A model generated the notes under the pieces. The model did not search any database. It was not told the DNA's origin and saw nothing but the letters and a program-made list of their open reading frames with translations. Shown one piece after another: positions 1 to 64,000 of a DNA stretch of 64,000 bases. The stretch's first letter is position 1. Each line of letters begins with the position of its first letter. The stretch spans positions 1 through 64,000 of the forward strand of contig NZ_JAEFCB010000002.1 in NCBI RefSeq assembly GCF_016405905.1. The letters run 5' to 3'. Source of the stretch: Variovorax sp. IB41 (GTDB taxonomy: Bacteria; Pseudomonadota; Gammaproteobacteria; Burkholderiales; Burkholderiaceae_C). The translations under genes were made by a program, and so were the position numbers.

Positions 1-206
1 AGGCCGTCGTCGCCGAGCACGCCGCCGAGGAGACCGCCTTCGCCGCCGAGCAAACCGCCCAGCAGGCCATCGTCACCCAGCACACCGCCGAGCAAGCCGC
101 CGTCGCCGAGCAGTCCGCCCAGCAAACCGTCGTCACCCAGCAACTGCCCGACCAGGCCGTCGTCGCCCAGCAGTCCACCCAGCAAGCCGTCTTCGCCCAG
201 CAGGCC
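1..206 (-). repeat. 30-bp tandem repeats encoding a [10 protein letters not shown] decapeptide
   Basis: Read on the minus strand, the end of the surface-protein gene repeats a ten-residue unit, G-[DE]-[DG]-G-L-[LV]-G-[GQ]-[LV]-L, at least six times, with one 11-residue variant. The array continues past the left edge. Regular Gly-Asp plus Leu-Leu spacing suggests a stacked or amphipathic repeat fold, but no named repeat family was recognised. Confidence 0.8.
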
Positions 207-1517
207 CTCGAGCACCTGGCCGACCACGCCGTCGTCGCCGATCAGTCCGTCCACCAGGCCGTCGATGCCCAGGCCCGTGGTCACGCCGCCGAGCAGGCCG
301 TCGCTGCCGAGCACGTTGTCCAGGATGTTGCCGAGCGCGTCGGTCAGGTAGTCGACCTGGCCGATCAGCGAGCCGACCAGCGCGTCGGTCAGTCCGTTGC
401 CCAGCAGGCCGTCGACCACGGGGGTCAGGACGCCGCCGAGGTCGACCACCAGGTTATCGACGGCGTCGTCCACCGGATCGAATTCGTTCGGGTCGTTGGC
501 CGTGAAGTCGTTGCCCGCGATCGGCGAGAGCACGTTGTCGACCAGGTCCGTCAGGCCATCGACCGTGGGCATCAGCGATCCCAGCGTGCCGGAGGAACTG
601 GCCGCCGCACGGGCGGCCGCGCCGCTCGCGCCACCCAGGCCGAGGAGGTCGTCCAGCGCGCCGACCAGATGGCCGACGGCGCCGTCGCCTGGATCGAGCA
701 GGTGGTCTGCATCGGCGTCGGCGTCTGCGTCCGCATCTGCATCAGCGTCCGCGTCGGCGTCGGCGTCTGCGTCGGCATCTGCATCCGCGTCCGCATCTGC
801 GTCCGCGTCGGCATCAGCATCAGCATCAGCATCCGCGTCGGCATCAGCATCCGCATCCGCATCTCCGTCCGCATCCGCGTCGGCATCGGCATCCGCATCG
901 GCGTCCGCGTCGCTGTCGCCGAGGCCCGGCGCGAGGAAGGAAACACCGCCGCCGCCGTCGCCGCCACCGCTCAGCGCGGCGCCCAGCGCAACGGCGCCCA
1001 GCGCACCGAGGGCGAATTCGCCCAGGCCGATGCCGCTGCCGCCCGCGGCCTTCTTGGTCACGGCCACGGCGGCTGCGTCCGCATCGCTGTCGGCCGGCGT
1101 GACTTCCAGGTTGCCCGCGGCCACATCGACATTCACTTGTTCCAGGCCGCCGGGCAGCTTGGTCGAGCCGATGGTGGCGTCGGTGCCGCCCTCGAAGACC
1201 CCCGCGAGCGGCGCCTTGTTGGCCGTCGAGCCGGGGAAGAGCACGTTGGCGTGGCCGCCGTCGGGAACGATCACGCGGTCGCCCGCCATCAGGGTCTGGG
1301 TGCCGTCCACCGGAATGCGCACGCCGTCGCGCACGACGACCGTGCCGGGCGTGGCGTTGGACAGCGAGCCCAGGCCCGCGGGCATCGAGGGCGAGGCCAT
1401 CGCGCTCGAGCCCATGGGGGCGATCGGCGTGGTGCTGGCTTGCGCCAGGACCACGGGGGCGGCACCGTTCTCGGCCATGCCTGGGGTCGAAAGGATGGGT
1501 GCTTGGGGGGTGATCAT
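1..1517 (-). CDS. Repeat-rich secreted or surface protein, N-terminal part (cut by window edge)
   Basis: At least 505 codons are visible on the minus strand before the frame leaves the window. The ATG at 1517 follows a GAGGAGG ribosome-binding site. Layout: an N-terminal segment of about 200 residues, which includes a stretch reading [13 protein letters not shown] and has no classical signal peptide; a Gly-rich hydrophobic segment ([16 protein letters not shown]); about 70 residues of alternating Ala-Asp; then a mixed region leading into Gly/Leu/Asp decapeptide repeats. I infer a large acidic adhesin or biofilm-type protein exported without a cleaved N-terminal signal. The family was not recognised with confidence and the C-terminus, which would show the export route, is outside the window. 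Confidence 0.72.
703..918 (-). repeat. Ala-Asp dipeptide repeat region in the surface protein
   Basis: About 216 bp encode roughly 36 alternating Ala-Asp pairs on the minus strand, broken once by Asp-Gly-Asp. The DNA is a degenerate hexamer array (GCN GAY), prone to slippage. The product would be a highly acidic, extended spacer between the N-terminal region and the Gly/Leu repeats. Confidence 0.85.
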
Positions 1518-1685
1518 GGGCGGCCTCCTCGAGGGAATAAGTGACTACGAAGCGCAACATGCGTGCCGCCTCCGCGCCTGCGCTTCGCCGCGCCACTGCC
1601 CGCGATCTATGTTGTTGATTTGAAAAGGTTTTTTCGCGCGGGGAGGGGCAAACCCGGGAAGGCGAAACAGGCTGCTTTCGCGATT

Positions 1686-1697
1686 CGTTACGTAACG
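1686..1697. promoter_or_regulatory. 12-bp perfect palindrome CGTTACGTAACG in a divergent promoter
   Basis: The 377 bp between the surface-protein gene (minus) and the dioxygenase gene (plus) contain no credible gene. The one clear signal is this perfect palindrome, about 170 bp upstream of the surface-protein start and 200 bp upstream of the dioxygenase start. It could be a transcription-factor site. No promoter hexamers were assigned. Confidence 0.35.
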
Positions 1698-1894
1698 CCG
1701 CGCGCTTTTCGCCCGGAACGCCGGCCGCGTTCATGGGCGATGAAACATGCCCGGCGCCCCGACCGTTCCGCTGGGCGGAAAAATCATTTGCGCCGCGGCG
1801 CTTCCGGCGGCGCGGTGCGCGGCCTACAGTCCGCAGCACCCCCCGAGACGGACAGTCACGCAGACAGCGACGGCAGCACAAGGAGACAGCCACG

Positions 1895-2734
1895 ATGCGC
1901 AACCTCAACCAGGACAACATCACCCAGGCCGTGCTCGCGCGCCTGGCCGACACGCCCGACCCCCGGCTGCACGAGATCCTTACCAGCCTCGTGCAGCACC
2001 TGCATGCCTTCGCGCGCGAGGTGAAGCTCACCGAGGCCGAGTGGTTCCAGGGCATCCAGTACCTCACGGCCACCGGCCAGATGTGCGACGACAAGCGCCA
2101 GGAGTTCATCCTGCTGTCGGACGTGCTGGGCCTGTCGATGCTCACCATCGCGATGAACAACGGCAAGCCGGACGGCTGCACCGAGGCCACGGTGTTCGGG
2201 CCCTTCTACGTCGAAGGCGCGCCCGAGTACGCGCACGGCGACGACGTGGCCAACGGCGCTGCGGGCGAACCGTGCGACGTGTACGCCACGGTGCGCGGCC
2301 TCGATGGCGCGCCGGTGGCCAACGCGGTCGTTGACGTGTGGCAGGCCGACGAAGGCGGCCACTACGACGTGCAGCACGCGGGGCTCGACCACGCCGAGAA
2401 CCGCGGGCGCCTGCGCACCGGGCCCGACGGCGCGCTGCATTTCAGGAGCGTGCTGGCCCAGGCCTATCCGATTCCGGTCGATGGCCCCGTGGGCGATTTG
2501 CTGCGCGCGACCAAGCGCCATCCGTGGCGGCCCGCGCACCTGCATTTCAAGATCGAGGCGCCGGGCTACGAAAACCTCATCACCCACGTGTTCCGCGAGG
2601 GCGACGAGTGGCTGGATTCCGACGCGGTGTTCGCGGTGCGCCAGTCGCTGGTCGCGCCGTGGAAGAAGCAGGCCGACGGCCGCTGGCGGCTCGATTTCGA
2701 CTTCGTGCTGAATCCGCTGAAGCAGCCCGCCTGA
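1895..2734 (+). CDS. Intradiol ring-cleavage dioxygenase (catechol/hydroxyquinol 1,2-dioxygenase type)
   Basis: A 279-residue protein starting after AAGGAGACAGCCACG. It has an N-terminal helical catechol-dioxygenase domain (about 1-95) and a C-terminal beta-sandwich. The four Fe(III) ligands are recognisable: Tyr157 (GGHYD), Tyr191 (AYPIPVDGP), His215 and His217 (RPAHLHF), with family-typical spacing. These enzymes open catechol or hydroxyquinol between the two hydroxyls to give muconates or maleylacetate; the sequence alone does not fix the substrate. It is smaller than typical CatA (about 310 aa), nearer the hydroxyquinol enzymes. No cat or hydroxyquinol pathway partner lies beside it; a terminator follows. 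Confidence 0.9.
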   Translation: MRNLNQDNITQAVLARLADTPDPRLHEILTSLVQHLHAFAREVKLTEAEWFQGIQYLTATGQMCDDKRQEFILLSDVLGLSMLTIAMNNGKPDGCTEATVFGPFYVEGAPEYAHGDDVANGAAGEPCDVYATVRGLDGAPVANAVVDVWQADEGGHYDVQHAGLDHAENRGRLRTGPDGALHFRSVLAQAYPIPVDGPVGDLLRATKRHPWRPAHLHFKIEAPGYENLITHVFREGDEWLDSDAVFAVRQSLVAPWKKQADGRWRLDFDFVLNPLKQPA

Positions 2735-2775
2735 AGCCGCAGCTTGGCCCGCGCCCCCGGCCTGCTACGCTCGCC

Positions 2776-2804
2776 AAGCCTGCCCCCTGACGGCAGGCTT
2801 TTTT
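2776..2804 (+). terminator. Rho-independent terminator after the dioxygenase gene
   Basis: A perfect 9-bp stem AAGCCTGCC / GGCAGGCTT with a 7-nt loop runs into six consecutive T. It separates the dioxygenase from the exporter gene that starts at 2824. Confidence 0.85.
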
Positions 2805-2823
2805 CTGCGCCCCGTCACACCCC

Positions 2824-3582
2824 ATGGCCTTTCCCCTCATCACCGATCCGCATTTCTATGCGGTCGCCGTCCCCGCCGTGCTGCTGCTGGGCATCAGCAA
2901 GAGCGGCTTCGGCGCGGGCTTCGGTTCGCTCGCGGTGCCCTTGATGGCGCTCGCGGTCACCGTGCCGCAGGCGGCCGCGATCCTCATGCCGCTGTTGCTG
3001 CTGATGGACGTGCTGGGGCTGGCCGCGTTCCGGCGCGACTTCGACCGGTCGCTGCTCAAGTTTTTGATTCCGTTCGGCCTCATCGGCACGGTGGTCGGCA
3101 CGCTGCTGTTTCGCGTGCTGTCGGCGCACACGGTGGCGGGCATCGTCGGGGTGTTCACGCTGCTGTTCCTCGCGCAGCGGCTGGTGTTTCCGCCCAAGCC
3201 CGACGATCCGCTGCCCTCGCGCGGCGTGGGCGCGGCGCTCACGGTGGTCTCGGGCTTCACGAGCTTCATCGCCTACGCGGGCGGGCCGCCGATCAATGCC
3301 TACGTGATTCCGCTGCGGCTCAAGCCGGTGGTGTTCACGGCCACGATGGCGTACTTCTTCTTCGTGGTGAACCTGAGCAAGTGGATTCCCTACGCGTGGC
3401 TCGGCCTCATCGACTTCACCACGCTGGCCACCTCGGTGGCGCTGATGCCCCTCGCGCCGCTGGGCGTGTGGGTGGGCATCCGCATCGCCAGGCGCATCGA
3501 TGCGACGTGGTTCTATCGGTTCGTGTACCTGGGGATGCTGCTCACAGGCCTGAAACTGGTCTACGACGGCTTCATCGGCTGA
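2824..3582 (+). CDS. TauE/SafE (TSUP) family membrane exporter
   Basis: A 252-residue polytopic membrane protein. The family's Gly-rich first helix shows as LLLGISKSGFGAGFG, and a second half repeats the pattern after the loop near residue 130 (SGFTSFIAYAGGPPINAY). About eight hydrophobic segments fit the TSUP fold. Members move organic or inorganic sulfur anions such as sulfite or sulfoacetate across the inner membrane. The gene stands alone between a terminator and an intergenic repeat, so context gives no substrate. Confidence 0.85.
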   Translation: MAFPLITDPHFYAVAVPAVLLLGISKSGFGAGFGSLAVPLMALAVTVPQAAAILMPLLLLMDVLGLAAFRRDFDRSLLKFLIPFGLIGTVVGTLLFRVLSAHTVAGIVGVFTLLFLAQRLVFPPKPDDPLPSRGVGAALTVVSGFTSFIAYAGGPPINAYVIPLRLKPVVFTATMAYFFFVVNLSKWIPYAWLGLIDFTTLATSVALMPLAPLGVWVGIRIARRIDATWFYRFVYLGMLLTGLKLVYDGFIG

Positions 3583-3606
3583 GGCCGGCCGCAGGCCAGG
3601 CACCTT

Positions 3607-3702
3607 CGTGAAACACCGAGGAACCGGCTTTGCCGGGCCTCAGGTGTTGCCCCCGGTAGGGGGTTGGCGAAGCGACACGAAGTGCGCGTAGCCTGGGGGC
3701 GA
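3607..3702 (+). repeat. Intergenic repeat element, copy 1
   Basis: About 96 bp between the exporter gene and the DUF1428 gene. It is closely matched, in reverse complement, by 55437-55533. Shared blocks include ACCGGCTTTGCCGGGCC (itself a hairpin), CAGGTGTTGCCCCCGG, AAGCGACACGAAGTGCGCG and AGCCTGGGGG. No ORF is needed to explain the conservation. It looks like a dispersed, non-autonomous intergenic repeat. Confidence 0.85.
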
Positions 3703-3704
3703 GC

Positions 3705-4064
3705 TCAGAGCTCGACGATCGACTTGAAGCCGCCGAAGATCATCCGCTTGCCGTCGAACGGCATCGTCTTCGGGTCCATCGATGCGATGCGCGGATCGGC
3801 CATCACCTTCTTGTTCACCGTGTCGCGGTGCTTGCGCGACTTGTAGACGATCCACGAGAAGGCCACGGTCTCGTCGGCCTTGAGCTTCACGCTCTGCGGG
3901 AACGAGGTGAGCTTGCCGGGCTTCACGTCGTCGGCGATGCACTCCACGTATTCGAGCGCGCCGTACTCCATCCAGACCTTGCCGGCCTTGCGCGCGAGCT
4001 TGCGGTAGGCCTCGACGTTCTTGGTGGGAATGGCAACGATGAAACCGTCTACATAGCGAGCCAT
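3705..4064 (-). CDS. DUF1428 family protein (YbaA-like)
   Basis: A 119-residue cytosolic protein starting MARYVDGFIVAIP after an AGGAGATCTCCC ribosome-binding site; the longer upstream frame lacks one. Length and the opening YVDGF, followed later by ADETVAFSWIVYKSR, match the DUF1428/YbaA family, which has a ferredoxin-like dimeric alpha-beta barrel fold and no proven function. It precedes no obvious operon partner; the DHA2 transporter gene ends 70 bp upstream on the same strand. Confidence 0.85.
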   Translation of the reverse strand: MARYVDGFIVAIPTKNVEAYRKLARKAGKVWMEYGALEYVECIADDVKPGKLTSFPQSVKLKADETVAFSWIVYKSRKHRDTVNKKVMADPRIASMDPKTMPFDGKRMIFGGFKSIVEL

Positions 4065-4134
4065 GGGAGATCTCCTGAAAGAAAGATAAAAACGTTGGAG
4101 GAAAAACAGCGGCGGCTGCATGGCGTCGTGCACA

Positions 4135-5616
4135 TCACGATGCCGATTCGCTCGCCGCCCCGCGGGGTGCCGCTTCTTCGTTGTTCTGCATCTGCATCTC
4201 GATCCGCGCCGGCGGTGCGGTGCGAAGCAGCAAGGCCCCGATCAAACCCGCCAGTGCCGCGAATACGGCGCCGACGAGAAATGCAAGGTTGTAGCCACCG
4301 GTGAGCGCGAGCGGCATCTGCGCGCCGGCCGCTTCCATCGAACCGGTGCGCGCCGCGGCGGCGCTGGCCAGCACCGCGAGGCCCAGCGCGCCGCCCATCA
4401 TGAAGGCGGTGTTGACCACGCCCGAGGCGAGGCCCGAATCGGCCGGATCGACTTCGCTCATCGCCGCCAGCAGCACCGGGTTGAACGCCATGCCGGCACC
4501 CAGGCCCAGCAGCATCATCCCGGGCAGCACGTCGACGACGAAGCTGCCGTTGACCGGCGCGCGCGCGAAGAGCGCGAGGCCAATGGCCGCGAGCCACAGC
4601 CCCACCGCGAGCGGCTTGCGGATGCCAAAGCGCATCACCAGCTTGGCCGAGAGGCCGAGCGAGAACACCGCCATGATGATGTTGGCCGGCAGGAACGCCA
4701 GGCCGATCTGCATCGGCGTGTAGTTCAGCACCAGCTGCATGTAGAGCGCCGAGATGAAGAACCACGCGAACATCGCCGCCGCCCACAGCACGCCGACCAC
4801 GTTGGCCACCGACACGCTGCGAAGGCGAAAGAGGCCCAGCGGCATCAGCGGATGCGCCACGCGCGCCTCGATGGCGATGAAGATGGCCAGCAGCACCACC
4901 GCCGCGCCGAGCAGGCCCAGCGTTTGCGTGGAGCCCCAGCCGGCCTCGTTGCCGTTGACCACGCCGTACACCGCGAGCATGAGCGACAGCGTGACGGTGA
5001 CCGCGCCGGCCACGTCGAGCTTTTCGCCATGCGCCTGGCCGCGCGCGTTGGGCAAGAGCGCCACGCACAGCGCGTACACCGCCACGCCGATCGGCAGGTT
5101 CACCAGGAAGATCCAGTGCCAGCTCAGCGAGCTCGTGAGCAGGCCGCCCAGCAGCACGCCGATGCTGCCGCCGCCCGCGCAGACGAAGCCGTAGACGCCC
5201 ATCGCCTTCGCGCGGTCGGCCGGCTCGGTGAACAGATTCATGATCAGCGAGAGCGAGACGGCCGAGACCACCGCGCCGCCCAGCCCCTGCACCGCGCGCG
5301 CGGCAACCAGCAGCACCTGCGAGTTCGCCAGGCCGCAGGCGAGAGACGCGACGGTGAAGAGCACGAGGCCGATGAGGAAAAGCTTGCGGTGGCCGTACAG
5401 GTCGCCCAGCCGGCCCCCGAGCAGCAGGAAGCCGCCGAAGGTCAGCATGTAGGCATTCACCACCCACACGAGCGAGGTCTCGGTGAAGCCGAGGTCGGTG
5501 CGGATCGAGGGCAATGCCACGTTCACGATCGTGGTGTCGAGCACGATCATCAGGACGCCGAGGCAGAGCACCATCAATGCGAGCCAGCGCTTCCGGTTGT
5601 CGAGGGTTTCGGTCAT
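4135..5616 (-). CDS. DHA2 (14-TMS) major facilitator superfamily drug exporter
   Basis: A 493-residue protein with about 14 membrane segments. Motif D1 appears in the first helix (LDTTIVNVALP, around 26-36) and motif A in the loop between helices 2 and 3 (GGRLGDLYGHRK, 67-78). These are typical of EmrB/QacA-type proton-drug antiporters of the inner membrane. The start follows AGGAAA. No membrane-fusion (EmrA) partner is adjacent, so it probably works alone like QacA. It sits at the end of a minus-strand run with the VOC and SRPBCC genes, opposite a TetR regulator. Confidence 0.9.
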   Translation of the reverse strand: MTETLDNRKRWLALMVLCLGVLMIVLDTTIVNVALPSIRTDLGFTETSLVWVVNAYMLTFGGFLLLGGRLGDLYGHRKLFLIGLVLFTVASLACGLANSQVLLVAARAVQGLGGAVVSAVSLSLIMNLFTEPADRAKAMGVYGFVCAGGGSIGVLLGGLLTSSLSWHWIFLVNLPIGVAVYALCVALLPNARGQAHGEKLDVAGAVTVTLSLMLAVYGVVNGNEAGWGSTQTLGLLGAAVVLLAIFIAIEARVAHPLMPLGLFRLRSVSVANVVGVLWAAAMFAWFFISALYMQLVLNYTPMQIGLAFLPANIIMAVFSLGLSAKLVMRFGIRKPLAVGLWLAAIGLALFARAPVNGSFVVDVLPGMMLLGLGAGMAFNPVLLAAMSEVDPADSGLASGVVNTAFMMGGALGLAVLASAAAARTGSMEAAGAQMPLALTGGYNLAFLVGAVFAALAGLIGALLLRTAPPARIEMQMQNNEEAAPRGAASESAS

Positions 5617-5660
5617 GGAGTGGTTTCCTGAAAATTCGCCGATGCGGCGTTCTGCTTTTT

Positions 5661-6080
5661 TTAGACCAGGGGCTTGCCGCCGTTGATGAGCCAGGGCGTG
5701 CCGAAGCGGTCGGTCACCATGCCGAAAGCTTCGACCCAGAAGGTCTTCTCGAAGGGCATGGAGACGGTGCCGCCCTCGGCGAAGGCATCGAACACGCGGC
5801 GCGCTTCGGCGACGGTGTCCAGCGTGAGCGCGACGCCGAAGCCCTTCATGCCTTCATAGGGCTGGCCGGGCATGGTGTCGGAGGCCATGAGCATGCCTTC
5901 GCCGTAGGCGAGCGAGGCATGCATGATCCGCTTCTTGACGTCGGCCGGCATCTCTTCGGTGTCGGGCGCTTCGCCGATGGTCATCATCATCTGCATGGTG
6001 CCGCGAAGCGTCTTTTCGTAGAAGCGCATGGCTTCCTGCGCGTTGCCGTCGAAGGTGAGGTAGGCGTGGATGGGGGACAT
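5661..6080 (-). CDS. VOC family protein, PhnB-like
   Basis: A 139-residue protein beginning MSPIHAYLTFDGNAQEAM after AAGGAAAC. The N-terminal YLTFDGNAxEAMxFYExxL and the C-terminal DRFGTPWLIN are hallmarks of the PhnB/YjdN branch of the vicinal-oxygen-chelate superfamily, usually annotated with the 3-demethylubiquinone methyltransferase domain name. The biochemical role of this branch is unknown. It shares fold and signatures with the second VOC gene at 6681, and the SRPBCC gene between them suggests a stress-type operon controlled by the divergent TetR protein. Confidence 0.85.
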   Translation of the reverse strand: MSPIHAYLTFDGNAQEAMRFYEKTLRGTMQMMMTIGEAPDTEEMPADVKKRIMHASLAYGEGMLMASDTMPGQPYEGMKGFGVALTLDTVAEARRVFDAFAEGGTVSMPFEKTFWVEAFGMVTDRFGTPWLINGGKPLV

Positions 6081-6111
6081 GATGGTTTCCTTTGGAATGC
6101 GGTTGAGGTGA

Positions 6112-6639
6112 TTACTTTTCGGTGGCTGTCTTGAGGTTGGCAAGGCCCGTTTCGAAGTCCTTGCCGATCATCTGGTCCATGTCGAAGAAGATGCCCATGA
6201 GCTTGGCGATGTAGGGGCTCGGGCCGTGCATGGCCCAGGTGACCTCGGTGGCGTCGCCCTGCGGCGCGAGCGTGAACTCGGCGATGTTGTGGCCTTCGAA
6301 GGGCTTGATGAAATCCAGCTTGATCGCGACCTTCGAGGAAGGCGACGATTGCGCGATTTCCATCTTGCCCGCGCCCGCCTTGTCGTTGCCTTCCCAGGCG
6401 TAGGTGGCGCCCTGTCCGGCCGCAGCGCCGCCGAAGCTGCGCTTCATGGCCGGGTCCAGCTTCTCGTAGGGCGACCACTCGCCCCAGCGGTGGAAGTCGT
6501 TGATCAGCGGAAAGATCTTCTCGGCCGGCGCGGCGATGCGCGCCGTGCGCTCCACGCGGAAGGTGTCGGGCCGGGTGGCCGCGTAGATGAGCACGATCGC
6601 GATCAGCGCGAGGATGACGAGGACGATTTTCTTGAACAT
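6112..6639 (-). CDS. SRPBCC (START/polyketide-cyclase-like) protein with N-terminal membrane anchor
   Basis: A 175-residue protein: one hydrophobic anchor at about 4-21 (IVLVILALIAIVLIYAA), then a SRPBCC domain opening with RTARIAAPAEKIFPLINDFHRWGEW. SRPBCC folds bind hydrophobic ligands; this subgroup is common beside PhnB-like VOC genes and its substrate is unknown. The start follows CAGGAGTCACTTC. It lies 31 bp from the downstream VOC gene and 41 bp from the upstream one, which supports co-transcription. Confidence 0.85.
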   Translation of the reverse strand: MFKKIVLVILALIAIVLIYAATRPDTFRVERTARIAAPAEKIFPLINDFHRWGEWSPYEKLDPAMKRSFGGAAAGQGATYAWEGNDKAGAGKMEIAQSSPSSKVAIKLDFIKPFEGHNIAEFTLAPQGDATEVTWAMHGPSPYIAKLMGIFFDMDQMIGKDFETGLANLKTATEK

Positions 6640-6680
6640 GAAGTGACTCCTGGGGCAGGGCGGGCGGATGGCTGTAGGGG

Positions 6681-7115
6681 TTACTTCGCGGCGTCCACCA
6701 CCATCAGCCAGGCCACGCCGAAGCGGTCGGCCAGCATGCCGAAGCTGCTGGTGAAGAAGGTCGGCATGAGCGGCTGCATGACCATGCCGCCATCGGCCAG
6801 CGCATCGAACCACTTGCGGGCGTCGGCGTCGGTGGCGGCGGTGATCGACAGCATGATTCCCTTGAATTCCGGCTGGCCGGAGCACCGGCCGTCGGAGAAC
6901 ATCAGCTCGGTTTCGCCGACGCGGATCACGGAGTGCATCACCTTCTGCGGGTCGGGCATGGCGCCGGCGCAGCCATCGCCTTTTTCCATGCCGGCATCCG
7001 CGGGCGCCTCGCTGAATCGCATGAGCTGCACGACTTCGGCACCGATCGCTTTCTTGTAGAAGGCGATCGCTTCGTCGCAACGGCCTTCGAAGGACAGGTA
7101 AGACTGGACTTTCAT
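6681..7115 (-). CDS. VOC family protein, PhnB-like (second copy)
   Basis: A 144-residue paralog of the VOC protein at 5661: YLSFEGRCDEAIAFYKKAIGAE at the N-terminus and DRFGVAWLMVVD at the C-terminus. First gene of the minus-strand run (VOC, SRPBCC, VOC, DHA2 exporter), and divergent from the TetR gene 139 bp away. The two VOC copies are clearly diverged, not a recent tandem duplication. Function of the family is not established. Confidence 0.85.
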   Translation of the reverse strand: MKVQSYLSFEGRCDEAIAFYKKAIGAEVVQLMRFSEAPADAGMEKGDGCAGAMPDPQKVMHSVIRVGETELMFSDGRCSGQPEFKGIMLSITAATDADARKWFDALADGGMVMQPLMPTFFTSSFGMLADRFGVAWLMVVDAAK

Positions 7116-7199
7116 GGCAATTCCTTTTCGCGGATGAGGTTTCGAGGTTTCACGGATGCGCAGCGGCTTCTGCGCGAATACGATGGAACTACTTTGTGT

Positions 7200-7243
7200 A
7201 CACCGTCCACAAAGAATAGCAGGGATAATGGACACTGTCCACA
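7200..7243. promoter_or_regulatory. Candidate TetR operator with two direct repeats
   Basis: ACACCGTCCACA (7200-7211) recurs as ACACTGTCCACA (7232-7243), 32 bp apart, close to three helical turns. The second copy overlaps a perfect palindrome TGGACA-C-TGTCCA (7229-7241). Both lie just upstream of the TetR start at 7254 and inside the divergent promoter region, the expected place for auto-repression and control of the VOC run. Confidence 0.5.
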
Positions 7244-7253
7244 TGGAATTGCA

Positions 7254-7907
7254 ATGAAGCTCAACAACGTCCCCGAAAGCCTGCCGCCCGCCCGCAGCAC
7301 CTACCGCCACGGCGACCTGCGCCGCGCGCTGCTGGAAGCGGGCGTCGAACTGGCGCGCGACGGTGGGCCGGACGCGGTGGTGCTGCGCGAGGCCACGCGG
7401 CGCGCGGGCGTGGTGCCCAACGCAGCCTACCGCCACTTCGGCAGCCGGCAGGAGCTGCTCCTGGCGGTGCGCGCCGAGGCGCTCTCGGCCGCGGCCAAGG
7501 CGATGGAAAGCGAACTGGCCGTGCTGCATTTCGACCAGCCGCCCGCCGAATTCGCCCGCGCGCAGGTGCGCGCCATCGGCACGGCCTACCTGCGGTTCGC
7601 GCAGGCCGAGCCGGGCCTGTTTCGCACGGCGTTCGTGGTGACCGAAGAGGGGGAGGGAGAAGTGGGCCCGACGGCCGCGGGCGCGAGCGGCATGGGCCCG
7701 TTCCAGCTGCTCGGCGCGGCGATCGATCGCCTCGTGGACGCCGGCGTGCTCGATCCGGCGCGGCGCCCGAATGCCGAATTCCTCGCGTGGTCGGCGGTGC
7801 ACGGGCTCGCGCTGCTCATCATCCACGGGCCTCTGCGCACGCTCGATGCGGAGACCACGCATGCGCTGGGGCAGCGGCTCATCGACATGGTGGAGCGCGG
7901 CCTGTAG
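7254..7907 (+). CDS. TetR/AcrR family transcriptional regulator
   Basis: A 217-residue protein with a typical N-terminal TetR helix-turn-helix (about 20-65: YRHGDLRRALLEAG, then AVVLREATRRAGVVPNAAY, RHFGSRQELL) and an all-helical C-terminal ligand and dimer domain. ATG at 7254 gives the usual family length. Divergent from the VOC-SRPBCC-VOC-exporter run, with repeated operator-like sequence between them, so its likely job is to repress that run and itself. The ligand is unknown. Confidence 0.88.
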   Translation: MKLNNVPESLPPARSTYRHGDLRRALLEAGVELARDGGPDAVVLREATRRAGVVPNAAYRHFGSRQELLLAVRAEALSAAAKAMESELAVLHFDQPPAEFARAQVRAIGTAYLRFAQAEPGLFRTAFVVTEEGEGEVGPTAAGASGMGPFQLLGAAIDRLVDAGVLDPARRPNAEFLAWSAVHGLALLIIHGPLRTLDAETTHALGQRLIDMVERGL

Positions 7908-7956
7908 CGGTCGCCCGCGATTTCAAGCCACGTCGAAATCAGAAAAAACCGTTCAC

Positions 7957-8000
7957 GCTGAGCTTGTCGAAGCGCCGCGCAAGGCTTCGACAGGCTCAGC
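7957..8000. repeat. REP-like palindrome between convergent genes
   Basis: GCTGAGCTTGTCGAAGC (7957-7973) pairs with GCTTCGACAGGCTCAGC (7984-8000) with a single G-T wobble and a 10-nt loop. This sequence type recurs widely between genes in many Proteobacteria. It sits between the 3' ends of the TetR (plus) and MarR (minus) genes and may protect or end both transcripts. Confidence 0.75.
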
Positions 8001-8023
8001 CCGAACGGTTCGTGCTCAACTCG

Positions 8024-8068
8024 AACGGTTGGTGTCAGCCCTAACGGTTGGTGTCAGCCCTAACGGTT
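8024..8068. repeat. 19-bp tandem repeats beside the REP-like palindrome
   Basis: The unit AACGGTTGGTGTCAGCCCT occurs at 8024-8042 and 8043-8061, followed by a 7-bp partial copy. A related AACGGTTCGTG stands at 8004. The array fills the gap between the palindrome and the MarR stop codon. Too short and too few units for CRISPR. Confidence 0.8.
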
Positions 8069-8076
8069 CTTCTCGC

Positions 8077-8568
8077 TCAGAGATAGATCTTCTGCAGCAG
8101 CTTGATCAGCGTCTCGCGCTCGCGCGCCGTGAGCTGCGCGCTCGCATCGGCTTCGAGCTGCACCACAGCCTGTTCGGCCTCGCGCACCAGCGCTTCGCCG
8201 GCGGCGGTGAGATGCAGCCCCACCGCGCGGCCGTCGTGCGGATGCGGGCGGCGTTCGATCAGACCCCGGCTGTCCAGCGTGGCCACCAGGCTCACGAGGT
8301 TGGGCGGCAGGATGTCGAGCGTGGTGCACAGCTGCCGCGAGGTGGCGCCCGGGTTGTGCGCCAAGAGCGAGAGCACCGAGAAATCGATCTGCTTGAGCCC
8401 GTAGGGCGCCATGCGCTCCGAGAAGACGCCGCTGATGATCAGCCAGGCGCGGCGGGCGTTGTAGCCGACCAGGGTTTCGAGCACGCGGGCATCGAGCCGG
8501 TCCGAACGGCCCGATGCGGCGGCAACGGGCTCGTTCTTCGTGGAGGTTTTCTTGGCGGGAGCAGGCAT
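8077..8568 (-). CDS. MarR family regulator of the aromatic-acid cluster
   Basis: A 163-residue winged-helix protein: QIDFSVLSLLAHNPGATSRQLCTTLDI is the recognition region and the wing holds DSRGLIERRPHPHDGRA. Start ATG 8568 was preferred to the upstream ATG at 8619, which lies inside the dehydrogenase gene. It begins 37 bp after the acyl-CoA dehydrogenase stop on the same strand, so it is probably the last gene of that operon. MarR proteins such as FerC, CouR and HcaR repress hydroxycinnamate genes and release DNA on binding the aryl-CoA thioester; an analogous role here is inferred. Confidence 0.85.
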   Translation of the reverse strand: MPAPAKKTSTKNEPVAAASGRSDRLDARVLETLVGYNARRAWLIISGVFSERMAPYGLKQIDFSVLSLLAHNPGATSRQLCTTLDILPPNLVSLVATLDSRGLIERRPHPHDGRAVGLHLTAAGEALVREAEQAVVQLEADASAQLTARERETLIKLLQKIYL

Positions 8569-8605
8569 GGCCCCGAGCGTAACCGGCCGTGGCGGCGCGG
8601 GGAAT

Positions 8606-10351
8606 CTACCGCGCGACACCTTCGGCCGCGGCGTGCGACAGGGCGATGCCCTCGCAGGCGCGCTTGACGATGCCCAGGCGCATCTCGAATTCGGGCAGCA
8701 CCCAGCGGCGGAACGCGGCCGCCGCGCGCACGCGTTCGGCCGAGGCGCCGCCCTCGGTCGCCTCGATGCGCGCCCAGGCCCACGCCATCATCGTGAGCAT
8801 CACCACGCGCAGGTAGTCGTCGGCCACTTCGTAGGGCAGCACGGGGTTGGCGTGCGCGGACATGGCGATGGTCGTGCCGAGGTAGCGCAACTGCGCGAGC
8901 CGGCGCTGCACGTCGGCATCGGCCTCGCGCGATGCGTCGAGCGTGTCGCGCAACTCGAGCAGCACGGCCGACATGGCCGCGCCGCCATCGGGCAGCACCT
9001 TGCGCACCAGGAGGTCGATGGCCTGGATCTCGTTGGTGCCCTCGTAGATCATCGTCACGCGCGCGTCGCGCACCACCTGCTCGATGCCCCATTCGCGCAC
9101 ATAGCCGTGGCCGCCGAACACCTGAAGGCATTCGCTCGCGCCGTGGAAGGCCTGGTGCGTGCAGGCCGCCTTGAGCACCGGCGTGACCAGCGAGCACCAG
9201 CGCTGCGCGCGCTCGCGGGCCTTGGGGTTTGCGTCGTGCGCGGCGACGTCGAGCATCAGCGCACTGCGATACGCCAACGTGCGCGCGCCGTCGATCCACG
9301 CGCGCTGGGTGTCCAGGATGCGGCGGATGGCGGGGTGCTCGGCGATCAGGTCGGCTGGCTCGCCGCCGCGGCTCGCGGGCACGGCGCCGGGGGCGCGCAT
9401 CTGGCGGCGCTCTGCGGCGTAGGCGTCGGCCTTCTGCCAGGCGGCGTCCAGCAGGCCGATGCCCTGCAACGCCACATGCAGGCGCGCCGAATTCATCATC
9501 ACGAACATCGCGGCGAGGCCGCGGCCGGCCTCGCCGACCAGCCAGCCGGTGGCGTCGTCGAAGCGCATCGCGCAGGTCGGGCTGCCGTGCAGGCCCAACT
9601 TTTCCTCGATGCGTTCGCAGTGCACCGCGTTGCGCGTGCCGTCGGGCAGCAGCTTGGGCACGAGCGCGAGCGACAGGCCCTTCGGCCCGGCAGGCGCATC
9701 GGGCAGCCGGCACAGGACGAGATGGACGATGTTCGGCGTCAGGTCGTGCTCGCCGCCCGAGATGAAGATCTTGCTGCCGCTCACGCGCAAGCTCCCGTCG
9801 GCTTGCGGCACGGCGCGCGTGCGCACCTGGCCCAAGTCGCTGCCCGCGTGCCCTTCGGTCAGGCACATGGTGGCGAGCCATTCGCCGGTCGCGATCTTCT
9901 GCAGATAGCGGCTCTTGAGTTCATCGCTGCCGTGGTGCTTGAGGCAGGCGTAGGCGCCGTGCAGCAGGCCCGGCGCCATCGTGAGCCCGTGGTTGGCCGC
10001 GCTGAGCCATTCGTAGAGCACGGCCTCGAGCACCGAGGGCAGGCCCTGGCCGCCGTCTTCGGTCGCGGCGGAAAGCGCGGGCCAGCCGCCATCGACGAAG
10101 GCCTGGTACGCCTCGCGAAATCCCGGTGGCGAAATGACTTCGCCTTTGTCGAACCGGCAGCCGACTTCATCGCCCTCGCGATTGATCGGCGCCACCACCT
10201 CGCCGACGAAGCGCGCGGCCTCCTCGAGCACCTGCGATTGCAGCGCCTCGTCGACCTCCGCGAAAGGCGCGAGCGATTGCAGGCGCGCGGGCGCGTCGAG
10301 CACCGCGTTCAAGAGAAAGCAGACGTCGTCGGGACGGGGGCAGTAATCCAT
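8606..10351 (-). CDS. Acyl-CoA dehydrogenase, large (581-aa) type
   Basis: A FAD-dependent dehydrogenase of 581 residues with an N-terminal extension and C-terminal domain beyond the 380-residue core, as in the DmdC/FadE-like branch. Seen: CLTEGHAGSDLG (163-174, flavin and substrate loop), FGGHGYVREWGIEQ (412-425) and the base Glu437 in IYEGTNEIQ. It introduces a 2,3-double bond into an acyl-CoA. Start ATG 10351 lies 8 bp after the Bug gene stop. In this cluster it could oxidise dihydrocinnamoyl-type CoA esters to cinnamoyl-CoAs before hydration; that substrate is inferred. Confidence 0.88.
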   Translation of the reverse strand: MDYCPRPDDVCFLLNAVLDAPARLQSLAPFAEVDEALQSQVLEEAARFVGEVVAPINREGDEVGCRFDKGEVISPPGFREAYQAFVDGGWPALSAATEDGGQGLPSVLEAVLYEWLSAANHGLTMAPGLLHGAYACLKHHGSDELKSRYLQKIATGEWLATMCLTEGHAGSDLGQVRTRAVPQADGSLRVSGSKIFISGGEHDLTPNIVHLVLCRLPDAPAGPKGLSLALVPKLLPDGTRNAVHCERIEEKLGLHGSPTCAMRFDDATGWLVGEAGRGLAAMFVMMNSARLHVALQGIGLLDAAWQKADAYAAERRQMRAPGAVPASRGGEPADLIAEHPAIRRILDTQRAWIDGARTLAYRSALMLDVAAHDANPKARERAQRWCSLVTPVLKAACTHQAFHGASECLQVFGGHGYVREWGIEQVVRDARVTMIYEGTNEIQAIDLLVRKVLPDGGAAMSAVLLELRDTLDASREADADVQRRLAQLRYLGTTIAMSAHANPVLPYEVADDYLRVVMLTMMAWAWARIEATEGGASAERVRAAAAFRRWVLPEFEMRLGIVKRACEGIALSHAAAEGVAR

Positions 10352-10359
10352 CGGCTGCT

Positions 10360-11352
10360 TCAGGACTCGGCGGTGAAGCCGATCTTCTTGACCAGCGGAC
10401 CCCAGCGTTCGTATTCCGATTGCAGCGACTTCTTCATCTCGTCGGGCGAGGAGCCGTGCGCGATCAACCCGACCGACAGCAGGCCGTCGGCCACGGCCTT
10501 GTCCTTGAGCGCGGCCTGGATCGCGGTGCTCGCGGCATTGACGACGGGCGCGGGCGTCTTGGCCGGCGCGAAGAAGCCGAACCATTCGTCGGCCACGATT
10601 TCCGGAAAGCCCTGCTCGGTGAAGGTAGGCACATCGGGCAGGTAGGCCGGACGCTGCGCGCCCGAGGTGGCGAGCACGCGCAGCTTGCCGGCCTTGGCGA
10701 ACGGCAGGCAATCGCCCGCGGGCGTGAGGCACGAGGCGATCTGGCCGCCCACCACGTCGTTGATGCCGGGCAGCGAGCCGCGGTAGGGCACGTGGCGCAG
10801 GTCCGCCCCGGTGCTCAGGCCCAGCAGCGCGCCCAGGAAGTGCGGCGTGGAGCCCGCGCCCGGCGAGCCGTAGCTCGCCTGCCCGGGGTTGGCCTTGGCC
10901 CAGGCGATGTAGTCCTTCAGCGTCTTCACGCTGGCCGGCACCATCGGGCCGACGGCCAGGCCGTGCGTCATCACGGCGCCGATGGAGATCGGCGCGAAGT
11001 CTGGAATCGCGTACGCCAGCTTGGTGTAGATGTGCGGATAGATCGACAGCGCCGAAGCCTGCGCGAGGCACAGCACCGAGCCGTCGGCCGGCGAGGTCTT
11101 GAGCGTGTCGAGCGCGATGCGCCCGCCCGCGCCGGGCTTGTTCTCGACCACCGGGTTCGTCTTGGTGAACGGCGTCTCGCCCACCTTGTCGGCCACGCGG
11201 CGCGCCACGCTGTCGCCGGCGCTGCCGGCCGGGAAGCCGTAGTAGATCTTCACCTGCTGCTGCACCAGCTGGGCGAGCGCGGCGAGAGGGTGCAGGGCAC
11301 CGATGGCGGCGGTGCCGCCGAGCAGGTTCACGAACTGGCGTCGGGTGGTCAT
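10360..11352 (-). CDS. Bug family (TctC-like) periplasmic solute-binding protein
   Basis: A 330-residue exported receptor. The N-terminus MTTRRQFVNLLGG has a twin-arginine motif and a hydrophobic core ending near ALAQ. Family marks: IYYGFPAGSAGDSVARRVADK, VENKPGAGG, and LRHVPYRGSLPGINDVVGG. Bug proteins bind carboxylates for tripartite tricarboxylate transporters. No tctA/tctB genes are nearby, as is usual for the expanded Bug families of Burkholderiales. Its place between SDR and dehydrogenase genes suggests it captures the aromatic acid the operon degrades. Confidence 0.9.
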   Translation of the reverse strand: MTTRRQFVNLLGGTAAIGALHPLAALAQLVQQQVKIYYGFPAGSAGDSVARRVADKVGETPFTKTNPVVENKPGAGGRIALDTLKTSPADGSVLCLAQASALSIYPHIYTKLAYAIPDFAPISIGAVMTHGLAVGPMVPASVKTLKDYIAWAKANPGQASYGSPGAGSTPHFLGALLGLSTGADLRHVPYRGSLPGINDVVGGQIASCLTPAGDCLPFAKAGKLRVLATSGAQRPAYLPDVPTFTEQGFPEIVADEWFGFFAPAKTPAPVVNAASTAIQAALKDKAVADGLLSVGLIAHGSSPDEMKKSLQSEYERWGPLVKKIGFTAES

Positions 11353-11386
11353 GGTTTGTCTCCTGGTTTTGCTGCTGGGGCTGGAA

Positions 11387-12151
11387 TCAGCGAGGCGCCA
11401 TGCGCAGGGCGCCATCGAGGCGGATCACTTCGCCGTTGAGGTGGCCGTTCGTCACGATGTGGCAAGCCAGCTCGGCGAACTCCGAGGGCTGGCCCAGGCG
11501 CGGCGGGAACGGGATCGACGCGGCCAGCGATTGCTGCACGGCCTCGGGCAATTCGAGCAGCAGCGGCGTGGCGAAGAGGCCGGGCGCCACGGTGCACACG
11601 CGGATGGCGTGCTGCGCGAGGTCGCGCGCCATCGGCAGCGTCATGCCGACGAGGCCGCCCTTCGAGGCGCTGTAAGCCTGCTGACCGACCTGCCCGTCGA
11701 AGGCCGCGACCGAGGCGGTGAAGAGCATCACGCCCTTCTCGCCGTTGGGCAGCGCGTCGAGCTTGGCGCAGCGCGCCGCGAACAGGCGCGCCATGTTGTA
11801 GCCGCCGATGAGGTTGATGTTGACCACGCGCGCGAAGTCTTCGAGCGGCGCCGGGTTGCCGTCCTTGCCGACGATGCGCTTGGCGCTGCCGATGCCGGCC
11901 ACGTTCATCAGGATGCGCGCGGGGCCGTGCGCGGCCGCGGCCTTGTCGAGCGCGGCGGTGACGCTGTCGGTGTCGGTGATGTCGCAGGCGCATGCAACGC
12001 CGCCGATGTCCGCGGCCACCTTCTCGGCGAGCGCGGCGTTGCGGTCGAGCACCGCGACCTTCGCGCCCAGGCGGGCGAGCTCGCGCGCGGTGGCTTCGCC
12101 CAGGCCCGATGCGCCGCCGGTGACGAGGGCAGCTTGTCCTTCGATCTTCAT
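11387..12151 (-). CDS. SDR-family 3-hydroxyacyl-CoA dehydrogenase (type II-like)
   Basis: A 254-residue short-chain dehydrogenase: NAD-binding TGGASGLG (11-18), NVAG (83-86), catalytic Ser147, Tyr160 and Lys164 (YSASK). The overall pattern, including the insert around 100-140 and the end MAPR, matches the type II 3-hydroxyacyl-CoA dehydrogenase (HSD10-like) group. Expected reaction: NAD-dependent oxidation of a beta-hydroxyacyl-CoA to the beta-keto ester. It lies between the ligase and Bug genes of one minus-strand operon, directly serving the hydratase product. Confidence 0.88.
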   Translation of the reverse strand: MKIEGQAALVTGGASGLGEATARELARLGAKVAVLDRNAALAEKVAADIGGVACACDITDTDSVTAALDKAAAAHGPARILMNVAGIGSAKRIVGKDGNPAPLEDFARVVNINLIGGYNMARLFAARCAKLDALPNGEKGVMLFTASVAAFDGQVGQQAYSASKGGLVGMTLPMARDLAQHAIRVCTVAPGLFATPLLLELPEAVQQSLAASIPFPPRLGQPSEFAELACHIVTNGHLNGEVIRLDGALRMAPR

Positions 12152-12172
12152 GTGTGTGTCTCCTGGAGAAAG

Positions 12173-14026
12173 TTAGCGGGGCGTCAGCGTGAAAGGCAGC
12201 GTGCCGGCGTGCATCGCCTCGGCGAGCGCCGCGCGGTGCTTGAGCACGGCGCGCTGGTTGATCGAGCCCTTGTCGGTCACTTCGCCCTTGTCGATGGAGG
12301 GCGGCTCAGCCATCAGGTGCAGGCGCGCGATGCGGTTCGCGCTGCCGGTGCCCATGGCGGCCAGGTCGTTGGCCACCTGCTGGAAGTGCGCCTGCACCGA
12401 GGCGCTTTCGAGCACCTGCTGCATCGTTGCGTCGGCAGCCAGGCCCGCGAGCTGCCGCACCTTCTGCGTCGGGAAGATCAGCGCGCCGACTTCCTTCAGG
12501 TTGATGCCGGTCAGCACCGCGTCCTGCACGTAGGGTGCGCCGGCCGCGATGATCTTCGCGCGCAGCGGCCCCACGCTCACGAAGGTGCCGGTGGCGAGCT
12601 TGAAGTCTTCGGCGATGCGGCCGTCGAAGCGCAGGCCCCGGTGGATGTTCGCGTCGTCGATCCACTTCACCGCATCGCCGGTCGAGAAGAAACCTTCTTC
12701 GTCGAAGGCCTCGGCCGTGGCATCGGGCGCGCGCCAGTAGCCGGGCGTGATGTTGGGGCCGCGGTAGCGCACCTCGGTCTTGCCGTCGACCTCGATCAGC
12801 TTGAGCTCGATGCCGGCCGCGGGCAGGCCGATGTCGCCCGACTTCACTTCGGGGCCGGTCACGTAGAGCGCGAACGGGCCCGACTCGGTCATGCCCAGGC
12901 CCGTGCCCATCACGATGCGCTCGCCGACTTCGGCCTCCTGCGTCTTGTGCAGGCTGTCCCAGATCGGCTGCGAGAGCGCCGCGCCCGAGTAGAAGAACAT
13001 CTTCACGCGCGAGAGGAGGTTGCGCCGCAGCACCGCATCGCTTTCCATCGCGTTGGCGATCGCCTCGAAGCCCGTGGGCACGTTGAAGTAGATGGTGGGC
13101 GCGATTTCGCGGAGGTTCCGCAGCGTCTCGGCCATGCCCGCCGGCGTGGGCTTGCCGTCGTCGATGTAGAGCGTGCCGCCGTTGTCCAGCACGATGCCCA
13201 CGTTGTGGTTGCCGCCGAAGGTGTGGTTCCAGGGGAGCCAGTCGACCAGCACCGGCGGCTCGTCGCCCAGCGCGGGAATCGACTGGCGCAACTGCTGCTG
13301 GTTGGCGCACCACATGCGGTGCGTGTTGATTACTGCCTTGGGCATCTTGGTGGAGCCCGAGGTGAAGAGGAACTTGGTGATGGTGTCGGGGCCGGTCGCG
13401 CGCATCGCGGCGTCGATGGCGGGGGTCGCGGGCGTGGCGGCCAGCGCGCTGAAGGGCGTGGTGGCGCGGCCTTCGATGGCGCCCTCGGCGAGCACGACCT
13501 CGGTGCCGGCCGGCACGGCCGCTTCGATGGCGCGACCGTAGCGCGCGGCATCGGCGGCGAACACGAGGCCCGGCGTGAGCGTGTCCAGCACGTGGCGCAG
13601 CTTCTCGAAGTCCTGGCTCACCAGCGAGTAGGGCGGCGAGACGGGGCAGTACGGCACGCCGGCATAGAGGCAGCCGAGCGCGAGCAGCGCGTGCTCGATG
13701 CCGTTCTCGCTGAGGATCGCGACGGGGCGCTCCGCATTCAGGCCGCGGTCGAGCAGCGCCTGCCCGATGCCGCGCGCTTCCTGCAGCGCCTGCGCATACG
13801 ACACGCGCAGCCACTCGCCCGTGCTGCCGTCGGCCAGCCGTTCGCGGCGGGCGATGAAGGTGCGGTCGGGCGCGTGTTCGGCCCAGTGCGCGAGGCGGTC
13901 GGTCATGCGCTCGCGGTAGGCGTCCAGCTGCGTCTCGGCCTGCAGATACTGCGTGCCCGGCGCGCCGTCGCGCAGCACCGCGCGGGTCACGCCGAAGGCG
14001 AGCGGGCGGTAGCGGATGGCGGTCAT
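12173..14026 (-). CDS. Feruloyl-CoA synthase-like acyl-CoA ligase
   Basis: A 617-residue ANL-superfamily enzyme. The AMP-binding P-loop is TSGSTKMPK (222-230); further marks are MGTGLGMTESGPFA, the adenine-binding region, and STGDAVKW. Length and the C-terminal segment with DKGEVTDKGSINQ fit the feruloyl-CoA synthase group, which activates hydroxycinnamates with ATP and CoA. Its ATG overlaps the hydratase stop (ATGA), so translation is coupled. The exact aryl substrate is not shown by sequence. Confidence 0.85.
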   Translation of the reverse strand: MTAIRYRPLAFGVTRAVLRDGAPGTQYLQAETQLDAYRERMTDRLAHWAEHAPDRTFIARRERLADGSTGEWLRVSYAQALQEARGIGQALLDRGLNAERPVAILSENGIEHALLALGCLYAGVPYCPVSPPYSLVSQDFEKLRHVLDTLTPGLVFAADAARYGRAIEAAVPAGTEVVLAEGAIEGRATTPFSALAATPATPAIDAAMRATGPDTITKFLFTSGSTKMPKAVINTHRMWCANQQQLRQSIPALGDEPPVLVDWLPWNHTFGGNHNVGIVLDNGGTLYIDDGKPTPAGMAETLRNLREIAPTIYFNVPTGFEAIANAMESDAVLRRNLLSRVKMFFYSGAALSQPIWDSLHKTQEAEVGERIVMGTGLGMTESGPFALYVTGPEVKSGDIGLPAAGIELKLIEVDGKTEVRYRGPNITPGYWRAPDATAEAFDEEGFFSTGDAVKWIDDANIHRGLRFDGRIAEDFKLATGTFVSVGPLRAKIIAAGAPYVQDAVLTGINLKEVGALIFPTQKVRQLAGLAADATMQQVLESASVQAHFQQVANDLAAMGTGSANRIARLHLMAEPPSIDKGEVTDKGSINQRAVLKHRAALAEAMHAGTLPFTLTPR

Positions 14027-14796
14027 CCCTTGCTCACTTTCGCGCCGCGGCCTTCGAGGAAGTCGCGCACGCGCGCCTTCGCCTCGGGCGCGGCCTGCAC
14101 GATGCCGGACATCAGCGCCTCGGTGAAGAAGCCGTGGTCGGCCGACTGCTCGGCGATGCGCGGCAGCGCGTGCATCAGCGCGTAGTTGGTCAGCGGCGCG
14201 TTGGTGGCGATGCGCTTGGCGAGCTCGAAGGCCTTGTCGAAGGCCGCGCCCTCGTCGACCAGGTACTGCGCGAAGTTGGCGCGCTCGCCGTCTTCGGCGT
14301 TGTAGACGCGGCCGGTCATCATCATGTCGGTCATGCGGGCCACGCCGATGAGCTTGGGAATGCGCACCGAGCCGCCGCCGCCCACGAAGATGCCGCGCGA
14401 GCCTTCGGGCAATGCATAGAAGGTGGAGCGATCGGCCACGCGGATGTGGCAGGCGCTCGCCAGTTCGAGCCCGCCGCCGACCACCGCGCCGTGCAGCGCC
14501 GCGACCACCGGCACCGGGCCGTGCTGGACCACGTCGAGTGCCGCGTGCCACAGGCGCGAGTGCTGCATGCCCTGGCCGGCGTCGCGCTCCTTCAGTTCGC
14601 TCAGATCGAGGCCGGCGCAGAAGTGCGGGCCTTCGCCGTCGAGCACCGCGGCGCGCACGGTGGAGGGCAACTGCTCGAAGGTGTCGCGCAACGCGAGGAT
14701 CAGGCCGTCCGACAGCGCATTGCGCTTGGCGCCGCGCGCGAGGCGAACGATGGCGACGTCGTCGCGAATGTCGAGTTGGAGGTCTGGAGTGGTCAT
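14023..14796 (-). CDS. Enoyl-CoA hydratase/crotonase family protein
   Basis: A 257-residue crotonase: oxyanion-hole segment HFCAGLDL (58-65), GAVVGGGLELASA with Glu111, and Glu131 in LPEGSRG. Both crotonase catalytic glutamates are in place, as needed for hydration of a 2-enoyl-CoA. First gene of the ligase-SDR-Bug-dehydrogenase-MarR operon. In the beta-oxidative route the product stays a hydroxyacyl-CoA; in the vanillin-forming route a hydratase-lyase cleaves it. The neighbouring SDR argues for the first. Divergent from the amidohydrolase gene, 103 bp away. Confidence 0.87.
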   Translation of the reverse strand: MTTPDLQLDIRDDVAIVRLARGAKRNALSDGLILALRDTFEQLPSTVRAAVLDGEGPHFCAGLDLSELKERDAGQGMQHSRLWHAALDVVQHGPVPVVAALHGAVVGGGLELASACHIRVADRSTFYALPEGSRGIFVGGGGSVRIPKLIGVARMTDMMMTGRVYNAEDGERANFAQYLVDEGAAFDKAFELAKRIATNAPLTNYALMHALPRIAEQSADHGFFTEALMSGIVQAAPEAKARVRDFLEGRGAKVSKG

Positions 14797-14817
14797 GATG
14801 TGTTGGGGGTTGCGTTC

Positions 14818-14840
14818 GATTATGGTTATGAGAAATAATC
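14818..14840. promoter_or_regulatory. Inverted repeat GATTAT-N11-ATAATC in the divergent aromatic-cluster promoter
   Basis: A perfect 6-bp inverted repeat in an AT-rich patch, midway between the enoyl-CoA hydratase (minus) and amidohydrolase (plus) genes. It is well placed to let the cluster's MarR protein control both directions. Assignment to MarR is inferred. Confidence 0.45.
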
Positions 14841-14899
14841 AATTCAAGGCATTTGAGCCCGCCGAATACTAGGGACTTACCCGTACTGGAGACAAAGAG

Positions 14900-15766
14900 A
14901 TGGACCACCGGAACCTGATCGCCATCGACATCCACACCCACGCCGAAGTGAGTTGCTGGAACCCGTTCGACAACTATGGCGAGGAGTACGACCGCGCCGC
15001 CGACAAGTACTTCGGCTCGAGCGGCCGCCCCACCATCGCCGAGAGCGTGGCGTACTACCGCGAGAGAAAGATCGGGCTGGTGATGTTCATGGTCGATGCC
15101 GAGTCGAACATGGGCCGCCGCCGCATCCCGAACGAGGAAATCGCGGAGCACGCGAAGAACAACAGCGACATGATGATTGCCTTCGCCAGCATCGATCCGC
15201 ACAAGGGAAAGATGGGCGCGCGCGAGGCGCGCAGGCTCATCGAGGAATACGGCGTGAAGGGCTTCAAGTTCCACCCGACGGTGCAGGCCTTCCACCCCTA
15301 CGACAAGATGGCCTGGCCGATCTACGAGGTGATCGCCGAATACGGCTTGCCGGCGATCTTCCACACCGGCCACAGCGGCATCGGCTCGGGCATGCGCTGC
15401 GGCGGGGGCCTGCGCCTGGAGTACAGCAACCCGATGCACCTGGACGACGTGGCCATCGACTTCCCCGACATGCAGATCGTCATGGCCCACCCCAGCTTCC
15501 CCTGGCAGGACGAGGCGCTGAGCGTGGCCACGCACAAGCCCAACGTGTGGATCGACCTTTCGGGCTGGAGCCCGAAGTACTTTCCCAAGCAACTCGTGCA
15601 GTACGCCAACACGCTGCTGAAGGACCGCATCCTCTTCGGCAGCGACTACCCGCTGATCACGCCCGACCGGTGGATGAAGGACTTCGAAGTGGCGGGGTTC
15701 AAGCCGGAGGTGATGCCCGGAATCCTGAAGGGCAATGCGGTCCGGCTGCTGAAGCTGGAAGGCTGA
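14900..15766 (+). CDS. Amidohydrolase-2 (ACMSD-like) TIM-barrel metalloenzyme
   Basis: A 288-residue metal-dependent hydrolase or lyase, starting after GGAGACAAAGAG. Metal-site residues: His12 and His14 (DIHTHAE), His155 (FHTGH), His197 (AHPSFPW) and Asp249 (FGSDYPL). The family includes ACMS decarboxylase, gamma-resorcylate decarboxylase and related C-C bond enzymes. Divergent from the CoA operon. In Agrobacterium fabrum a protein of this class is, as I recall, the enzyme that removes the two-carbon unit from the beta-keto aryl-CoA; the same role here is inference from context. Confidence 0.85.
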   Translation: MDHRNLIAIDIHTHAEVSCWNPFDNYGEEYDRAADKYFGSSGRPTIAESVAYYRERKIGLVMFMVDAESNMGRRRIPNEEIAEHAKNNSDMMIAFASIDPHKGKMGAREARRLIEEYGVKGFKFHPTVQAFHPYDKMAWPIYEVIAEYGLPAIFHTGHSGIGSGMRCGGGLRLEYSNPMHLDDVAIDFPDMQIVMAHPSFPWQDEALSVATHKPNVWIDLSGWSPKYFPKQLVQYANTLLKDRILFGSDYPLITPDRWMKDFEVAGFKPEVMPGILKGNAVRLLKLEG

Positions 15767-15796
15767 CGAAGAGAAGGTCGATACCGAGAAGGCGGC

Positions 15797-17647
15797 CTAC
15801 GAATCCGCCTCTTCCTTCTCGTCGATCCGGTCCCAATCGCGCCCCGAGCGCCGCTGCCGCTCCTCGCGCTCACGCGCCATCTGCTCCTCGAACTGCTGGC
15901 GGCCTTCCTTGTTGGCCGCGATCAGCTTGGCGCGGTCCTTGTAGTGCGGGTAGATCTCGTCGCTCAGCTTGATATTTCGCGTGCGGAACCGCATCGTCGA
16001 TTCGCGCGCCTCGTGCGCGGGCCAGCCCAGCGCCTCGAGCGTGGCGCGGGCGCTGCGCAGCGACGACTCGAACACCTCGCGCTCGATGTCCTTCACGCCG
16101 CGGTCGCGCAGCTGGAAGAGGTGGGTCACGTTACGGGCCCGCGCGATGATGCGGGCCTGCGGGAAGTTCTCGGTCACGAGATCGACGATGTCGAGCGACT
16201 GCTCGATGTCGTCCACCGCCACCACGATGGCCTTGGCCGAGCCGGCACCCGCGGTGCGCAGCAGATCGAGCCGCGTCGCATCGCCGTAGAACACCCGAAA
16301 GCCGAACTGGCGCAGGCCCTCGACGGTGTCGGCGTCGTGGTCCAGCACCGTCACGCGCAGGCCCTGCGACATCAGCATGCGCCCGACGATCTGCCCGTAG
16401 CGGCCGAAGCCGCAGATGAGCACCTTGGCGTCCTGCTGCTCGGAAATTTCTTCCATCTGCGGGCCGTTGTTGCGGCTGTAGCGCGGCAGCACGAACTTGT
16501 CGAGCAGCACCAGCAAGAGCGGCGACAGGAGCATCGACAGCGCCACCGCGCCGATCAGGAGCGACGTGATCTCGGGCGGCAGCACGTCGGGCCCCGCCGC
16601 CTGGAACACCACGAACGCGAATTCGCCGCCCTGCGCGAGCAGCAGCGTGAACACCGGCCGCTCCTGGTAGGCCAGGCCCATCGCCTTGGCGAGCGCGTAG
16701 ATCACGACCAGCTTGATGACCATGAAGCCGATCACCAGCGCGGCCATCACCCAGGGGCTCGCGATGAGCACGCCGAAGTTGATCGACATGCCCACGGCGA
16801 TGAAGAAGAGGCCGAGCAGCAGGCCCTTGAAGGGCTCGATGTCGGTCTCCAGCTCGCGCCGGTATTCGCTTTCCGCGAGCAGCACGCCGGCAAGGAAGGC
16901 GCCCAGCGCCATCGACAGGCCCACCAGCTGCATCAGCGCCGCGATGGCCACCACCAAGAGCAGCGCCGCGGCGGTGAAGATCTCGGGCGTGTCGCTGCGC
17001 GCGATCCAGCGCAGGATGGGGCGCAGCAGCAAGCGGCCGCCCAGGATGATGCCGGCGATCACGCCGACGATCTTGAGCGCCTCCAGCGCGCGGTCCAGGC
17101 CGCTGAGCGATTGCTCGGCGGCGGTGGCGCCGGCCAGGAGCGGCAGCAGCGCGAGGATCGGGATGGCCGCCACGTCCTGGAACAGCAGGATCGAGAAGCC
17201 GGCCTGGCCGCTGGGCGTCTTGAGCAGGTTGCGCTCCCCGAACACCTGCAGCGCGATGGCGGTGGACGAGAGCGCAAGGCCCAGCGACGCCACCAGCGCC
17301 ACGCGCCAGTCGGCACCGATGGCCCAGCCCGCGGCGAACAGCACCGCGGCGCAGCTGAGCACCTGCGCGGCGCCCCAGCCGAAGATGGGCCGGCGCAGGT
17401 TCCACAGGCGCTTGGGTTCGAGTTCGAGGCCGACGAGAAACAGCATCAGCACCACGCCGAATTCGGCGAAATGCAGCACGTCCTCCACGCTGGACACGAG
17501 GCCCAGCCCCCAGGGGCCGATCGCGATGCCGGCCACGAGGTAGCCGATGATCGAGCCGAGCCCGAGGAACTTCGACAGCGGCACCACCAGCACAGCGGCG
17601 CCCAGGTAGATCAGGCTGCTGGTCAGCCAGGCGGGTGCGTGTTCCAT
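15797..17647 (-). CDS. KefC-type CPA2 potassium/proton antiporter with RCK domain
   Basis: A 616-residue protein, close to KefC's 620. The membrane half (about 1-390) carries the CPA2 helices, with FQDVAAIP at 156-163 around the conserved Asp158. The cytosolic half begins with a Rossmann RCK/TrkA-N domain (VLICGFGRYGQIVG, from about 409) and ends in a charged coiled tail. Such systems release potassium during electrophile stress, gated by glutathione adducts. It starts 2 bp after the stop of the KefF-like gene, and its start was set to that junction. Confidence 0.9.
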   Translation of the reverse strand: MEHAPAWLTSSLIYLGAAVLVVPLSKFLGLGSIIGYLVAGIAIGPWGLGLVSSVEDVLHFAEFGVVLMLFLVGLELEPKRLWNLRRPIFGWGAAQVLSCAAVLFAAGWAIGADWRVALVASLGLALSSTAIALQVFGERNLLKTPSGQAGFSILLFQDVAAIPILALLPLLAGATAAEQSLSGLDRALEALKIVGVIAGIILGGRLLLRPILRWIARSDTPEIFTAAALLLVVAIAALMQLVGLSMALGAFLAGVLLAESEYRRELETDIEPFKGLLLGLFFIAVGMSINFGVLIASPWVMAALVIGFMVIKLVVIYALAKAMGLAYQERPVFTLLLAQGGEFAFVVFQAAGPDVLPPEITSLLIGAVALSMLLSPLLLVLLDKFVLPRYSRNNGPQMEEISEQQDAKVLICGFGRYGQIVGRMLMSQGLRVTVLDHDADTVEGLRQFGFRVFYGDATRLDLLRTAGAGSAKAIVVAVDDIEQSLDIVDLVTENFPQARIIARARNVTHLFQLRDRGVKDIEREVFESSLRSARATLEALGWPAHEARESTMRFRTRNIKLSDEIYPHYKDRAKLIAANKEGRQQFEEQMAREREERQRRSGRDWDRIDEKEEADS

Positions 17648-17649
17648 GC

Positions 17650-18408
17650 TCAGGCCGTGCCTTCCCGGTGGTTGTCGTCGTTCTTGGGTTCGTTGGCGGC
17701 GGACATGGCGGCGATGCCCCGGCTCATCGCGGAATGGAAGGTGCTGGCCACCACCTTGCCCATGTCGTCGGACTCGGCGGGGCGGTCGGCCTCGGGCACG
17801 GGGCAGGCGATGCAGGCGTCGATCTCCTCGATCTCGGGCCAGTCGGGGTAGCTGCCCAGGCGCTGGGCGTAGGTGTCGACATGCGCCGTCACCTCGGCCT
17901 CGTCGGCGCTGCGCGCGCCATAGAAGACGAGCGGCGGCAGAAAGCGCATGCCGCAGAGCGCGGCGGTCTGCTCGTAGGGCGGCAGGAAGGCGTCGAAGAA
18001 ATAGCGGTGGTAGCTCTGCGGGTGGTAGCTCGGCTCGGGGCTGCCGGTGGTGGCGACCAGCCAGAAGTCCTTGCCCTGCAGGGCGGTGCCGCCCGGGCCG
18101 TAGGCCCAGCCGTAGGTGAGCACGTCGTCGACCCAGAGCTTTTGCAGCGCCGGCATCGAATACCACTGGATCGGATGCACCAGCACGACCAGCCGGGCCT
18201 TGGCGAGCCGGGCCTGCTCGGCCTCCACGTCGATGGCGAAATCGGGGTAGCTGCCGTAGAGGTCGTTGACCTCCACGCCCGGCACCGCGCGCGCAGCGGC
18301 CAGCATGCGGCGGTTGACGCGCGAGTCGCGCCAGTGCGGATGGGCCGCGATCACGTAGATGCCGCCGCTGTCGGCGGCAGGGTTTCCCGGAAGTGTTGTT
18401 GTCGTCAT
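17650..18408 (-). CDS. KefF/KefG-like NAD(P)H-dependent flavin oxidoreductase (antiporter ancillary)
   Basis: A 252-residue flavodoxin-2 family protein: VIAAHPHWRDSRVNRRM near residue 20 and VHPIQWYSMPALQKLWVD near 80 are the MdaB/KefF signatures. Standard KefF and KefG are about 180 residues; this one has an extra C-terminal tail of about 60 residues. Only TGAGCATG separates it from kefC, so the two are co-translated. Ancillary proteins bind and activate the antiporter. The tail may mediate this, but that is a guess. Confidence 0.85.
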   Translation of the reverse strand: MTTTTLPGNPAADSGGIYVIAAHPHWRDSRVNRRMLAAARAVPGVEVNDLYGSYPDFAIDVEAEQARLAKARLVVLVHPIQWYSMPALQKLWVDDVLTYGWAYGPGGTALQGKDFWLVATTGSPEPSYHPQSYHRYFFDAFLPPYEQTAALCGMRFLPPLVFYGARSADEAEVTAHVDTYAQRLGSYPDWPEIEEIDACIACPVPEADRPAESDDMGKVVASTFHSAMSRGIAAMSAANEPKNDDNHREGTA

Positions 18409-18501
18409 GCCGCGAACATAGCGCAACCGGCGGCGATTTACCGGCCCCAAAAGGGCGAGGCACTACGATGCTGCCCTGATCCAGCTCTGGAGGAGATTCC
18501 C

Positions 18502-19119
18502 ATGCCGGTGGTTCTGGTCGCCAACCCCAAGGGTGGCGTTGGCAAGTCGACGATCGCGACGAACATCGCGGGCTACTTTGCGAGCCGCGGCCATGCCGTG
18601 ATGCTGGGCGATGTGGATCGCCAGCAGTCCTCGCGGCTCTGGCTGGGTTTGCGCCCGCCGATGGCCCGGCCGATCTCCACCTGGGAAGCCTCGGGCGACA
18701 GCGCCGTGGTGCGGCCCCCGCGCGGCACGACGCACGCGGTGCTCGACACGCCCGCGGGCCTGCACGGCTGGCGCTTCAAGGAGGTGCTGGCGCTGGCCGA
18801 CCGGGTGATCGTGCCGCTGCAGCCGAGCATCTTCGACATCTACGCGACGCGCGATTTCCTGGACCGGCTGCTGGAACAGCGCAAGGCCGACAAGACCAAG
18901 ATCGGCCTGATGGGCATGCGCGTGAATGCGCGCACGCTGGCGGCCGACCGGCTGAACGAATTCATCGCCGGCCTGGGCGTGCCCGTTCTGGGCGAGCTGC
19001 GCGACACGCAGAACTACGTGCAGCTCGCGGCGCGCGGGCTCACGCTGTTCGACATCGCGCCGGGCCGCGTGCAGCGCGATCTCGAGCAGTGGCAGCCGAT
19101 CTGCCAGTGGCTGGACTGA
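18502..19119 (+). CDS. Orphan ParA/MinD-type ATPase
   Basis: A 205-residue protein after a GGAGGAGATTCCC ribosome-binding site. It has the deviant Walker A KGGVGKST (10-17, with both signature lysines), Asp-rich switch GDVDRQQSSRLWL and Walker B AVLDTPAG. It lacks the N-terminal helix-turn-helix of plasmid ParAs. No parB, parS-like repeats or chemotaxis genes are adjacent, so it is not the chromosomal ParAB pair. Small lone ParAs of this kind position diverse cellular cargo; the cargo here is unknown. Confidence 0.85.
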   Translation: MPVVLVANPKGGVGKSTIATNIAGYFASRGHAVMLGDVDRQQSSRLWLGLRPPMARPISTWEASGDSAVVRPPRGTTHAVLDTPAGLHGWRFKEVLALADRVIVPLQPSIFDIYATRDFLDRLLEQRKADKTKIGLMGMRVNARTLAADRLNEFIAGLGVPVLGELRDTQNYVQLAARGLTLFDIAPGRVQRDLEQWQPICQWLD

Positions 19120-19186
19120 ACCCGCGGTTTTCCCTAGCCCGGGTTGTCGCAAGCCCGACAGCCGCGCCCGCATCCTCGGCACCAGA

Positions 19187-19657
19187 ATGCCCCGCATGAC
19201 CAAAAAGACATTCCAGACCCTTCAGGATCTCGCCGCCTGCGTCGGCCAGGAAGTCGCCGTGAGCGACTGGATCACCATCACGCAAGAGCAGGTCAACCAG
19301 TTCGCCGAGGCGACGGGCGACCACCAGTGGATTCATGTCGATATCGAGCGGGCCAAGGCCGGGCCTTTCGGCGGGCCGATCGCCCACGGCTTCCTGACAC
19401 TCTCGCTGCTGCCGAAATTCTTCGAGGTGGCGATCGACGTGGTCGAGTCGCGCATGGGCGTGAACTACGGGCTGAACCGGGTGCGCTTCATGTCGCCGGT
19501 GCCGGTGGGCAAGCGCCTGCGGGCGCGCATGAAGCTGCTGACCGCGGAGGCGATTCCCGACGACGGCCTCCAGATGACCTGGGAAACCGCCATCGAGCTC
19601 GAAGGCGCGGCCAAGCCGGCCTGCGTCGCCGAGTCGGTGGTGCGCCGCTACCGCTGA
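19187..19657 (+). CDS. MaoC-like (R)-specific enoyl-CoA hydratase
   Basis: A 156-residue hot-dog-fold protein with the hydratase-2 motif FAEATGDHQWIHVD followed by GPFGGPIAHGFLTLSL, which contains the catalytic Asp and His of PhaJ-type enzymes. These hydrate trans-2-enoyl-CoA to (R)-3-hydroxyacyl-CoA, feeding polyhydroxyalkanoate synthesis or fatty acid breakdown. Two in-frame ATGs (19187 and 19196) lack a clear ribosome-binding site; the second gives MTKKTF and may be the true start. It stands alone after the ParA gene. Confidence 0.88.
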   Translation: MPRMTKKTFQTLQDLAACVGQEVAVSDWITITQEQVNQFAEATGDHQWIHVDIERAKAGPFGGPIAHGFLTLSLLPKFFEVAIDVVESRMGVNYGLNRVRFMSPVPVGKRLRARMKLLTAEAIPDDGLQMTWETAIELEGAAKPACVAESVVRRYR

Positions 19658-19680
19658 GCGCGCGGCTTTCTTCTTCTTTC

Positions 19681-19974
19681 TTACATCCGGCGGTCGGTCA
19701 CTTCGCCATAGGTGGCGGCGCCTTGGCGCGTGATGCCCAGGGCGCTGGCGCGGACCGCGGCGCGGTCGGTGCTGCCGTTGGTCTGCTGGGCGACGCCGGT
19801 GCCGCCGTTGCCGATCTTCAAGGGCTGGCGGGCCTGGGCCTGCACATCGGCGCGCGAGAGCGTCGACTGGAAGGGCGCGGGCGGCAGCGGGTTCTGTTCA
19901 CCCTGGAAGGCCTGGGCACCGGTGCTGAGGGCGAGCGTGGCGAAGGTCGCGAGGGCAATCGACTTGGCATTCAT
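19681..19974 (-). CDS. Small exported protein, DUF4148-like
   Basis: A 97-residue protein with a cleavable signal peptide (MNAKSIALATFATLALSTGAQA, cut likely after AQA). The mature part contains SRADVQAQ and a repeat-like DRAAVRASALG. Short periplasmic proteins with SRAxVxAE-like motifs are annotated DUF4148 in Burkholderiales, where many copies exist per genome; their role is unknown. The match here is by pattern only. Starts 14 nt after a GAGG-type site on the minus strand. Confidence 0.7.
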   Translation of the reverse strand: MNAKSIALATFATLALSTGAQAFQGEQNPLPPAPFQSTLSRADVQAQARQPLKIGNGGTGVAQQTNGSTDRAAVRASALGITRQGAATYGEVTDRRM

Positions 19975-20103
19975 GATGAAACTCCTTGAGGCAATGCGTT
20001 GAGGGACTCGATGCCGGAGCGGGTGCAGTAGCTGCTTTTCGCGCCGGCATGACATCCATACGCTTGGCCGCGCCGACCGGATGCGCCCTTGTCGCCCGAA
20101 GGG

Positions 20104-20565
20104 TCAGCTGAATCCGTTTTGCCGCCAGGCTTCGAACACCGTCACCGCCACGGCATTGGAGAGGTTCAGGCTGCGCTGGCCTTCCCGCATCGGCAGCCGC
20201 AGGCGCTGGGGCTCGGCGAAGCCGTCGCGCACCGCGGGCGGCAGGCCGCTGGTCTCGGAGCCGAACACCAGCCAGTCGCCAGGCTGGAAGCGCACGTCGT
20301 GCACGGCGCGCGTGCCGCGGGTGGTCAGGGCGAACATGCGATCGGCGGCGGGGCTTTCCGCATCGATCAGCGCCTGCCAGTCGGCGTGGCGCTTCACCTT
20401 GGCGTACTCGTGGTAGTCGAGCCCGGCGCGGCGCAGCAGGCGGTCGTCCATCGAGAAGCCAAGCGGCTCGACCAGGTGCAGCGTGCAGCCGGTGTTGGCC
20501 GCGAGCCGGATCACGTTGCCGGTGTTCGGCGGAATTTCGGGGTGGACCAGGACGATATGGAACAT
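20104..20565 (-). CDS. trmL: tRNA (cytidine(34)-2'-O)-methyltransferase
   Basis: A 153-residue SPOUT methyltransferase matching E. coli TrmL in length. Motifs: MFHIVLVHPEIPPNTGNVIRL at the N-terminus; LVFGSETSGLP and the C-terminal knot LRLPMREGQRSLNLSNAVAV, which bind S-adenosylmethionine. It methylates the wobble ribose of tRNA-Leu isoacceptors. Located after the ComF gene on the same strand (31 bp apart). Confidence 0.93.
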   Translation of the reverse strand: MFHIVLVHPEIPPNTGNVIRLAANTGCTLHLVEPLGFSMDDRLLRRAGLDYHEYAKVKRHADWQALIDAESPAADRMFALTTRGTRAVHDVRFQPGDWLVFGSETSGLPPAVRDGFAEPQRLRLPMREGQRSLNLSNAVAVTVFEAWRQNGFS

Positions 20566-20596
20566 GCGCCGATTGTCGGCGGCGCGCGTGGGGCGG

Positions 20597-21322
20597 TCAG
20601 CGCGGCGGGTCGGTGCGGGCCAGGACCACCGCGGTGATGTGCGCGGCGCCGGCCAGCCGGAGCGTTTCGGCCGCGGCGAACAGCGAGGCGCCGCTGGTCA
20701 TCACATCGTCGACCAGCACGACGCGCTTTGTGCGCACCTTGTCCGCGCGCAATGGCTCCACGGCGAAGGCGCCGCGCAGGTTGCGCAGGCGCTCGGCGCG
20801 CGCCAGGCCGCTCTGCGCCGGGGTTTCGCGGGTGCGCAGCAGCAGCGTCGCGTCGGTCTTGGCCGGTGCCATGCGGCGCGCGAGCTCGAGCGACTGGTTG
20901 AAGCCGCGCTCGCGCAGCCGGCCGGGCGCGAGCGGCATCGGCAGCACGATGTCGCACTGCTCCAGCGCCGGCTCCACCCAGGGCGCGCTGCGCAGCAGCG
21001 TTGCGAACGGGCCGGCCCAGCCGGCATCGCCGCGGAACTTGAAACGCGCGATGGCATCGGGCCAGGGCCATGCATAGGTGCAGGCCGCAAGGCAGGCGTC
21101 CAGCGGCGGCGGGTGCAGCACGCAGTCGCCGCAGCGGGCGACGCCGTCGGGCACCGGCAGGGCACAGCCGCCGCAACGCGCGGCCGGCGGCGCGAAGCGC
21201 GCGACGCAGGCATCGCACACCGGTTGCGAAGGCCAGGCGCGGCAGACCTCGCACTGGCTGGGCAGACGCGCGAGTCCCGCAAAGAGTGAGGTGAAAGGCC
21301 TCAGGGCCCGGTGGCTGAACAT
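20597..21322 (-). CDS. ComF family phosphoribosyltransferase-like protein
   Basis: A 241-residue protein with an N-terminal zinc-ribbon-like region (CEVC...CDAC and CGGC...CGDC, residues about 23-65) and a C-terminal phosphoribosyltransferase fold whose PRPP loop is VVLVDDVMTSGAS. The family takes part in DNA uptake (ComFC) in competent bacteria and is broadly conserved. ATG 21322 was chosen because it gives family length and leaves 23 bp to the divergent methyltransferase gene. Confidence 0.88.
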   Translation of the reverse strand: MFSHRALRPFTSLFAGLARLPSQCEVCRAWPSQPVCDACVARFAPPAARCGGCALPVPDGVARCGDCVLHPPPLDACLAACTYAWPWPDAIARFKFRGDAGWAGPFATLLRSAPWVEPALEQCDIVLPMPLAPGRLRERGFNQSLELARRMAPAKTDATLLLRTRETPAQSGLARAERLRNLRGAFAVEPLRADKVRTKRVVLVDDVMTSGASLFAAAETLRLAGAAHITAVVLARTDPPR

Positions 21323-21345
21323 GGGCTCAATATACTCACGGCCCC

Positions 21346-22260
21346 ATGGCCACCGACCCCGCAAGAAGACCGCCGACCATCGATCCCACGGCGGCCGCAC
21401 GCTGGCGCCGGCTGGCGCCCGCCGAGGGCTCGCCGTGGCTGCACGAAGAAATCGGCCGGCGCATGGAAGACCGGCTGCAATGGATCAAGGCGCAGCCCCG
21501 CACCTGGGCCGATTGGGCGCCCTTGCGCGGCGGCCTCGAGGCGCACGAACTGGTGGCGCGCCGCTACCGCGATGCGGCTTCCTATGTGATCGAACCCGAA
21601 CCGTCGCTGGCCGGCAAGACCGGCGAGGCGCTCGCCGCACCCTGGTGGAGCGCGCGCCGCTGGCAGGGCGGCAAGGCCCGGTTCGATGCGCCGCCCGAGG
21701 ACGGCGTCGACCTGCTCTGGGCGAACATGTCGCTGCACATGGCGGCCGACCCCGAGGCGCTGATCTCGCAGTGGCACCGGCTGGTCGCAACCGACGGCTT
21801 CCTGATGTTCTCGTGCCTGGGCCCCGACACCGTGCGCGAACTGCGCGCGCTGCATGCGCGCCTGGGCTGGCCCGCGGCCGGCCACGAATACACCGACATG
21901 CACGACTGGGGCGACATGCTGGTGCACGCCGGCTTCGCCGAGCCCGTGATGGACATGGAGCGCATCGTGCTCACCTGGGCCACGCCCGAGGCCGCGCTGG
22001 CCGAGCTGCGCACGCTCGGGCGCAACCTGCATCCGGCGCGCTTTGCGGCGCTGCGCGGCAAGACCTGGCACAAGGCGCTGAAGGGCGCGCTGCCCGAACT
22101 GGCGCCGGCCGAGGGTGGCAACGGCCACATCGCGCTGACCTTCGAGGTCATCTACGGCCATGCCTTCAAGCCGGCGCCGCGCGTGTCGCTCGCGGCCGAA
22201 AGCGCGGTGTCGCTGCGCGAGATGCGCTCGATGCTGCAACGAGGTCGGCCAGGCGCCTGA
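21346..22260 (+). CDS. BioC-like SAM-dependent methyltransferase with degenerate motif I
   Basis: A 304-residue class I methyltransferase-like protein. The post-I part is clear (VDLLWANMSLHMAADPEALISQW, then FLMFSCLGPDTVRELR), as in BioC, which methylates malonyl-ACP for biotin synthesis. The first SAM loop, normally DLGCGxG, is replaced by DWAPLRGGLEA around residue 57. BioC-like proteins of Burkholderiales often vary here. No bio genes are adjacent. It may be a divergent BioC or a non-catalytic relative. Confidence 0.75.
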   Translation: MATDPARRPPTIDPTAAARWRRLAPAEGSPWLHEEIGRRMEDRLQWIKAQPRTWADWAPLRGGLEAHELVARRYRDAASYVIEPEPSLAGKTGEALAAPWWSARRWQGGKARFDAPPEDGVDLLWANMSLHMAADPEALISQWHRLVATDGFLMFSCLGPDTVRELRALHARLGWPAAGHEYTDMHDWGDMLVHAGFAEPVMDMERIVLTWATPEAALAELRTLGRNLHPARFAALRGKTWHKALKGALPELAPAEGGNGHIALTFEVIYGHAFKPAPRVSLAAESAVSLREMRSMLQRGRPGA

Positions 22261-22333
22261 TTGCCTAGTAGTAGTGACCCGTAGGCGTCCCAGGTGCCCC
22301 ACGGGGGCCTCGCGAGCGCCGGTATCTACCCGC

Positions 22334-22375
22334 TACAATCCGCCGTTGCGTGAAACTCGCGGGTATTGTCCCGCG
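22334..22375 (+). promoter_or_regulatory. Possible promoter and leader hairpin upstream of the oxidase cluster
   Basis: The 199 bp between the BioC-like gene and the DUF2244 gene hold no ORF of note. A TACAAT hexamer (22334-22339) could be a -10 box, though no good -35 was seen. Downstream lies a perfect hairpin CGCGGG-TATTGT-CCCGCG (22358-22375), then a direct repeat of GTACGAGGG near 22397-22415. The hairpin lacks a T-run, so it is not a terminator. Confidence 0.4.
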
Positions 22376-22459
22376 ATCGAGGGCCTGTCGGATCCCGTTT
22401 GTACGAGGGCGTACGAGGGAGTTGGCGACCATCGACGCACCGATTTGCTGAACTCGCCC

Positions 22460-22936
22460 GTGTCGAATTCCGTGTTTCGTTTTGCCACCGTTTCAGGCCA
22501 GAGCATTCACTGGTTCCTGAAGCGGAACTGCTCGGTGACCCCGAGCCAGCTGGGCTGGCTCTACGCGTCGCTGTGCGTGGTATCGCTCGGTATCGGGACG
22601 GTGTTCTGGCTGCACGGTGCGCCGCTGGTGCTGCCATTCGCCTGGCTCGAGCTGGCCGCGGTGGGTTTCGCATTCATGCTGTACGCGCGGCATGCGACCG
22701 ATGGAGAACGGATCGCATTGCAGGGCGGACGGCTGGTCGTGGAGCTCGAGGACGGTGGGCGCTACGAACGCACGGAATTTCTTCCGCACCAGGTGCGGAT
22801 CGAACCGCAGACCAGCGATCGCTCGCTGATCGAGGTCTCGGGGCAGGGTCGATCAGTCAGGGTGGGGCGCTATGTACGCCCGGAGTTGCGTGCGGCACTG
22901 GCGCGCGAGATTCGCATGGCGTTGCGTGGCGCTTGA
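22460..22936 (+). CDS. DUF2244 membrane protein of the cytochrome aa3 cluster
   Basis: A 158-residue protein with two adjacent membrane helices (about 28-75) and a beta-rich cytosolic C-terminus (RIALQGGRLVVELEDGGRY, then the VRVGRYVRPELR end). DUF2244 proteins are regularly found with aa3-type oxidase genes; the role is unknown. There is no ATG: GTG at 22460 (reading SNSVFRFATVSGQ next) is the best start; TTG at 22445 is an alternative. It ends 61 bp before coxB. Confidence 0.8.
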   Translation: MSNSVFRFATVSGQSIHWFLKRNCSVTPSQLGWLYASLCVVSLGIGTVFWLHGAPLVLPFAWLELAAVGFAFMLYARHATDGERIALQGGRLVVELEDGGRYERTEFLPHQVRIEPQTSDRSLIEVSGQGRSVRVGRYVRPELRAALAREIRMALRGA

Positions 22937-22997
22937 AGCGGCTTGCGCAGCGTTGCACGGTTGGGTTTGTCGAAAAAATTGAAGAAACGTGAACACG

Positions 22998-24176
22998 ATG
23001 AAGAGCATTTGGCGCAACAAGTACAGGCCGGCGAATCTGTTGCTGGCGGCCGGCGCGGCTTTCAGCAGCGCGGCGCACGCAGTCAACGATCTGCCCGGCG
23101 GCCCTTCGGTTCGCCAGTTGAATCTTCCGGTCGGTGTGACCAAGATCGCGCAGGAGCAGCATCTGCTCCACACGATCATGATGATCCTGTGCACGGTCAT
23201 CTTCGTCGCCGTGTTCGCGGTCATGTTCTATTCGATCTGGAAGCACCGCAAGTCGGTGGGCCACAAGGCCGCGAACTTCCATGAATCGGTGGTGGTCGAG
23301 GTCATCTGGACCATCGTTCCCTTCCTCATCGTGATCGTGATGGCGCTGCCCGCCACCAAGGTGCTGGTGGCCCAGAAGGACACCACCAACGCCGACCTCA
23401 CGATCAAGACCACCGGTTACCAGTGGAAGTGGGGCTACGACTACCTGAACGGCGAAGGCGAGGGCCTGGCCTTCATCTCCACGCTGGACAGCTCGCAGCG
23501 CGCGATGTCCGATGCCGGCGCCAAGGGCGTGATGCCCGACGACTACCTGCTCAAGGTCGACAACCCGCTGGTGGTGCCGGTCAACAAGAAGGTGCGCATC
23601 ATCACCACCGCCAACGACGTGATCCACGCGTTCGCCGTGCCGCAGCTGGGCTTGAAGCAGGACGCGATTCCCGGCTTCGTGCGCGACACCTGGTTCCGCG
23701 CCGAGAAGGTGGGCGACTACTACGGCCAGTGCCAGGAACTGTGCGGCAAGGAACACGCCTACATGCCGATCCACGTGAAGGTGGTCTCGGCAGGCGACTA
23801 CACGACGTGGGTTGCCGCCAAGCGCAAGGAAGCCGCGGCCAAGCTGGACGACCCGACCAAGGTCTGGGCGCTGCCCGAGATGCTGGTGCGCGGCGAGAAG
23901 GTCTACGCCGCCAACTGCGCCGCCTGCCACCAGGCCAACGGCAAGGGCGCGGGCCCGATCAAGCCGCTCGATGGCTCGCCCAAGGTGACCGACGCCGACC
24001 ACAAGGTGCAGCTGACGGTGCTGCTCAACGGCCAGAACAACGGCGCGATGCCTTCCTGGAAACAGCTGAGCGACACCGACCTCGCGGCCGTGGCCACGTA
24101 CACCAAGAACAGCTGGTCGAACAAGACGGGCCAGCTGGTGCAGCCGGCCGAAGTGCTGGCCCTGCGCGGCAAGTGA
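22998..24176 (+). CDS. coxB: Cytochrome c oxidase subunit II (fused cytochrome c domain)
   Basis: A 392-residue subunit: signal peptide to about residue 28, two transmembrane helices (55-80 and 98-120), a periplasmic cupredoxin domain with the CuA ligands His210, Cys245, Cys249, His253 and Met256 ([13 protein letters not shown]), and a C-terminal c-type heme motif CAACH (307-311). Electrons pass from cytochrome c through CuA to subunit I. The fused heme domain marks it as a caa3-like variant. A GTG three codons upstream is possible but ATG 22998 fits the signal peptide better. Confidence 0.96.
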
Positions 24177-24219
24177 TACGGCAGCGCCCCGCGAAGAAGA
24201 AATTGCAAGGAACAACGAA

Positions 24220-25860
24220 ATGAGTGCAGTCCTCGACCCCCACGGTCACGCCCACGGCGACCACGCACACGACGGCCACGACGAGCATCACGCAGCGCCC
24301 ACCGGCTGGCGCCGCTGGGTCTTCGCGACCAACCACAAGGACATCGGCACGCTCTACCTGCTGTTCAGCTTCACGATGCTGATGGTGGGCGGCATCCTGG
24401 CCCTCCTGATCCGCGCCGAGCTGTTCCAGCCCGGGCTGCAACTGGTGAACCCCGAGCTCTTCAACCAGTTCACCACCATGCACGGCCTGATCATGGTGTT
24501 CGGCGCCATCATGCCGGCCTTCGTGGGCTTCGCGAACTGGATGATCCCGCTGCAGGTGGGCGCCTCCGACATGGCGTTCGCGCGCATGAACAACTTCAGC
24601 TTCTGGCTGCTGATTCCCGCGGCGCTGATGCTGGTGGGTTCGTTCTTCATGCCCGGCGGCGCACCGGCCGCGGGCTGGACGCTCTACGCGCCGCTCACGC
24701 TGCAGATGGGCCCCTCGATGGACGCCGGCATCTTCGCGATGCACATCATGGGCGCCTCCTCGATCATGGGTTCGATCAACATCATCGTGACCATCCTGAA
24801 CATGCGCGCTCCCGGCATGACGCTGATGAAGATGCCGATGTTCTGCTGGACCTGGCTCATCACCGCCTACCTGCTGATCGCCGTCATGCCCGTGCTCGCA
24901 GGCGCCATCACGATGACGCTGACCGACCGCCACTTCGGCACCAGCTTCTTCAACCCCGCCGGCGGCGGCGACCCGGTGATGTACCAGCACATCTTCTGGT
25001 TCTTCGGCCACCCCGAGGTCTACATCATGATCTTGCCGGCCTTCGGCATCATCAGCCAGGTGGTGCCGGCCTTCGCCCGCAAGAAACTCTTCGGCTACGC
25101 CTCGATGGTGTACGCCACCTCGTCGATCGCCATCCTGTCGTTCATCGTGTGGGCGCACCACATGTTCACGACCGGCATGCCGCTGACCGGTCAGCTGTTC
25201 TTCATGTACGCGACGATGCTGATCGCGGTGCCCACGGCCGTGAAGATCTTCAACTGGATCGCCACGATGTGGCAGGGCTCGATGACCTTCGAGACGCCCA
25301 TGCTGTTCGCGGTCGGCTTCATCTTCGTGTTCACGATGGGCGGCTTCACCGGCCTCATCCTGGCGGTCGCGCCGATCGACACGCAGTTGCAGGACACGTA
25401 TTACGTGGTGGCCCACTTCCACTACGTGCTGGTGGCCGGCTCGCTGTTCGCCATGTTCTCGGGCTTCTACTACTGGGTGCCCAAGTGGACCGGCGTGATG
25501 TACAACGAGACGCGCGGCAAGGTGCACTTCTGGTGGTCGCTGATCTCGTTCAACGTGACCTTCTTCCCGATGCACTTCCTGGGTCTCGCAGGCATGCCGC
25601 GGCGCTACGCCGACTACCCGATGCAGTTCGCCGACTTCAACGCGCTCGCGTCGGTCGGTGCCTTCTTCTTCGGTTTCGCGCAGGTGTACTTCTTCCTCTT
25701 CATCGTGCTGCCGACCATGCGCGGCAAGGGCGAGAAGGCTTCGCAGAAGCCGTGGGAAGCGGCGGAAGGCCTGGAGTGGGAAGTGCCCTCGCCGGCACCG
25801 TTCCACACCTTCGAGACCCCGCCCAAGCTCGATCCGACCGCCACCAAGGTGATCGGTTGA
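24220..25860 (+). CDS. ctaD: Cytochrome c oxidase subunit I
   Basis: A 546-residue heme-copper oxidase catalytic subunit with 12 helices. Visible marks: the low-spin heme ligand in [11 protein letters not shown], the CuB site with the His-Tyr cross-link segment [10 protein letters not shown], the paired CuB histidines in WAHHMFTTG, and [12 protein letters not shown] binding both hemes. The N-terminus has an unusual His-rich stretch ([17 protein letters not shown], residues 7-23) that could hold copper. It reduces oxygen to water while pumping protons in the inner membrane. Confidence 0.97.
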
Positions 25861-25874
25861 TCGACGGCACGACG

Positions 25875-25991
25875 ATGACGACACCCGAACAAAGAAAGAA
25901 CAACCGTCGCATGGGGCTCACGCTGGCCTCCATCGCGGTGATCTTCTTCATCGGCTTCATCGTGCGCATGGTCTTCTTCAGCGGTCGCTGA
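25875..25991 (+). CDS. Cytochrome oxidase small assembly protein (38 aa)
   Basis: A tiny gene in the 157-bp gap between ctaD and ctaG. ATG 25875 gives a 38-residue protein: charged N-terminus TTPEQRKNNRRMG, one transmembrane helix of about 20 residues, and the end FFSGR. The same arrangement and pattern (PEQ-K/R-N followed by one helix) is known at this locus in Burkholderiales as the oxidase small assembly protein. It is easily missed by gene finders. Confidence 0.8.
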   Translation: MTTPEQRKNNRRMGLTLASIAVIFFIGFIVRMVFFSGR

Positions 25992-26017
25992 CCGCCCACC
26001 GAACGGGAGCAGCATCC

Positions 26018-26644
26018 ATGAGTCTCGGCCAACGCATCCGCCGCGCCAATGTGCGCATGGTCGGCAAGCTCGCCGTCGTGACCTGCGGCATGTTCGCCTT
26101 CGGCTACGCCCTGGTGCCGATGTACCGCGCGATCTGCGAGATGACCGGCATCAACATCCTGGCGCTCTCCGAGCTCGAGGTGCCGGGCGGCGCGAGCGGC
26201 GGCAAGAACGTGCGCGTGCCCGACAACACGCAGGTCGACATGACCCGCACGATCAAGGTCGAGTTCGACTCCAACGTGCGCGGCGGCCTCTGGGACTTCA
26301 AGCCCGCGGAGCGGACCATCGAGGTGCACCCGGGCCAGCTCAACACGGTGATGTACGAGTTCCAGAACGTGCAGAACCGCCGCATGGCCGCGCAGGCCAT
26401 TCCGAGCTACGCGCCGCAGCAGGCCGCGCCCTATTTCAACAAGCTCGAGTGCTTCTGCTTCAACCAGTACACGCTCGATCCGGGCGAGAAGAAGCAGTGG
26501 CCGGTCGCGTTCGTGATCGACCCGAAGATCTCCAAGGACGTGAAGACCATCACGCTGTCGTACACCTTCTTCGAGGTGGGCGGCAAGACGCCAGCGGCGC
26601 CGGTGGCCGCAGTCACGAGCACCGCCAATGAGCCGCGCTCGTGA
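26018..26644 (+). CDS. ctaG: Cytochrome c oxidase assembly protein CtaG/Cox11
   Basis: A 208-residue copper chaperone: a single membrane helix (about 16-35), then a periplasmic immunoglobulin-like domain with the copper motif CFCFNQ (145-150) and the conserved Cys40 near the membrane. Cox11 inserts CuB into subunit I. Ribosome-binding site ACGGGAGCA precedes the ATG. Its stop codon overlaps the start of the DUF2970 gene (TGATG). Confidence 0.95.
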   Translation: MSLGQRIRRANVRMVGKLAVVTCGMFAFGYALVPMYRAICEMTGINILALSELEVPGGASGGKNVRVPDNTQVDMTRTIKVEFDSNVRGGLWDFKPAERTIEVHPGQLNTVMYEFQNVQNRRMAAQAIPSYAPQQAAPYFNKLECFCFNQYTLDPGEKKQWPVAFVIDPKISKDVKTITLSYTFFEVGGKTPAAPVAAVTSTANEPRS

Positions 26645-26859
26645 TGGCCGCTGCGCCATCGAACAAGCCGAAGGCCACGCTGTGGGACACGGTGAAGGCG
26701 GTGGGCTGGTCGTTCTTCGGCGTTCGCAAGAACAGCGCCTACCGGGAAGACCTGGGCAAGCTGAATCCGTTGCACATCATCGCGGTGGCATTCGCCCTGG
26801 TGATCGTCTTCGTCGTCGGGCTGGTGCTGCTGGTGCGGCATGTGGCTGGCACGGCCTGA
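26644..26859 (+). CDS. DUF2970 single-helix membrane protein
   Basis: A 71-residue protein beginning MAAAPSNKPKATLWDTVKAV, with the family core SFFGVRKNSAYREDLGKLNP and one C-terminal transmembrane helix (IIAVAFALVIVFVVGLVLL). ATG shares one base with the ctaG stop. DUF2970 is constant between ctaG and coxC in betaproteobacteria, implying a part in oxidase assembly or a subunit IV-like role; no function is proven. Confidence 0.88.
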   Translation: MAAAPSNKPKATLWDTVKAVGWSFFGVRKNSAYREDLGKLNPLHIIAVAFALVIVFVVGLVLLVRHVAGTA

Positions 26860-26920
26860 AGAAAACCCACGACACACTGAATCCATTGAATCGAGAGAAG
26901 AAAGAAAGCCAGGAGCTGAT

Positions 26921-27802
26921 ATGAGTTCAACCACCCACGGCACCACGCCCTACTACTTCGTGCCCGGACCATCGGCCTATCCGGTCATGGCGGCGACCGG
27001 CCTGTTCTTCGTGATCCTCGGTGCGGCGCAATGGATCAACGGCCACGAATGGGGCGCCTGGTCGCTCGCGGCCGGCATGCTCGGCTGGCTCGGCACGCTC
27101 TTCGTGTGGTTCCGCGCGGCCATCGGCGAGAGCGAAGGCGGCCAGTACGGCCACAAGGTCGACCTCTCGTTCCGCTGGAGCATGAGCTGGTTCATCTTCT
27201 CCGAAGTGATGTTCTTCGGCGCCTTCTTTACTGCGCTCTGGTGGGCCCGCACCCACTCGCTGCCGGCACTCGGTAGCCTGGACAACGCGATCCTCTGGCC
27301 GGACTTCAAGGCCGTGTGGCCGAGCGTTGCCGCCGGTGCGACTGCATCGCCGGCCGACATCGTCGAGCCGTTCCAGACCGTGGGTCCGTTCTGGCTGCCC
27401 ACCATCAACACCGCGCTCCTGCTGAGCTCAGGCGTGACGCTCACCATCGCCCACCACGCGCTGCGTGCCGGCCATCGTGCGCAGACCATCCGCTTCATGT
27501 GGCTCACCGTGCTCCTGGGCGTGATCTTCCTGGGCGTTCAGGGCTACGAGTACCACCACCTGTACACCGAACTGAACCTGAAGCTCAGCTCGGGCACCTA
27601 CGGCTCGACCTTCTTCATGCTCACCGGCTTCCACGGCCTGCACGTGTTCATCGGCATGCTGATGCTGCTGTTCATCACGCTGCGCCTGCAGAAGGGCCAC
27701 TTCACGCCCGAGCGCCACTTCGGCTTCGAGGGCGCGGCCTGGTACTGGCACTTCGTGGACGTGGTGTGGCTGGGTCTCTACATGCTGGTCTATTGGCTTT
27801 GA
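26921..27802 (+). CDS. coxC: Cytochrome c oxidase subunit III
   Basis: A 293-residue protein with seven membrane helices. Marks: YGHKVDLSFRWSMSWFIFSE and the C-terminal GFHGLHVFIGMLMLL and AAWYWHFVDVVWLGLY. Subunit III stabilises subunit I and the proton pump. Starts after AGGAGCTGAT. Last plus-strand gene before a bidirectional terminator. Confidence 0.96.
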   Translation: MSSTTHGTTPYYFVPGPSAYPVMAATGLFFVILGAAQWINGHEWGAWSLAAGMLGWLGTLFVWFRAAIGESEGGQYGHKVDLSFRWSMSWFIFSEVMFFGAFFTALWWARTHSLPALGSLDNAILWPDFKAVWPSVAAGATASPADIVEPFQTVGPFWLPTINTALLLSSGVTLTIAHHALRAGHRAQTIRFMWLTVLLGVIFLGVQGYEYHHLYTELNLKLSSGTYGSTFFMLTGFHGLHVFIGMLMLLFITLRLQKGHFTPERHFGFEGAAWYWHFVDVVWLGLYMLVYWL

Positions 27803-27826
27803 GCGAAGAACCTCGCGGCATTCCAG

Positions 27827-27853
27827 AAAAAAGGCGCCGTAAGGCGCCTTTTT
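27827..27853. terminator. Bidirectional terminator after coxC
   Basis: AAAAAAGGCGCC-GTAA-GGCGCCTTTTT: a 6-bp GC stem extended by A/T pairs, with a T-run on both strands. It ends the coxB-coxC operon and, on the other strand, the short twin-transmembrane gene at 27880. Confidence 0.85.
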
Positions 27854-27879
27854 CATGGTTCTCGTGGAACGAGCACCAT

Positions 27880-28101
27880 CTACTTGCCGAGCGGGAGCCC
27901 GGTGGGCTGGATGTAGCCGAGTTTCCAGGCGAGCAGCATGCAGAGGAACAAAAACACCGACAGGCCGATCCGAAAGGTGAGCGCGCGCGCCATGCCGCCG
28001 CTCTTGGCGCGCCCATTGCGCCCGTCCTTCAGCATGAAGTACAGCGCAAATCCGAGGCTCGCGAAGATGCCCAGGAACACCAGGGCGACGAAATATTTCA
28101 T
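27880..28101 (-). CDS. Small two-helix membrane protein (DUF2909, twin transmembrane)
   Basis: A 73-residue protein with two hydrophobic helices (about 3-24 and 45-65) joined by a basic loop (KDGRNGRAKSGGMAR). It fits the DUF2909 twin-transmembrane family found beside SURF1 in betaproteobacterial oxidase clusters. It is the only minus-strand gene inside the cluster, divergent from SURF1 with a 36-bp gap. An ATG at 28110 would add three residues. Confidence 0.78.
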   Translation of the reverse strand: MKYFVALVFLGIFASLGFALYFMLKDGRNGRAKSGGMARALTFRIGLSVFLFLCMLLAWKLGYIQPTGLPLGK

Positions 28102-28137
28102 GACCCGCATTATCGGCCGCACGCCCCGTCCTCTCCA

Positions 28138-28980
28138 GTGATCCCTGAACCCCTGAACAGCGAAGCGCCGCGCCGCCCTGGCCGCTTCTGGCTCGTCACC
28201 ATCGCGGCCGTCCTGACGGTGGCCGCCACCGTCTCGCTGGGCCGCTGGCAGCTCTCGCGCGCCGCGCAGAAAGAAGCGCTGCAGGCCAGCATCGACGCCG
28301 AAAAGCAGAAGCCCGCGCTCGACCAGGCCGAGTTCCTGGCACTGCCGCAGGCCAGCGATTCGCTGCACCGCCCGGTGCGCCTGCGCGGCCTCTGGCTCAC
28401 GCCGCAGACGGTGTACCTGGACAACCGCCAGATGCACGGCGTGCCCGGCTTCTACGTGCTCACGCCCTTCGCCCTCGAAGGCACCGAGCAGACGGTGATG
28501 ATCCAGCGCGGCTGGGTGCAGCGCAATTTCGTCGACCGCACGAAGCTCGGGGCGGTCGAAACGCCGGCCGGCATCGTCGAGGTCACGGGGCTGATCGAGC
28601 CGCCGCCGAGCCACCTGCTCGAGCTGGGCACACCGTCGGGCGCCGCCGCTTCGGCGCCCGCTCTGGCGGCATCTGCTGCCGCGCCAGCACCGGCCGCCGA
28701 GGGGTCTTCGTCCATCCGGCAAAATCTCGACCTGGAGGCGTTCCGTGCCGAGACCAAGCTGCCGCTGCGAACCGATGTGTCGCTGCAGCAGACCGGGCCG
28801 GCCTCCGAGGGCCTGCAGCGCGACTGGCCGGCCCCGGCGCTGGGCTTGGAGAGGCACTACGGTTACGCATTCCAGTGGTTCGGCCTCTCGGCCCTCGTCG
28901 TCATCCTCTATGTCTGGTTCCAATTCATCACCCCCTTCCGCCGCTCGCGGCGCCGTGCACGCGATGAACGCCGCCTCTGA
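28138..28980 (+). CDS. SURF1 family oxidase assembly protein
   Basis: A 280-residue protein with the SURF1 plan: N-terminal helix (about 17-37) followed by LGRWQLSRAAQKEAL, periplasmic core with LRGLWL, VYLDNRQMHGVPGFYVLTPF and QRGWV, and a C-terminal helix ending in VWFQF. An Ala/Pro-rich insert lies near 165-190. SURF1 helps place heme A in subunit I. The only reasonable start is GTG 28138, giving IPEPLNSEAPRR next. The following gene starts inside its last codons. Confidence 0.88.
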   Translation: MIPEPLNSEAPRRPGRFWLVTIAAVLTVAATVSLGRWQLSRAAQKEALQASIDAEKQKPALDQAEFLALPQASDSLHRPVRLRGLWLTPQTVYLDNRQMHGVPGFYVLTPFALEGTEQTVMIQRGWVQRNFVDRTKLGAVETPAGIVEVTGLIEPPPSHLLELGTPSGAAASAPALAASAAAPAPAAEGSSSIRQNLDLEAFRAETKLPLRTDVSLQQTGPASEGLQRDWPAPALGLERHYGYAFQWFGLSALVVILYVWFQFITPFRRSRRRARDERRL

Positions 28981-29647
28981 CGAACCGCTGGGCCTGACGG
29001 TGCATTCGATGCCGTCGCCGAACCAGGCGCTCGACGGCGCCGAGGGCCGGCGCACGGTTGTCGGACGCTGGAAGATGATCGCGGTGCTGCTGATGTGCGC
29101 GGCGCCCGTCATCGCGTCGTACTTCACCTACTACGTGATCCGCCCCGAGGGCCGCAGCGTCTACGGCGAACTGATCAACCCGCAGCGCGAACTGCCCCGG
29201 CTGACCGCCACCGACCGCAACGGCGCGCCGGTCGACGTCGCCACGCTCAAGGGCCAGTGGCTCCTGGTCGCGGTGGCCGATGCCGCCTGCGACGCGCTGT
29301 GCGAGCAGCAGCTGTACCTGCAGCGGCAACTGCGCGAGAGCCTGGGCCGCGAGAAGGACCGCATGGACCGCGTCTGGCTCGTGAGCGACGCCGCCCCCAT
29401 CCCCGAGCGACTGAACAACGGCCTGCATGGCGCGACGGTGCTGCGCGTGCCGGCCGACCAGTTGGCCAAGTGGCTCGCCCCCGTTTCCGGTCACGCCCTC
29501 ACCGAGCACCTCTATGTGGTCGACCCGATGGGCAACTGGATGATGCGTTTCCCCGCGCGCATGGACGCCGCCGGCGCGAGCCGCGCCAAACGCGACATCG
29601 ATCGCCTGCTGCGCGCGTCCTCGTCGTGGGATGAACCCGGCCGCTGA
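28964..29647 (+). CDS. SCO-like membrane-anchored protein of the oxidase cluster
   Basis: A 227-residue protein with one membrane helix (about 37-57) and a periplasmic thioredoxin-like domain. It carries CDALC (Cys109-Cys113), the CxxxC spacing of SCO copper chaperones, and a strand ending YVVDPMGNWMMRFP where SCO proteins have the bound-metal His region. I see no SCO-type DHS/DHT histidine. The gene overlaps SURF1 by 17 bp and precedes ctaA. It may be a thiol reductase or a divergent SCO protein; a true SCO gene lies 2 kb downstream. Confidence 0.7.
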   Translation: MNAASDEPLGLTVHSMPSPNQALDGAEGRRTVVGRWKMIAVLLMCAAPVIASYFTYYVIRPEGRSVYGELINPQRELPRLTATDRNGAPVDVATLKGQWLLVAVADAACDALCEQQLYLQRQLRESLGREKDRMDRVWLVSDAAPIPERLNNGLHGATVLRVPADQLAKWLAPVSGHALTEHLYVVDPMGNWMMRFPARMDAAGASRAKRDIDRLLRASSSWDEPGR

Positions 29648-29654
29648 CTTGCCC

Positions 29655-30881
29655 ATGACGGACACGAGCTCCCTGTACGACCTCGCACCGATCGCCTGGC
29701 TGATGGCGGCCGGCGTGCTGATCGCGCTCGGGCCGCTCATCTGGGTGTGGCGCCGCAACGCGGGGCACGGCCCGGCGCGGCGGTTGCATGCGCTGACGGT
29801 GCTCACGCTGTTCCTCACCTTCGACCTCACGCTCTTCGGCGCCTTCACGCGCCTGACCGATTCGGGCCTGGGCTGCCCCGACTGGCCCGGCTGCTACGGC
29901 AATGCCAGCCCGGTCGGCGCGCGGCACGAGATCGCGATGGCCCAGTCGGCCCAGCCGACCGGGCCGGTGACGCACAGCAAGGCGTGGGTGGAGATGGTCC
30001 ATCGCTATCTGGCGACCGGCGTGGGCGTGCTGATCCTGACGCTGGCCGGTGCGACCTGGATCGTGCGGCGGCGTCAGTCGCGCCAGCCCGCGGCGCCGAC
30101 GGATGGCGACCATGCCACGCTCAGCGCATGGTGGCCGGCGGCGACGTTGGTCTGGGTGTGCCTGCAGGGCGCTTTCGGCGCGATGACCGTCACCTGGAAG
30201 CTCTTCCCCGCGATCGTCACGTTGCACCTGCTCGGCGCCGTCGTGCTGCTCGCGTTGTTATGCATTCAGGCGGTTCGCTATCGACAGGTTGCCGCAGACC
30301 GTTTGCCGACCCCGGTATCGCCGATGCTGCGCAACGGCCTGATCGCGACCACCGTCTTGCTCGTGCTGCAGATCGCGCTCGGCGGCTGGGTCAGCACCAA
30401 CTACGCGGTGCTGGCCTGCACCCAGTTCCCGACCTGCCAGGGCAGCTGGTGGCCGCCGATGAATTTCGCGCAGGGCTTCGAGATCTGGCGCCACCTGGGC
30501 GTGACCGGCGGCGGCCAGCCGCTCGATTTCTCGGCGCTCACCGCCATTCACTACGCGCACCGGTTGATGGCCTACGCGGTCTTCGTCGCGCTCGGCGTGC
30601 TCGCCTGGCGCCTGCGCCGCAGCGACACGCTGCGCCCGCAGGCCCATTGGCTGGCCGGCCTGGCGCTGCTCCAGCTCGCCACGGGCCTGGGCAACGTGCT
30701 GCTCGGCTGGCCGCTGGCCGCAGCGGTGCTCCACACCGGCGGTGCCGCGGCGCTGGCCGTGGTGCTGACCTGGGCGCTGTGCGAGAGCCGCCGCGAGGCC
30801 GCCGCAACGGCCACGGCGCGTGCCGACGACAATGCACGCGGTACCTCCACGACCCCCACCTCGAAGAAAGCCCCTGCGTGA
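29655..30881 (+). CDS. ctaA: Heme A synthase (CtaA/COX15)
   Basis: A 408-residue eight-helix membrane protein with COX15 marks: [19 protein letters not shown] near residue 60, [12 protein letters not shown], the second-half [20 protein letters not shown], and [13 protein letters not shown]. The paired histidines bind heme; the two Cys pairs sit in periplasmic loops. It oxidises the heme O methyl to heme A. An upstream in-frame ATG at 29631 overlaps the previous gene and is an alternative start. Coupled to ctaB by a 4-bp overlap. Confidence 0.93.
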
Positions 30882-31783
30882 GCACCCCGATTCCCGTTCA
30901 GCACACCAGCACCGCGAACGTGCTGCGCCAGTTCTACGCGCTGACCAAGCCGCGCGTGGTGCAGCTGATCGTGTTCTGCGCGCTGATCGGCATGGTGCTC
31001 GCCGTGCCCGGACTTCCCTCGTGGTTCGACGTGCAGCGTGCCGTCCTCGCGTGCATCGGCATCTGGCTGGTGGCCGGCGCGGCGGCGGCGTTCAACTGCC
31101 TGGTCGAGAAGGGCATCGATGCCAAGATGAAGCGCACCGCCTGGCGGCCCACCGCGCGCGGGCAGCTGAGCGACATGCAGGCGCTGGTGTTCTCGGCCCT
31201 GTTGTGCGCGGCCGGGTCGGCGCTGCTTTGGTTCACGGTCAACCCGCTCACGATGTGGCTGACCTTCGCCACCTTCGTCGGCTATGCGGTGATCTACACG
31301 GTGATCCTGAAGCCGCTGACGCCGCAGAACATCGTGATCGGCGGCGCCTCGGGCGCGATGCCGCCGGTGCTGGGCTGGGCCGCGATGACGGGCGACGTGG
31401 GCCCCGAGGCGCTGATCCTCTTTCTCATCATCTTCCTGTGGACGCCGCCGCACTTCTGGGCGCTCGCGCTCTACCGCGTCGAGGACTACCGCAAGGCGGG
31501 CCTGCCGATGCTGCCGGTCACGCACGGCAACGAGTTCACGCGGCTGCAGGTGCTGCTCTACACCTTCATTCTTTTCGCGGCGTGCCTCATGCCCTTCATC
31601 TACGGCATGAGCGGCTGGCTGTACCTGGCGGTCGCAGTGGCCGTGAGCATCGGTTTCACGGGCTATGCGTTCGCGCTCTGGCGCAACTACTCCGACACGC
31701 TCGCGCGCAAGACCTTCCGGTTTTCGCTGATCCACCTGAGCGTGCTGTTCCTGGCGCTGCTCGTGGATCACTACCTCCATTGA
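30878..31783 (+). CDS. ctaB: Heme O synthase (protoheme IX farnesyltransferase)
   Basis: A 301-residue UbiA-family membrane prenyltransferase. The prenyl-diphosphate site reads [19 protein letters not shown]; also [20 protein letters not shown], diagnostic of COX10/CtaB. It adds the farnesyl tail to heme B for the aa3 oxidase. Start is GTG 30878, overlapping the ctaA stop (GTGA), which fixes translational coupling. Confidence 0.94.
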
Positions 31784-31802
31784 ATTGAACACTCCTCGTC
31801 CC

Positions 31803-32408
31803 ATGAACAAGCGCAACGCTCTGAAACTGATCGCCGGCGGCCTGGCCGTGGCAGCGCTGGGCGTGGGGCTCGCGGCCTGCAGCGAGACCAAGCAGAGCTT
31901 CAATGCGGTCGACATCACCGGCGCCGACTACGCCAGGGACTTCTCGCTGAAGGACGCCGACGGCAAGGTCCGCACCATGGCCGACTTCAAGGGCAAGGCA
32001 GTGGTGCTGTTCTTCGGCTACGCGCAATGCCCCGACGTCTGCCCGACCACCATGACCGAGATGGCGCAGGTCAAGCAGCAGCTGGGCAAGGACGGCGACA
32101 AGCTGCAGGTGCTGTTCGTCACCGTCGATCCGGCGCGCGACACGCCCGAGGTCATGAAGGCCTACATGGGCGCGTTCGACCCGAACTTCGTCGCGCTGAT
32201 CCCGACGGCCGACGAGCTCGTCGCGACCGCCAAGGACTTCAAGGTCTACTACAAGAAGGTGGACGGCAAGACGCCCACCAGCTATTCGATGGACCACTCG
32301 GCCGCCAGTTTCATCTACGACCCGCAGGGCCGGCTGCGGCTCTACGCGCGCTATGGCGCGGGCGTGCCGTCGATGGTGTCGGACCTGAAGACGCTGATCG
32401 GTTCCTGA
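31803..32408 (+). CDS. SCO1/SenC family copper chaperone lipoprotein
   Basis: A 201-residue lipoprotein: signal peptide with lipobox LAAC (Cys26), then a thioredoxin fold carrying the copper ligands Cys76, Cys80 (CPDVCPTT) and His166 (DHSA). SCO proteins load or reduce the CuA centre of subunit II. Twenty bp after ctaB, at the end of the heme-synthesis operon. The ATG at 31785 upstream would spoil the signal peptide. Confidence 0.93.
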   Translation: MNKRNALKLIAGGLAVAALGVGLAACSETKQSFNAVDITGADYARDFSLKDADGKVRTMADFKGKAVVLFFGYAQCPDVCPTTMTEMAQVKQQLGKDGDKLQVLFVTVDPARDTPEVMKAYMGAFDPNFVALIPTADELVATAKDFKVYYKKVDGKTPTSYSMDHSAASFIYDPQGRLRLYARYGAGVPSMVSDLKTLIGS

Positions 32409-32420
32409 GGAGGCCGGCCC

Positions 32421-33272
32421 GTGGACGCTGCTGCTGCCGCTGGCGTGGTCGTCGCATCGGTCGATCACCTGAAGGCGCGCAAGGGCGCCTTCCGCATCGC
32501 GCTCATTCCGCCCGAGGTGCTGCGCGCCCTCAACGACGGGCTGCTCGAGACGGTCAATCTCAACGAATTCATGGCGCTCGAGTTGCCGCAGCTGGCGCGC
32601 AGCATCGCGGGCCATGTCGGGCTCGATGGGGCAAGCGAACGGTTGGCCGACACCATCGCCATGCTCGGCGCCTTCAAGCCGATGCAGCGGCACACCCACA
32701 TCGCCCGCGCGCTCTATGACCTGACAGCGCTTCATGCCGAGCGCGATGCCGTCGCGCACCGGCTGGCCACGCATGCGAGCGACGTGGCGCGCTGCTGGGC
32801 GGCGCAGTGGGTCACCCTCTCCGGGCTGCCTTTGCCGGCACAGCTCGAAGCCGTGCGCCGCTTCGCCGCCGATTCGCATTTCGGCGTGCGCGAGATCGCC
32901 TGGATGGCGGTGCGCGACGCGGTCATCGCCTCGCTGGATGAGGCGCTCGCGCTGCTGCAGCCGTGGGTGTTCGATGCCGACCCGAACATCCGCCGCTTCG
33001 CCAGCGAACTCACGCGGCCGCGCGGCGTGTGGTGCGCGCAGATCGAGGCGCTCAAGGCCGAGCCCTGGCGTGCCTTGCCGCTGCTCGAGCCGCTGCGGGC
33101 GGACGGCAGCCGCTATGTGCAGAACTCGGTGGCAAACTGGCTCAACGACGCGAGCAAGACGCAAGGGGAGTGGGTCGACAAGCTCTGCAAGCGCTGGGTC
33201 GCGGAATCGGACACCGATGCGACGCGATACATCGCGAAGCGGGCGTTGCGGACGCTGTCCAAAGGCCCATGA
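32421..33272 (+). CDS. HEAT-repeat protein, AlkC/AlkD-like DNA alkylation repair family
   Basis: A 283-residue all-helical protein starting at GTG 32421 after GAGGAGGCCGGCCC. Repeated helical pairs such as HFGVREIAWMAVRDAVI, DPNIRRFASELTRPRGVWC and RYVQNSVANWLNDASK match the HEAT architecture of bacterial DNA alkylation repair proteins, which excise 3- and 7-alkylpurines. The catalytic residues were not verified. Located 12 bp after sco; the reason for placement next to the oxidase genes is not obvious. Confidence 0.75.
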   Translation: MDAAAAAGVVVASVDHLKARKGAFRIALIPPEVLRALNDGLLETVNLNEFMALELPQLARSIAGHVGLDGASERLADTIAMLGAFKPMQRHTHIARALYDLTALHAERDAVAHRLATHASDVARCWAAQWVTLSGLPLPAQLEAVRRFAADSHFGVREIAWMAVRDAVIASLDEALALLQPWVFDADPNIRRFASELTRPRGVWCAQIEALKAEPWRALPLLEPLRADGSRYVQNSVANWLNDASKTQGEWVDKLCKRWVAESDTDATRYIAKRALRTLSKGP

Positions 33273-33299
33273 AAAAAGCCCGGCAGTGCCGGGCTTTTT
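33273..33299. terminator. Bidirectional terminator between the HEAT-repeat gene and rpoH
   Basis: AAAAAGCCCGGCA-G-TGCCGGGCTTTTT, a perfect 13-bp arm pair. It serves the convergent HEAT-repeat gene (plus) and rpoH (minus). Confidence 0.88.
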
Positions 33300-33319
33300 G
33301 CTGGATGGAAGAGGGTGGC

Positions 33320-34261
33320 TTACGCGTAGTCGGCCAGTGCCTTCTTCATCTTCTTCATCGCGGCGACTTCGATCTGGCGGATGCGCTCGGCGCTCACGCC
33401 GTACACCGCAGCCAGGTCGTGCAGCGTCATGCCGCCCGAGCCGTCGTCGTTCACCTTGAGCCAGCGCTCTTCGACGATGCGGCGGCTGCGGTCGTCCAGC
33501 GCTTCGAGCGCGGTGGCGATGCCGTCGCTCGACAGGCGGTCGCGCTGCTGCGATTCGAGCAGGGCAGTGGGTTCCTGCGTGGCGTCGGCCAGGTAGGCGA
33601 TCGGGCCGAAGGCTTCGTCGCCATCATCGGACGGACCCGGATCGAGCAGCACGTCGCCGCCCGACAGGCGGGTTTCCATCTCGAGCACTTCCTCGGGCTT
33701 GACGTTCAGCCGGGTCGCCATCTGCGACACCTCGTCGGGGCTGAGCGTTTCGCGGTGCGTGCCGTTGTCGGACGCAGCCGAGTCGGCCTTGAAGCCCTGC
33801 TTCATCGAGCGCAGGTTGAAGAACAGCTTGCGCTGGGCCTTGGTCGTCGCGACCTTGACCATGCGCCAGTTCTTCAGGATGTACTCGTGAATCTCGGCCT
33901 TGATCCAGTGCATGGCGTAGCTCACCAGCCGCACGCCCTGGTCGGGGTCGAAGCGCTTCACGGCCTTCATGAGGCCCACGTTGCCTTCCTGGATCAGGTC
34001 GCCGTGCGGCAGCCCGTAACCCAGGTATTGGCGGGAAATGGAAACCACGAGGCGCAGGTGCGAGAGGATCAGCGCGCCGGCGGATTCGAGGTCGTTCTGG
34101 TCGCGCAGCTTGCGAGCGAAGCCCTGCTCTTCTTCGAGCGTGAGCAGCGGCAGGCGGTTGGCGGCCGAAATGTAAGCATCCAGGTTGCCCAGCGGGGGGA
34201 CCATCGACCATGGATTGGCGACGGCCAGCTGGTTGGCAGAGACTCCAGACAGCGTTGTCAT
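33320..34261 (-). CDS. rpoH: RNA polymerase heat-shock sigma factor sigma-32
   Basis: A 313-residue sigma-70 family protein. Region 2 appears as HLRLVVSISRQYLGYG, DLIQEGNVGLMKAVKRFDP and RLVSYAMHWIKAEIHEYI. The RpoH box QRKLFFNLR (143-151) distinguishes sigma-32 from other group 3 factors. Region 4.2 is LHDLAAVYGVSAERIRQIE. Start ATG 34261 follows AAAGGAGTTTCCCCTG. A perfect CIRCE element lies 29 bp upstream, implying HrcA control of the heat-shock sigma factor. Confidence 0.96.
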   Translation of the reverse strand: MTTLSGVSANQLAVANPWSMVPPLGNLDAYISAANRLPLLTLEEEQGFARKLRDQNDLESAGALILSHLRLVVSISRQYLGYGLPHGDLIQEGNVGLMKAVKRFDPDQGVRLVSYAMHWIKAEIHEYILKNWRMVKVATTKAQRKLFFNLRSMKQGFKADSAASDNGTHRETLSPDEVSQMATRLNVKPEEVLEMETRLSGGDVLLDPGPSDDGDEAFGPIAYLADATQEPTALLESQQRDRLSSDGIATALEALDDRSRRIVEERWLKVNDDGSGGMTLHDLAAVYGVSAERIRQIEVAAMKKMKKALADYA

Positions 34262-34289
34262 CAGGGGAAACTCCTTTGTGTTGGCCATA

Positions 34290-34316
34290 TTAGCACTCGG
34301 TTAGAGGGAGTGCTAA
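34290..34316. promoter_or_regulatory. CIRCE element (HrcA operator) upstream of rpoH
   Basis: TTAGCACTC-N9-GAGTGCTAA is present without a mismatch, matching the canonical CIRCE consensus including the 9-bp spacer. It sits in the leader of rpoH, between its start and the 3' end of the LysR gene, so rpoH is the only gene it can serve directly. Confidence 0.93.
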
Positions 34317-34367
34317 ACCAAGGGTTCCCCTGGGTTTGTATCGGCTTGATAGTCAAAAACTACTACT

Positions 34368-35288
34368 TCAGTCGCCTGCCAGCCTCTTCGGAGGCTGCCG
34401 GACGCCCCGAAGTTTCGCCCGCTGGGCGGGCGAAGCCTCGATGGCCTCGAAGAAAGACGAGATCAGCCGGCTCTCGCGCCGCTCCCGCAGGCAGCACACG
34501 TGGATGTGGGTGGAGACGACATCGCCCTCGATGGGCACGGGCCTCAGCCGCGGATCGGGCACGTATTCCGACTGCGAGACCGTGCCGATGCCCAGCCCGC
34601 GCGCAACGGCCTCCCGCAGCGCCTCGCGGCTTCCGATTTCCATGGCGACCTGGACCGTCACGCCCTCTTTGAGCAATGCGTCCTCCAGCGCCTTGCGGGT
34701 GGTCGAGCCGGGTTCGCGCATCAGCAGCGGCTGCCCGGCCAGCTCCTTGAGCGCGATGGACTCGCGCTTGGCGAACGGATGCCCGACGTGCACGAACGCG
34801 ATCACCGGATAGCGCGCATAGAGCTGCATGTGATAGCGCTCGTCGGGGAAACGGCTGGCCACCACGCCCACGTCGCTCACGTATTTGTCGAGCGCGTCCA
34901 GCACGACTTCGGAGTTGCCGAGGGTGACCGAGATCTTGATGCGCGGGTGCACCGCGTGGTACGCCTCGATCATCTCCGTGACATGAAAGGGGCCGACCGC
35001 GCCCACCTTGAGCGAGCCCCGGCGCAGCTTGCCGCTGTCGTCCAGCAGCGAGCTCATGTCGCCTTCGAGCGCGATCATCCGCCGCGCCAGCGGCAGCATC
35101 TCCAGGCCCAGCGCGGACAGTTCCACGCGCCGGCCCCGGCGGTGGAACAGCTCGGCGCCATACGCCCGCTCCATCATCTGGATCTGCGAATTCAGCGTGC
35201 TGTGGCTCATGCCCAGCGTGCGCGCGGCAGCGGTGAAGCCGCCGTCGTGGGCGACCGCGATGAATGCGCGAATCTGGTTGAGCGTCAC
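34368..35288 (-). CDS. LysR family regulator, next to phosphorus-scavenging genes (paralog A)
   Basis: A 306-residue LysR-type protein: N-terminal winged HTH (MTLNQIRAFIAVAHDGGF to about 60) and a substrate-binding-like effector domain. Blocks GAVGPFHV, MEIGSREA, REAVARGLGIG and PDPRLRPVPIEGD are shared with the second LysR at 40263, so the two are paralogs. It follows the phospholipase C gene by 116 bp on the same strand. A role in phosphonate or phosphodiester control is inferred from the paralog's position. Confidence 0.88.
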   Translation of the reverse strand: MTLNQIRAFIAVAHDGGFTAAARTLGMSHSTLNSQIQMMERAYGAELFHRRGRRVELSALGLEMLPLARRMIALEGDMSSLLDDSGKLRRGSLKVGAVGPFHVTEMIEAYHAVHPRIKISVTLGNSEVVLDALDKYVSDVGVVASRFPDERYHMQLYARYPVIAFVHVGHPFAKRESIALKELAGQPLLMREPGSTTRKALEDALLKEGVTVQVAMEIGSREALREAVARGLGIGTVSQSEYVPDPRLRPVPIEGDVVSTHIHVCCLRERRESRLISSFFEAIEASPAQRAKLRGVRQPPKRLAGD

Positions 35289-35404
35289 TGGGAGGGGCCT
35301 TCCGGGTCAGCGGGTCGTGTGGAAGCGCGCCATGATGCCGGCCGATCGTGATGCCCGTGTGTAGGTCCGCATCCGTCGCGGCCGGCCCACGGCCGATCCA
35401 TGGC

Positions 35405-37555
35405 CTATGCGGCCGCCACGCCCATGGCCGGATCGCTCACGCCGTCCTTGCCCGTCTCCAGCCTTCCTGCGAAGCGCCGCTCGAAGCCGGTACCCATCTC
35501 CAGCGTGAAGTCATACCAGCTGTGGGTGTCCGCCAGGCTCCACGAGGGCTCCACCTGCATGCCGGGCGAGACGGTGTAGGTCCAGGGGCCGTCGCCGCGG
35601 TACGCGTTGGCTCGCACCGTCACGGTCGCCGGGGCATCGCCCATGTTCATCACCGTGAGGTAGACCGAATTGCGCTCGGGGTCGTAGCACACGCGCACCT
35701 CGGGGTTCGGCCCGCTCGCGAGCGCCGTGAGGTCGCCCTTGAAGTGCCGGTGGTAACCGTTCGGACCGAGCACCCAGAGGCTGTACTTGCCCGCGTTGTC
35801 CGCCATCGCCTTCCACGCGTCGGAGATCATCTTGCCGCCCTCCACGGTGTAGCGCTTCGGGTAGCGCGTGAGGTTCAGCTCGTCGTACACGTGGAACACG
35901 GCGCCCTGCGCGCCGGTGTTGCTGAAGGTGAGCCACACCTGGCCGCCCACGAGGTCGACGTTGGCGCTGGTGTGCAGGCGGTAGGGGAGCGCCCGCGAAG
36001 GCCGCATCGCGAGCGGCTGCGACGGCAGCGGCACCGAGCCCGCCGCGGGCACCGGCACGCCGGGCGAGGCCACCTGCTGCGTATAGGTGGCGTCGGCCTG
36101 CGCCCGGGTGGGCGCGGGCACCAGCGCGGGCCGCGCGCCATTCGGGTTGCGGAAGTCGAAACACGACATCAGGTCGCCGAACGCCGCGCGGCGCCACGGG
36201 CTGATGTTGGTCTCGCGCACGCCGAAGCGCTGCTCCAGGAAGCGCAGCGTCGAGGTGTGGTCGAAGGCCTGGGAGTTGACCCAGCCCCCCACGCTCCACG
36301 GCGAGATCACCAGCATCGGCAGGCGCGAGCTCGCGCCGAAGGGCCGGCCGTCGGGCGTGCGCTGGCTCGAGTCGCCGGCCGGCGCGGGCATCGTGTAGTA
36401 CTCGTTCGCGACGTCCACCGTCGACTTGCCCTCCAGGCTGCCGTCGGGGTTGCGCCACGGCGGCGCGGGCGGCGGCACGTGGTCGAAGAAGCAGTCGTTC
36501 TCGTCGAAGTTGATGATGAGCACCGTCTTGCTCCAGACCTCCGGATTGGCCGTGAGCATGTCCAGCAGCGTCTGGATGTACCAGGCGCCCTGCTGCGGCA
36601 CCGACATGCTCGGGTGCTCGCTGTAGGCGCCGGGCGCGACGATCCAGCTGACCTGCGGCAGCGTGCCCGCGGCGATGTCGTCGGCCACGGCCTGCAGGAA
36701 GCCGCCGTCGGGCATGGTGTTGCCAAAGCCCTTGTACAGCGGCGACTGCGCCTCCATCGCCGGCGTGTACGTCGCGTTCGGCGAACCTTGCGCGCGCAGT
36801 TGCTCGTCGACGGCGCGGTACGACGCGAATGCGACGAGCTGGTTGTTGTTGCTGTTGTTGCCCGGGCGGTTGTAGACCTTCCAGCGCACGCCGGCCGCCT
36901 GCAGGCGCTCGGGGTAGGTGCTCCAGTTCAGGCCGTCGCCCGAGGGGCCCAGGCCCCCCCAGTTGGCGTTGGTCACGCAGGCGCGGCCGACCACGTTGGC
37001 GCCGTTCGTGCCGCTCCACAGGAACATGCGGTTGGTGAAGGTGCCGGTATGGATCGACGTGTGGTACGCGTCGCAGACCGTGAAGGCATCGGCCAGCGCG
37101 AAGTGAAAGGGCAGGTCCGACTGGCGCAGGTGGCCCATCGAGATCTTGGTGTTCTTGGCCTTGGGCCACGCGGCCATGCGCCCGCCGTCCCAGGCGGCCT
37201 GCTGGTCGCCCCAGTCGTGCGCGCCGCCCACGCGCAGCGCGTTGCCCTTGGTGGCGTCCAGGTAGAAGGGCTGCACGGTGTCGGCCGTGCCCTGCTGCAG
37301 CCACACCGGCTTGCCCGAGGCCATGGGGATGGTGAAGCGGTCGCTGAAGCCGCGCACGCCGGGCATGGTGCCGAAGTAGTGGTCGAAGGAGCGGTTCTCC
37401 TGCATCAGGATGATGACGTGCTCCACGTCGTTGATGGTGCCCGTCGCGTTGTTGGCCGGGATGGCCAGCGCGCGCTGGATGGCGGGCGGAAAGGGCCCGA
37501 GCGCGGCGGCGGCCGCGGCGGCGCGCAGGAGCGCGCGGCGATTCAATGAGGTCAT
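35405..37555 (-). CDS. Phosphocholine-type phospholipase C (Tat-exported)
   Basis: A 716-residue exported enzyme. MTSLNRRALLRAAAAAAALGP is a twin-arginine signal. The phosphoesterase core starts with ILMQENRSFDHYFG (about 49-62) and includes NFDENDCFFDHVPPP, both metal-site segments of the PlcH/PlcN-AcpA family. Two C-terminal beta domains (after about 520) complete the PLC architecture. It would release phosphocholine and diacylglycerol from phosphatidylcholine or sphingomyelin. It lies downstream of a small lipoprotein gene and a phosphodiesterase-like gene on the same strand. Confidence 0.9.
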   Translation of the reverse strand: MTSLNRRALLRAAAAAAALGPFPPAIQRALAIPANNATGTINDVEHVIILMQENRSFDHYFGTMPGVRGFSDRFTIPMASGKPVWLQQGTADTVQPFYLDATKGNALRVGGAHDWGDQQAAWDGGRMAAWPKAKNTKISMGHLRQSDLPFHFALADAFTVCDAYHTSIHTGTFTNRMFLWSGTNGANVVGRACVTNANWGGLGPSGDGLNWSTYPERLQAAGVRWKVYNRPGNNSNNNQLVAFASYRAVDEQLRAQGSPNATYTPAMEAQSPLYKGFGNTMPDGGFLQAVADDIAAGTLPQVSWIVAPGAYSEHPSMSVPQQGAWYIQTLLDMLTANPEVWSKTVLIINFDENDCFFDHVPPPAPPWRNPDGSLEGKSTVDVANEYYTMPAPAGDSSQRTPDGRPFGASSRLPMLVISPWSVGGWVNSQAFDHTSTLRFLEQRFGVRETNISPWRRAAFGDLMSCFDFRNPNGARPALVPAPTRAQADATYTQQVASPGVPVPAAGSVPLPSQPLAMRPSRALPYRLHTSANVDLVGGQVWLTFSNTGAQGAVFHVYDELNLTRYPKRYTVEGGKMISDAWKAMADNAGKYSLWVLGPNGYHRHFKGDLTALASGPNPEVRVCYDPERNSVYLTVMNMGDAPATVTVRANAYRGDGPWTYTVSPGMQVEPSWSLADTHSWYDFTLEMGTGFERRFAGRLETGKDGVSDPAMGVAAA

Positions 37556-37598
37556 GATGGCTGTGGTCTGCGTTGGGGTGGGGGCTTCGCCGGCGCCG

Positions 37599-37868
37599 TC
37601 ACGGCGCGCAGTCGAGCCGCGAATTGGGAACGGGCGCATCGGCGCCGGCCTGCGCGCCGTTGCCGGGCGCGGGCGCCGCGACGATCGGGACCTGCGGCCC
37701 CGCGGTGCCGTCGCCCGTGGCGGCGGATGCGGCAGGAGGTACCGCCGGCCACGACGGGCCCGCGCTGCCGCCACCGCCGCCGCAACCGGCGGCGAGCGCG
37801 CACGCGATGCAGGCTGCCAGCACCGCTTTCGCGGCACCGCCGAATCCGGAAGGGAAATTCGTTGTCAT
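37599..37868 (-). CDS. Small Gly/Pro/Ala-rich lipoprotein
   Basis: An 89-residue protein with a lipoprotein signal (ALAAGC, Cys29 acylated), followed by GGGGGS and a low-complexity Pro/Ala stretch. It lies 12 bp after the phosphodiesterase gene and 43 bp before the phospholipase C gene, on the same strand. The Cys-Gly-rich start resembles that of the upstream lipoprotein (GCGGGSGGG). No function can be read from the sequence; in-operon position and codon use favour a real gene. Confidence 0.6.
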   Translation of the reverse strand: MTTNFPSGFGGAAKAVLAACIACALAAGCGGGGGSAGPSWPAVPPAASAATGDGTAGPQVPIVAAPAPGNGAQAGADAPVPNSRLDCAP

Positions 37869-37880
37869 CGTGCGTCCCTC

Positions 37881-40145
37881 TCAGTTGGCCGGCAGCGTCG
37901 ACAGCGGCTTGTTCGACAGGAAGATCGACTGCAGCTCCGCGTCGGTCAGCACGCGGTTCCACATCGCCAGGTCGCCCAAGTGGTGCTGGTAGGTCGGCGC
38001 GGTCGCGCACTTGCCCGCGAAGTACGGCGGCGTCACCGTGCCGTTGCACTTGTTCATGAGGAAGGTGCCCGTGCCGTCGTCGCCGATGCCCCACTGTGGG
38101 AAGGGCGAGAGCTTCGTGAGGTCCACCGAGCCGGTCGACTTGCCCGTCGCCACGCGGTTGGTCGTGCCCGTGACCGGGTCGAACACGTACATGTTCATCG
38201 TCTTGGCCACGCCGTCGACCGAGAAGGCGATGTACACCCAGCGGTTGACGGTGATCTGCGTGTAGGGGCCGGTCGGTCCGTCCGCCCGCACGCCGCCGCC
38301 CGAGCCGATGTTGAACGCCACGCCGCACTGGTTGCCCGAACTGGCGAAGAGCCCGATCGCCACGCCTGCATTGCCGCCGCTCACGTAGCTCTTGTTGGAG
38401 ACGATCGTCACGTTGTTGGTCGCCACGCACGACGGCGTCTTGAACCAGAGGCCGATGGTGAATTGCGGCGCGGTGCCCTTGGAAATGTCGAAACCGTCGG
38501 CCGGAACGAGTCGGTAGCCCTCGACGCCTGCGGTGGTGACGAAGTTGGTGTCGACCAGGAGGCCGTTCGTGCCCGGGAACGGACCTGGCACGACCAGGCC
38601 GGCGGCCGCGGGCAGGTCGCTCGCGGCCGGGCCCATCGTGCTGTGGCCCATGGCATCGACCGGCGGCAGCGTGGCGCTGAACGGGTAGTAGGAAACCAGG
38701 CCGTTGCGCAGCGTCGGCGCCAGCGGCACCGGCGGCACGTACGAGAGCCGCGGCGACAGGATGGACCGGGATGCCGCCGCAGCGCCGTCACCGGCCTGCA
38801 CCGTGTAGTCGAACTGGAAGGTCCCCTTGGCCGCGAGCACCTGCGCGAGCTGGCTGTCGGTGTACGAGGCGGTGCCGGCCGGCAGGTTCGCGGCGATGAC
38901 CTGGCCGTCGCGAAGGACGGTGATCGCGCCCGCCGAGGGCGCCACCCAGCTCAGCGCGACGGCCACGGTGGCGGAGTTGTCGTCGATGACCGAGGCCGCG
39001 AGCCGCGAGACGGGCTGCGCGCCGGTCAGCCGGCCGCCGTCCATGGGGCGGGCCTTGGCATCCGGCAGTGCGTCCAGGTGGCCGAGCAGCGTCGGCGCCA
39101 AGTCGGCGATGCTGGGGAACGCGTAGAGCTCGGCCAGTTGCTGCGGCACTTCGGCGCCGACGCCCATCGCCGCAATGTTCGCGGGCTGGTTCAGGCCGAT
39201 GAAGGTGCTCGATTCGGGCACGAGCGGCAGGCCGTCGTCCTGGCTGTTCGCGCTCAGGCCGTGGTTGCCGGTCACCACGATGAGCCAGCGGTCGTTCGGA
39301 TGCTTTGCGGCGGCGGTGGCGACGAGGGTGCCGACCGCCTTGTCCAGCGTGGCGAGCGTGCCCGCGTACTGGGGCGAGCCGATGCCGAAGTCCAGCGCCG
39401 CGTCCTTGGTCGCGCGGTACTGCGCCAGCACCATGGCGTAGTCGCCGCCGATGAGTCCGGCCGCCTGCGTGGTCACGCAGTCGGTGGCGGCCGCGTCCCT
39501 GGAGCAATCGGCCAGCGTGTCGAGGTAGCCGCTGTCGTGGTCGGAGGACAGCAGCTGCGCCAGCCCGGCCGAAGCCACGGCGGCGCCGTTCGCCGCGGCG
39601 TGCTTCGCCTTGGCCATCTGGAACACGGTGGCGCCGCGGATCGCCTGCTTGGGCGCCTCCGACATCACCTGGTGGCGCGCGCCCCAGGTGCCGGTCAGCA
39701 GCGTCGCCCAGCCGGGCATGTCCAGCGTGGGCTGCTGGCTCGGCGTGCCGGCCATGCCGCCGCTGTAGGCCAGGCGCGGCGTGAGCTTCGCGAGGTTCGG
39801 CAGCGTGCCCGCGGCGATGCCGCTGCGCACGGCGGCGTAGGTTGCGCCGTCCAGGTCGATGACCAGCGTGCGGTTCGCGGCGGGCGGTGTGCCGCCTGGG
39901 GGCACATCGGTCGGGGCGTCAGGCGCCGCGCCCGCGGGCGGCACGATCGGCGGGAGCGAAAAGCCGGCGCCGCCGCCGCTGCCGCCACCGCAGCCGGCGA
40001 GGACCGCGGCCAGGGTCACGGCAAGCGCGAAGGCGCGCGTGGATGTGGTGATGCGCCGGCGCGGGCCGCGCGCAGTTTCATGGGCCCGAGGCGCCTGCAT
40101 GGCGGCGCCCGGAACGGGGTAGGGTGAACGTTGCTCGACAGACAT
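37881..40145 (-). CDS. Lipoprotein phosphodiesterase/alkaline-phosphatase-fold protein with LamG-like C-terminus
   Basis: A 754-residue surface lipoprotein (lipobox LAGC, Cys52, then GGGSGGGAG). Residues about 90-380 have an alkaline-phosphatase/nucleotide-pyrophosphatase core: metal-binding VIDLDGATY (95-103), likely nucleophile Thr140 in PTLDMPGWATLLTG, SSDHDSGYLDT and VTGNHGL. After a fibronectin-like stretch, the C-terminal 230 residues form a concanavalin/LamG-type domain (FTIGLWFKTPS, VNRWVYIAFSVDG, GDLAMWNRVLTDAE). It probably cleaves phosphodiesters at the cell surface. Upstream of the small lipoprotein and phospholipase C genes. ATG 40100 is an alternative start. Confidence 0.82.
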   Translation of the reverse strand: MSVEQRSPYPVPGAAMQAPRAHETARGPRRRITTSTRAFALAVTLAAVLAGCGGGSGGGAGFSLPPIVPPAGAAPDAPTDVPPGGTPPAANRTLVIDLDGATYAAVRSGIAAGTLPNLAKLTPRLAYSGGMAGTPSQQPTLDMPGWATLLTGTWGARHQVMSEAPKQAIRGATVFQMAKAKHAAANGAAVASAGLAQLLSSDHDSGYLDTLADCSRDAAATDCVTTQAAGLIGGDYAMVLAQYRATKDAALDFGIGSPQYAGTLATLDKAVGTLVATAAAKHPNDRWLIVVTGNHGLSANSQDDGLPLVPESSTFIGLNQPANIAAMGVGAEVPQQLAELYAFPSIADLAPTLLGHLDALPDAKARPMDGGRLTGAQPVSRLAASVIDDNSATVAVALSWVAPSAGAITVLRDGQVIAANLPAGTASYTDSQLAQVLAAKGTFQFDYTVQAGDGAAAASRSILSPRLSYVPPVPLAPTLRNGLVSYYPFSATLPPVDAMGHSTMGPAASDLPAAAGLVVPGPFPGTNGLLVDTNFVTTAGVEGYRLVPADGFDISKGTAPQFTIGLWFKTPSCVATNNVTIVSNKSYVSGGNAGVAIGLFASSGNQCGVAFNIGSGGGVRADGPTGPYTQITVNRWVYIAFSVDGVAKTMNMYVFDPVTGTTNRVATGKSTGSVDLTKLSPFPQWGIGDDGTGTFLMNKCNGTVTPPYFAGKCATAPTYQHHLGDLAMWNRVLTDAELQSIFLSNKPLSTLPAN

Positions 40146-40262
40146 TTTCGGCGGCCTCTGGTGATGGGGTGGCCGAATTACAGAAGAGCGGGGTGACGTG
40201 CCAGAGACGAAAGCCCACGGGTTTTTCGAGGGTCCTGTCGGTTTTTTCGTCAGGTCGGGCCG

Positions 40263-41150
40263 TCAGGGCGCGGCGTCGAAGACGCCTTTGCGCAGCGTCA
40301 GCGCCAGGTCGAAGAAGGAGGCCAGCACGCGGCTTTCGCGCCGAACCTGGAGGCAGTAAAGATAGGTCTGCGTGACCGCGGGATCGCCCTCGATGCGCAC
40401 GGTGCGCAGCCGCGTGTCGGGAATGAATTCGGCCTCGGACACCGCGCCGATGCCGATGCCGCGCGCGGCCGCTTCGCGGATCGCCTCGCGGCTGCCGATT
40501 TCCATTGCGAGCCGGGGCCGCACGCCCGCGCGCTCGAACGCCTCGTCGAGCGCGCGCCGCGTGCTGGAGCCGCTTTCGCGTTGCAGCATCGGCTGCCCGT
40601 GCAGCTCCTCCAGCCGGATCTGCCCGCGCCCGGCAAACGGATGATCGCGGTGCACGAAGAGGATCAGCGCATGCCGCGCATACGGCGTGGCGCTGAACCC
40701 GGGCGCCTCGTGGAAACGGGCCAGCACGCCGATGTCCACGGCGTATTCCTCCAGGTCCTTGAACACCGAGGACGAGTTGCCCATGCGGATCGACACATCC
40801 AGGCGCGGGTAGCGCTTGCGGTAGGCATCGACCATCTCGATCACGTGAAAGGGCCCGACCGCGCCCAGCTTGAGCTCGCCCGACTGCAGGTTGCCGCTGT
40901 CGTGCAGGAGGTTGTAGGCGTCCACCTCGAGCGCCGCCAGCTGCCGCGCGACCGGCAGCAGGCGCTCGCCGACGCTGGTGAGCTCGATGCGGTGGCCCTG
41001 GCGATGGAACAGCACCACGTCGTGCTGGCGCTCCAGGGCCTGGACCTGGGTGGTCAGCGTCGGCTGGCTCAGGCCCACGGCCCGCGCCGCCGCGCTGAAG
41101 CTGCCGTGCTGGGCCACGGCAAGGAAGGCGCGAAGTTTGGTGGCTGACAT
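40263..41150 (-). CDS. LysR family regulator of the phosphonate transporter genes (paralog B)
   Basis: A 295-residue LysR protein with HTH LRAFLAVAQHGSFSAAARAVGLSQPTL and an effector domain sharing GAVGPFHV, MEIGSREA, REAAARGIGIG and PDTRLRTVRIEGD with the LysR at 34368. ATG 41150 is used; an upstream TTG frame is less likely. Divergent from phnD with 148 bp between, which hold a nested inverted repeat. Proteins of this type have been tied to 2-aminoethylphosphonate gene control; direct evidence here is position only. Confidence 0.88.
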   Translation of the reverse strand: MSATKLRAFLAVAQHGSFSAAARAVGLSQPTLTTQVQALERQHDVVLFHRQGHRIELTSVGERLLPVARQLAALEVDAYNLLHDSGNLQSGELKLGAVGPFHVIEMVDAYRKRYPRLDVSIRMGNSSSVFKDLEEYAVDIGVLARFHEAPGFSATPYARHALILFVHRDHPFAGRGQIRLEELHGQPMLQRESGSSTRRALDEAFERAGVRPRLAMEIGSREAIREAAARGIGIGAVSEAEFIPDTRLRTVRIEGDPAVTQTYLYCLQVRRESRVLASFFDLALTLRKGVFDAAP

Positions 41151-41170
41151 CCATAGATTATTTGAATGGA

Positions 41171-41214
41171 CATGTGACAAATCCGTGATCGATTTGATAT
41201 GCCGGTGTCACATG
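41171..41214. promoter_or_regulatory. Nested inverted repeats in the lysR-phnD divergent promoter
   Basis: Outer arms CATGTGACA (41171-41179) and TGTCACATG (41206-41214) are perfect and 26 bp apart. Inside lies CAAATC-N7-GATTTG (41178-41196). The layout, with a strong inner site and distal arms, suits a LysR tetramer that bends DNA. It sits about 85-130 bp upstream of phnD and just upstream of lysR. Confidence 0.6.
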
Positions 41215-41298
41215 GCGTTCTTAGCCTTGGGGTAGCCGCCAGCCCGGTTCCTTCCATCCCACCCCCTCCGCAACCCTCCCACCTTCCCGAGCTCCACC

Positions 41299-42168
41299 AT
41301 GAACACCCTCTCTCGCCTGCGCAGAAGCCTGATCGCCCTGACCCTTTCCGCCGTGGCCACGCTCCCGGCCCTGGCGGCACAGCCCCTGACCATCGGCCTC
41401 ATCCCGGCCGAGGACTCGCAGGCCATGATCGAGAGCAGCCGCCAGGTGCTCGACAGCCTGCAGCAGCAACTGGGCATGCAGGTCAAGCCGTTCGTGGCGA
41501 CCGACTACAACGGCGTGATCGAGGCGCTGCGCTCCAAGAAGCTGGACGTGGCCTACCTCGGCCCGTTCTCGTACGTCCTGGCGCACGACGTCGCGAACGT
41601 GGAAGCCTTCGCGGTCGCGGTCACCAAGAAGACCGGCCAGAGCTCCTACAAGAGCGTGATCATTGCGCGCAAGGACAGCGGCATCGCCAAGCCCGCCGAC
41701 CTGAAGGGCCGCACCTTCGCCTTCGTCGACCCGACCTCCACGTCCGGCCACCTGTTCCCCAAGTCGGGGCTGCTGCAGGCCGGCTACGACCCGGAGAGCT
41801 TCTTCGGCCGCGTCATCTTCTCCGGCTCGCACGACGCCAGCATCCTGGCCGTGGCCAACAAGAAGGTCGATGCCGCCGCGGTGGCCGACCGCATCCTGGC
41901 GAGCGCCATCGCCAAGGGCCAGGTCAAGCAGGACGAGCTGGAGATCGTCTGGTCGTCCAACCCGATCCCCGAATCGCCGATGGTCTGGCGCAAGGACCTC
42001 GATCCGGCGCTCAAGGCGAAGATCGCGAAGGCGCTGGCCAACGTCAAGGACCTGCCCTGGGGCGACCAGGGCGTGCTCAACGGCTTCCAGCCCACCGACG
42101 ACGCCGCCTACAACGTGATCCGCGACACCGCCAAGGTGCTCAAGCTGGATCTGCGGAGCATGAAGTGA
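41299..42168 (+). CDS. phnD: Phosphonate/phosphite-type ABC transporter substrate-binding protein
   Basis: A 289-residue periplasmic binding protein with a signal peptide cut after LPALA. PhnD-family blocks: TIGLIPAEDSQAMIE, ALRSKKLDVAYLGPFSYVLA (the oxyanion-binding YxGP region), KSVIIARKDSGIAKPADLKGRTFAFVDP and TSTSGHLFPK. Known members bind 2-aminoethylphosphonate, other phosphonates or phosphite. First gene of phnD-phnC-phnE; its stop overlaps the phnC GTG start. Confidence 0.9.
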   Translation: MNTLSRLRRSLIALTLSAVATLPALAAQPLTIGLIPAEDSQAMIESSRQVLDSLQQQLGMQVKPFVATDYNGVIEALRSKKLDVAYLGPFSYVLAHDVANVEAFAVAVTKKTGQSSYKSVIIARKDSGIAKPADLKGRTFAFVDPTSTSGHLFPKSGLLQAGYDPESFFGRVIFSGSHDASILAVANKKVDAAAVADRILASAIAKGQVKQDELEIVWSSNPIPESPMVWRKDLDPALKAKIAKALANVKDLPWGDQGVLNGFQPTDDAAYNVIRDTAKVLKLDLRSMK

Positions 42169-42983
42169 TCCGCATCCGGCAACTCACCAAGCGGTACGGC
42201 GACAACGCCGTGCTGCGCGGCGTGGACCTGGAGGCGGCCGCGGGCGAGTTCGTCGTGGTGCTGGGCGAGTCGGGCGCCGGCAAGTCGACCCTCTTGCGCT
42301 GCGTGAACCGCCTGGCCGTGGCCGACGGCGGCGAGTTGAACGTCGACGGCATGGACGCCGTGCAGTGCGCGGACACCCGCGCGCTGCGCCAGCGCGTGGC
42401 GATGATCTTCCAGCACCACAACGTGGTGCCCCGGCTGAGCGCGCTGAAGAACGTGCTGACGGGCCGCCTGGGCGCCGTGTCGACCCTGGCCTCGGTGCTG
42501 CACTTCTTCAGCCGCGCCGACATCGCGCTCGCGCACGAGTGCCTCGCCCGCGTGGGCCTGGCGCACAAGGCGCATGCGCGCACCGATTCGCTCTCGGGCG
42601 GGCAGATGCAGCGCGTGGGCATCGCGCGCGCGCTCGCGCAGCAACCGCGGGTCATCCTGGCGGACGAGCCGGTGGCCAGCCTCGATCCGCAGACTTCCCG
42701 CAAGGTGCTGCAGTACCTGCGCGATGCGTCGCGCGACCTGGGCATCACCGTGCTGTGCAACCTGCACCAGGTGGACTACGCGCGCGAATTCGCCGACCGC
42801 ATCGTCGGCCTCGCGCAGGGCCGCGTCGTGTTCGACGGCGCGCCCGAGGCCATGGGGCAGGGCGACATCGATCGCATCTACATGCCGCCACCCGCCAACG
42901 ACGCCAGTGACATCGGCGATACCAGGGATGCGGCCAGCCCGGTTGCCCGGCCCCTGCAGCTGATGGCCCGCACCGAAGGATGA
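42165..42983 (+). CDS. phnC: Phosphonate-type ABC transporter ATP-binding protein
   Basis: A 272-residue ABC ATPase: Walker A GESGAGKST (34-42), signature SLSGGQMQRVGIARAL, Walker B VILADEPVASLD. The start is GTG 42165, overlapping the phnD stop (GTGA). A C-terminal tail of about 25 residues after the usual PhnC end (IDRIYMPP) has no known role. Drives import through PhnE. Confidence 0.92.
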   Translation: MIRIRQLTKRYGDNAVLRGVDLEAAAGEFVVVLGESGAGKSTLLRCVNRLAVADGGELNVDGMDAVQCADTRALRQRVAMIFQHHNVVPRLSALKNVLTGRLGAVSTLASVLHFFSRADIALAHECLARVGLAHKAHARTDSLSGGQMQRVGIARALAQQPRVILADEPVASLDPQTSRKVLQYLRDASRDLGITVLCNLHQVDYAREFADRIVGLAQGRVVFDGAPEAMGQGDIDRIYMPPPANDASDIGDTRDAASPVARPLQLMARTEG

Positions 42984-43810
42984 CCATGAAGAATCCATCG
43001 ACCTCCTACGCCTGGACCGGCCCGGTCCCCGAAGGCCGCCGCAGCTGGTTCAACCTGATCGTGGGCGCGGCCATCGTGGGCTGGGCGCTGCAATGGAGCG
43101 CGAGCGGCGCCCAGCTCAGCTGGTCGGAGCTCGCGGCGGGGCTGCCGCAGATCCTCGACTTTCTCGGCCGCACGCTGCCGCCGGACCTGAACATCCTGAG
43201 CCGCCTGGTCGCCCCCGCGCTCGAGACGGTGCAGATCGCCGTCTGGGGCACGCTGCTGGCGGTGCTGCCGGCGATTCCGCTGTCGTTCCTGGCCGCCCGC
43301 AACCTGCAGAGCAACCGCTGGGTGTACCAGAGCACCCGGCAGGTGCTGAACGTGGTGCGCAGCATCAACGAGCTGATCCTCGCGCTGGTGTTCGTCTCGG
43401 CGGTGGGCCTGGGGCCATTTCCCGGCGTGCTCGCGCTGGCGCTGCATGGCGCGGGCATGCTGGGCAAGTTCTTCGCCGATGCCATCGAGGAGATCGACCA
43501 GGGGCCGCTCGAGGCGCTGCGTGCGACGGGCGCGCGTCCGCTGCAGGTCATCGTCTACGGCGTGATCCCGCAGGTCGTCACGGCCTGGATCGCGGTGGTG
43601 CTGTATCGCTTCGAGGTGAATCTGCGCTCGGCCACGGTGCTGGGCATGGTGGGTGCGGGCGGCCTCGGGTTCGAGCTGGTGAGCAGCTTGAAGCTCTTTC
43701 GCTACCCCGAGACGGCCACCTGCATCATCGTGATCACGGTGATGGTGGTGGTGGCCGACACGCTGTCGAGCCAGCTGCGCCATCGCATCCAGCGCAGCGG
43801 GCGGCACTAA
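42980..43810 (+). CDS. phnE: Phosphonate-type ABC transporter permease
   Basis: A 276-residue inner-membrane permease with about six helices. The cytosolic EAA-type loop reads EALRATGARPLQVIVYGVIPQ, one residue or so different from typical PhnE. ATG 42980 overlaps the phnC stop (ATGA). Only one permease gene is present, so it should act as a homodimer. Confidence 0.92.
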   Translation: MTMKNPSTSYAWTGPVPEGRRSWFNLIVGAAIVGWALQWSASGAQLSWSELAAGLPQILDFLGRTLPPDLNILSRLVAPALETVQIAVWGTLLAVLPAIPLSFLAARNLQSNRWVYQSTRQVLNVVRSINELILALVFVSAVGLGPFPGVLALALHGAGMLGKFFADAIEEIDQGPLEALRATGARPLQVIVYGVIPQVVTAWIAVVLYRFEVNLRSATVLGMVGAGGLGFELVSSLKLFRYPETATCIIVITVMVVVADTLSSQLRHRIQRSGRH

Positions 43811-43850
43811 TTGCCCGGCGCTCGCGCGCATTTTTCTTTTTTCTCTTTAC

Positions 43851-43886
43851 AGCTCGCGGCCGCGCCCGGCCGCGGTGCGAGCTTTT
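43851..43886 (+). terminator. Terminator- or attenuator-like hairpin between phnE and the dehydrogenase gene
   Basis: AGCTCGC...GCGAGCT with an inner GGCCG/CGGCC stem, ending in TTTT. The short T-run makes termination partial at best. It lies 12 bp before the dehydrogenase start, so it could reduce read-through from phnE or hide the ribosome-binding site. Confidence 0.5.
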
Positions 43887-43897
43887 CCCAACGAAAC

Positions 43898-44989
43898 ATG
43901 TGGACCTACTACAACCCCGTCAACGTGACCGCCGGCTGCGGCTCGCTGAAGGAACTGCCCGTGCGCCTCGGCCAACGCCGCGCCATCCTGATCGCGTTTC
44001 CCGAGGCGCCCGGGCTCGGGCTCGTCGATCGCATCCGTGAGCTGCTGGGCGACCGGCTCGTGGCCGTCGAGACCGACGTGCGCCCCAATCCGGACGTCGA
44101 ATGGCTCGCGCCCATGTACGAGCGGCTGTGGCGCGATCATGCGGACGTCGACTGCGTCATCGCGCTCGGCGGCGGCAGCGTCATCGACTGCGCGAAGGTC
44201 ATGCTGACGCGTCCGGCCGGCGGCGGGTTCGGCGAACTGCTGGCGATGATCGAAGGCGCGCCTGCGCAGCCGGCGTCGCGCGGACAGCACCGCCAGCTCC
44301 TGGCCATTCCGACCACCGCCGGCACCGGCAGCGAGGTGACGCCATGGGCCACCGTGTGGGACCAGGCGCGCGGCCGCAAGCTCTCGCTCCAGCTGCCGTG
44401 GACCTGGCCCGAGGCGGCCATCGTCGATGCCGACTTGATGCTGAGCCTGCCGCACGCGGCCACGCTGGCCAGCGGGCTCGATGCGCTCTCCCATGCGCTC
44501 GAATCGCTGTGGAACGTGCACCGCAATCCGGTGTCCGCGAGCCTGGCCGTGAGCGCCGCGCGCAGCATCATCGCGACGCTGCCGCAGCTGCTTGAACAGC
44601 CGCACCGGCCCGACCTGCGCGAGCGCCTCGCAACGGCCGCGCTGCAGGCGGGCCTGGCGTTCTCCAACACGCGCACCGCGCTGGCGCATTCGCTGTCGTA
44701 CGACATCACGCTCAAGCACGGAACGCCGCACGGCATCGCGTGTTCGTTCAGCCTTCCGCGGATCATGGAACTGGCGGCCGGGCGCGATCCGGCGCTCGAC
44801 GGGCTGCTTCTCTCGGTCTTCGAGGTCGCGCGGATCGACGACGCGGTCGCGTCGCTGTCCGCATTCCTGCAAGACCTGGGCGTCAGCGTGGACCCCTTGG
44901 CCTACGGCATCCCCGAGGCGGACTGGAACGATCGCATCGCAGCGGCGCTGGCGGGCGCGCGGGGCCGCAACTTCATCGCCGTCGCCTGA
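43898..44989 (+). CDS. Iron-containing alcohol dehydrogenase, phosphonoacetaldehyde-reductase-like
   Basis: A 363-residue group III alcohol dehydrogenase. NAD-binding: ALGGGSVIDCAK and PTTAGTGSEVTPWA. Metal ligands: the histidines in SGLDALSHALESLW and HGTPHGIACSF plus the upstream Asp. The N-terminus MWTYYNPVNVTAGCGSL and the phn neighbourhood fit the branch that reduces phosphonoacetaldehyde to hydroxyethylphosphonate or the reverse. That substrate is inferred. ATG 43898 preferred; the frame extends upstream only to a TTG inside the hairpin region. Confidence 0.82.
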   Translation: MWTYYNPVNVTAGCGSLKELPVRLGQRRAILIAFPEAPGLGLVDRIRELLGDRLVAVETDVRPNPDVEWLAPMYERLWRDHADVDCVIALGGGSVIDCAKVMLTRPAGGGFGELLAMIEGAPAQPASRGQHRQLLAIPTTAGTGSEVTPWATVWDQARGRKLSLQLPWTWPEAAIVDADLMLSLPHAATLASGLDALSHALESLWNVHRNPVSASLAVSAARSIIATLPQLLEQPHRPDLRERLATAALQAGLAFSNTRTALAHSLSYDITLKHGTPHGIACSFSLPRIMELAAGRDPALDGLLLSVFEVARIDDAVASLSAFLQDLGVSVDPLAYGIPEADWNDRIAAALAGARGRNFIAVA

Positions 44990-45002
44990 AGCCGGCCGGC
45001 AG

Positions 45003-45467
45003 CTACCAGCGGATGCCCATTTTCAGGAACAGCTTGGACAGCACGAACAGCGGCCCGACCCACAGGTACTGGAGGTCTTCGAAGAACGACGGCTTCTTGC
45101 CTTCGATCTTGTGCCCCACGAACTGGAAGATCCAGGCCACCACGAAGATCGCGGCCGAGACCGGCAGCACGAGGCTGCCCATCGCATGCACCAGCGCCAG
45201 GGCCAGCGCGGTGAGCACCAGCATGGTCACGAGGAAAGCCGGCGCGCGCAGCAGCGCGTAATAGACAAGGCTCGCGGCCACGAAAACATAGGCCACCCAC
45301 GGATGAATCGCAAAAAGCAGCCCGACGATGCTCAGCATGATCGCGGGGATGGCGATGTAGTGGATCAGCTCGTTGGTCGGATTGCGGTGGCTTTCCTCGT
45401 AGTGCGCGAGCAGCCGGTCGACCTTGCGGTCGCTCGTGGCCAGCGGGGCGGCGGCGGTGTGAATCAT
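45003..45467 (-). CDS. Mpo1-like (DUF962) membrane protein
   Basis: A 154-residue protein with about four hydrophobic helices and the family opening LLAHYEESHRNPTNELIHYIAIP, plus the C-terminal VGHKIEGKKPSFFEDLQYLWVGPLF. Yeast Mpo1 is an iron-dependent dioxygenase acting on 2-hydroxy fatty acids; the HxxxN and GHK/EGK His residues seen here are those conserved across the family. Bacterial members are uncharacterised. It faces the response regulator gene divergently, 175 bp apart. Confidence 0.85.
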   Translation of the reverse strand: MIHTAAAPLATSDRKVDRLLAHYEESHRNPTNELIHYIAIPAIMLSIVGLLFAIHPWVAYVFVAASLVYYALLRAPAFLVTMLVLTALALALVHAMGSLVLPVSAAIFVVAWIFQFVGHKIEGKKPSFFEDLQYLWVGPLFVLSKLFLKMGIRW

Positions 45468-45592
45468 GGTGAGTCTCCTGAAGCGCCGTTCGATGCGGCG
45501 AGACTTCGATGGTGCCCACGGCACCCGGGGATGGCAAGTGCGCCAGGCGCTACTGAAAAAGTAGCAATTCCGCTCCGCTGGGCGCGCCTTGT

Positions 45593-45609
45593 CATGACTT
45601 AGGGCACTG
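45593..45609 (+). promoter_or_regulatory. 17-bp box CATGACTTAGGGCACTG upstream of the response-regulator operon
   Basis: The box occurs again, same strand, at 48260-48276 as CATGACTTTCGGCACTG (15 of 17 identical). Here it is followed after 20 bp by TAAGAT (45630-45635), a possible -10 hexamer, just upstream of the GTG start at 45643. The conserved spacing suggests an activator site adjoining the -35 region. Confidence 0.5.
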
Positions 45610-45642
45610 TCGCCGGCGGATTGCGCAGCTAAGATCAAACGC

Positions 45643-46353
45643 GTGGCTCCCTTCGATTCTTCTTCCACGCCGCCGCCCGAGACTGCGGGGGCGGGCCTGC
45701 CGGTTCGCGCGCCGACCGCGATCCTGGTCGTGGACGACCACGACCTGCTCCGCCTGGGGGTCTGCGCGCTGGTGCAGGCGCAGGCCAGTTCGTCCGGCGC
45801 GCACATCGAGGTCTTCGAGGCCGCCAACGTGGCCGATGCCCTCGCGCTGTACGAAACCCACCAGGCGGCGATCGGCCTCGTGCTGCTCGACCTGGCGTTG
45901 CCCGACACCCACGGCCTGAGCGGCCTGGCCGAGTTCCGGCGGCGTTTTCCGGCGGCGCGCATCGTGGTGCTCTCGGGCACCGGCAACAGCACGCTGGCGC
46001 AGGGCGTGCTCGCCCTGGGGGCCAGCGCCTTCCTGCCCAAGTCGGCCGACCTCAAGGAGGTGGTGAGCTTCATCCGCGCCTGCGGCCTGCTCGACGCCGA
46101 AGCCGCCGACACCTCGCGGCCCGCCGTGCCCAAGGCGCTCACCGGCTACGCTGAATTCGCCCATGCCAGCGCCTGGCAGGAGCTCACGCCGCGCCAGATG
46201 CAGGTGCTGCAGTGGGTGCTCGAAGGCAAGGCCAACAAGGAAATCGCCCAGCTCGCCAACCTGAGCGAGGGCACGGTGAAGAACCACGTCTCCACCATCC
46301 TGCTGCTGTTCGGCATGCGCTCGCGCGCCCAGTTGATCAGCACGCTGCACTAA
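45643..46353 (+). CDS. NarL/LuxR-type response regulator
   Basis: A 236-residue protein: receiver domain from about residue 25 (ILVVDDHDLLRLGV) with phospho-acceptor Asp83 (LLDLALPDTHG) and Lys in LPKSADLKEV; C-terminal LuxR helix-turn-helix LTPRQMQVLQWVLEGKANKEIA, then GTVKNHVSTILLLFGMRSR. Start is GTG 45643. The hybrid kinase gene begins 7 bp after its stop, so they form one operon and likely a signalling pair. Confidence 0.9.
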   Translation: MAPFDSSSTPPPETAGAGLPVRAPTAILVVDDHDLLRLGVCALVQAQASSSGAHIEVFEAANVADALALYETHQAAIGLVLLDLALPDTHGLSGLAEFRRRFPAARIVVLSGTGNSTLAQGVLALGASAFLPKSADLKEVVSFIRACGLLDAEAADTSRPAVPKALTGYAEFAHASAWQELTPRQMQVLQWVLEGKANKEIAQLANLSEGTVKNHVSTILLLFGMRSRAQLISTLH

Positions 46354-46360
46354 AGAAGCC

Positions 46361-48217
46361 GTGCCGACCGTGGCGTCCAGCGGCCCGTCGGCCGACCACA
46401 CCCTCGGCCAGCGGGTCCTGCGCGAGCACGTCGCCTCGGTCTACGACACCTACCGCATCTCCACGCTGACCCACATGGCCTTCGTGGTCGTGTTCGGCAG
46501 CATCATCTATTCGCAGCTGAAGAACCCGAGCCTGCTGTTCTGGCTGGCGGGCCTGCTGGGCGCCGACATCTACGTCTTCTTCACGCCGCGCTGGACGCCC
46601 CTTCGGCCCGCGCGGGAAAGCGCGTACTGGGCGCGCAAGATCTCCCGCATGGTCACGCTGGTGAGCATGATCACGGCGGTGGTGCCCTGGCTGGTGGTGC
46701 CGTACAACAACCTGCCGATGACCTCGCTGCTGATGGCGGTGATCGTGGGCAGTTGCTCGCGGGCGGCGCAGTCGCTCTGGCCGCTGAAGTCGGCGCTCTT
46801 CGGCTACACGCTGCCGATGTCGCTCGGGCTCATCACCGCGCTGGCGTGGCAGGGCGACGGCCTGCATCTTTTCCTCGCGGCGGCCGGCGCGGCCTACCTG
46901 CTGCTGACGCTGCGCGCGGGCATCGGGCAGCACAAGCTCCTGACCGAATCGCTCATGCTGCGCTTCGAGAACGAGGCGCTGGCCGCGCGCCTGGGCGAGC
47001 AGATCGCCGCCACCGAGCGCGCGAGCGAAGAGAAAACCCGCTTCCTTGGCACCGCCAGCCACGACCTGCGCCAGCCGCTGCACGCCATCGCGCTCTTCGG
47101 CGCGGCACTGGAGAACGAGCTGCGCGACCGCCCCGAAGGCCGCAACGCCGAGCGCCTGATGCGCGCGGTGAATGCGCTGGGCGCGTCGCTGGACACCATG
47201 CTGGACGTCTCGCGGCTCGATGCCGGCGTGATCACCGCGGTGCCGCAGCCGGTGCAGCTGGACGTGCTGTTCCTGCCGCTCAACCACACCTTCTCGGCCC
47301 GCGCCGAGCACAAGCAGCTGCAGCTGCGCGTGCGCGCGAGCGGCCTGTGGGTGCACAGCGATCCGCAGCTGCTGCACCGCATGCTCTCCAACCTGATCGA
47401 CAACGCGCTCAAGTACACCGCGCATGGCGGCGTGACGGTGATGGCGCGCGAGCGCGGCGATTCGGTGTGGGTCGAGGTGCGCGACTCCGGCATCGGCATC
47501 GCCCCCGAGCAGTCGGGCCGCATCTTCGAGGAGTTCTACCAGATCAACAATCCGGGCCGCGACCGCTCGCGGGGGCTGGGCATTGGCCTGTCGATCGTGC
47601 AGCGGCTGTCGCGGCTGCTCGGGCATCCGGTGCAGATGCATTCGCGCCCGGGGCGAGGCACCCACTTTCGCGTCGTGCTGCCGGCCGCGCATGCACTGTC
47701 CAGCGGGCTGGTGCCGGCTTTTCCGTCCGACGCCGGCGAAGCGCAGGCAGCGTTGCGCAAGCCCGCGCCGGCGCTGCCGGGCCGCGTGCTGCTGCTGGAC
47801 GACGAACTGGAAATCCGCGAGGCCATGACTGGCCTGCTGCGCTCCCATTCAATCGATGCGCACGCCGTGGCCAACGAGGCCGGCGCCGCCGCGGCCCTGC
47901 AATGGGCTCGCCGCGAGGGGCGGCCCTTCGACCTGCTGCTGTGCGACTACCGCCTGGCCGATGGTGCCGACGGCCTGGACGCCGGCCTGCGCCTGAGCCA
48001 GGGACCGGGGGGCGAGGGCGCCGTCGAAACCCCGCTGCTGCTGATCACCGGCGAGACCTCGCCCGCCCGCCTGCAGCGCGTGCGCGAATCGCAGGTGCCG
48101 GTGCTGTTCAAGCCGGTCGTCGCGGCCGCGCTGTTCCAGGCGATGGCCGAACTGGCGGCGCCGAAGCCGGCTTCGCCGCGCCAGCCGTCGATGCTTGAAA
48201 ACATTGGTAGTCATTGA
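46361..48217 (+). CDS. Hybrid sensor histidine kinase with C-terminal receiver
   Basis: A 618-residue inner-membrane kinase, GTG start. The N-terminal part (about 35-185) has six or so hydrophobic helices and no periplasmic sensor domain. The HisKA box is TASHDLRQPLHAIALF with His234; the ATPase domain has DNALKYTAHGGV and RGLGIGLSIVQRL; the C-terminal receiver has Asp529 (LLLCDYRLADG). SHDLRQPLHA kinases are common in Burkholderiales but rarely studied. Pairs with the LuxR-type regulator just upstream. Confidence 0.92.
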   Translation: MPTVASSGPSADHTLGQRVLREHVASVYDTYRISTLTHMAFVVVFGSIIYSQLKNPSLLFWLAGLLGADIYVFFTPRWTPLRPARESAYWARKISRMVTLVSMITAVVPWLVVPYNNLPMTSLLMAVIVGSCSRAAQSLWPLKSALFGYTLPMSLGLITALAWQGDGLHLFLAAAGAAYLLLTLRAGIGQHKLLTESLMLRFENEALAARLGEQIAATERASEEKTRFLGTASHDLRQPLHAIALFGAALENELRDRPEGRNAERLMRAVNALGASLDTMLDVSRLDAGVITAVPQPVQLDVLFLPLNHTFSARAEHKQLQLRVRASGLWVHSDPQLLHRMLSNLIDNALKYTAHGGVTVMARERGDSVWVEVRDSGIGIAPEQSGRIFEEFYQINNPGRDRSRGLGIGLSIVQRLSRLLGHPVQMHSRPGRGTHFRVVLPAAHALSSGLVPAFPSDAGEAQAALRKPAPALPGRVLLLDDELEIREAMTGLLRSHSIDAHAVANEAGAAAALQWARREGRPFDLLLCDYRLADGADGLDAGLRLSQGPGGEGAVETPLLLITGETSPARLQRVRESQVPVLFKPVVAAALFQAMAELAAPKPASPRQPSMLENIGSH

Positions 48218-48230
48218 GTCCCCGTCGCCT

Positions 48231-48250
48231 GATCGATCGCCGGATCGATC
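48231..48250. repeat. Perfect inverted repeat GATCGATC-GCCG-GATCGATC after the kinase gene
   Basis: An 8-bp perfect palindrome pair with a 4-nt loop, 14 bp after the kinase stop and 10 bp before the second 17-bp box. No T-run follows, so it is not a standard terminator; it may be a protein site or a weak stem at the end of the kinase mRNA. Confidence 0.6.
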
Positions 48251-48259
48251 GGCCCACGA

Positions 48260-48276
48260 CATGACTTTCGGCACTG
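48260..48276 (+). promoter_or_regulatory. Second copy of the 17-bp box, CATGACTTTCGGCACTG
   Basis: Matches the box upstream of the response-regulator gene at 15 of 17 positions and in the same orientation. A -10-like TATCTT (48298-48303) follows at nearly the same distance (21 bp versus 20 bp). No protein gene lies downstream on this strand before the terminator at 48379. Confidence 0.5.
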
Positions 48277-48307
48277 GTGAGCGTCCGCTGCGCCGAATAT
48301 CTTCACT

Positions 48308-48414
48308 GCATTCCGCGCGACGCCTTCGGTAGCGTGCGGAGCAAGAACAAGGGGGAAGGGAGAGAAGAAGAAAGTGAGAAGCGGCCCCGGCGCAAGCGGG
48401 GGCCGCTTTTTTTT
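48308..48414 (+). ncRNA. Candidate small RNA downstream of the two-component operon
   Basis: Predicted from parts: an upstream 17-bp activator-like box with a -10-like hexamer, about 100 nt without a convincing ORF, and a strong rho-independent terminator. The putative RNA has a CCGC...GCGG stem capped by ACGC-CTTCGGTA-GCGT (UUCG-type loop), then a purine-only tract rich in GGA (48346-48379), then the terminator stem. GGA-rich single strands recall CsrA/RsmA-titrating RNAs. The 5' end is an estimate. This is a hypothesis; no homology was recognised. Confidence 0.33.
48379..48414 (+). terminator. Strong rho-independent terminator
   Basis: AAGCGGCCCC / GGGGCCGCTT, a perfect 10-bp stem with a 10-nt loop, followed by a run of T to 48414. 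It lies 162 bp after the kinase stop and in the sense orientation for the candidate small RNA; ftsY reads toward it from the other side. Confidence 0.88.
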
Positions 48415-48452
48415 CGACTGGGATCAGCGACGTCAGCCGAGGTCAGCCGAAA

Positions 48453-49733
48453 TCAGCCCAGGAGCGCCTGCGCGAATTCGCGCGCGTTGAAGGTCTCCAG
48501 GTCTTCGAGCTTTTCTCCCACGCCGATGAAATAGACCGGAATCGGCCGCTCGCGCGCGATGGCGCACAGCACGCCGCCCTTGGCCGTGCCGTCCAGCTTG
48601 GTCACGATCAGGCCGGTGAGGCCCAGCGTCTCGTCGAAGGCCTTGACCTGCGCGAGCGCGTTCTGCCCGGTGTTGCCGTCGATCACCAGCAGCACCTCGT
48701 GCGGCGCGGTGGCGTCGGCCTTGGTGACCACGCGCTTGATCTTCTTGAGCTCGTCCATCAGGTGCAGCTGCGTCGGCAGGCGGCCGGCGGTGTCGACCAG
48801 CACCACGTCCTTGCCGCGCGCCTTGCCGGCGTTCACCGCGTCGAAGCTCACGGCCGAGGGGTCGCCGCCCTCGTTGCTCACGATTTCCACCGTGTTGCGG
48901 TCGGCCCAGACCAGCAGTTGCTCGCGCGCTGCGGCGCGGAAGGTGTCGGCCGCGGCCAGCAGCACCGAGGCGCCTTCCGTGGCCAGGTGTTTGGTGAGCT
49001 TGCCGATGGAGGTCGTCTTGCCCGCGCCGTTGACGCCGGCCACCATGATCACGGTGGGCGTGAACTGGCCGATGACCAGCGGTTTCTCGAGCGGGCGCAG
49101 CAGATCGGCGATGGCCTCGGCCAGCAGCACCTTGACCTGCGCCGCGTCGGTGGCCATCTGGCGCTTGACGCGGACCTTCAGGTCGTCCAGCAGGTATTCG
49201 GTGGCCTTGACGCCGGTGTCGGCCATCAGCAGGGCGGATTCGAGCTCTTCATAGAGCGCATCGTCGATCTGTGCATTGACGAACACGGCCTGGATGCCGG
49301 TGCCGGTCTTGCGCAGGCCCGTCTTGAGCTTGTCGAACCAGCCTTGGCGCTCGGGCGGCGCGGCCGCTTCGACGACGGCGGGTGTCGGGGCAGGGACGGG
49401 CGCAGGGGGCGGAACCGGAGCCGGGGCAGGCGTTGGAACCGGCGTTGGCGCGGGCGCTGGAATCGATGTGGGGGTGGGGATTGGAGCCGGGGCGGGCGCC
49501 GGCGATGCCACCGGGGCCGGCGCGGGGACCACCACCGCAGGCACTTCGACCGGTGCAGGCACGGGCGCTTCGGCTGGGGGCTTCCCGCCAAACCAGCTCG
49601 AAGGCGAGAACACCGAGCGCGCGGGGGCGGCCTCGGCAACGGGTGCAGGGGCGGCGGGCGGAGCGACGGGCGGGGTCGGCGCCGGCGCGACCGGGGTTTC
49701 GGCAGGCGGTTTTTTCTTGAAGAAACTGAACAT
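48453..49733 (-). CDS. ftsY: Signal recognition particle receptor FtsY
   Basis: A 426-residue SRP GTPase. After MFSFFKKK, residues about 9-130 are a Pro/Ala/Val-rich linker with many PAP and PxP repeats in place of the acidic A domain of E. coli. The NG domain follows: G1 GVNGAGKTTSIGKL, DTFRAAAREQL, DTAGRLPTQ, TKLDGTAKGG and the GxGE end. It docks ribosome-nascent chain complexes at the inner membrane. Divergent from the M16 peptidase operon, 29 bp apart. Confidence 0.96.
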   Translation of the reverse strand: MFSFFKKKPPAETPVAPAPTPPVAPPAAPAPVAEAAPARSVFSPSSWFGGKPPAEAPVPAPVEVPAVVVPAPAPVASPAPAPAPIPTPTSIPAPAPTPVPTPAPAPVPPPAPVPAPTPAVVEAAAPPERQGWFDKLKTGLRKTGTGIQAVFVNAQIDDALYEELESALLMADTGVKATEYLLDDLKVRVKRQMATDAAQVKVLLAEAIADLLRPLEKPLVIGQFTPTVIMVAGVNGAGKTTSIGKLTKHLATEGASVLLAAADTFRAAAREQLLVWADRNTVEIVSNEGGDPSAVSFDAVNAGKARGKDVVLVDTAGRLPTQLHLMDELKKIKRVVTKADATAPHEVLLVIDGNTGQNALAQVKAFDETLGLTGLIVTKLDGTAKGGVLCAIARERPIPVYFIGVGEKLEDLETFNAREFAQALLG

Positions 49734-49762
49734 CAGGAGCTTTTTACAATCCGACCCATTCT

Positions 49763-51214
49763 ATGAAACACCTCTCGCCACGCAGTGCTGCGTCTGGTGC
49801 GGTGCTGGCGGTGGCGCTGATGGCGTCCGGGGCCATGCCTGCGCAGGCCCAGTCCACACCGGCCCCCGCCGCATCTCCAGCCGCCACCGCGGCCGCGCCG
49901 GGCCCCCAGCAATTCACCCTCGCGAACGGCATGACGCTGATCGTGCAGCCCGACCGGCGCGCGCCGACCGCGGTGCAGATGGTCTGGGTGCGCGTCGGCT
50001 CCATGGACGAGGTCGACGGCACCTCCGGGGTCGCACATGCGCTCGAACACATGATGTTCAAGGGCACCAAGGACATCAAGCCCGGCGAGTTCTCGCGCCG
50101 CGTGGCGCAGCTGGGCGGGCAGGAAAACGCCTTCACCACCCGCGACTACACCGGTTATTACCAGCAGATTCCCGTCGGCAGCCTCGAGCAGATCATGAAG
50201 CTCGAATCCGACCGCTTCGCCGGCAACCAGTGGCCCGACGACGAGTTCAAGCGCGAGATCGAGGTCGTCAAGGAAGAGCGGCGCCTGCGCACTGAAGACC
50301 AGCCCCGCGCGCTGCTCGGCGAGCAGCAGAACGCCGCCGTCTTCACCGCCTCGCCCTACCACCGCCCGGTGGTCGGCTGGATGAGCGACCTGGACGCGAT
50401 GACGCCCGCCGACGTGCGCGACTTCCACAAGCGCTGGTACGTGCCCGCCAACGCGGTGCTCGTGGTGGCCGGCGACGTCGATGTGGCCAAGGTGCGCGCG
50501 CTCGCCGAGAAGTACTACGGCCGCATCCCCTCCGGCGCGGTGCCCGCGCGCAAGCCGCGCGTCGAGCCGGCGCAGCGCGGCATCCGCCGCCTCGAATTCA
50601 AGGCGCCCGCCGAGCAGGCCTACGTGTCGCTCGCCTACCGCGTGCCGCAGCTGGCGAACATCGACGACACGAACAGCGATTCGTGGGCGCTGGTGGTGCT
50701 CTCGGCCGTGCTCGACGGCTACGCCGGCGCGCGCCTGGACCGCGCGCTCACGCAAGGCCCCGATCGGGTGGCCGATTCCGCCGGCGCCTATTCGGGCTTC
50801 ATCGGCCGCGGCCCGCAGCTCTTCGTGCTCGACGGCGTGCCTGCCGCCGGCAAGAGCGCCGAAGTGGTCGAAGCCGCGCTGCGCGCCCAGGTGGCCCGCA
50901 TCGCGAAGGACGGCGTCGGCGAGGCCGAACTGGCCCGCGTCAAGACCCAGTGGGTGGCCAGCGAAACCTACAAGCGCGACTCGGTGATGGCGCAGGCGCG
51001 CGAACTGGGCAGCAACTGGGTGCAGGGCCTGCCGCTGGACGCGAGCGAGCGCATCGTCGCCCGGCTGCAGGCCGTCACCGCCGCGCAGGTGCAGGCCGTG
51101 GCCGCCAAGTACTTCGGCGACGACCAGCTCACGGTGGCCACGCTGCGTCCCTTGCCGCTCGAAGCCAAGCCCCGCGGCCGCGGTTTCGCGGCACCCGCAG
51201 GCGAGCTGCGCTGA
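49763..51214 (+). CDS. M16 family zinc metallopeptidase (active subunit)
   Basis: A 483-residue secreted or periplasmic peptidase with a signal peptide ending near PAQAQ (30). The inverted zinc motif HALEH (92-96) is intact and the distal Glu lies in EIEVVKEERRLRTED. Such proteins act in pairs, one active and one not; the next gene is the partner, 14 bp downstream. Natural substrates of these proteobacterial pairs are largely unknown. Confidence 0.92.
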   Translation: MKHLSPRSAASGAVLAVALMASGAMPAQAQSTPAPAASPAATAAAPGPQQFTLANGMTLIVQPDRRAPTAVQMVWVRVGSMDEVDGTSGVAHALEHMMFKGTKDIKPGEFSRRVAQLGGQENAFTTRDYTGYYQQIPVGSLEQIMKLESDRFAGNQWPDDEFKREIEVVKEERRLRTEDQPRALLGEQQNAAVFTASPYHRPVVGWMSDLDAMTPADVRDFHKRWYVPANAVLVVAGDVDVAKVRALAEKYYGRIPSGAVPARKPRVEPAQRGIRRLEFKAPAEQAYVSLAYRVPQLANIDDTNSDSWALVVLSAVLDGYAGARLDRALTQGPDRVADSAGAYSGFIGRGPQLFVLDGVPAAGKSAEVVEAALRAQVARIAKDGVGEAELARVKTQWVASETYKRDSVMAQARELGSNWVQGLPLDASERIVARLQAVTAAQVQAVAAKYFGDDQLTVATLRPLPLEAKPRGRGFAAPAGELR

Positions 51215-51228
51215 AAGATCCGGAACAC

Positions 51229-52581
51229 ATGATGACTCTCAAGAAACTGGCCAAACTGGCGCGTGGCGCCGTGTTTGCAGGTACCGCCGTCCTCGGCCTC
51301 GGTAGCGCACAGGCTGCACTCCCCATCCAGCACTGGACGCTCGCCAACGGCGCCAAGATCTACCTGGTCGCGACCAACGCGCTGCCGATCGTCGACGTGC
51401 AGGTCGACTTCGACGCCGGCAGCCGCCGCGACCCGGCGCCGCAGGCAGGCCTGGCCAGCGTGACTTCGGCGATGGTCGAGAAGGGCGTGCGCGCCGGCAA
51501 GAACGGCGAGCCCGCGCTCGACCAGAATGCCCTGGGCGAAGCCTGGGCCGACCTGGGCGCGAGCTTCGACGTGAGCGCGGGCACCGACCGCATGAGCTAT
51601 TCGCTGCGCACGCTCTCCGACCCGGCGCTGCTCGGCAAGGCCGTGGCCCTCGCCTCGCGCGAGATCGGCGAGCCCTCGTTCCCCGACGACGTGTGGCTGC
51701 GCGAGCGCGAACGCATCAACGCCGCCATCAAGGAGGCCAACACCAAGCCCGCGACCATCGCCGGCCGCGCGTTCGCCCAGGACGTCTACGGCGCGCACCC
51801 CTACGGCCAGGAAATCACCGAGGAAACGCTCGCCCGCATCGACACCGCCACCATGCGCCAGCGCTACCAGGCGCTCATCGTGCCGTGCCGCGCCAAGCTC
51901 AGCATCGTGGGCGCGGTCACGCGCGCCGAGGCCGAGTCGGTGGCGACCACGCTGCTGTCGCGCCTGCCCGCGGCCGACAGCTGCGCGCCGCTGCCCGCCA
52001 TCGCGCCGGTGGCCGCGCTCGCCGCGCCCAAGGACGAGCGCATTCCGTTCGACTCCGCCCAGGCTCACGTCTTCATCGGCCAGCCCGGCTACCCGCGCAA
52101 GGACCCCGACCATTTCGCGCTCAACCTGGGCAACTACGTGCTGGGCGGCGGCGGTTTCGTCTCGCGCCTGACCAACGAGGTGCGCGAGAAGCGGGGCCTG
52201 ACCTACAGCATCTACAGCGGCTTCGCGCCGGGGCTCGACGCGGGCGCGTTCCGTATCGGCTTCCAGACCCGGCCCGACCAGGCCGAAGAGGCGGTGAAGA
52301 TGTCGCGCGAGGTGCTCGCCAAGTTCGTGGCCGAAGGCCCGACCGAGAGCGAGCTGAAGGCCGCCAAGGACAACCTGATCGGCGGCTTTCCGCTGCTGCT
52401 GGACAGCAACCGCAAGCTGATCGGCAACGTCGCGAACATCGCCTGGCACGACCTGCCGCTGGACTACCTGGACACCTGGACCACGCGCATGAACGCGGTC
52501 ACGGCGGCCGAAGTGAAGGCGGCGTTTGCGCGCAAGCTGCAGCCGGAGCGGATGGTGACGGTGGTGGTGGGCGGGAAGTAA
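51229..52581 (+). CDS. M16 family peptidase-like protein lacking the zinc motif (partner subunit)
   Basis: A 450-residue exported protein (signal peptide to about SAQA, residue 29). It has the M16 fold: DFDAGSRRDPAPQAGLASVTSAMVEKG occupies the place of the HxxEH helix but lacks both histidines and the Glu, so it cannot bind zinc there. The C-terminal RGLTYSIYSGF segment, with the substrate-orienting Arg and Tyr, is conserved. It most likely completes the active site chamber of the upstream peptidase. ATG 51232 is an equally good start. Confidence 0.9.
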   Translation: MMTLKKLAKLARGAVFAGTAVLGLGSAQAALPIQHWTLANGAKIYLVATNALPIVDVQVDFDAGSRRDPAPQAGLASVTSAMVEKGVRAGKNGEPALDQNALGEAWADLGASFDVSAGTDRMSYSLRTLSDPALLGKAVALASREIGEPSFPDDVWLRERERINAAIKEANTKPATIAGRAFAQDVYGAHPYGQEITEETLARIDTATMRQRYQALIVPCRAKLSIVGAVTRAEAESVATTLLSRLPAADSCAPLPAIAPVAALAAPKDERIPFDSAQAHVFIGQPGYPRKDPDHFALNLGNYVLGGGGFVSRLTNEVREKRGLTYSIYSGFAPGLDAGAFRIGFQTRPDQAEEAVKMSREVLAKFVAEGPTESELKAAKDNLIGGFPLLLDSNRKLIGNVANIAWHDLPLDYLDTWTTRMNAVTAAEVKAAFARKLQPERMVTVVVGGK

Positions 52582-52584
52582 CGG

Positions 52585-53493
52585 CTATGCCAGCGCGTGC
52601 GGGCCGCTCGTCGCGGCCGCACGCACCGCCGCGCCGAGCCGCTTGAGCAACTGCGGCGCCGCGCGCGCCTGCTGCCAGTAGAGCGGCACCGGCAGCGTCG
52701 ACCCCGGCACCAGTTCCACCAACGTCCCCTCGCGGATCGCATCGGCCACCATGCTGGCCGGATGCATGCCCCAGCCCATGCCCGCGCACGCCGCCTCGAC
52801 GAACGCGTTCGGCGATGGAATCCAGTGCCGCGGCGTCTCGACGTTGCGGTGGCAGATGCGGCGCACCCAGCGCGCCTGCAGGCGGTCCTTGCGGTCGAAC
52901 ACCAGGCTCGGCGCGCTGGCCAGCGTCCGCGCGCCCACGCCTTGGGCGAAGTGCCGCTTGACGAATTCGGGGCTCGCGGCCGCCACGTAATGCATCGTGC
53001 CGAGCGCCTCGCTGTTGCAGCCCGCGACCGGCTGCGCCAGCGCGGTCACGGCCGCGAGCACCGCGCCGCTGCGCAGGCGCTCGGCCGTGTGGTCCTGGTC
53101 GTCGACCGTGAGGTCGAGCAGCGTGGCTTCTTCCTGCACGGCGAAGGCGGCCGCCGCGGCCATGAACCAGGTCGCGAGGCTGTCGGCGTTGACGGCCACG
53201 CGCACCGTGACGCGCTCGTCCGCCTCGCCGCCCATGCCGAGGGCGGGGAGGGCATCGCGCAGCTCGTGCTCCAGCATGCCCACGCGCTCCACATGCCGGC
53301 ACAGCTGAAGGCCGGCCTCCGTGGCGACGCACGGCTGGCCGCGCACCAGCAGCGCGCCGCCCGTGCGCTCTTCGAGCAGCTTCACGCGCTGCGAGACGGC
53401 CGAAGGGGTGACGTTCAGCGCGCGCGCGGCGCGTTCGAAGCTGCCTTCGCGCACGACGGCGGCCAGGGCGTTGAGGGCGGCGTAGTCGAGCAT
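52585..53493 (-). CDS. argP: ArgP/LysG-type LysR regulator of the amino-acid exporter
   Basis: A 302-residue LysR protein: LDYAALNALAAVVREGSFERAARAL and NVTPSAVSQRVKLLEERTG open the HTH as in ArgP (IciA) and LysG. The effector domain contains FDRKDRLQARWV and a PHHWIPS-like loop typical of ArgP. It is divergent from a lysE/argO-type exporter gene, the classical arrangement in which lysine or arginine induces export. Its gene converges on the M16 operon with a 3-bp gap. Confidence 0.9.
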   Translation of the reverse strand: MLDYAALNALAAVVREGSFERAARALNVTPSAVSQRVKLLEERTGGALLVRGQPCVATEAGLQLCRHVERVGMLEHELRDALPALGMGGEADERVTVRVAVNADSLATWFMAAAAAFAVQEEATLLDLTVDDQDHTAERLRSGAVLAAVTALAQPVAGCNSEALGTMHYVAAASPEFVKRHFAQGVGARTLASAPSLVFDRKDRLQARWVRRICHRNVETPRHWIPSPNAFVEAACAGMGWGMHPASMVADAIREGTLVELVPGSTLPVPLYWQQARAAPQLLKRLGAAVRAAATSGPHALA

Positions 53494-53504
53494 CGTGATT
53501 TAGC

Positions 53505-53536
53505 CAAACTGAATGGAAGTTAGGAGGTTTAGTTTG
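53505..53536. promoter_or_regulatory. Inverted repeat CAAACT-N20-AGTTTG in the argP-lysE divergent promoter
   Basis: A perfect 6-bp inverted repeat in the AT-rich 75-bp gap between the regulator and exporter genes. It starts 12 bp upstream of argP and ends 33 bp upstream of the exporter gene, so it may serve both activation and auto-repression. Confidence 0.45.
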
Positions 53537-53568
53537 AGTTAATCCGCGCCGAGCGGCAAGCTCGCACC

Positions 53569-54204
53569 ATGTCTGCCGAATTCGCCACCACCGCCTTCCT
53601 CAACGGGCTCTTCATGAGCCTGGTGCTCATCGTCGCCATCGGCGCCCAGAACGCCTATGTGCTGCGCCAGGGATTGCGGCGGGAGCATGTCGCTGCCGTC
53701 GTGCTGTTCTGCGCGGCCAGCGACGCGGTGCTGATCGGCGCCGGCGTGGCCGGCATGGCAGAGGCGCTGAAGGGGCGGCCGATGCTGGCGACGGTGCTCG
53801 CGGGGCTCGGCGCGGCGTTCCTGTGCGCCTACGGCCTGCGCGCGCTGTGGCGTTCGCGCCAGCCGGGCGCGCTGCAGGCGACGGCGCAGGGCGTCTCGCT
53901 CTCGCGCGCGGCCGTGGTGGCGCAGGCGGCGGGCTTCACGCTGCTGAACCCGCATGTCTACCTGGACACGGTGCTGCTGGTGGGCAGCGCGGGCGCGCAG
54001 TACGCGGGCTCGCTCAAGGTCTGGTTCGTCGCGGGCGCCTCGGTGGCGAGCGTGCTGTGGTTCACCGCGCTGGGCTTCGGCGCGCGGCTGCTGGCGCCGG
54101 TGTTCGCGCGTCCGCGGGCCTGGCAGATGCTCGATGCGCTGATCGGCGGCACCATGCTCGTGCTGGCCGCGATGCTGGCGCGGCGTGCGTTGACCGGGGC
54201 CTGA
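53569..54204 (+). CDS. LysE/ArgO family amino-acid exporter
   Basis: A 211-residue inner-membrane protein with about six helices. The family motif GAQNAYVLRQGLRREH lies in the first loop (25-40), and FTLLNPHVYLDTVLL is the second signature. ArgO and LysE export arginine or lysine. Paired with the divergent ArgP-type regulator. Confidence 0.93.
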   Translation: MSAEFATTAFLNGLFMSLVLIVAIGAQNAYVLRQGLRREHVAAVVLFCAASDAVLIGAGVAGMAEALKGRPMLATVLAGLGAAFLCAYGLRALWRSRQPGALQATAQGVSLSRAAVVAQAAGFTLLNPHVYLDTVLLVGSAGAQYAGSLKVWFVAGASVASVLWFTALGFGARLLAPVFARPRAWQMLDALIGGTMLVLAAMLARRALTGA

Positions 54205-54238
54205 TCGGCCGCCGGTGCGGCGGCGTTAAGCTCGCCGC

Positions 54239-54886
54239 ATGCCCCAGAAAAAAGCCACCGCAGCTCCCCGTCCGCCCGCAGCCAAGCGCCCTGCGCGGCC
54301 CAGCGAGGTCCGCATCATCGGCGGCCAATGGAAACGCACCCGCCTCGCGGTGGCCGACAAGCCCGGCCTTCGCCCTACGCCCGACCGCGTGCGCGAGACG
54401 CTCTTCAACTGGCTCGCGAGCCTGGCCGGCGCGGGCGGCGGCGAGCTGCCGGGCTGGCATTGCCTGGACGCGTTCGCGGGCACCGGCGCGCTGGGCCTGG
54501 AAGCCGCCTCGCGCGGCGCGGCCAACGTGCTGCTGTGCGAGCAGGACGCTGCGCTGGTCGCGCAACTGCAGGCCACCAAGACCAAGCTGTCGGCCGAGGC
54601 CGTGCGCATCGAGCGCGGCAACGGCGTCACGGCGCTGGAGCGCACCACGGCCGCGAGCCTGCACGCCGTCTTCCTCGATCCGCCTTTCGAGAGCGCGGCG
54701 CTCTATGAGCCGGCCCTGCGCGCCGCGGCGCGTGCCCTGCGCCCCGGCGGCGTCGCGTACCTGGAAGCGCCCCGCCAGTGGAACGACGAGGAACTGGCCG
54801 CCTTCGGCCTCGCAAGCTTTCGTTACCTGAAGGCCGGCGCGGTGCATGCCCACCTGTTGCGGCTGGCCTCGGGGGGGACTGCATAA
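54239..54886 (+). CDS. rsmD: 16S rRNA (guanine(966)-N(2))-methyltransferase
   Basis: A 215-residue methyltransferase. [16 protein letters not shown] near the start, [15 protein letters not shown], the SAM loop [19 protein letters not shown], and catalytic VFLDPPFE are all RsmD signatures. It modifies G966 of 16S rRNA. Directly followed by coaD, as in many bacteria. Confidence 0.95.
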
Positions 54887-54929
54887 TCCGCCGAACAAGC
54901 CGCACCGGCTGCATGAGGAAGAAGCAACC

Positions 54930-55433
54930 ATGGCCAGCAACGTCATCGCGGTTTATCCGGGCACATTCGATCCCATCACCCTCGGTCACGAGGACGTGGT
55001 GCGCCGTGCCACCCAACTCTTCTCCAAGGTGATCGTCGCCGTCGCGGCGGGCCATCACAAAAAGGCGCTGTTCACCCTGCAGGAACGCATGGACATGGCG
55101 CGCGAAGCCGTCAAGCCCTACAGCGACCAGGTCACTGTCGAGAGCTTCTCGGGCCTCTTGCGCGACTTCGTGGTGGCGCGCGGCGGCAAGGCCATGGTGC
55201 GGGGCCTGCGCGCCGTGACCGACTTCGACTACGAGTTCCAGCTCGCCGGCATGAACCGCTCGCTGATGCCCGATGTCGAGACTGTGTTCCTCACGCCCAG
55301 CGACAAGTACCAGTTCATCTCCAGCACCTTTGTGCGCGAGATCGCGATGCTCGGCGGCGAGGTCAACAAGTTCGTCTCGCCCAACGTCGAGCACATGCTG
55401 GCCGCCAAGGTCCGCAGCCTCGGCCGTGAATAG
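54930..55433 (+). CDS. coaD: Phosphopantetheine adenylyltransferase
   Basis: A 167-residue nucleotidyltransferase with [13 protein letters not shown] (the TxGH motif), [15 protein letters not shown] and FISSTFVRE. It makes dephospho-CoA from phosphopantetheine and ATP. ATG 54930 follows GAGGAAGAAGCAACC, 43 bp after rsmD. The intergenic repeat (copy 2) begins just after its stop. Confidence 0.96.
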
Positions 55434-55436
55434 GCA

Positions 55437-55533
55437 CTCCCCCAGGCTTCGCGCACTTCGTGTCGCTTCTCCTTCCCCCTCGCCGGGGGCAACACCTGCG
55501 GCCCGGCAAAGCCGGTTCCGCGGTGTTCCACGA
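55437..55533 (-). repeat. Intergenic repeat element, copy 2 (inverted relative to copy 1)
   Basis: The reverse complement of this segment matches 3607-3702 across nearly its whole length, with the same hairpin ACCGGCTTTGCCGGGCC and conserved end blocks. It begins 3 bp after the coaD stop and ends 30 bp before pxpB. It may act as a transcription end or boundary, but no T-run is present. Confidence 0.85.
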
Positions 55534-55562
55534 ATGGCGCCCGCCGCGCCCGTCTCACCCAG

Positions 55563-56228
55563 ATGACCGATAAATCTCCGCCACCCCGCCTGCATCTGCT
55601 CGGCGATGCAGCGCTCCTGTGCGAGTTGCCGGCACCGGCCACGCTGGTGCAGCAGCAGCGCATCTGGGCACTGGCCGCGCAGGCCCGCGAATGGCCCGGC
55701 GTCGGCGAGGTGCTGCCGGGCATGAACAACCTCACGCTCACCTTCGACCCCACGGCGATCGAGCTCGATGCGCTCATGGCGCAGGTGCTCGCCGCGTGGC
55801 CGAAGCTCTCGGCCAAGGCCGTGGAAGGCCGGCTGGTCGAGATTCCGGTCGCCTATGGCGGCGAGCACGGCCCGGACCTGGGCGATGTCGCGGCCCACAC
55901 CGGCCTCACGCCGGCCGAGGTGGTGCGGCGCCACAGCGCGGGCGAGTACGTGGTCTACCTGCTGGGCTTTCTCCCCGGCTTCGCTTTCGTGGGCGGCCTC
56001 GCGCCCGAGCTCGCCACGCCGCGCCGCGCGGAGCCGCGCACCGCGGTGCCCGCGCGCTCGGTCGGCATCGGCGGCGAGCAGACCGGCATCTATCCGCTGG
56101 TGTCGCCGGGCGGCTGGCAACTGATCGGTCGCACGTCGCTCGAGATGTTCGATCCGGCGGCCGAATCGCCCACCCTGCTGCGCCCGGGCGACCGCGTGCG
56201 CTTCGTCGTCGAGAGCGTAGAGACATGA
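55563..56228 (+). CDS. pxpB: 5-oxoprolinase subunit PxpB
   Basis: A 221-residue KipI-family protein: LHLLGDAALLCELP at the N-terminus, RLVEIPVAYGGEHGPDL, VYLLGFLPGFAFVGGL and the end GDRVRFVVES. PxpB and PxpC form the phosphorylating part of the prokaryotic ATP-dependent 5-oxoprolinase. The stop overlaps the pxpC start. Confidence 0.93.
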   Translation: MTDKSPPPRLHLLGDAALLCELPAPATLVQQQRIWALAAQAREWPGVGEVLPGMNNLTLTFDPTAIELDALMAQVLAAWPKLSAKAVEGRLVEIPVAYGGEHGPDLGDVAAHTGLTPAEVVRRHSAGEYVVYLLGFLPGFAFVGGLAPELATPRRAEPRTAVPARSVGIGGEQTGIYPLVSPGGWQLIGRTSLEMFDPAAESPTLLRPGDRVRFVVESVET

Positions 56229-57223
56229 TCGTCGTCCAGAAGCCCGGCCTGCTGGCCTCGGTGCAAGACCTGGGGCGGCACGGCCATCGCCAGCTGGGCA
56301 TCTGCCCGGGTGGCGCGCTCGACGTGCTGGCGCTCACGCTCGCGAACCGGCTGGTCGGCAACGCCGACAGCGCCGCGGGCCTCGAGCTCACGATGGGCGG
56401 CTGCGAACTGCGCTTCGAGACCGACACGCGCATCGCGCTGGCCGGCGACGACTTCGGCGCGCAACTCGACGGCGTGCCGCTCTGGCCCTGCTGGAGCGTA
56501 CCGGTGGCCGCGGGGCAGGTGCTCAAGCTCCAGGGCGCGAACGCGTCCGGCGCGAAGAAGGCGGGCCTGCGCAGCTGGCTCGCGATTGCGGGCGGCATCG
56601 ACGTGACGCCCGTGCTCGGCTCGCGCAGCACCGATCTCAAGGCCGGCTTCGGCGGCCACGAAGGCCGCGCACTGCGCAAGGGCGACAAGCTGCCGCTGGG
56701 CGCCTCGCGGCTCGATGCGGCGCAGCGCACCCGCAAACCCTTCGGCCTGCGCGGCCCCGACTGGGGCCCGGACGAAGCCGATGCGGCCATCGCCCTGCGC
56801 GTGCTGCCCGGCCCCGAATTCGAACTGTTCACGCTCGCCGCGCGCGAGGTGCTGTGGGGCGACCGTTGGCGCATCACCTCGCAAAGCAACCGCATGGGCA
56901 GCCGGCTCGCGGGCACTGAGCTCAAGCGCAAGCGCGCGGGCGACATGCTCTCCTCGGGCGTGATCCCGGGCACGATCCAGGTGCCGCCCTCGGGCCAGCC
57001 GATCATCCTGATGGGCGATGCGCAGACCACGGGCGGCTATCCGCGCATCGGCGTGGTGATCCGCGCCGACCTGTGGAAGCTCGCGCAGGCGCCGCTCAAC
57101 GGCAAGCTGCGCCTCGTGCAGGTCGACATAGCAGGGTCGCTCGCCGCGTGGGCCGAGCAGCAGCGCTACCTCGCGCAAGTGGCACAAGGCCTCGCCGTGG
57201 CAGGCTGGCCGGGCGCGGCCTAG
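56225..57223 (+). CDS. pxpC: 5-oxoprolinase subunit PxpC (biotin-dependent carboxyltransferase-like)
   Basis: A 332-residue KipA-type protein: VQKPGLLASVQDLGRHGHR at the start, GICPGGALDVLALTLANRLVGN, and LSSGVIPGTIQVPPSGQPI with GDAQTTGGYPRIG near the end. ATG overlaps the pxpB stop (ATGA). The TAG stop lies inside the left arm of the 269-bp inverted-repeat element, so the element directly abuts or has supplied the end of this gene. Confidence 0.93.
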   Translation: MIVVQKPGLLASVQDLGRHGHRQLGICPGGALDVLALTLANRLVGNADSAAGLELTMGGCELRFETDTRIALAGDDFGAQLDGVPLWPCWSVPVAAGQVLKLQGANASGAKKAGLRSWLAIAGGIDVTPVLGSRSTDLKAGFGGHEGRALRKGDKLPLGASRLDAAQRTRKPFGLRGPDWGPDEADAAIALRVLPGPEFELFTLAAREVLWGDRWRITSQSNRMGSRLAGTELKRKRAGDMLSSGVIPGTIQVPPSGQPIILMGDAQTTGGYPRIGVVIRADLWKLAQAPLNGKLRLVQVDIAGSLAAWAEQQRYLAQVAQGLAVAGWPGAA

Positions 57224-57488
57224 GGCCTGTTCACCCTACGCAAGGGGTCGCGAAGCTCGCCACAGCCCGTCCATCAAGGCGCGTGACGCCGTGCGTGCGT
57301 CTGCACGCACAAGGAACGCAACGCCGAGGGGCGGGCTGTGGCGAGCTTCCCTCCGGGTTGCTTCGCAAAGGGGCTGTCTGCGGCGTTGCCCGCGCTTGCA
57401 AGGCGCAAGCCTTGCTGCGCACGGGCGCCTTGCACACAGCCCCTTTGCGAAGCAACGCGACCCCTTGCGTAGGGTGAACAGGCCCTAG
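57220..57488. mobile_element. 269-bp nested inverted-repeat element (MITE-like) between pxpC and pxpA
   Basis: Outer arms 57220-57252 and 57456-57488 are perfect 33-bp inverted repeats that begin and end with CTAG. Inside are two further perfect hairpins: 18 bp (57252-57269 with 57332-57349) and 21 bp (57357-57377 with 57436-57456). The first encloses GTGCGTGC-GTCT-GCACGCAC; the second encloses TGCAAGGCGC / GCGCCTTGCA. The whole folds as a three-way junction with two branched arms. No transposase is encoded. It looks like a non-autonomous mobile repeat or structured RNA element. Confidence 0.75.
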
Positions 57489-57554
57489 ACTGTGCAAGCG
57501 CACCGCCAGCGGGCCGCGCCGGTGCAGTCCCGCTGAAGAAGAAGGAACCTCCCC

Positions 57555-58295
57555 ATGCACATCGACCTCAATGCCGACCTCGGCGAAGGCGCGGGCAGCG
57601 ACGAAGCGCTGCTGGGCCTCGTGAGCTCCGCCAACATCGCCTGCGGCTGGCACGCGGGCGACGCCAAGACCATGCGCCAGTGCGTGCGCTGGGCCATCGA
57701 ACACGGCGTGGCCATCGGCGCGCACCCCAGCTTTCCCGACCGCGAGAACTTCGGCCGCAGCACCATGCACCTGCCGCCCGACGAGATCGTCTCCAACGTG
57801 CTCTACCAGGTCGGCGCGCTCGCCGCGATCGTCAAGGCCGAAGGCGGCCAGCTCGCGCACGTGAAGGCGCACGGCCAGCTCTACAACCAGGCGGTGAAGG
57901 AGCCCGAGCTCGCCGATGCGCTGTGCGAGGCGGTGCGCCGCTTCGACCCGTCGCTCAAGTTCTTCGGGCTCGCCGGCAGCAACATGATCGATGCCGCGCG
58001 CCGCGCCGGTCTCACGCCCGTGGAAGAAGTGTTCGCCGACCGCGGCTACATGCCCGACGGCAGCCTCGTGCCGCGCAGCCAGCCCGGCGCGCTGATCGAG
58101 AGCGAGGAGCAATCGATCGCGCAGACCCTCGCGTTCGTGCGCGACCACCAGGTGACGGCCATCGACGGCAGCACCGTGGCGGTCAATGCGCAGACCGTGT
58201 GCCTGCACGGCGACGGCGCGCATGCGCTGGCCTTTGCGCGGCGCATCCGGGAGCGCCTGCAGGCCGAAGGCATCGCCGTGCGCGCGATGGCGTGA
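57555..58295 (+). CDS. pxpA: 5-oxoprolinase subunit PxpA (LamB/YcsF family)
   Basis: A 246-residue protein opening [12 protein letters not shown], then [28 protein letters not shown] and [11 protein letters not shown], all diagnostic of LamB/YcsF. PxpA hydrolyses the activated lactam with PxpBC to give L-glutamate. Ribosome-binding site GAAGAAGGAA. Separated from pxpC only by the inverted-repeat element. Confidence 0.95.
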
Positions 58296-58300
58296 GCCGA

Positions 58301-58981
58301 ATGAGCAAGACCGAAGCGAAACGCACGAACGTGCTGCTGACCGGCTTCGATCCGTTCGACCGCGAAGCCATCAACCCGTCATGGGAGGCCGTGCGCGCCC
58401 TGGACGGCTGGAAGACCGGCGGTGCGACGGTGCACGCGCGCCAGATGCCCTGCGTGTTCGGCGACGCCATCGAAGCGCTCGCCAATGCCATGGACGAACT
58501 GAAGCCGCAACTGGTGCTCTGCATCGGCCAGGCCGGCGGACGCTCGGAGATCACGCCCGAGCGCATCGCGATCAACATCGACGACGGGCGCATCGCCGAC
58601 AACGCGGGTCATCAACCGATCGACCTGCCGGTGGTGGCGGGCGCGCCTGCTGCCTATTTCTCGACGCTGCCGATCAAGGCCATGGTGCGCGACCTGCGCG
58701 CGGCCGGCATTCCGTCGTCGGTGTCGAACAGCGCGGGCACGTTCGTCTGCAACCACATCTTCTACGGGCTGATGCACCGCATCGCGACGCATCCGGTGGC
58801 AGGCCTGCCAGGTTTGCGCGGTGGCTTCATCCACATCCCGTACCTGCCCGAGCAGGCGGCGCGCTTTCCCGGCGCGCCGAGCATGTCATTGGCCACGATG
58901 ACCGAGGCGCTGCGCATCGCGGTCGCCACCGCGCTCGCGGTGAAGCAGGACGTGGCCGAGACCGGCGGCCAATTGCACTGA
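58301..58981 (+). CDS. pcp: Pyroglutamyl-peptidase I
   Basis: A 226-residue C15 cysteine peptidase: [33 protein letters not shown] (catalytic Glu87), [15 protein letters not shown] (nucleophile Cys150) and [10 protein letters not shown] (His178). It removes N-terminal pyroglutamate from peptides, supplying the substrate for PxpABC encoded just upstream (5-bp gap). The stop codon TGA is the first of a series of in-phase CACTGA units from the tandem repeat that follows. Confidence 0.94.
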
Positions 58982-59018
58982 TGCGGCACTGATGCGGCAC
59001 TGATGCGGCACTGATGCG
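58976..59018. repeat. 11-bp tandem repeat CACTGATGCGG, four units
   Basis: Units at 58976-58986, 58987-58997, 58998-59008 and a 10-of-11 unit at 59009-59018. The first overlaps the last codon and stop of pcp. It ends 10 bp before the convergent hydrolase gene's stop. Likely recent slippage expansion. Confidence 0.9.
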
Positions 59019-59028
59019 CTGAGCCTCT

Positions 59029-59739
59029 TCAGGCCGACGCGAAGGTCTTCGCGAGCCAGGCGTTCAGCGCCGCATTGACGAAGTCGGGCTTCTCCATCGT
59101 CAGCATGTGGCCGCATTGCGGCACCCACACCACCTCAGCCTCAGGCAGCAGCGCCGCCATCTCGCGCGTGTGCTCGGGCGGCGCGAGCTTGTCGTCGTCG
59201 CCGCACATCAACAGCACCGGCGCGCGCAATGCGGCCAGGTGCGTGCGCGCATCGGGGCGCCGCATCACCGCGCGGTTCTGGGCGATGAGCTGGTCCGTGC
59301 CGGCATCCAGCACGATGTCGAGATAGCGCTGCACCAGCGCCGCGTCGCCGGCTTGCGTGGGATGAAAGGCGAAATAGACATTCGCCTCGATCACGTCGCG
59401 CGCCTCGCCGCGCTCGAAGAGTTCGATGGCGCCCTCGCGCAGCGTGAACATGTCGGGCGTCTCGGGCCGCGCGCTGGTGCCCAGCAGGGCGAGCCCGGCG
59501 ATGCGTTCGGGCGCCTGGCGGGCCGCTTCCATCGCGACCATGCCGCCCATGGAGGCGCCGCAGAGCACCAGCGGCCCCGCGTGCTCGCGCAACACGGCCG
59601 CGGCCATGGCCTCGATGGAATCGTTGCGCGTCTGGACGTCGCTCACGCGGGCGTCGAAGGCGGGGGGAAGGGCAGGCCGCTGGGCCTCCCAGAGGCGCTC
59701 GTCGCAGGCGAGGCCGGGCAGCAGGACAAGGTGGGGCAT
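59029..59739 (-). CDS. Alpha/beta-hydrolase fold protein
   Basis: A 236-residue hydrolase: LLPGLACDERLWEAQ, nucleophile elbow GASMGG with Ser63, acid in LLMCGDDDKLAPPEH and His211 in CGHMLTMEKPD. Small family typical of esterases or C-C hydrolases such as BioH- or MenH-like proteins; specificity cannot be told. ATG 59739 is the family start; the frame is open far upstream but without signals. Confidence 0.88.
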   Translation of the reverse strand: MPHLVLLPGLACDERLWEAQRPALPPAFDARVSDVQTRNDSIEAMAAAVLREHAGPLVLCGASMGGMVAMEAARQAPERIAGLALLGTSARPETPDMFTLREGAIELFERGEARDVIEANVYFAFHPTQAGDAALVQRYLDIVLDAGTDQLIAQNRAVMRRPDARTHLAALRAPVLLMCGDDDKLAPPEHTREMAALLPEAEVVWVPQCGHMLTMEKPDFVNAALNAWLAKTFASA

Positions 59740-59834
59740 GAGGCGATTTTGCGCGATCGCGGCAAGCCCGCGAACGGCATAGGCTTGATGGCCGGCACCC
59801 GCGCCGGGCGCGCCCCGGCATACTCGCGGCCATT

Positions 59835-59873
59835 GCGAGTGCATGGTGCGAGTGCATGGCGCGTGTGCATGGT
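59835..59873. repeat. 13-bp tandem repeat GCGAGTGCATGGT, three units, upstream of the YIP1 gene
   Basis: Units at 59835-59847, 59848-59860 (last base C) and 59861-59873 (one substitution). They sit 38-76 bp before the YIP1 start, in the divergent gap from the hydrolase gene, where copies could act as multiple protein sites or reflect slippage. Confidence 0.8.
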
Positions 59874-59910
59874 GCGCGCGCGTTTCTGCGCTCATGTCGA
59901 GGACAAGAAA

Positions 59911-60564
59911 ATGAACCTGGTTCAACGCGTGCAGGACATCCTGCTCAAGCCCAGGGCCACCTGGCCCGTGATCGACGCGGAGCCGGCCGATGCCGCCTCG
60001 CTCTACAAGAACTACGTGATGATCCTGGCGCTCATCCCGGCGGTGGCGAGCTTCATCGGCCTGTCGGTGGTCGGCCTCGGCGTCTTCGGCGTCAACTTCC
60101 GCGTGCCGGTCGTCGCGGGGCTGGCCAACATGGTCGTGGGCTACGTGCTGTCGCTGGTGATGGTGTTCGTGCTCGCTCTCATCATCGATGCGATGGCGCC
60201 GACCTTCGAGGGCACCAAGAGCCAGGTCAGCGCACTCAAGCTCTCGGCCTATTCGAGCACCGCGGCCTTCGTCGGCGGCATCTTCAGCCTGCTGCCTTCG
60301 CTGTCGGTGCTGGGCGCGGTGGCCGCGCTCTACGGCATCTACCTCCTGTACCTGGGCCTGCCGGTGCTGATGAAGTGCCCGGTCGACAAGGCCATCGCGT
60401 ACACCGCGGTGGTGGTGGTCTGCGCCATCGTCGGCGGCTTCGTCATCGCCTGGGTGCTGGCGCTGCTCACGCCGTCGCCCGCGCGCGTCGGCATGGGCAC
60501 GGGCCTGGGGCTTGCAAGCCAGGCGGTGGCAGTTGTGCAACAGCTGGCGGCCGCAAAAGCCTGA
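59911..60564 (+). CDS. YIP1 family membrane protein
   Basis: A 217-residue protein with a short cytosolic N-terminus containing the family start VQRVQDILLKPRATWPVI and five membrane helices. YIP1-domain proteins are widespread and mostly uncharacterised in bacteria. Start after GAGGACAAGAAA. The histidine phosphatase gene begins 31 bp later. Confidence 0.85.
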   Translation: MNLVQRVQDILLKPRATWPVIDAEPADAASLYKNYVMILALIPAVASFIGLSVVGLGVFGVNFRVPVVAGLANMVVGYVLSLVMVFVLALIIDAMAPTFEGTKSQVSALKLSAYSSTAAFVGGIFSLLPSLSVLGAVAALYGIYLLYLGLPVLMKCPVDKAIAYTAVVVVCAIVGGFVIAWVLALLTPSPARVGMGTGLGLASQAVAVVQQLAAAKA

Positions 60565-60595
60565 GCGTCACGCGCACGGTGGAAAATGGGCGGCA

Positions 60596-61291
60596 ATGCC
60601 AACGCCCAAACCCGACACCACCACCGACATCATCCTGATCCGTCACGGCGAAACCGCCTGGAACCGCGAGCTGCGATTCCAGGGGCATGCGGATGTGCCG
60701 CTCAACGACATCGGCCATGAACAGGCGCGCCGCATCGGCCTGCGCCTGGCGGGCGAAACGGCACAGCACCTGATCAGCAGCGACCTCATGCGCGCGCAGC
60801 AGACGGCCGCGCCGGCGGCGCTGCAGCTGTCGCTGCCGGTGGTCACCTCGGCGGCGTTGCGGGAGCAGTACTTCGGCATCGTCGAGGGCATGCGCTCCGA
60901 CGAGATCCAGAGCCTGCACCCGCGCGCGTGGGAAGAGTGGCTGGAGTTCCGCGAAGACCACGCCATGCCCGAAGGCGAGACGGCACGCGAATTCCATGCG
61001 CGCATCGTCGCGGCGCTCGGCACCATCGCCACCGCCCACAAGGGCCAGCACCTGATCGTCGTCACCCACGGCGGCGTGCTCGACATGGTGTGGCGCACCG
61101 CCAAGGGCCTGAGCCTGAGCGGCCCTCGCCAGAGCGACATTCCGAATGCGGGCTTCAACCGCATCCGCATCGCCGACCCGGCGGCGCCCGATGCGATCGA
61201 GATCGTCGAGTGGGCCGACACGCGCCACATGGCCGACCTGCCGCCGCAGCCGACCTACGACCAGACGCGGCACCTCAAGAGCAAGGGCTGA
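60596..61291 (+). CDS. Histidine phosphatase (phosphoglycerate-mutase-like) family protein
   Basis: A 231-residue protein with the catalytic RHGET (Arg16, His17), LRFQGHADVPLND, SSDLMRAQQTA, the acid in LREQYFGIVEG and the second His in VVTHGGVLD. These residues define a cofactor-independent phosphatase rather than a mutase. Substrate unknown. Follows the YIP1 gene; converges with the TPR gene 12 bp away. Confidence 0.9.
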   Translation: MPTPKPDTTTDIILIRHGETAWNRELRFQGHADVPLNDIGHEQARRIGLRLAGETAQHLISSDLMRAQQTAAPAALQLSLPVVTSAALREQYFGIVEGMRSDEIQSLHPRAWEEWLEFREDHAMPEGETAREFHARIVAALGTIATAHKGQHLIVVTHGGVLDMVWRTAKGLSLSGPRQSDIPNAGFNRIRIADPAAPDAIEIVEWADTRHMADLPPQPTYDQTRHLKSKG

Positions 61292-61303
61292 GGCCCCGCG
61301 CGC

Positions 61304-62680
61304 TCAGGCCCTTGCCGGAATGACGCCGACGGCGAGTTGCCCGAGGCCAAGGCGCGCATAGACAGCCCCCGCCTGCCGCCGCAGCCGCAGCGACTCGGGT
61401 TGGCCATTGAGCTGCTGCTGCAGGATGCCCTGCGCCGCGGCGAGCGTCGACTCGCTGCCCGCGCGCACCAACGCATCGAGGTACACCTGCTCGAACAGAT
61501 CGCGCTGCGCGTGGCTGCCGCCGATCTCGATCATGCGCGGCAGCGCGACGCCGAGCCCTTCGATGGCGCCCGCGAAATCGCCGCGCGCATGGGCCACGAG
61601 CCCGTGCGCGGCCGGCACGCAGACGCGCTGCCACGCCGCGCGCGTCGAGCGCGGTGCATTCGGCGCGAAGGCCTCGATGTTGCGCAGCAGGCCATCGGCC
61701 TCGGGCCGTCCGGCGCGCGCGAGGCCGTAGAGGTATTGCAGGTCGAGAAAGGGCAGCACATGGTCCGCCTGCCGCTGCAGCAGATACCCGGCCACGTCGT
61801 TCCAGCGCCCGCCCACGTCGATGCCCGCGAGCTCCAAGCGCGCGAGCAGCGACACCGCGCCGATCTGGTCCTGCGAGTAGTCCTTGACCACGCCCCACGC
61901 ATGCTCGTCGTACACCGCGAGCGCCTCGGCGTCGCGGCCCAGGTCGATGAGGAACAGCGCCACGTGCCACCAGTTGTGCGTGACCATGAAGGAGTTCAGG
62001 CCGATCCAGGTGTCGCTCACGCTCTCCATGAACGCCAGCCCCTCGGCGAGCCGCCCTTCGGTGAGCATCACGTGCGCGAGCGCGTGGTGCGCCCACGGCT
62101 CCTTGCGGCACATGGCGATGGCCAGGCGGGCGCTCGCCTCGGCCTCGCGCATCAGGTGGCACTGCTCGTAGCCGAAGGCGGCCATGCCGTGCACGTAGGG
62201 CACGTCGGCCGCCGAAGGCAGCACCGCGAGCGCGAGCCGCAGCATGCCGGGGCAGTCGCCGGTGTTGAAGCAGTGGTACTGGCCCAGCTTGACCGAGACG
62301 AGATCGCGCGGAAATTCGCGCGCCTGCGCCGCATGCAGTTCGATGGCGCGGGCGATGTCGCCATCGGCCCATGCCTCGATGACCGCGATGTAGCGCTGCT
62401 CGCGCGGCGTGGCGCGCGCGGCGCCGGCACGGGCCTTCGCGAGAAACGGCCGCGCATTCGCCACGGCGTCGCGCGATTCGGCGAACAGGTGCAGCGTCGC
62501 GCAGTACGCCTGCACGATCGGGCTCTGGTCGGTGTCGGCCAGCGCGATGAGGTTGACGGCGCGCGACTCGGTCGAGACGAAGCCCATGACGAAGTCGTCG
62601 ACCAGCGCGAGGCTGGCAGGGTTGTCCAGGGTGAGCGGATTGCCGAGGCTGTCGGCGGCGTACGGGGTGGCGGAGGGCAT
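61304..62680 (-). CDS. Tetratricopeptide-repeat protein (TTC38-like)
   Basis: A 458-residue soluble, mostly helical protein. Helical pairs with TPR-like spacing run through it, and the central HNWWHVALFLIDLGRDAEALAVYDEHAW is the signature of the TTC38 family. Function of bacterial members is unknown. It stands alone on its strand. Confidence 0.82.
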   Translation of the reverse strand: MPSATPYAADSLGNPLTLDNPASLALVDDFVMGFVSTESRAVNLIALADTDQSPIVQAYCATLHLFAESRDAVANARPFLAKARAGAARATPREQRYIAVIEAWADGDIARAIELHAAQAREFPRDLVSVKLGQYHCFNTGDCPGMLRLALAVLPSAADVPYVHGMAAFGYEQCHLMREAEASARLAIAMCRKEPWAHHALAHVMLTEGRLAEGLAFMESVSDTWIGLNSFMVTHNWWHVALFLIDLGRDAEALAVYDEHAWGVVKDYSQDQIGAVSLLARLELAGIDVGGRWNDVAGYLLQRQADHVLPFLDLQYLYGLARAGRPEADGLLRNIEAFAPNAPRSTRAAWQRVCVPAAHGLVAHARGDFAGAIEGLGVALPRMIEIGGSHAQRDLFEQVYLDALVRAGSESTLAAAQGILQQQLNGQPESLRLRRQAGAVYARLGLGQLAVGVIPARA

Positions 62681-62720
62681 GGCGGCATGGTGCCATGCCC
62701 CCGGGACACCGTGAAGGGCT

Positions 62721-63119
62721 TCAGACCCCGGCTTGCTGGTGGCGGTACTCCTGGGTCTTTCCGCCGTAGCCGTAGGCCGCGCCGCGCGCGTCGATCACGT
62801 GGATGTACGACACCTCGTGCAGGTCCGGCCGGATCTTCGCCATGGCCGCGTGCACCTCGCGCAGGTAGCGCGCCTTCTCGGCCTTGGTGTTGGTCTCGTC
62901 GGTGATGCTGATGTCCAGGTGAAAGGCCGACTTGCCCAGCGACGCCAGCGTCTGGCCGCCGATGAACCACGTGTCGGCGGCGATGTACTGCACCGTGATG
63001 GCGATCACCGGCAGCTGCTTGCCGAGCACGCTCTGGGTGAGCTCGGCGACGGCATCGACCGTCTTGCGGGTGAGGCCGGCGTCGGCTTCGCCGGAGAGGT
63101 GGACAACGATGTGGGGCAT
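62721..63119 (-). CDS. Tautomerase (4-oxalocrotonate tautomerase-like) family protein
   Basis: A 132-residue tautomerase-superfamily protein with the catalytic Pro1 after initiator Met removal (MPHIVVHLSG). Longer than the classical 62-residue subunit, so it belongs to the fused-length branch. The C-terminus has ARGAAYGYGGKTQEYR. The substrate is unknown. Divergent from a LysR gene, with a long imperfect palindrome between them, suggesting direct control. Confidence 0.85.
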   Translation of the reverse strand: MPHIVVHLSGEADAGLTRKTVDAVAELTQSVLGKQLPVIAITVQYIAADTWFIGGQTLASLGKSAFHLDISITDETNTKAEKARYLREVHAAMAKIRPDLHEVSYIHVIDARGAAYGYGGKTQEYRHQQAGV

Positions 63120-63201
63120 GGTGGACTCCTGTGGAATGAATGAACGATGGGGTGATTGTGGGAGTCCGATGGTCATCGGAAAAGCGGGAAGATATGATGG
63201 C

Positions 63202-63224
63202 ATCCATCGGTTCAACGGATGGAT
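63202..63224. promoter_or_regulatory. 23-bp near-perfect palindrome in the tautomerase-lysR promoter
   Basis: ATCCATCGGTTCAACGGATGGAT is symmetrical apart from one mismatched pair and the central base. It ends 6 bp before the lysR ATG at 63231, overlapping an alternative ATG at 63219, as expected for an auto-regulating LysR site. Confidence 0.55.
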
Positions 63225-63230
63225 AGCGCC

Positions 63231-64000
63231 ATGCAGACCTTCGACCTCGAACAACTTCGCACCCTGGCCGCGGTGATCGACGCGGGCAGCCTCACGGCCG
63301 CCGCGCCGCGCGTGTTCCTCTCGCAGTCGTCCGTCAGCGAGCAGATGCGCAAGCTCGAGGAGCGCGCGGGCCAGTCGCTGCTCACGCGCAGCAAGGCCGG
63401 CGTCGCGCCCACCGAGGCGGGCACGCGGCTGCTGGCGTATGCGCGGCGCATCCTCGCGCTCAGCGACGAGGCGTTCCGCGACCTGCGCGGCGAAACCCTG
63501 CAGGGCGAACTGCGGCTGGCCGTGACCGACTACTTCCGTCCCGGCGATCTCACGCAGCTGCTCGGGCGCCTGGGCGAGAGCTATCCGCGGGTGCGGCTGA
63601 ACGTGAGCATCCTCAAGAGCGACGCGCTGCGGGCCGCGTATGCGCATGGCGACTTCGATGTGGGCCTGGCGATGGACATCGTGGGTGCGTCGTCGTCGTC
63701 CTCGGCGCAGGGCGCCAAGGCCTCGCTCATCCGGCGTGAATCGCTCGCGTGGCTGGGCGCCACCGGCCTGCGCGTGGCGCGGGGCGAACCGGTGCGGCTG
63801 CTGGCGCTGCCGGACACCTGCTCGCTGCACCAGTTCACCGTGGCGCTCTTGCGGCGGCGGCGCGTGCCGTATGTGCTCGCGCATGTGGCCTCGGGCGTGG
63901 CGGGGTTGCAGTCGGCACTGGCCGCGGGGCTGGGCGTCGCGTGCCTGAACGAATCGGCGGTGTGCGAGGGCGTCGCCCGGCTGGCGGCACCGCACGGCCT
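63231..64000 (+). CDS. LysR family regulator, cut by the right window edge
   Basis: The first 256 residues are visible: HTH FDLEQLRTLAAVIDAGSLTAAAPRVFLSQSSVSEQMRKLEE with an effector domain beginning LQGELRLAVTDYFRPGD. Only the last 30-50 residues should be missing. Divergent from the tautomerase gene, which is its likely target. The effector cannot be inferred. Confidence 0.88.
   Translation, partial: MQTFDLEQLRTLAAVIDAGSLTAAAPRVFLSQSSVSEQMRKLEERAGQSLLTRSKAGVAPTEAGTRLLAYARRILALSDEAFRDLRGETLQGELRLAVTDYFRPGDLTQLLGRLGESYPRVRLNVSILKSDALRAAYAHGDFDVGLAMDIVGASSSSSAQGAKASLIRRESLAWLGATGLRVARGEPVRLLALPDTCSLHQFTVALLRRRRVPYVLAHVASGVAGLQSALAAGLGVACLNESAVCEGVARLAAPHG

Follow-up and report, generated by a model that had tools for sequence, protein, structure and literature searches.

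A probable IS5-moved MITE family that inserts at stop codons and keeps a branched fold, found between pxpC and pxpA of Variovorax

Between pxpC and pxpA in the window (the whole 64,000-nucleotide stretch of Variovorax DNA analyzed here) lies a mobile element of 263 bp, GGG...CCC, at positions 57223-57485 on the plus strand, which was delimited by comparing copies with empty sites and in which no gene is recognized. We consider it probable that this element represents a widespread family of non-autonomous MITEs, bounded by terminal inverted repeats, moved by IS5-type transposases, and inserting at stop codons, whose internal fold is kept and likely has a role at the RNA level.

The three perfect inverted repeats of 33, 18, and 21 bp described in the original prediction are confirmed. 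The outer arms (57220-57252 and 57456-57488) form the 33-bp repeat, whose outermost CTA and TAG belong to the target and not to the element proper. Inside it, 18 perfect bp (57252-57269/57332-57349) open a first inner hairpin and 21 perfect bp (57357-57377/57436-57456) open a second, each perfect inner stem enclosing an imperfectly paired conserved core that is part of the structure. RNA folding of 57220-57489 yields -225.5 kcal/mol, compared with -123.3 ± 5.2 for dinucleotide shuffles (z = -19.7; 0 of 200 as low). In this fold, stem A (31 pairs including the flanking TA; 5′ arm 57223-57251 and 3′ arm 57457-57485, both annotated on the plus strand) carries hairpin B (57252-57349, plus strand, 98 nt) and hairpin C (57357-57456, minus strand, 100 nt), with the spacer CCTCCGG (57350-57356, plus strand) between them. 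Hairpin B contains the core AAGGCGCG (57276-57283) ... GCAACGCCGAG (57318-57328) and scores 102.1 bits with hairpin model R1, a model in which this same copy is among the 18 hairpins used. Hairpin C is homologous to B and inverted, matching the hairpin-B model on the minus strand (68.4 bits, E = 1e-13). Both ends of the element carry a terminal inverted repeat core, GGGCCTGTTCACCCTA on the left (57223-57238, plus strand) and its counterpart on the right (57470-57485, minus strand), which end comparison finds to be common to IS5-type insertion sequences (ISs).

The gene names given earlier for the surrounding four-gene pyroglutamate operon hold by Pfam: CT_C_D (pxpB), CT_A_B (pxpC, 56225-57223, plus strand), LamB_YcsF (pxpA, 57555-58295, plus strand, downstream of the element), and Peptidase_C15 (pcp). 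Open reading frames of 134 and 330 amino acids run mechanically across the element, and neither appears gene-like by eye. Like bacterial MITEs, the 263-bp element is small, non-coding, and flanked by terminal inverted repeats. The window contains no Rfam match at gathering score, and a known Rfam RNA was rejected as an identity, as a permissive search returned only 10 sub-threshold matches, nine to miRNA precursors and one to a CRISPR repeat. No intrinsic terminator or promoter pattern is present at 56900-57900.

The insertion itself can be read from orthologous junctions. Across the pxpC-pxpA junction in the best 30 of 58 genomes with pxpA, three loci hold a full element (the window, G038, and G047), one holds a remnant (G039), and 26 are empty. 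In 25 of the 26 empty loci pxpC ends in an in-frame TAG within the context (A/C)TAGACT (24 with A and one with C); in the remaining one, L183, the pxpC end differs. The window reads CTA[GGG...CCC]TAGACT, and 331 bp separate the stop from pxpA, compared with 66 bp in the closest empty genome; hence, 265 bp were gained, corresponding to the 263-bp element plus a duplicated TA (57221-57222 on the left and 57486-57487 on the right). The pxpC protein is unchanged because the left TA and the first G of the element (57223) together form an in-frame TAG at 57221-57223. The prediction had rightly placed the pxpC stop codon in the left arm, and this can now be refined, with the TA coming from the target and the G from the element. 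Because targets other than CTAG exist, for example TTA...TAA and CTA...TAA, the duplication is TA rather than CTAG.

This stop codon has been struck independently more than once, by the element in the window and by that in G038 and G047, which lies in the opposite orientation and belongs to another subfamily. At another gene (L055/L111), a single stop codon carries two elements that are 61% alike, between flanks that are 95% and 87% identical. In G039 (L126/L156), only the right element end remains, fused to the end of pxpC, which now stops at an in-frame TAG within the remnant.

The host genome contains three near-complete copies, the one in the window and two others at 95% and 94% identity, along with a fourth, weaker match (L004, C47:219726) from which most of hairpin C is gone. 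The flanks of this fourth copy are those of full copies in G033 and G074 (L108 and L110), so that it directly illustrates shrinkage in place. The host also has a solitary element end, about GTTGAACAGGCCCTAG, where a TetR-like gene (named by eye) stops with TAG (L017:1499-1517; C49:105236-105254), and this end is probably the remnant of another lost copy. A different long hairpin with a stem of about 25 bp, giving a weak hairpin-model match (29 bits), lies at L190:17045-17160 (host C11, about 117 kb).

Within the genus, 46 of 100 genomes, host included, have a match at E ≤ 1e-20. In the family sample, matches at E ≤ 1e-10 occur in at least 25 of 299 genomes and at least 17 of 141 genera, the own genus counted; these are lower bounds, since only two candidates per genome were scored. 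Full-length family matches reach down to 68% identity. One plasmid record matches, from Variovorax paradoxus; no genes are annotated at this place in the record, and by our own reading a TAG-ending frame of 276 open codons abuts the left end of that copy. A search of phages for the element gave no match, and we found no prior description tied to this element family in the open-access literature. The dispersed copies, together with the empty sites and the target duplication, are again those of a bacterial MITE.

The largest number of copies was encountered in G095, with at least 20 (22 and 21 exact ends; loci L048, L070, L071, L134, L149-L154, and L438-L446). Nine compared copies are 97-100% identical to L048, and G095 has no match to the IS5_3 transposase model at E ≤ 0.001. 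Judging from this near-identity, the G095 copies represent a recent burst in a genome that lacks an IS5_3 match. By eye, two copies at L134 lie 13 kb apart, facing each other, with identical inner flanks, and in the copy at L445:2582-2870 (G095 C39) the end of hairpin C is replaced by other hairpin-rich sequence, perhaps marking a recombinant.

Shorter forms of about 50-190 bp are most readily understood as local deletions within the palindrome; their breakpoints look individual by eye. Elements of about 163 bp with similar ends (TGTTGACACTA type) occur at L235:6109-6272, L309:461-623, and L326:1370-1532, of which L235 and L309, from Clostridiales and Oscillospiraceae MAGs, do not form the T fold. 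These are perhaps another family that uses related transposases.

Insertion points were compared in 112 junction sets comprising full copies, short forms, and six ISs, reduced to 99 by dropping records with alike 60-bp flanks, a step that also drops independent insertions at one site, including G038/G047 and the IS L119. The 99 records consist of 76 full copies, 18 shorter forms, and five ISs. A TA is present on both sides in 69 of them (52 full copies, 12 shorter forms, and five ISs), and the lack of a clean TA..TA in the other 30 is, at a guess, due to decay. Of these 69 insertions, 51 lie in the TAG or TAA stop of an open frame whose third-position GC resembles that of coding sequence; a further 15 are intergenic or ambiguous, two are near a gene end, and one is intragenic. 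Among CTAG targets, 40 of 49 are at stop codons, compared with 24 of 54 among the CTAGs of a 400-kb portion of the host genome (p = 0.0001), or 24 of 47 once intragenic control sites are dropped (p = 0.002); these counts depend on gene calls of our own, made from open frames and GC3, and set insertions from many genomes against a single control genome. The window itself has two of five CTAG sites at stops. Coarser removal of duplicates (112 to 70 sites) gives the same CTAG bias, with 26 of 30 at stops.

The terminal repeats of the element recur on ISs of the same genus: the four genomes G023, G041, G081, and G091 together have six of them, each 825-829 bp long, which end in AGGGC(C/G)TGTTAACAC(T/A)A and are all flanked by TA..TA. 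The transposase is split over two frames in five of the six and occupies one frame in L116, where it scores 239.8 bits with NF033580 (IS5_3; cut-off 110) and also matches PF13340 and PF01609. These partner ISs have the features of the IS5 family, IS427-like group, namely a DDE transposase and a TA duplication together with a two-frame transposase, and the element has the ends matching an autonomous IS that are expected of a bacterial MITE. Only the end repeats are common to the element and the six compared ISs, which contain no hairpin sequence. More ISs with matching ends occur in Pelomonas (both ends exact), in a Holophagaceae MAG, and in additional genomes of the host genus; two of the 11 genus loci scanned (L395 and L402) have no matching end pair. 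In addition, an IS in G041 (L119) and an element in G011 (L075) occupy the same stop codon of one gene, with flanks that are 98% alike on the gene side and less so on the other. Judged from ends and targets taken together, an IS5-family transposase (NCBIfam IS5_3 type) acting in trans is the most likely mover of the element.

Alternatively, the match to IS5-type ends could be ancestral or borrowed, and another enzyme, perhaps encoded by a single-copy host gene, could now move the element. The burst in G095 favors such a scenario, as does the poor co-occurrence of IS and element: element matches at E ≤ 1e-20 are found in two of 11 genus genomes with the transposase and in 44 of 89 without (p = 0.06). 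The host genome has no such transposase at E ≤ 1e-5, a single weak IS5_3 match of 39 bits being present. A larger autonomous element with these ends was rejected for G095, where none is visible in the nine stretches compared; three further stretches compared come from G092 and G028. Nevertheless, the common end repeat, the TA/CTAG target, and the one insertion point shared at base precision all speak for the IS5-type enzyme, and an IS may be lost following a burst. We therefore regard a different present-day mover as unlikely. That the locus reflects chance or ordinary intergenic terminator hairpins has next to no likelihood, given the folding z-score of -19.7, the dispersed copies, the exact empty sites, and the lack of a terminator pattern; this reading is refuted by the copies and empty sites, and we found no point in its favor.

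The fold recurs with little variation in size. Among 135 folded elements, many of them close relatives of one another, 132 form two branches of 88-130 nt on one stem; the exceptions are L302, which is outside the family, and L149 and L273, in which hairpin C is shortened. Both hairpins measure 97-103 nt in 117 of the 135, stem A has 28-34 pairs in 130, and the spacer between the hairpins is typically CCnnnGG. A conserved core, AAGGCGC ... GCAACGCC, is present in both hairpins, within stems that are otherwise free in sequence. Because the hairpin-B model matches hairpin C on the minus strand, the element can be described as an inverted dimer, each half comprising a terminal repeat and one hairpin.

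In an alignment of 18 B hairpins, 96.3% of cells pair, and 32 of the 38 pairs have changes on both sides. The covariation score of hairpin B is 0.715, compared with 0.193 ± 0.016 for shuffled alignments and at most 0.138 for slid partners. With representatives below 80% arm identity (27, 25, and 26 sequences for stems A, B, and C), the covarying fractions are 0.288, 0.373, and 0.385, compared with 0.059, 0.053, and 0.048 after shuffling, and all three stems lie above every one of 200 shuffles. Covariation shows, at the level of aligned copies, that the fold is kept and the stem letters are not. The relatives, empty sites, target duplication, and compensatory changes that the prediction had proposed to look for are all present, and the copies and covariation exclude its opposite case, a single copy with neither relatives nor compensation.

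Applied to 24 loci outside the model, the hairpin model gives 21 matches in 17 loci. Scores of 50-54 bits are obtained for three Ca. Thiodiazotropha loci, a gammaproteobacterial MAG, and an Acidobacteriaceae MAG, and Sulfurimicrobium scores 45 bits; several of these taxon names are those of MAGs, in which contigs may be misplaced. Low scores of 27-34 bits are found for L252 (a Zetaproteobacteria MAG), L272, L273, and the second hairpin of L337, and because one place in a 464-kb control scores 29 bits, these four rest on their ends and fold. The seven loci missed are L302, L235, and L309, which do not have this fold, the short L253, L296, and L339, and L344, in which the fold is present.

Orthologous insertions allow change after insertion to be followed. 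In six comparisons at four orthologous sites, 31 substitutions occur at 276 unpaired sites (0.1123), and 19 single and four double changes at 656 pairs (0.0206 per nucleotide). Including the identical same-site pair L051/L072, the values are 0.0176 for paired and 0.0978 for unpaired positions. The rate of change at paired positions is thus about one fifth of that at unpaired ones, albeit in few comparisons; a search for more orthologs at two sites in 101 genomes returned only the three known copies per site. After insertion, the stems appear to change slowly in place, and single mismatches still accumulate. The error-free arms had originally been taken to imply recent insertion or ongoing selection. 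Of these, recent insertion is doubtful, as a deleted remnant of the element occupies the same site in G039, and the roughly fivefold slower change at pairs in orthologous insertions elsewhere fits ongoing selection.

The four double changes compare with 0.28 expected, an excess that could also arise without selection on the fold if template switching between the palindrome arms during replication copies mutations across, quasi-palindrome correction being a known process. However, only 23 of the 656 pairs have changed, at 0.0206 per nucleotide compared with 0.1123 per unpaired site, and this low total counts against correction alone because correction converts changes and does not suppress them. 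In addition, the mismatched core is conserved and has escaped correction, and the hairpin lengths are nearly fixed. An origin of the covariation in template switching is therefore improbable.

A further question is whether the fold acts as RNA or as DNA. On the core-bearing strand, hairpin mismatches show an excess of G.T over A.C of 46:20 at 95% clustering (p = 0.002) and 25:10 at 80% clustering (p = 0.02), the three clustering levels giving 25:10, 46:20, and 72:28; this filtered count leaves out the fixed T.G pair 19 of hairpin C. Stem A has no such excess (6:0, 14:24, and 17:29 at the three levels), and none appears when mismatches are counted relative to transcription of the upstream gene (42 G.T, 46 A.C, and 62 other). 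An unfiltered count of representatives gives 29:27 for A, 33:18 for B, and 18:15 for C. Plain mutational strand bias does not explain the excess, because hairpins B and C have their cores on opposite strands. The excess weakly fits a core-bearing strand that acts single-stranded, and we treat it as a weak signal because the hairpins show it and stem A does not. An RNA role is nonetheless favored, because read-through is expected at the gene ends where the insertions lie, and because the stems are kept after insertion.

A less likely alternative to the RNA role is a role of the fold in movement, as DNA. The fold could be needed as single-stranded or cruciform T-structures, arising in replication or transfer and recognized by the mobilizing enzyme or a host factor, with the structure selected via mobility. 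Consistent with this, stem A, which contains the presumed transposase-binding ends, also covaries strongly and lacks the wobble asymmetry; the hairpins are mirror-symmetric, one to each end; and stems of about 31 and 21 bp correspond to three and two turns of B-DNA. On the other hand, DDE enzymes of the IS5 kind work on double-stranded ends, the six compared ISs share the end repeats only, and orthologous copies that are not moving still change about five times more slowly at pairs. On balance, selection of the fold through mobility seems rather unlikely to be the main explanation.

In outline, the T shape resembles AAV-type terminal hairpins, viral replication ends in which one stem carries two internal palindromes, but the likeness is one of geometry only. 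A REP/RAYT identity was rejected because the element has long terminal repeats and a TA duplication, neither of which is known from GTAG-type REPs. As far as the relevant part of PMC3733652 describes them, GTAG-type REPs resemble the element in being palindromic repeats whose ends often give a TAG to flanking open reading frames, and differ in their length of 20-40 bp and their link to RAYT enzymes acting on single-stranded DNA. In the IS427 group of the IS5 family, ISPsp10 landed just upstream of a TAA, and such sites were proposed as preferred (PMC4133298, in part). According to the same part of PMC4133298, this group resembles the partner ISs in its TA duplication and two-frame transposase. 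ISPsp10 differs in that it is an IS with its own transposase, which the element lacks, and in that its transposase gene takes its stop from the target, whereas here the element restores the stop codon of a host gene; the partner ISs, at about 825 bp, have no hairpins. In the sections of the two accounts that bear on them, the TAG-supplying REP ends (PMC3733652) and the IS427-group IS before TAA (PMC4133298) are precedents for the stop-codon trick.

Other small repeats are compared here with the corresponding sections of PMC2229807. RUP, Correia/NEMIS, and ERIC are like the element in being small, with terminal inverted repeats, TA at the ends or target, and a stable stem at the RNA level (PMC2229807). 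Unlike them, the terminal stem of the element bears two homologous inverted hairpins of near-fixed length and strong covariation. In those sections, other bacterial repeat elements are described as a stem paired end to end without arms, and RUP was assigned to its partner IS through matching ends and a TA target (PMC2229807). An ERIC identity was rejected, since the 127-bp enterobacterial repeat is set apart by size and design from this 263-bp element of other architecture. CIR elements of Caulobacter and Brucella consist of two long inverted-repeat arms and a linker, comparable to the two arms here, and are described as unlike the end-to-end-paired elements, with a methylation motif at the loop (PMC2229807, same sections); the present element combines a terminal stem with two arms.

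In the preferred reading of an IS5-moved, stop-codon-inserting MITE family, insertion takes place at TA, preferably in CTAG and mostly within TAG stop codons. As the sequences show, the TA is duplicated and the first G of the element restores the TAG, leaving the upstream protein intact. By covariation, the fold is an inverted dimer with a terminal repeat and a homologous 100-nt hairpin in each half, and we infer that, once inserted, it is read through with the gene, placing a large structure right after the stop codon. Because the element is mirror-symmetric, transcription from either side would meet a sense hairpin first. The likeliest role of the fold would be at the RNA level, at the 3′ ends of the two neighboring genes, in processing, protection, or termination; such a role may make the insertion tolerable, so that the element persists. 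A more far-reaching version, which we put forward tentatively as a possibility, is a selfish structured-RNA family that spreads between the stop codons of many bacteria as a shared 3′ UTR, with a mirror-symmetric RNA fold selected for presenting the sense hairpin first either way.

The mobility of a MITE requires its ends only, but here the interior fold is nearly fixed while the stem letters turn over, and it is kept in betaproteobacterial and gammaproteobacterial contigs and apparently beyond. Since the fold is kept although the ends would suffice, the non-coding interior would have a function that can be tested. The stop-codon trick, in which the target TA is completed by the element's own G, explains how such an element can enter an operon and leave its proteins unbroken. 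The many natural pairs of loci with and without the element allow the effect of a large 3′ structure on the neighboring genes to be measured.
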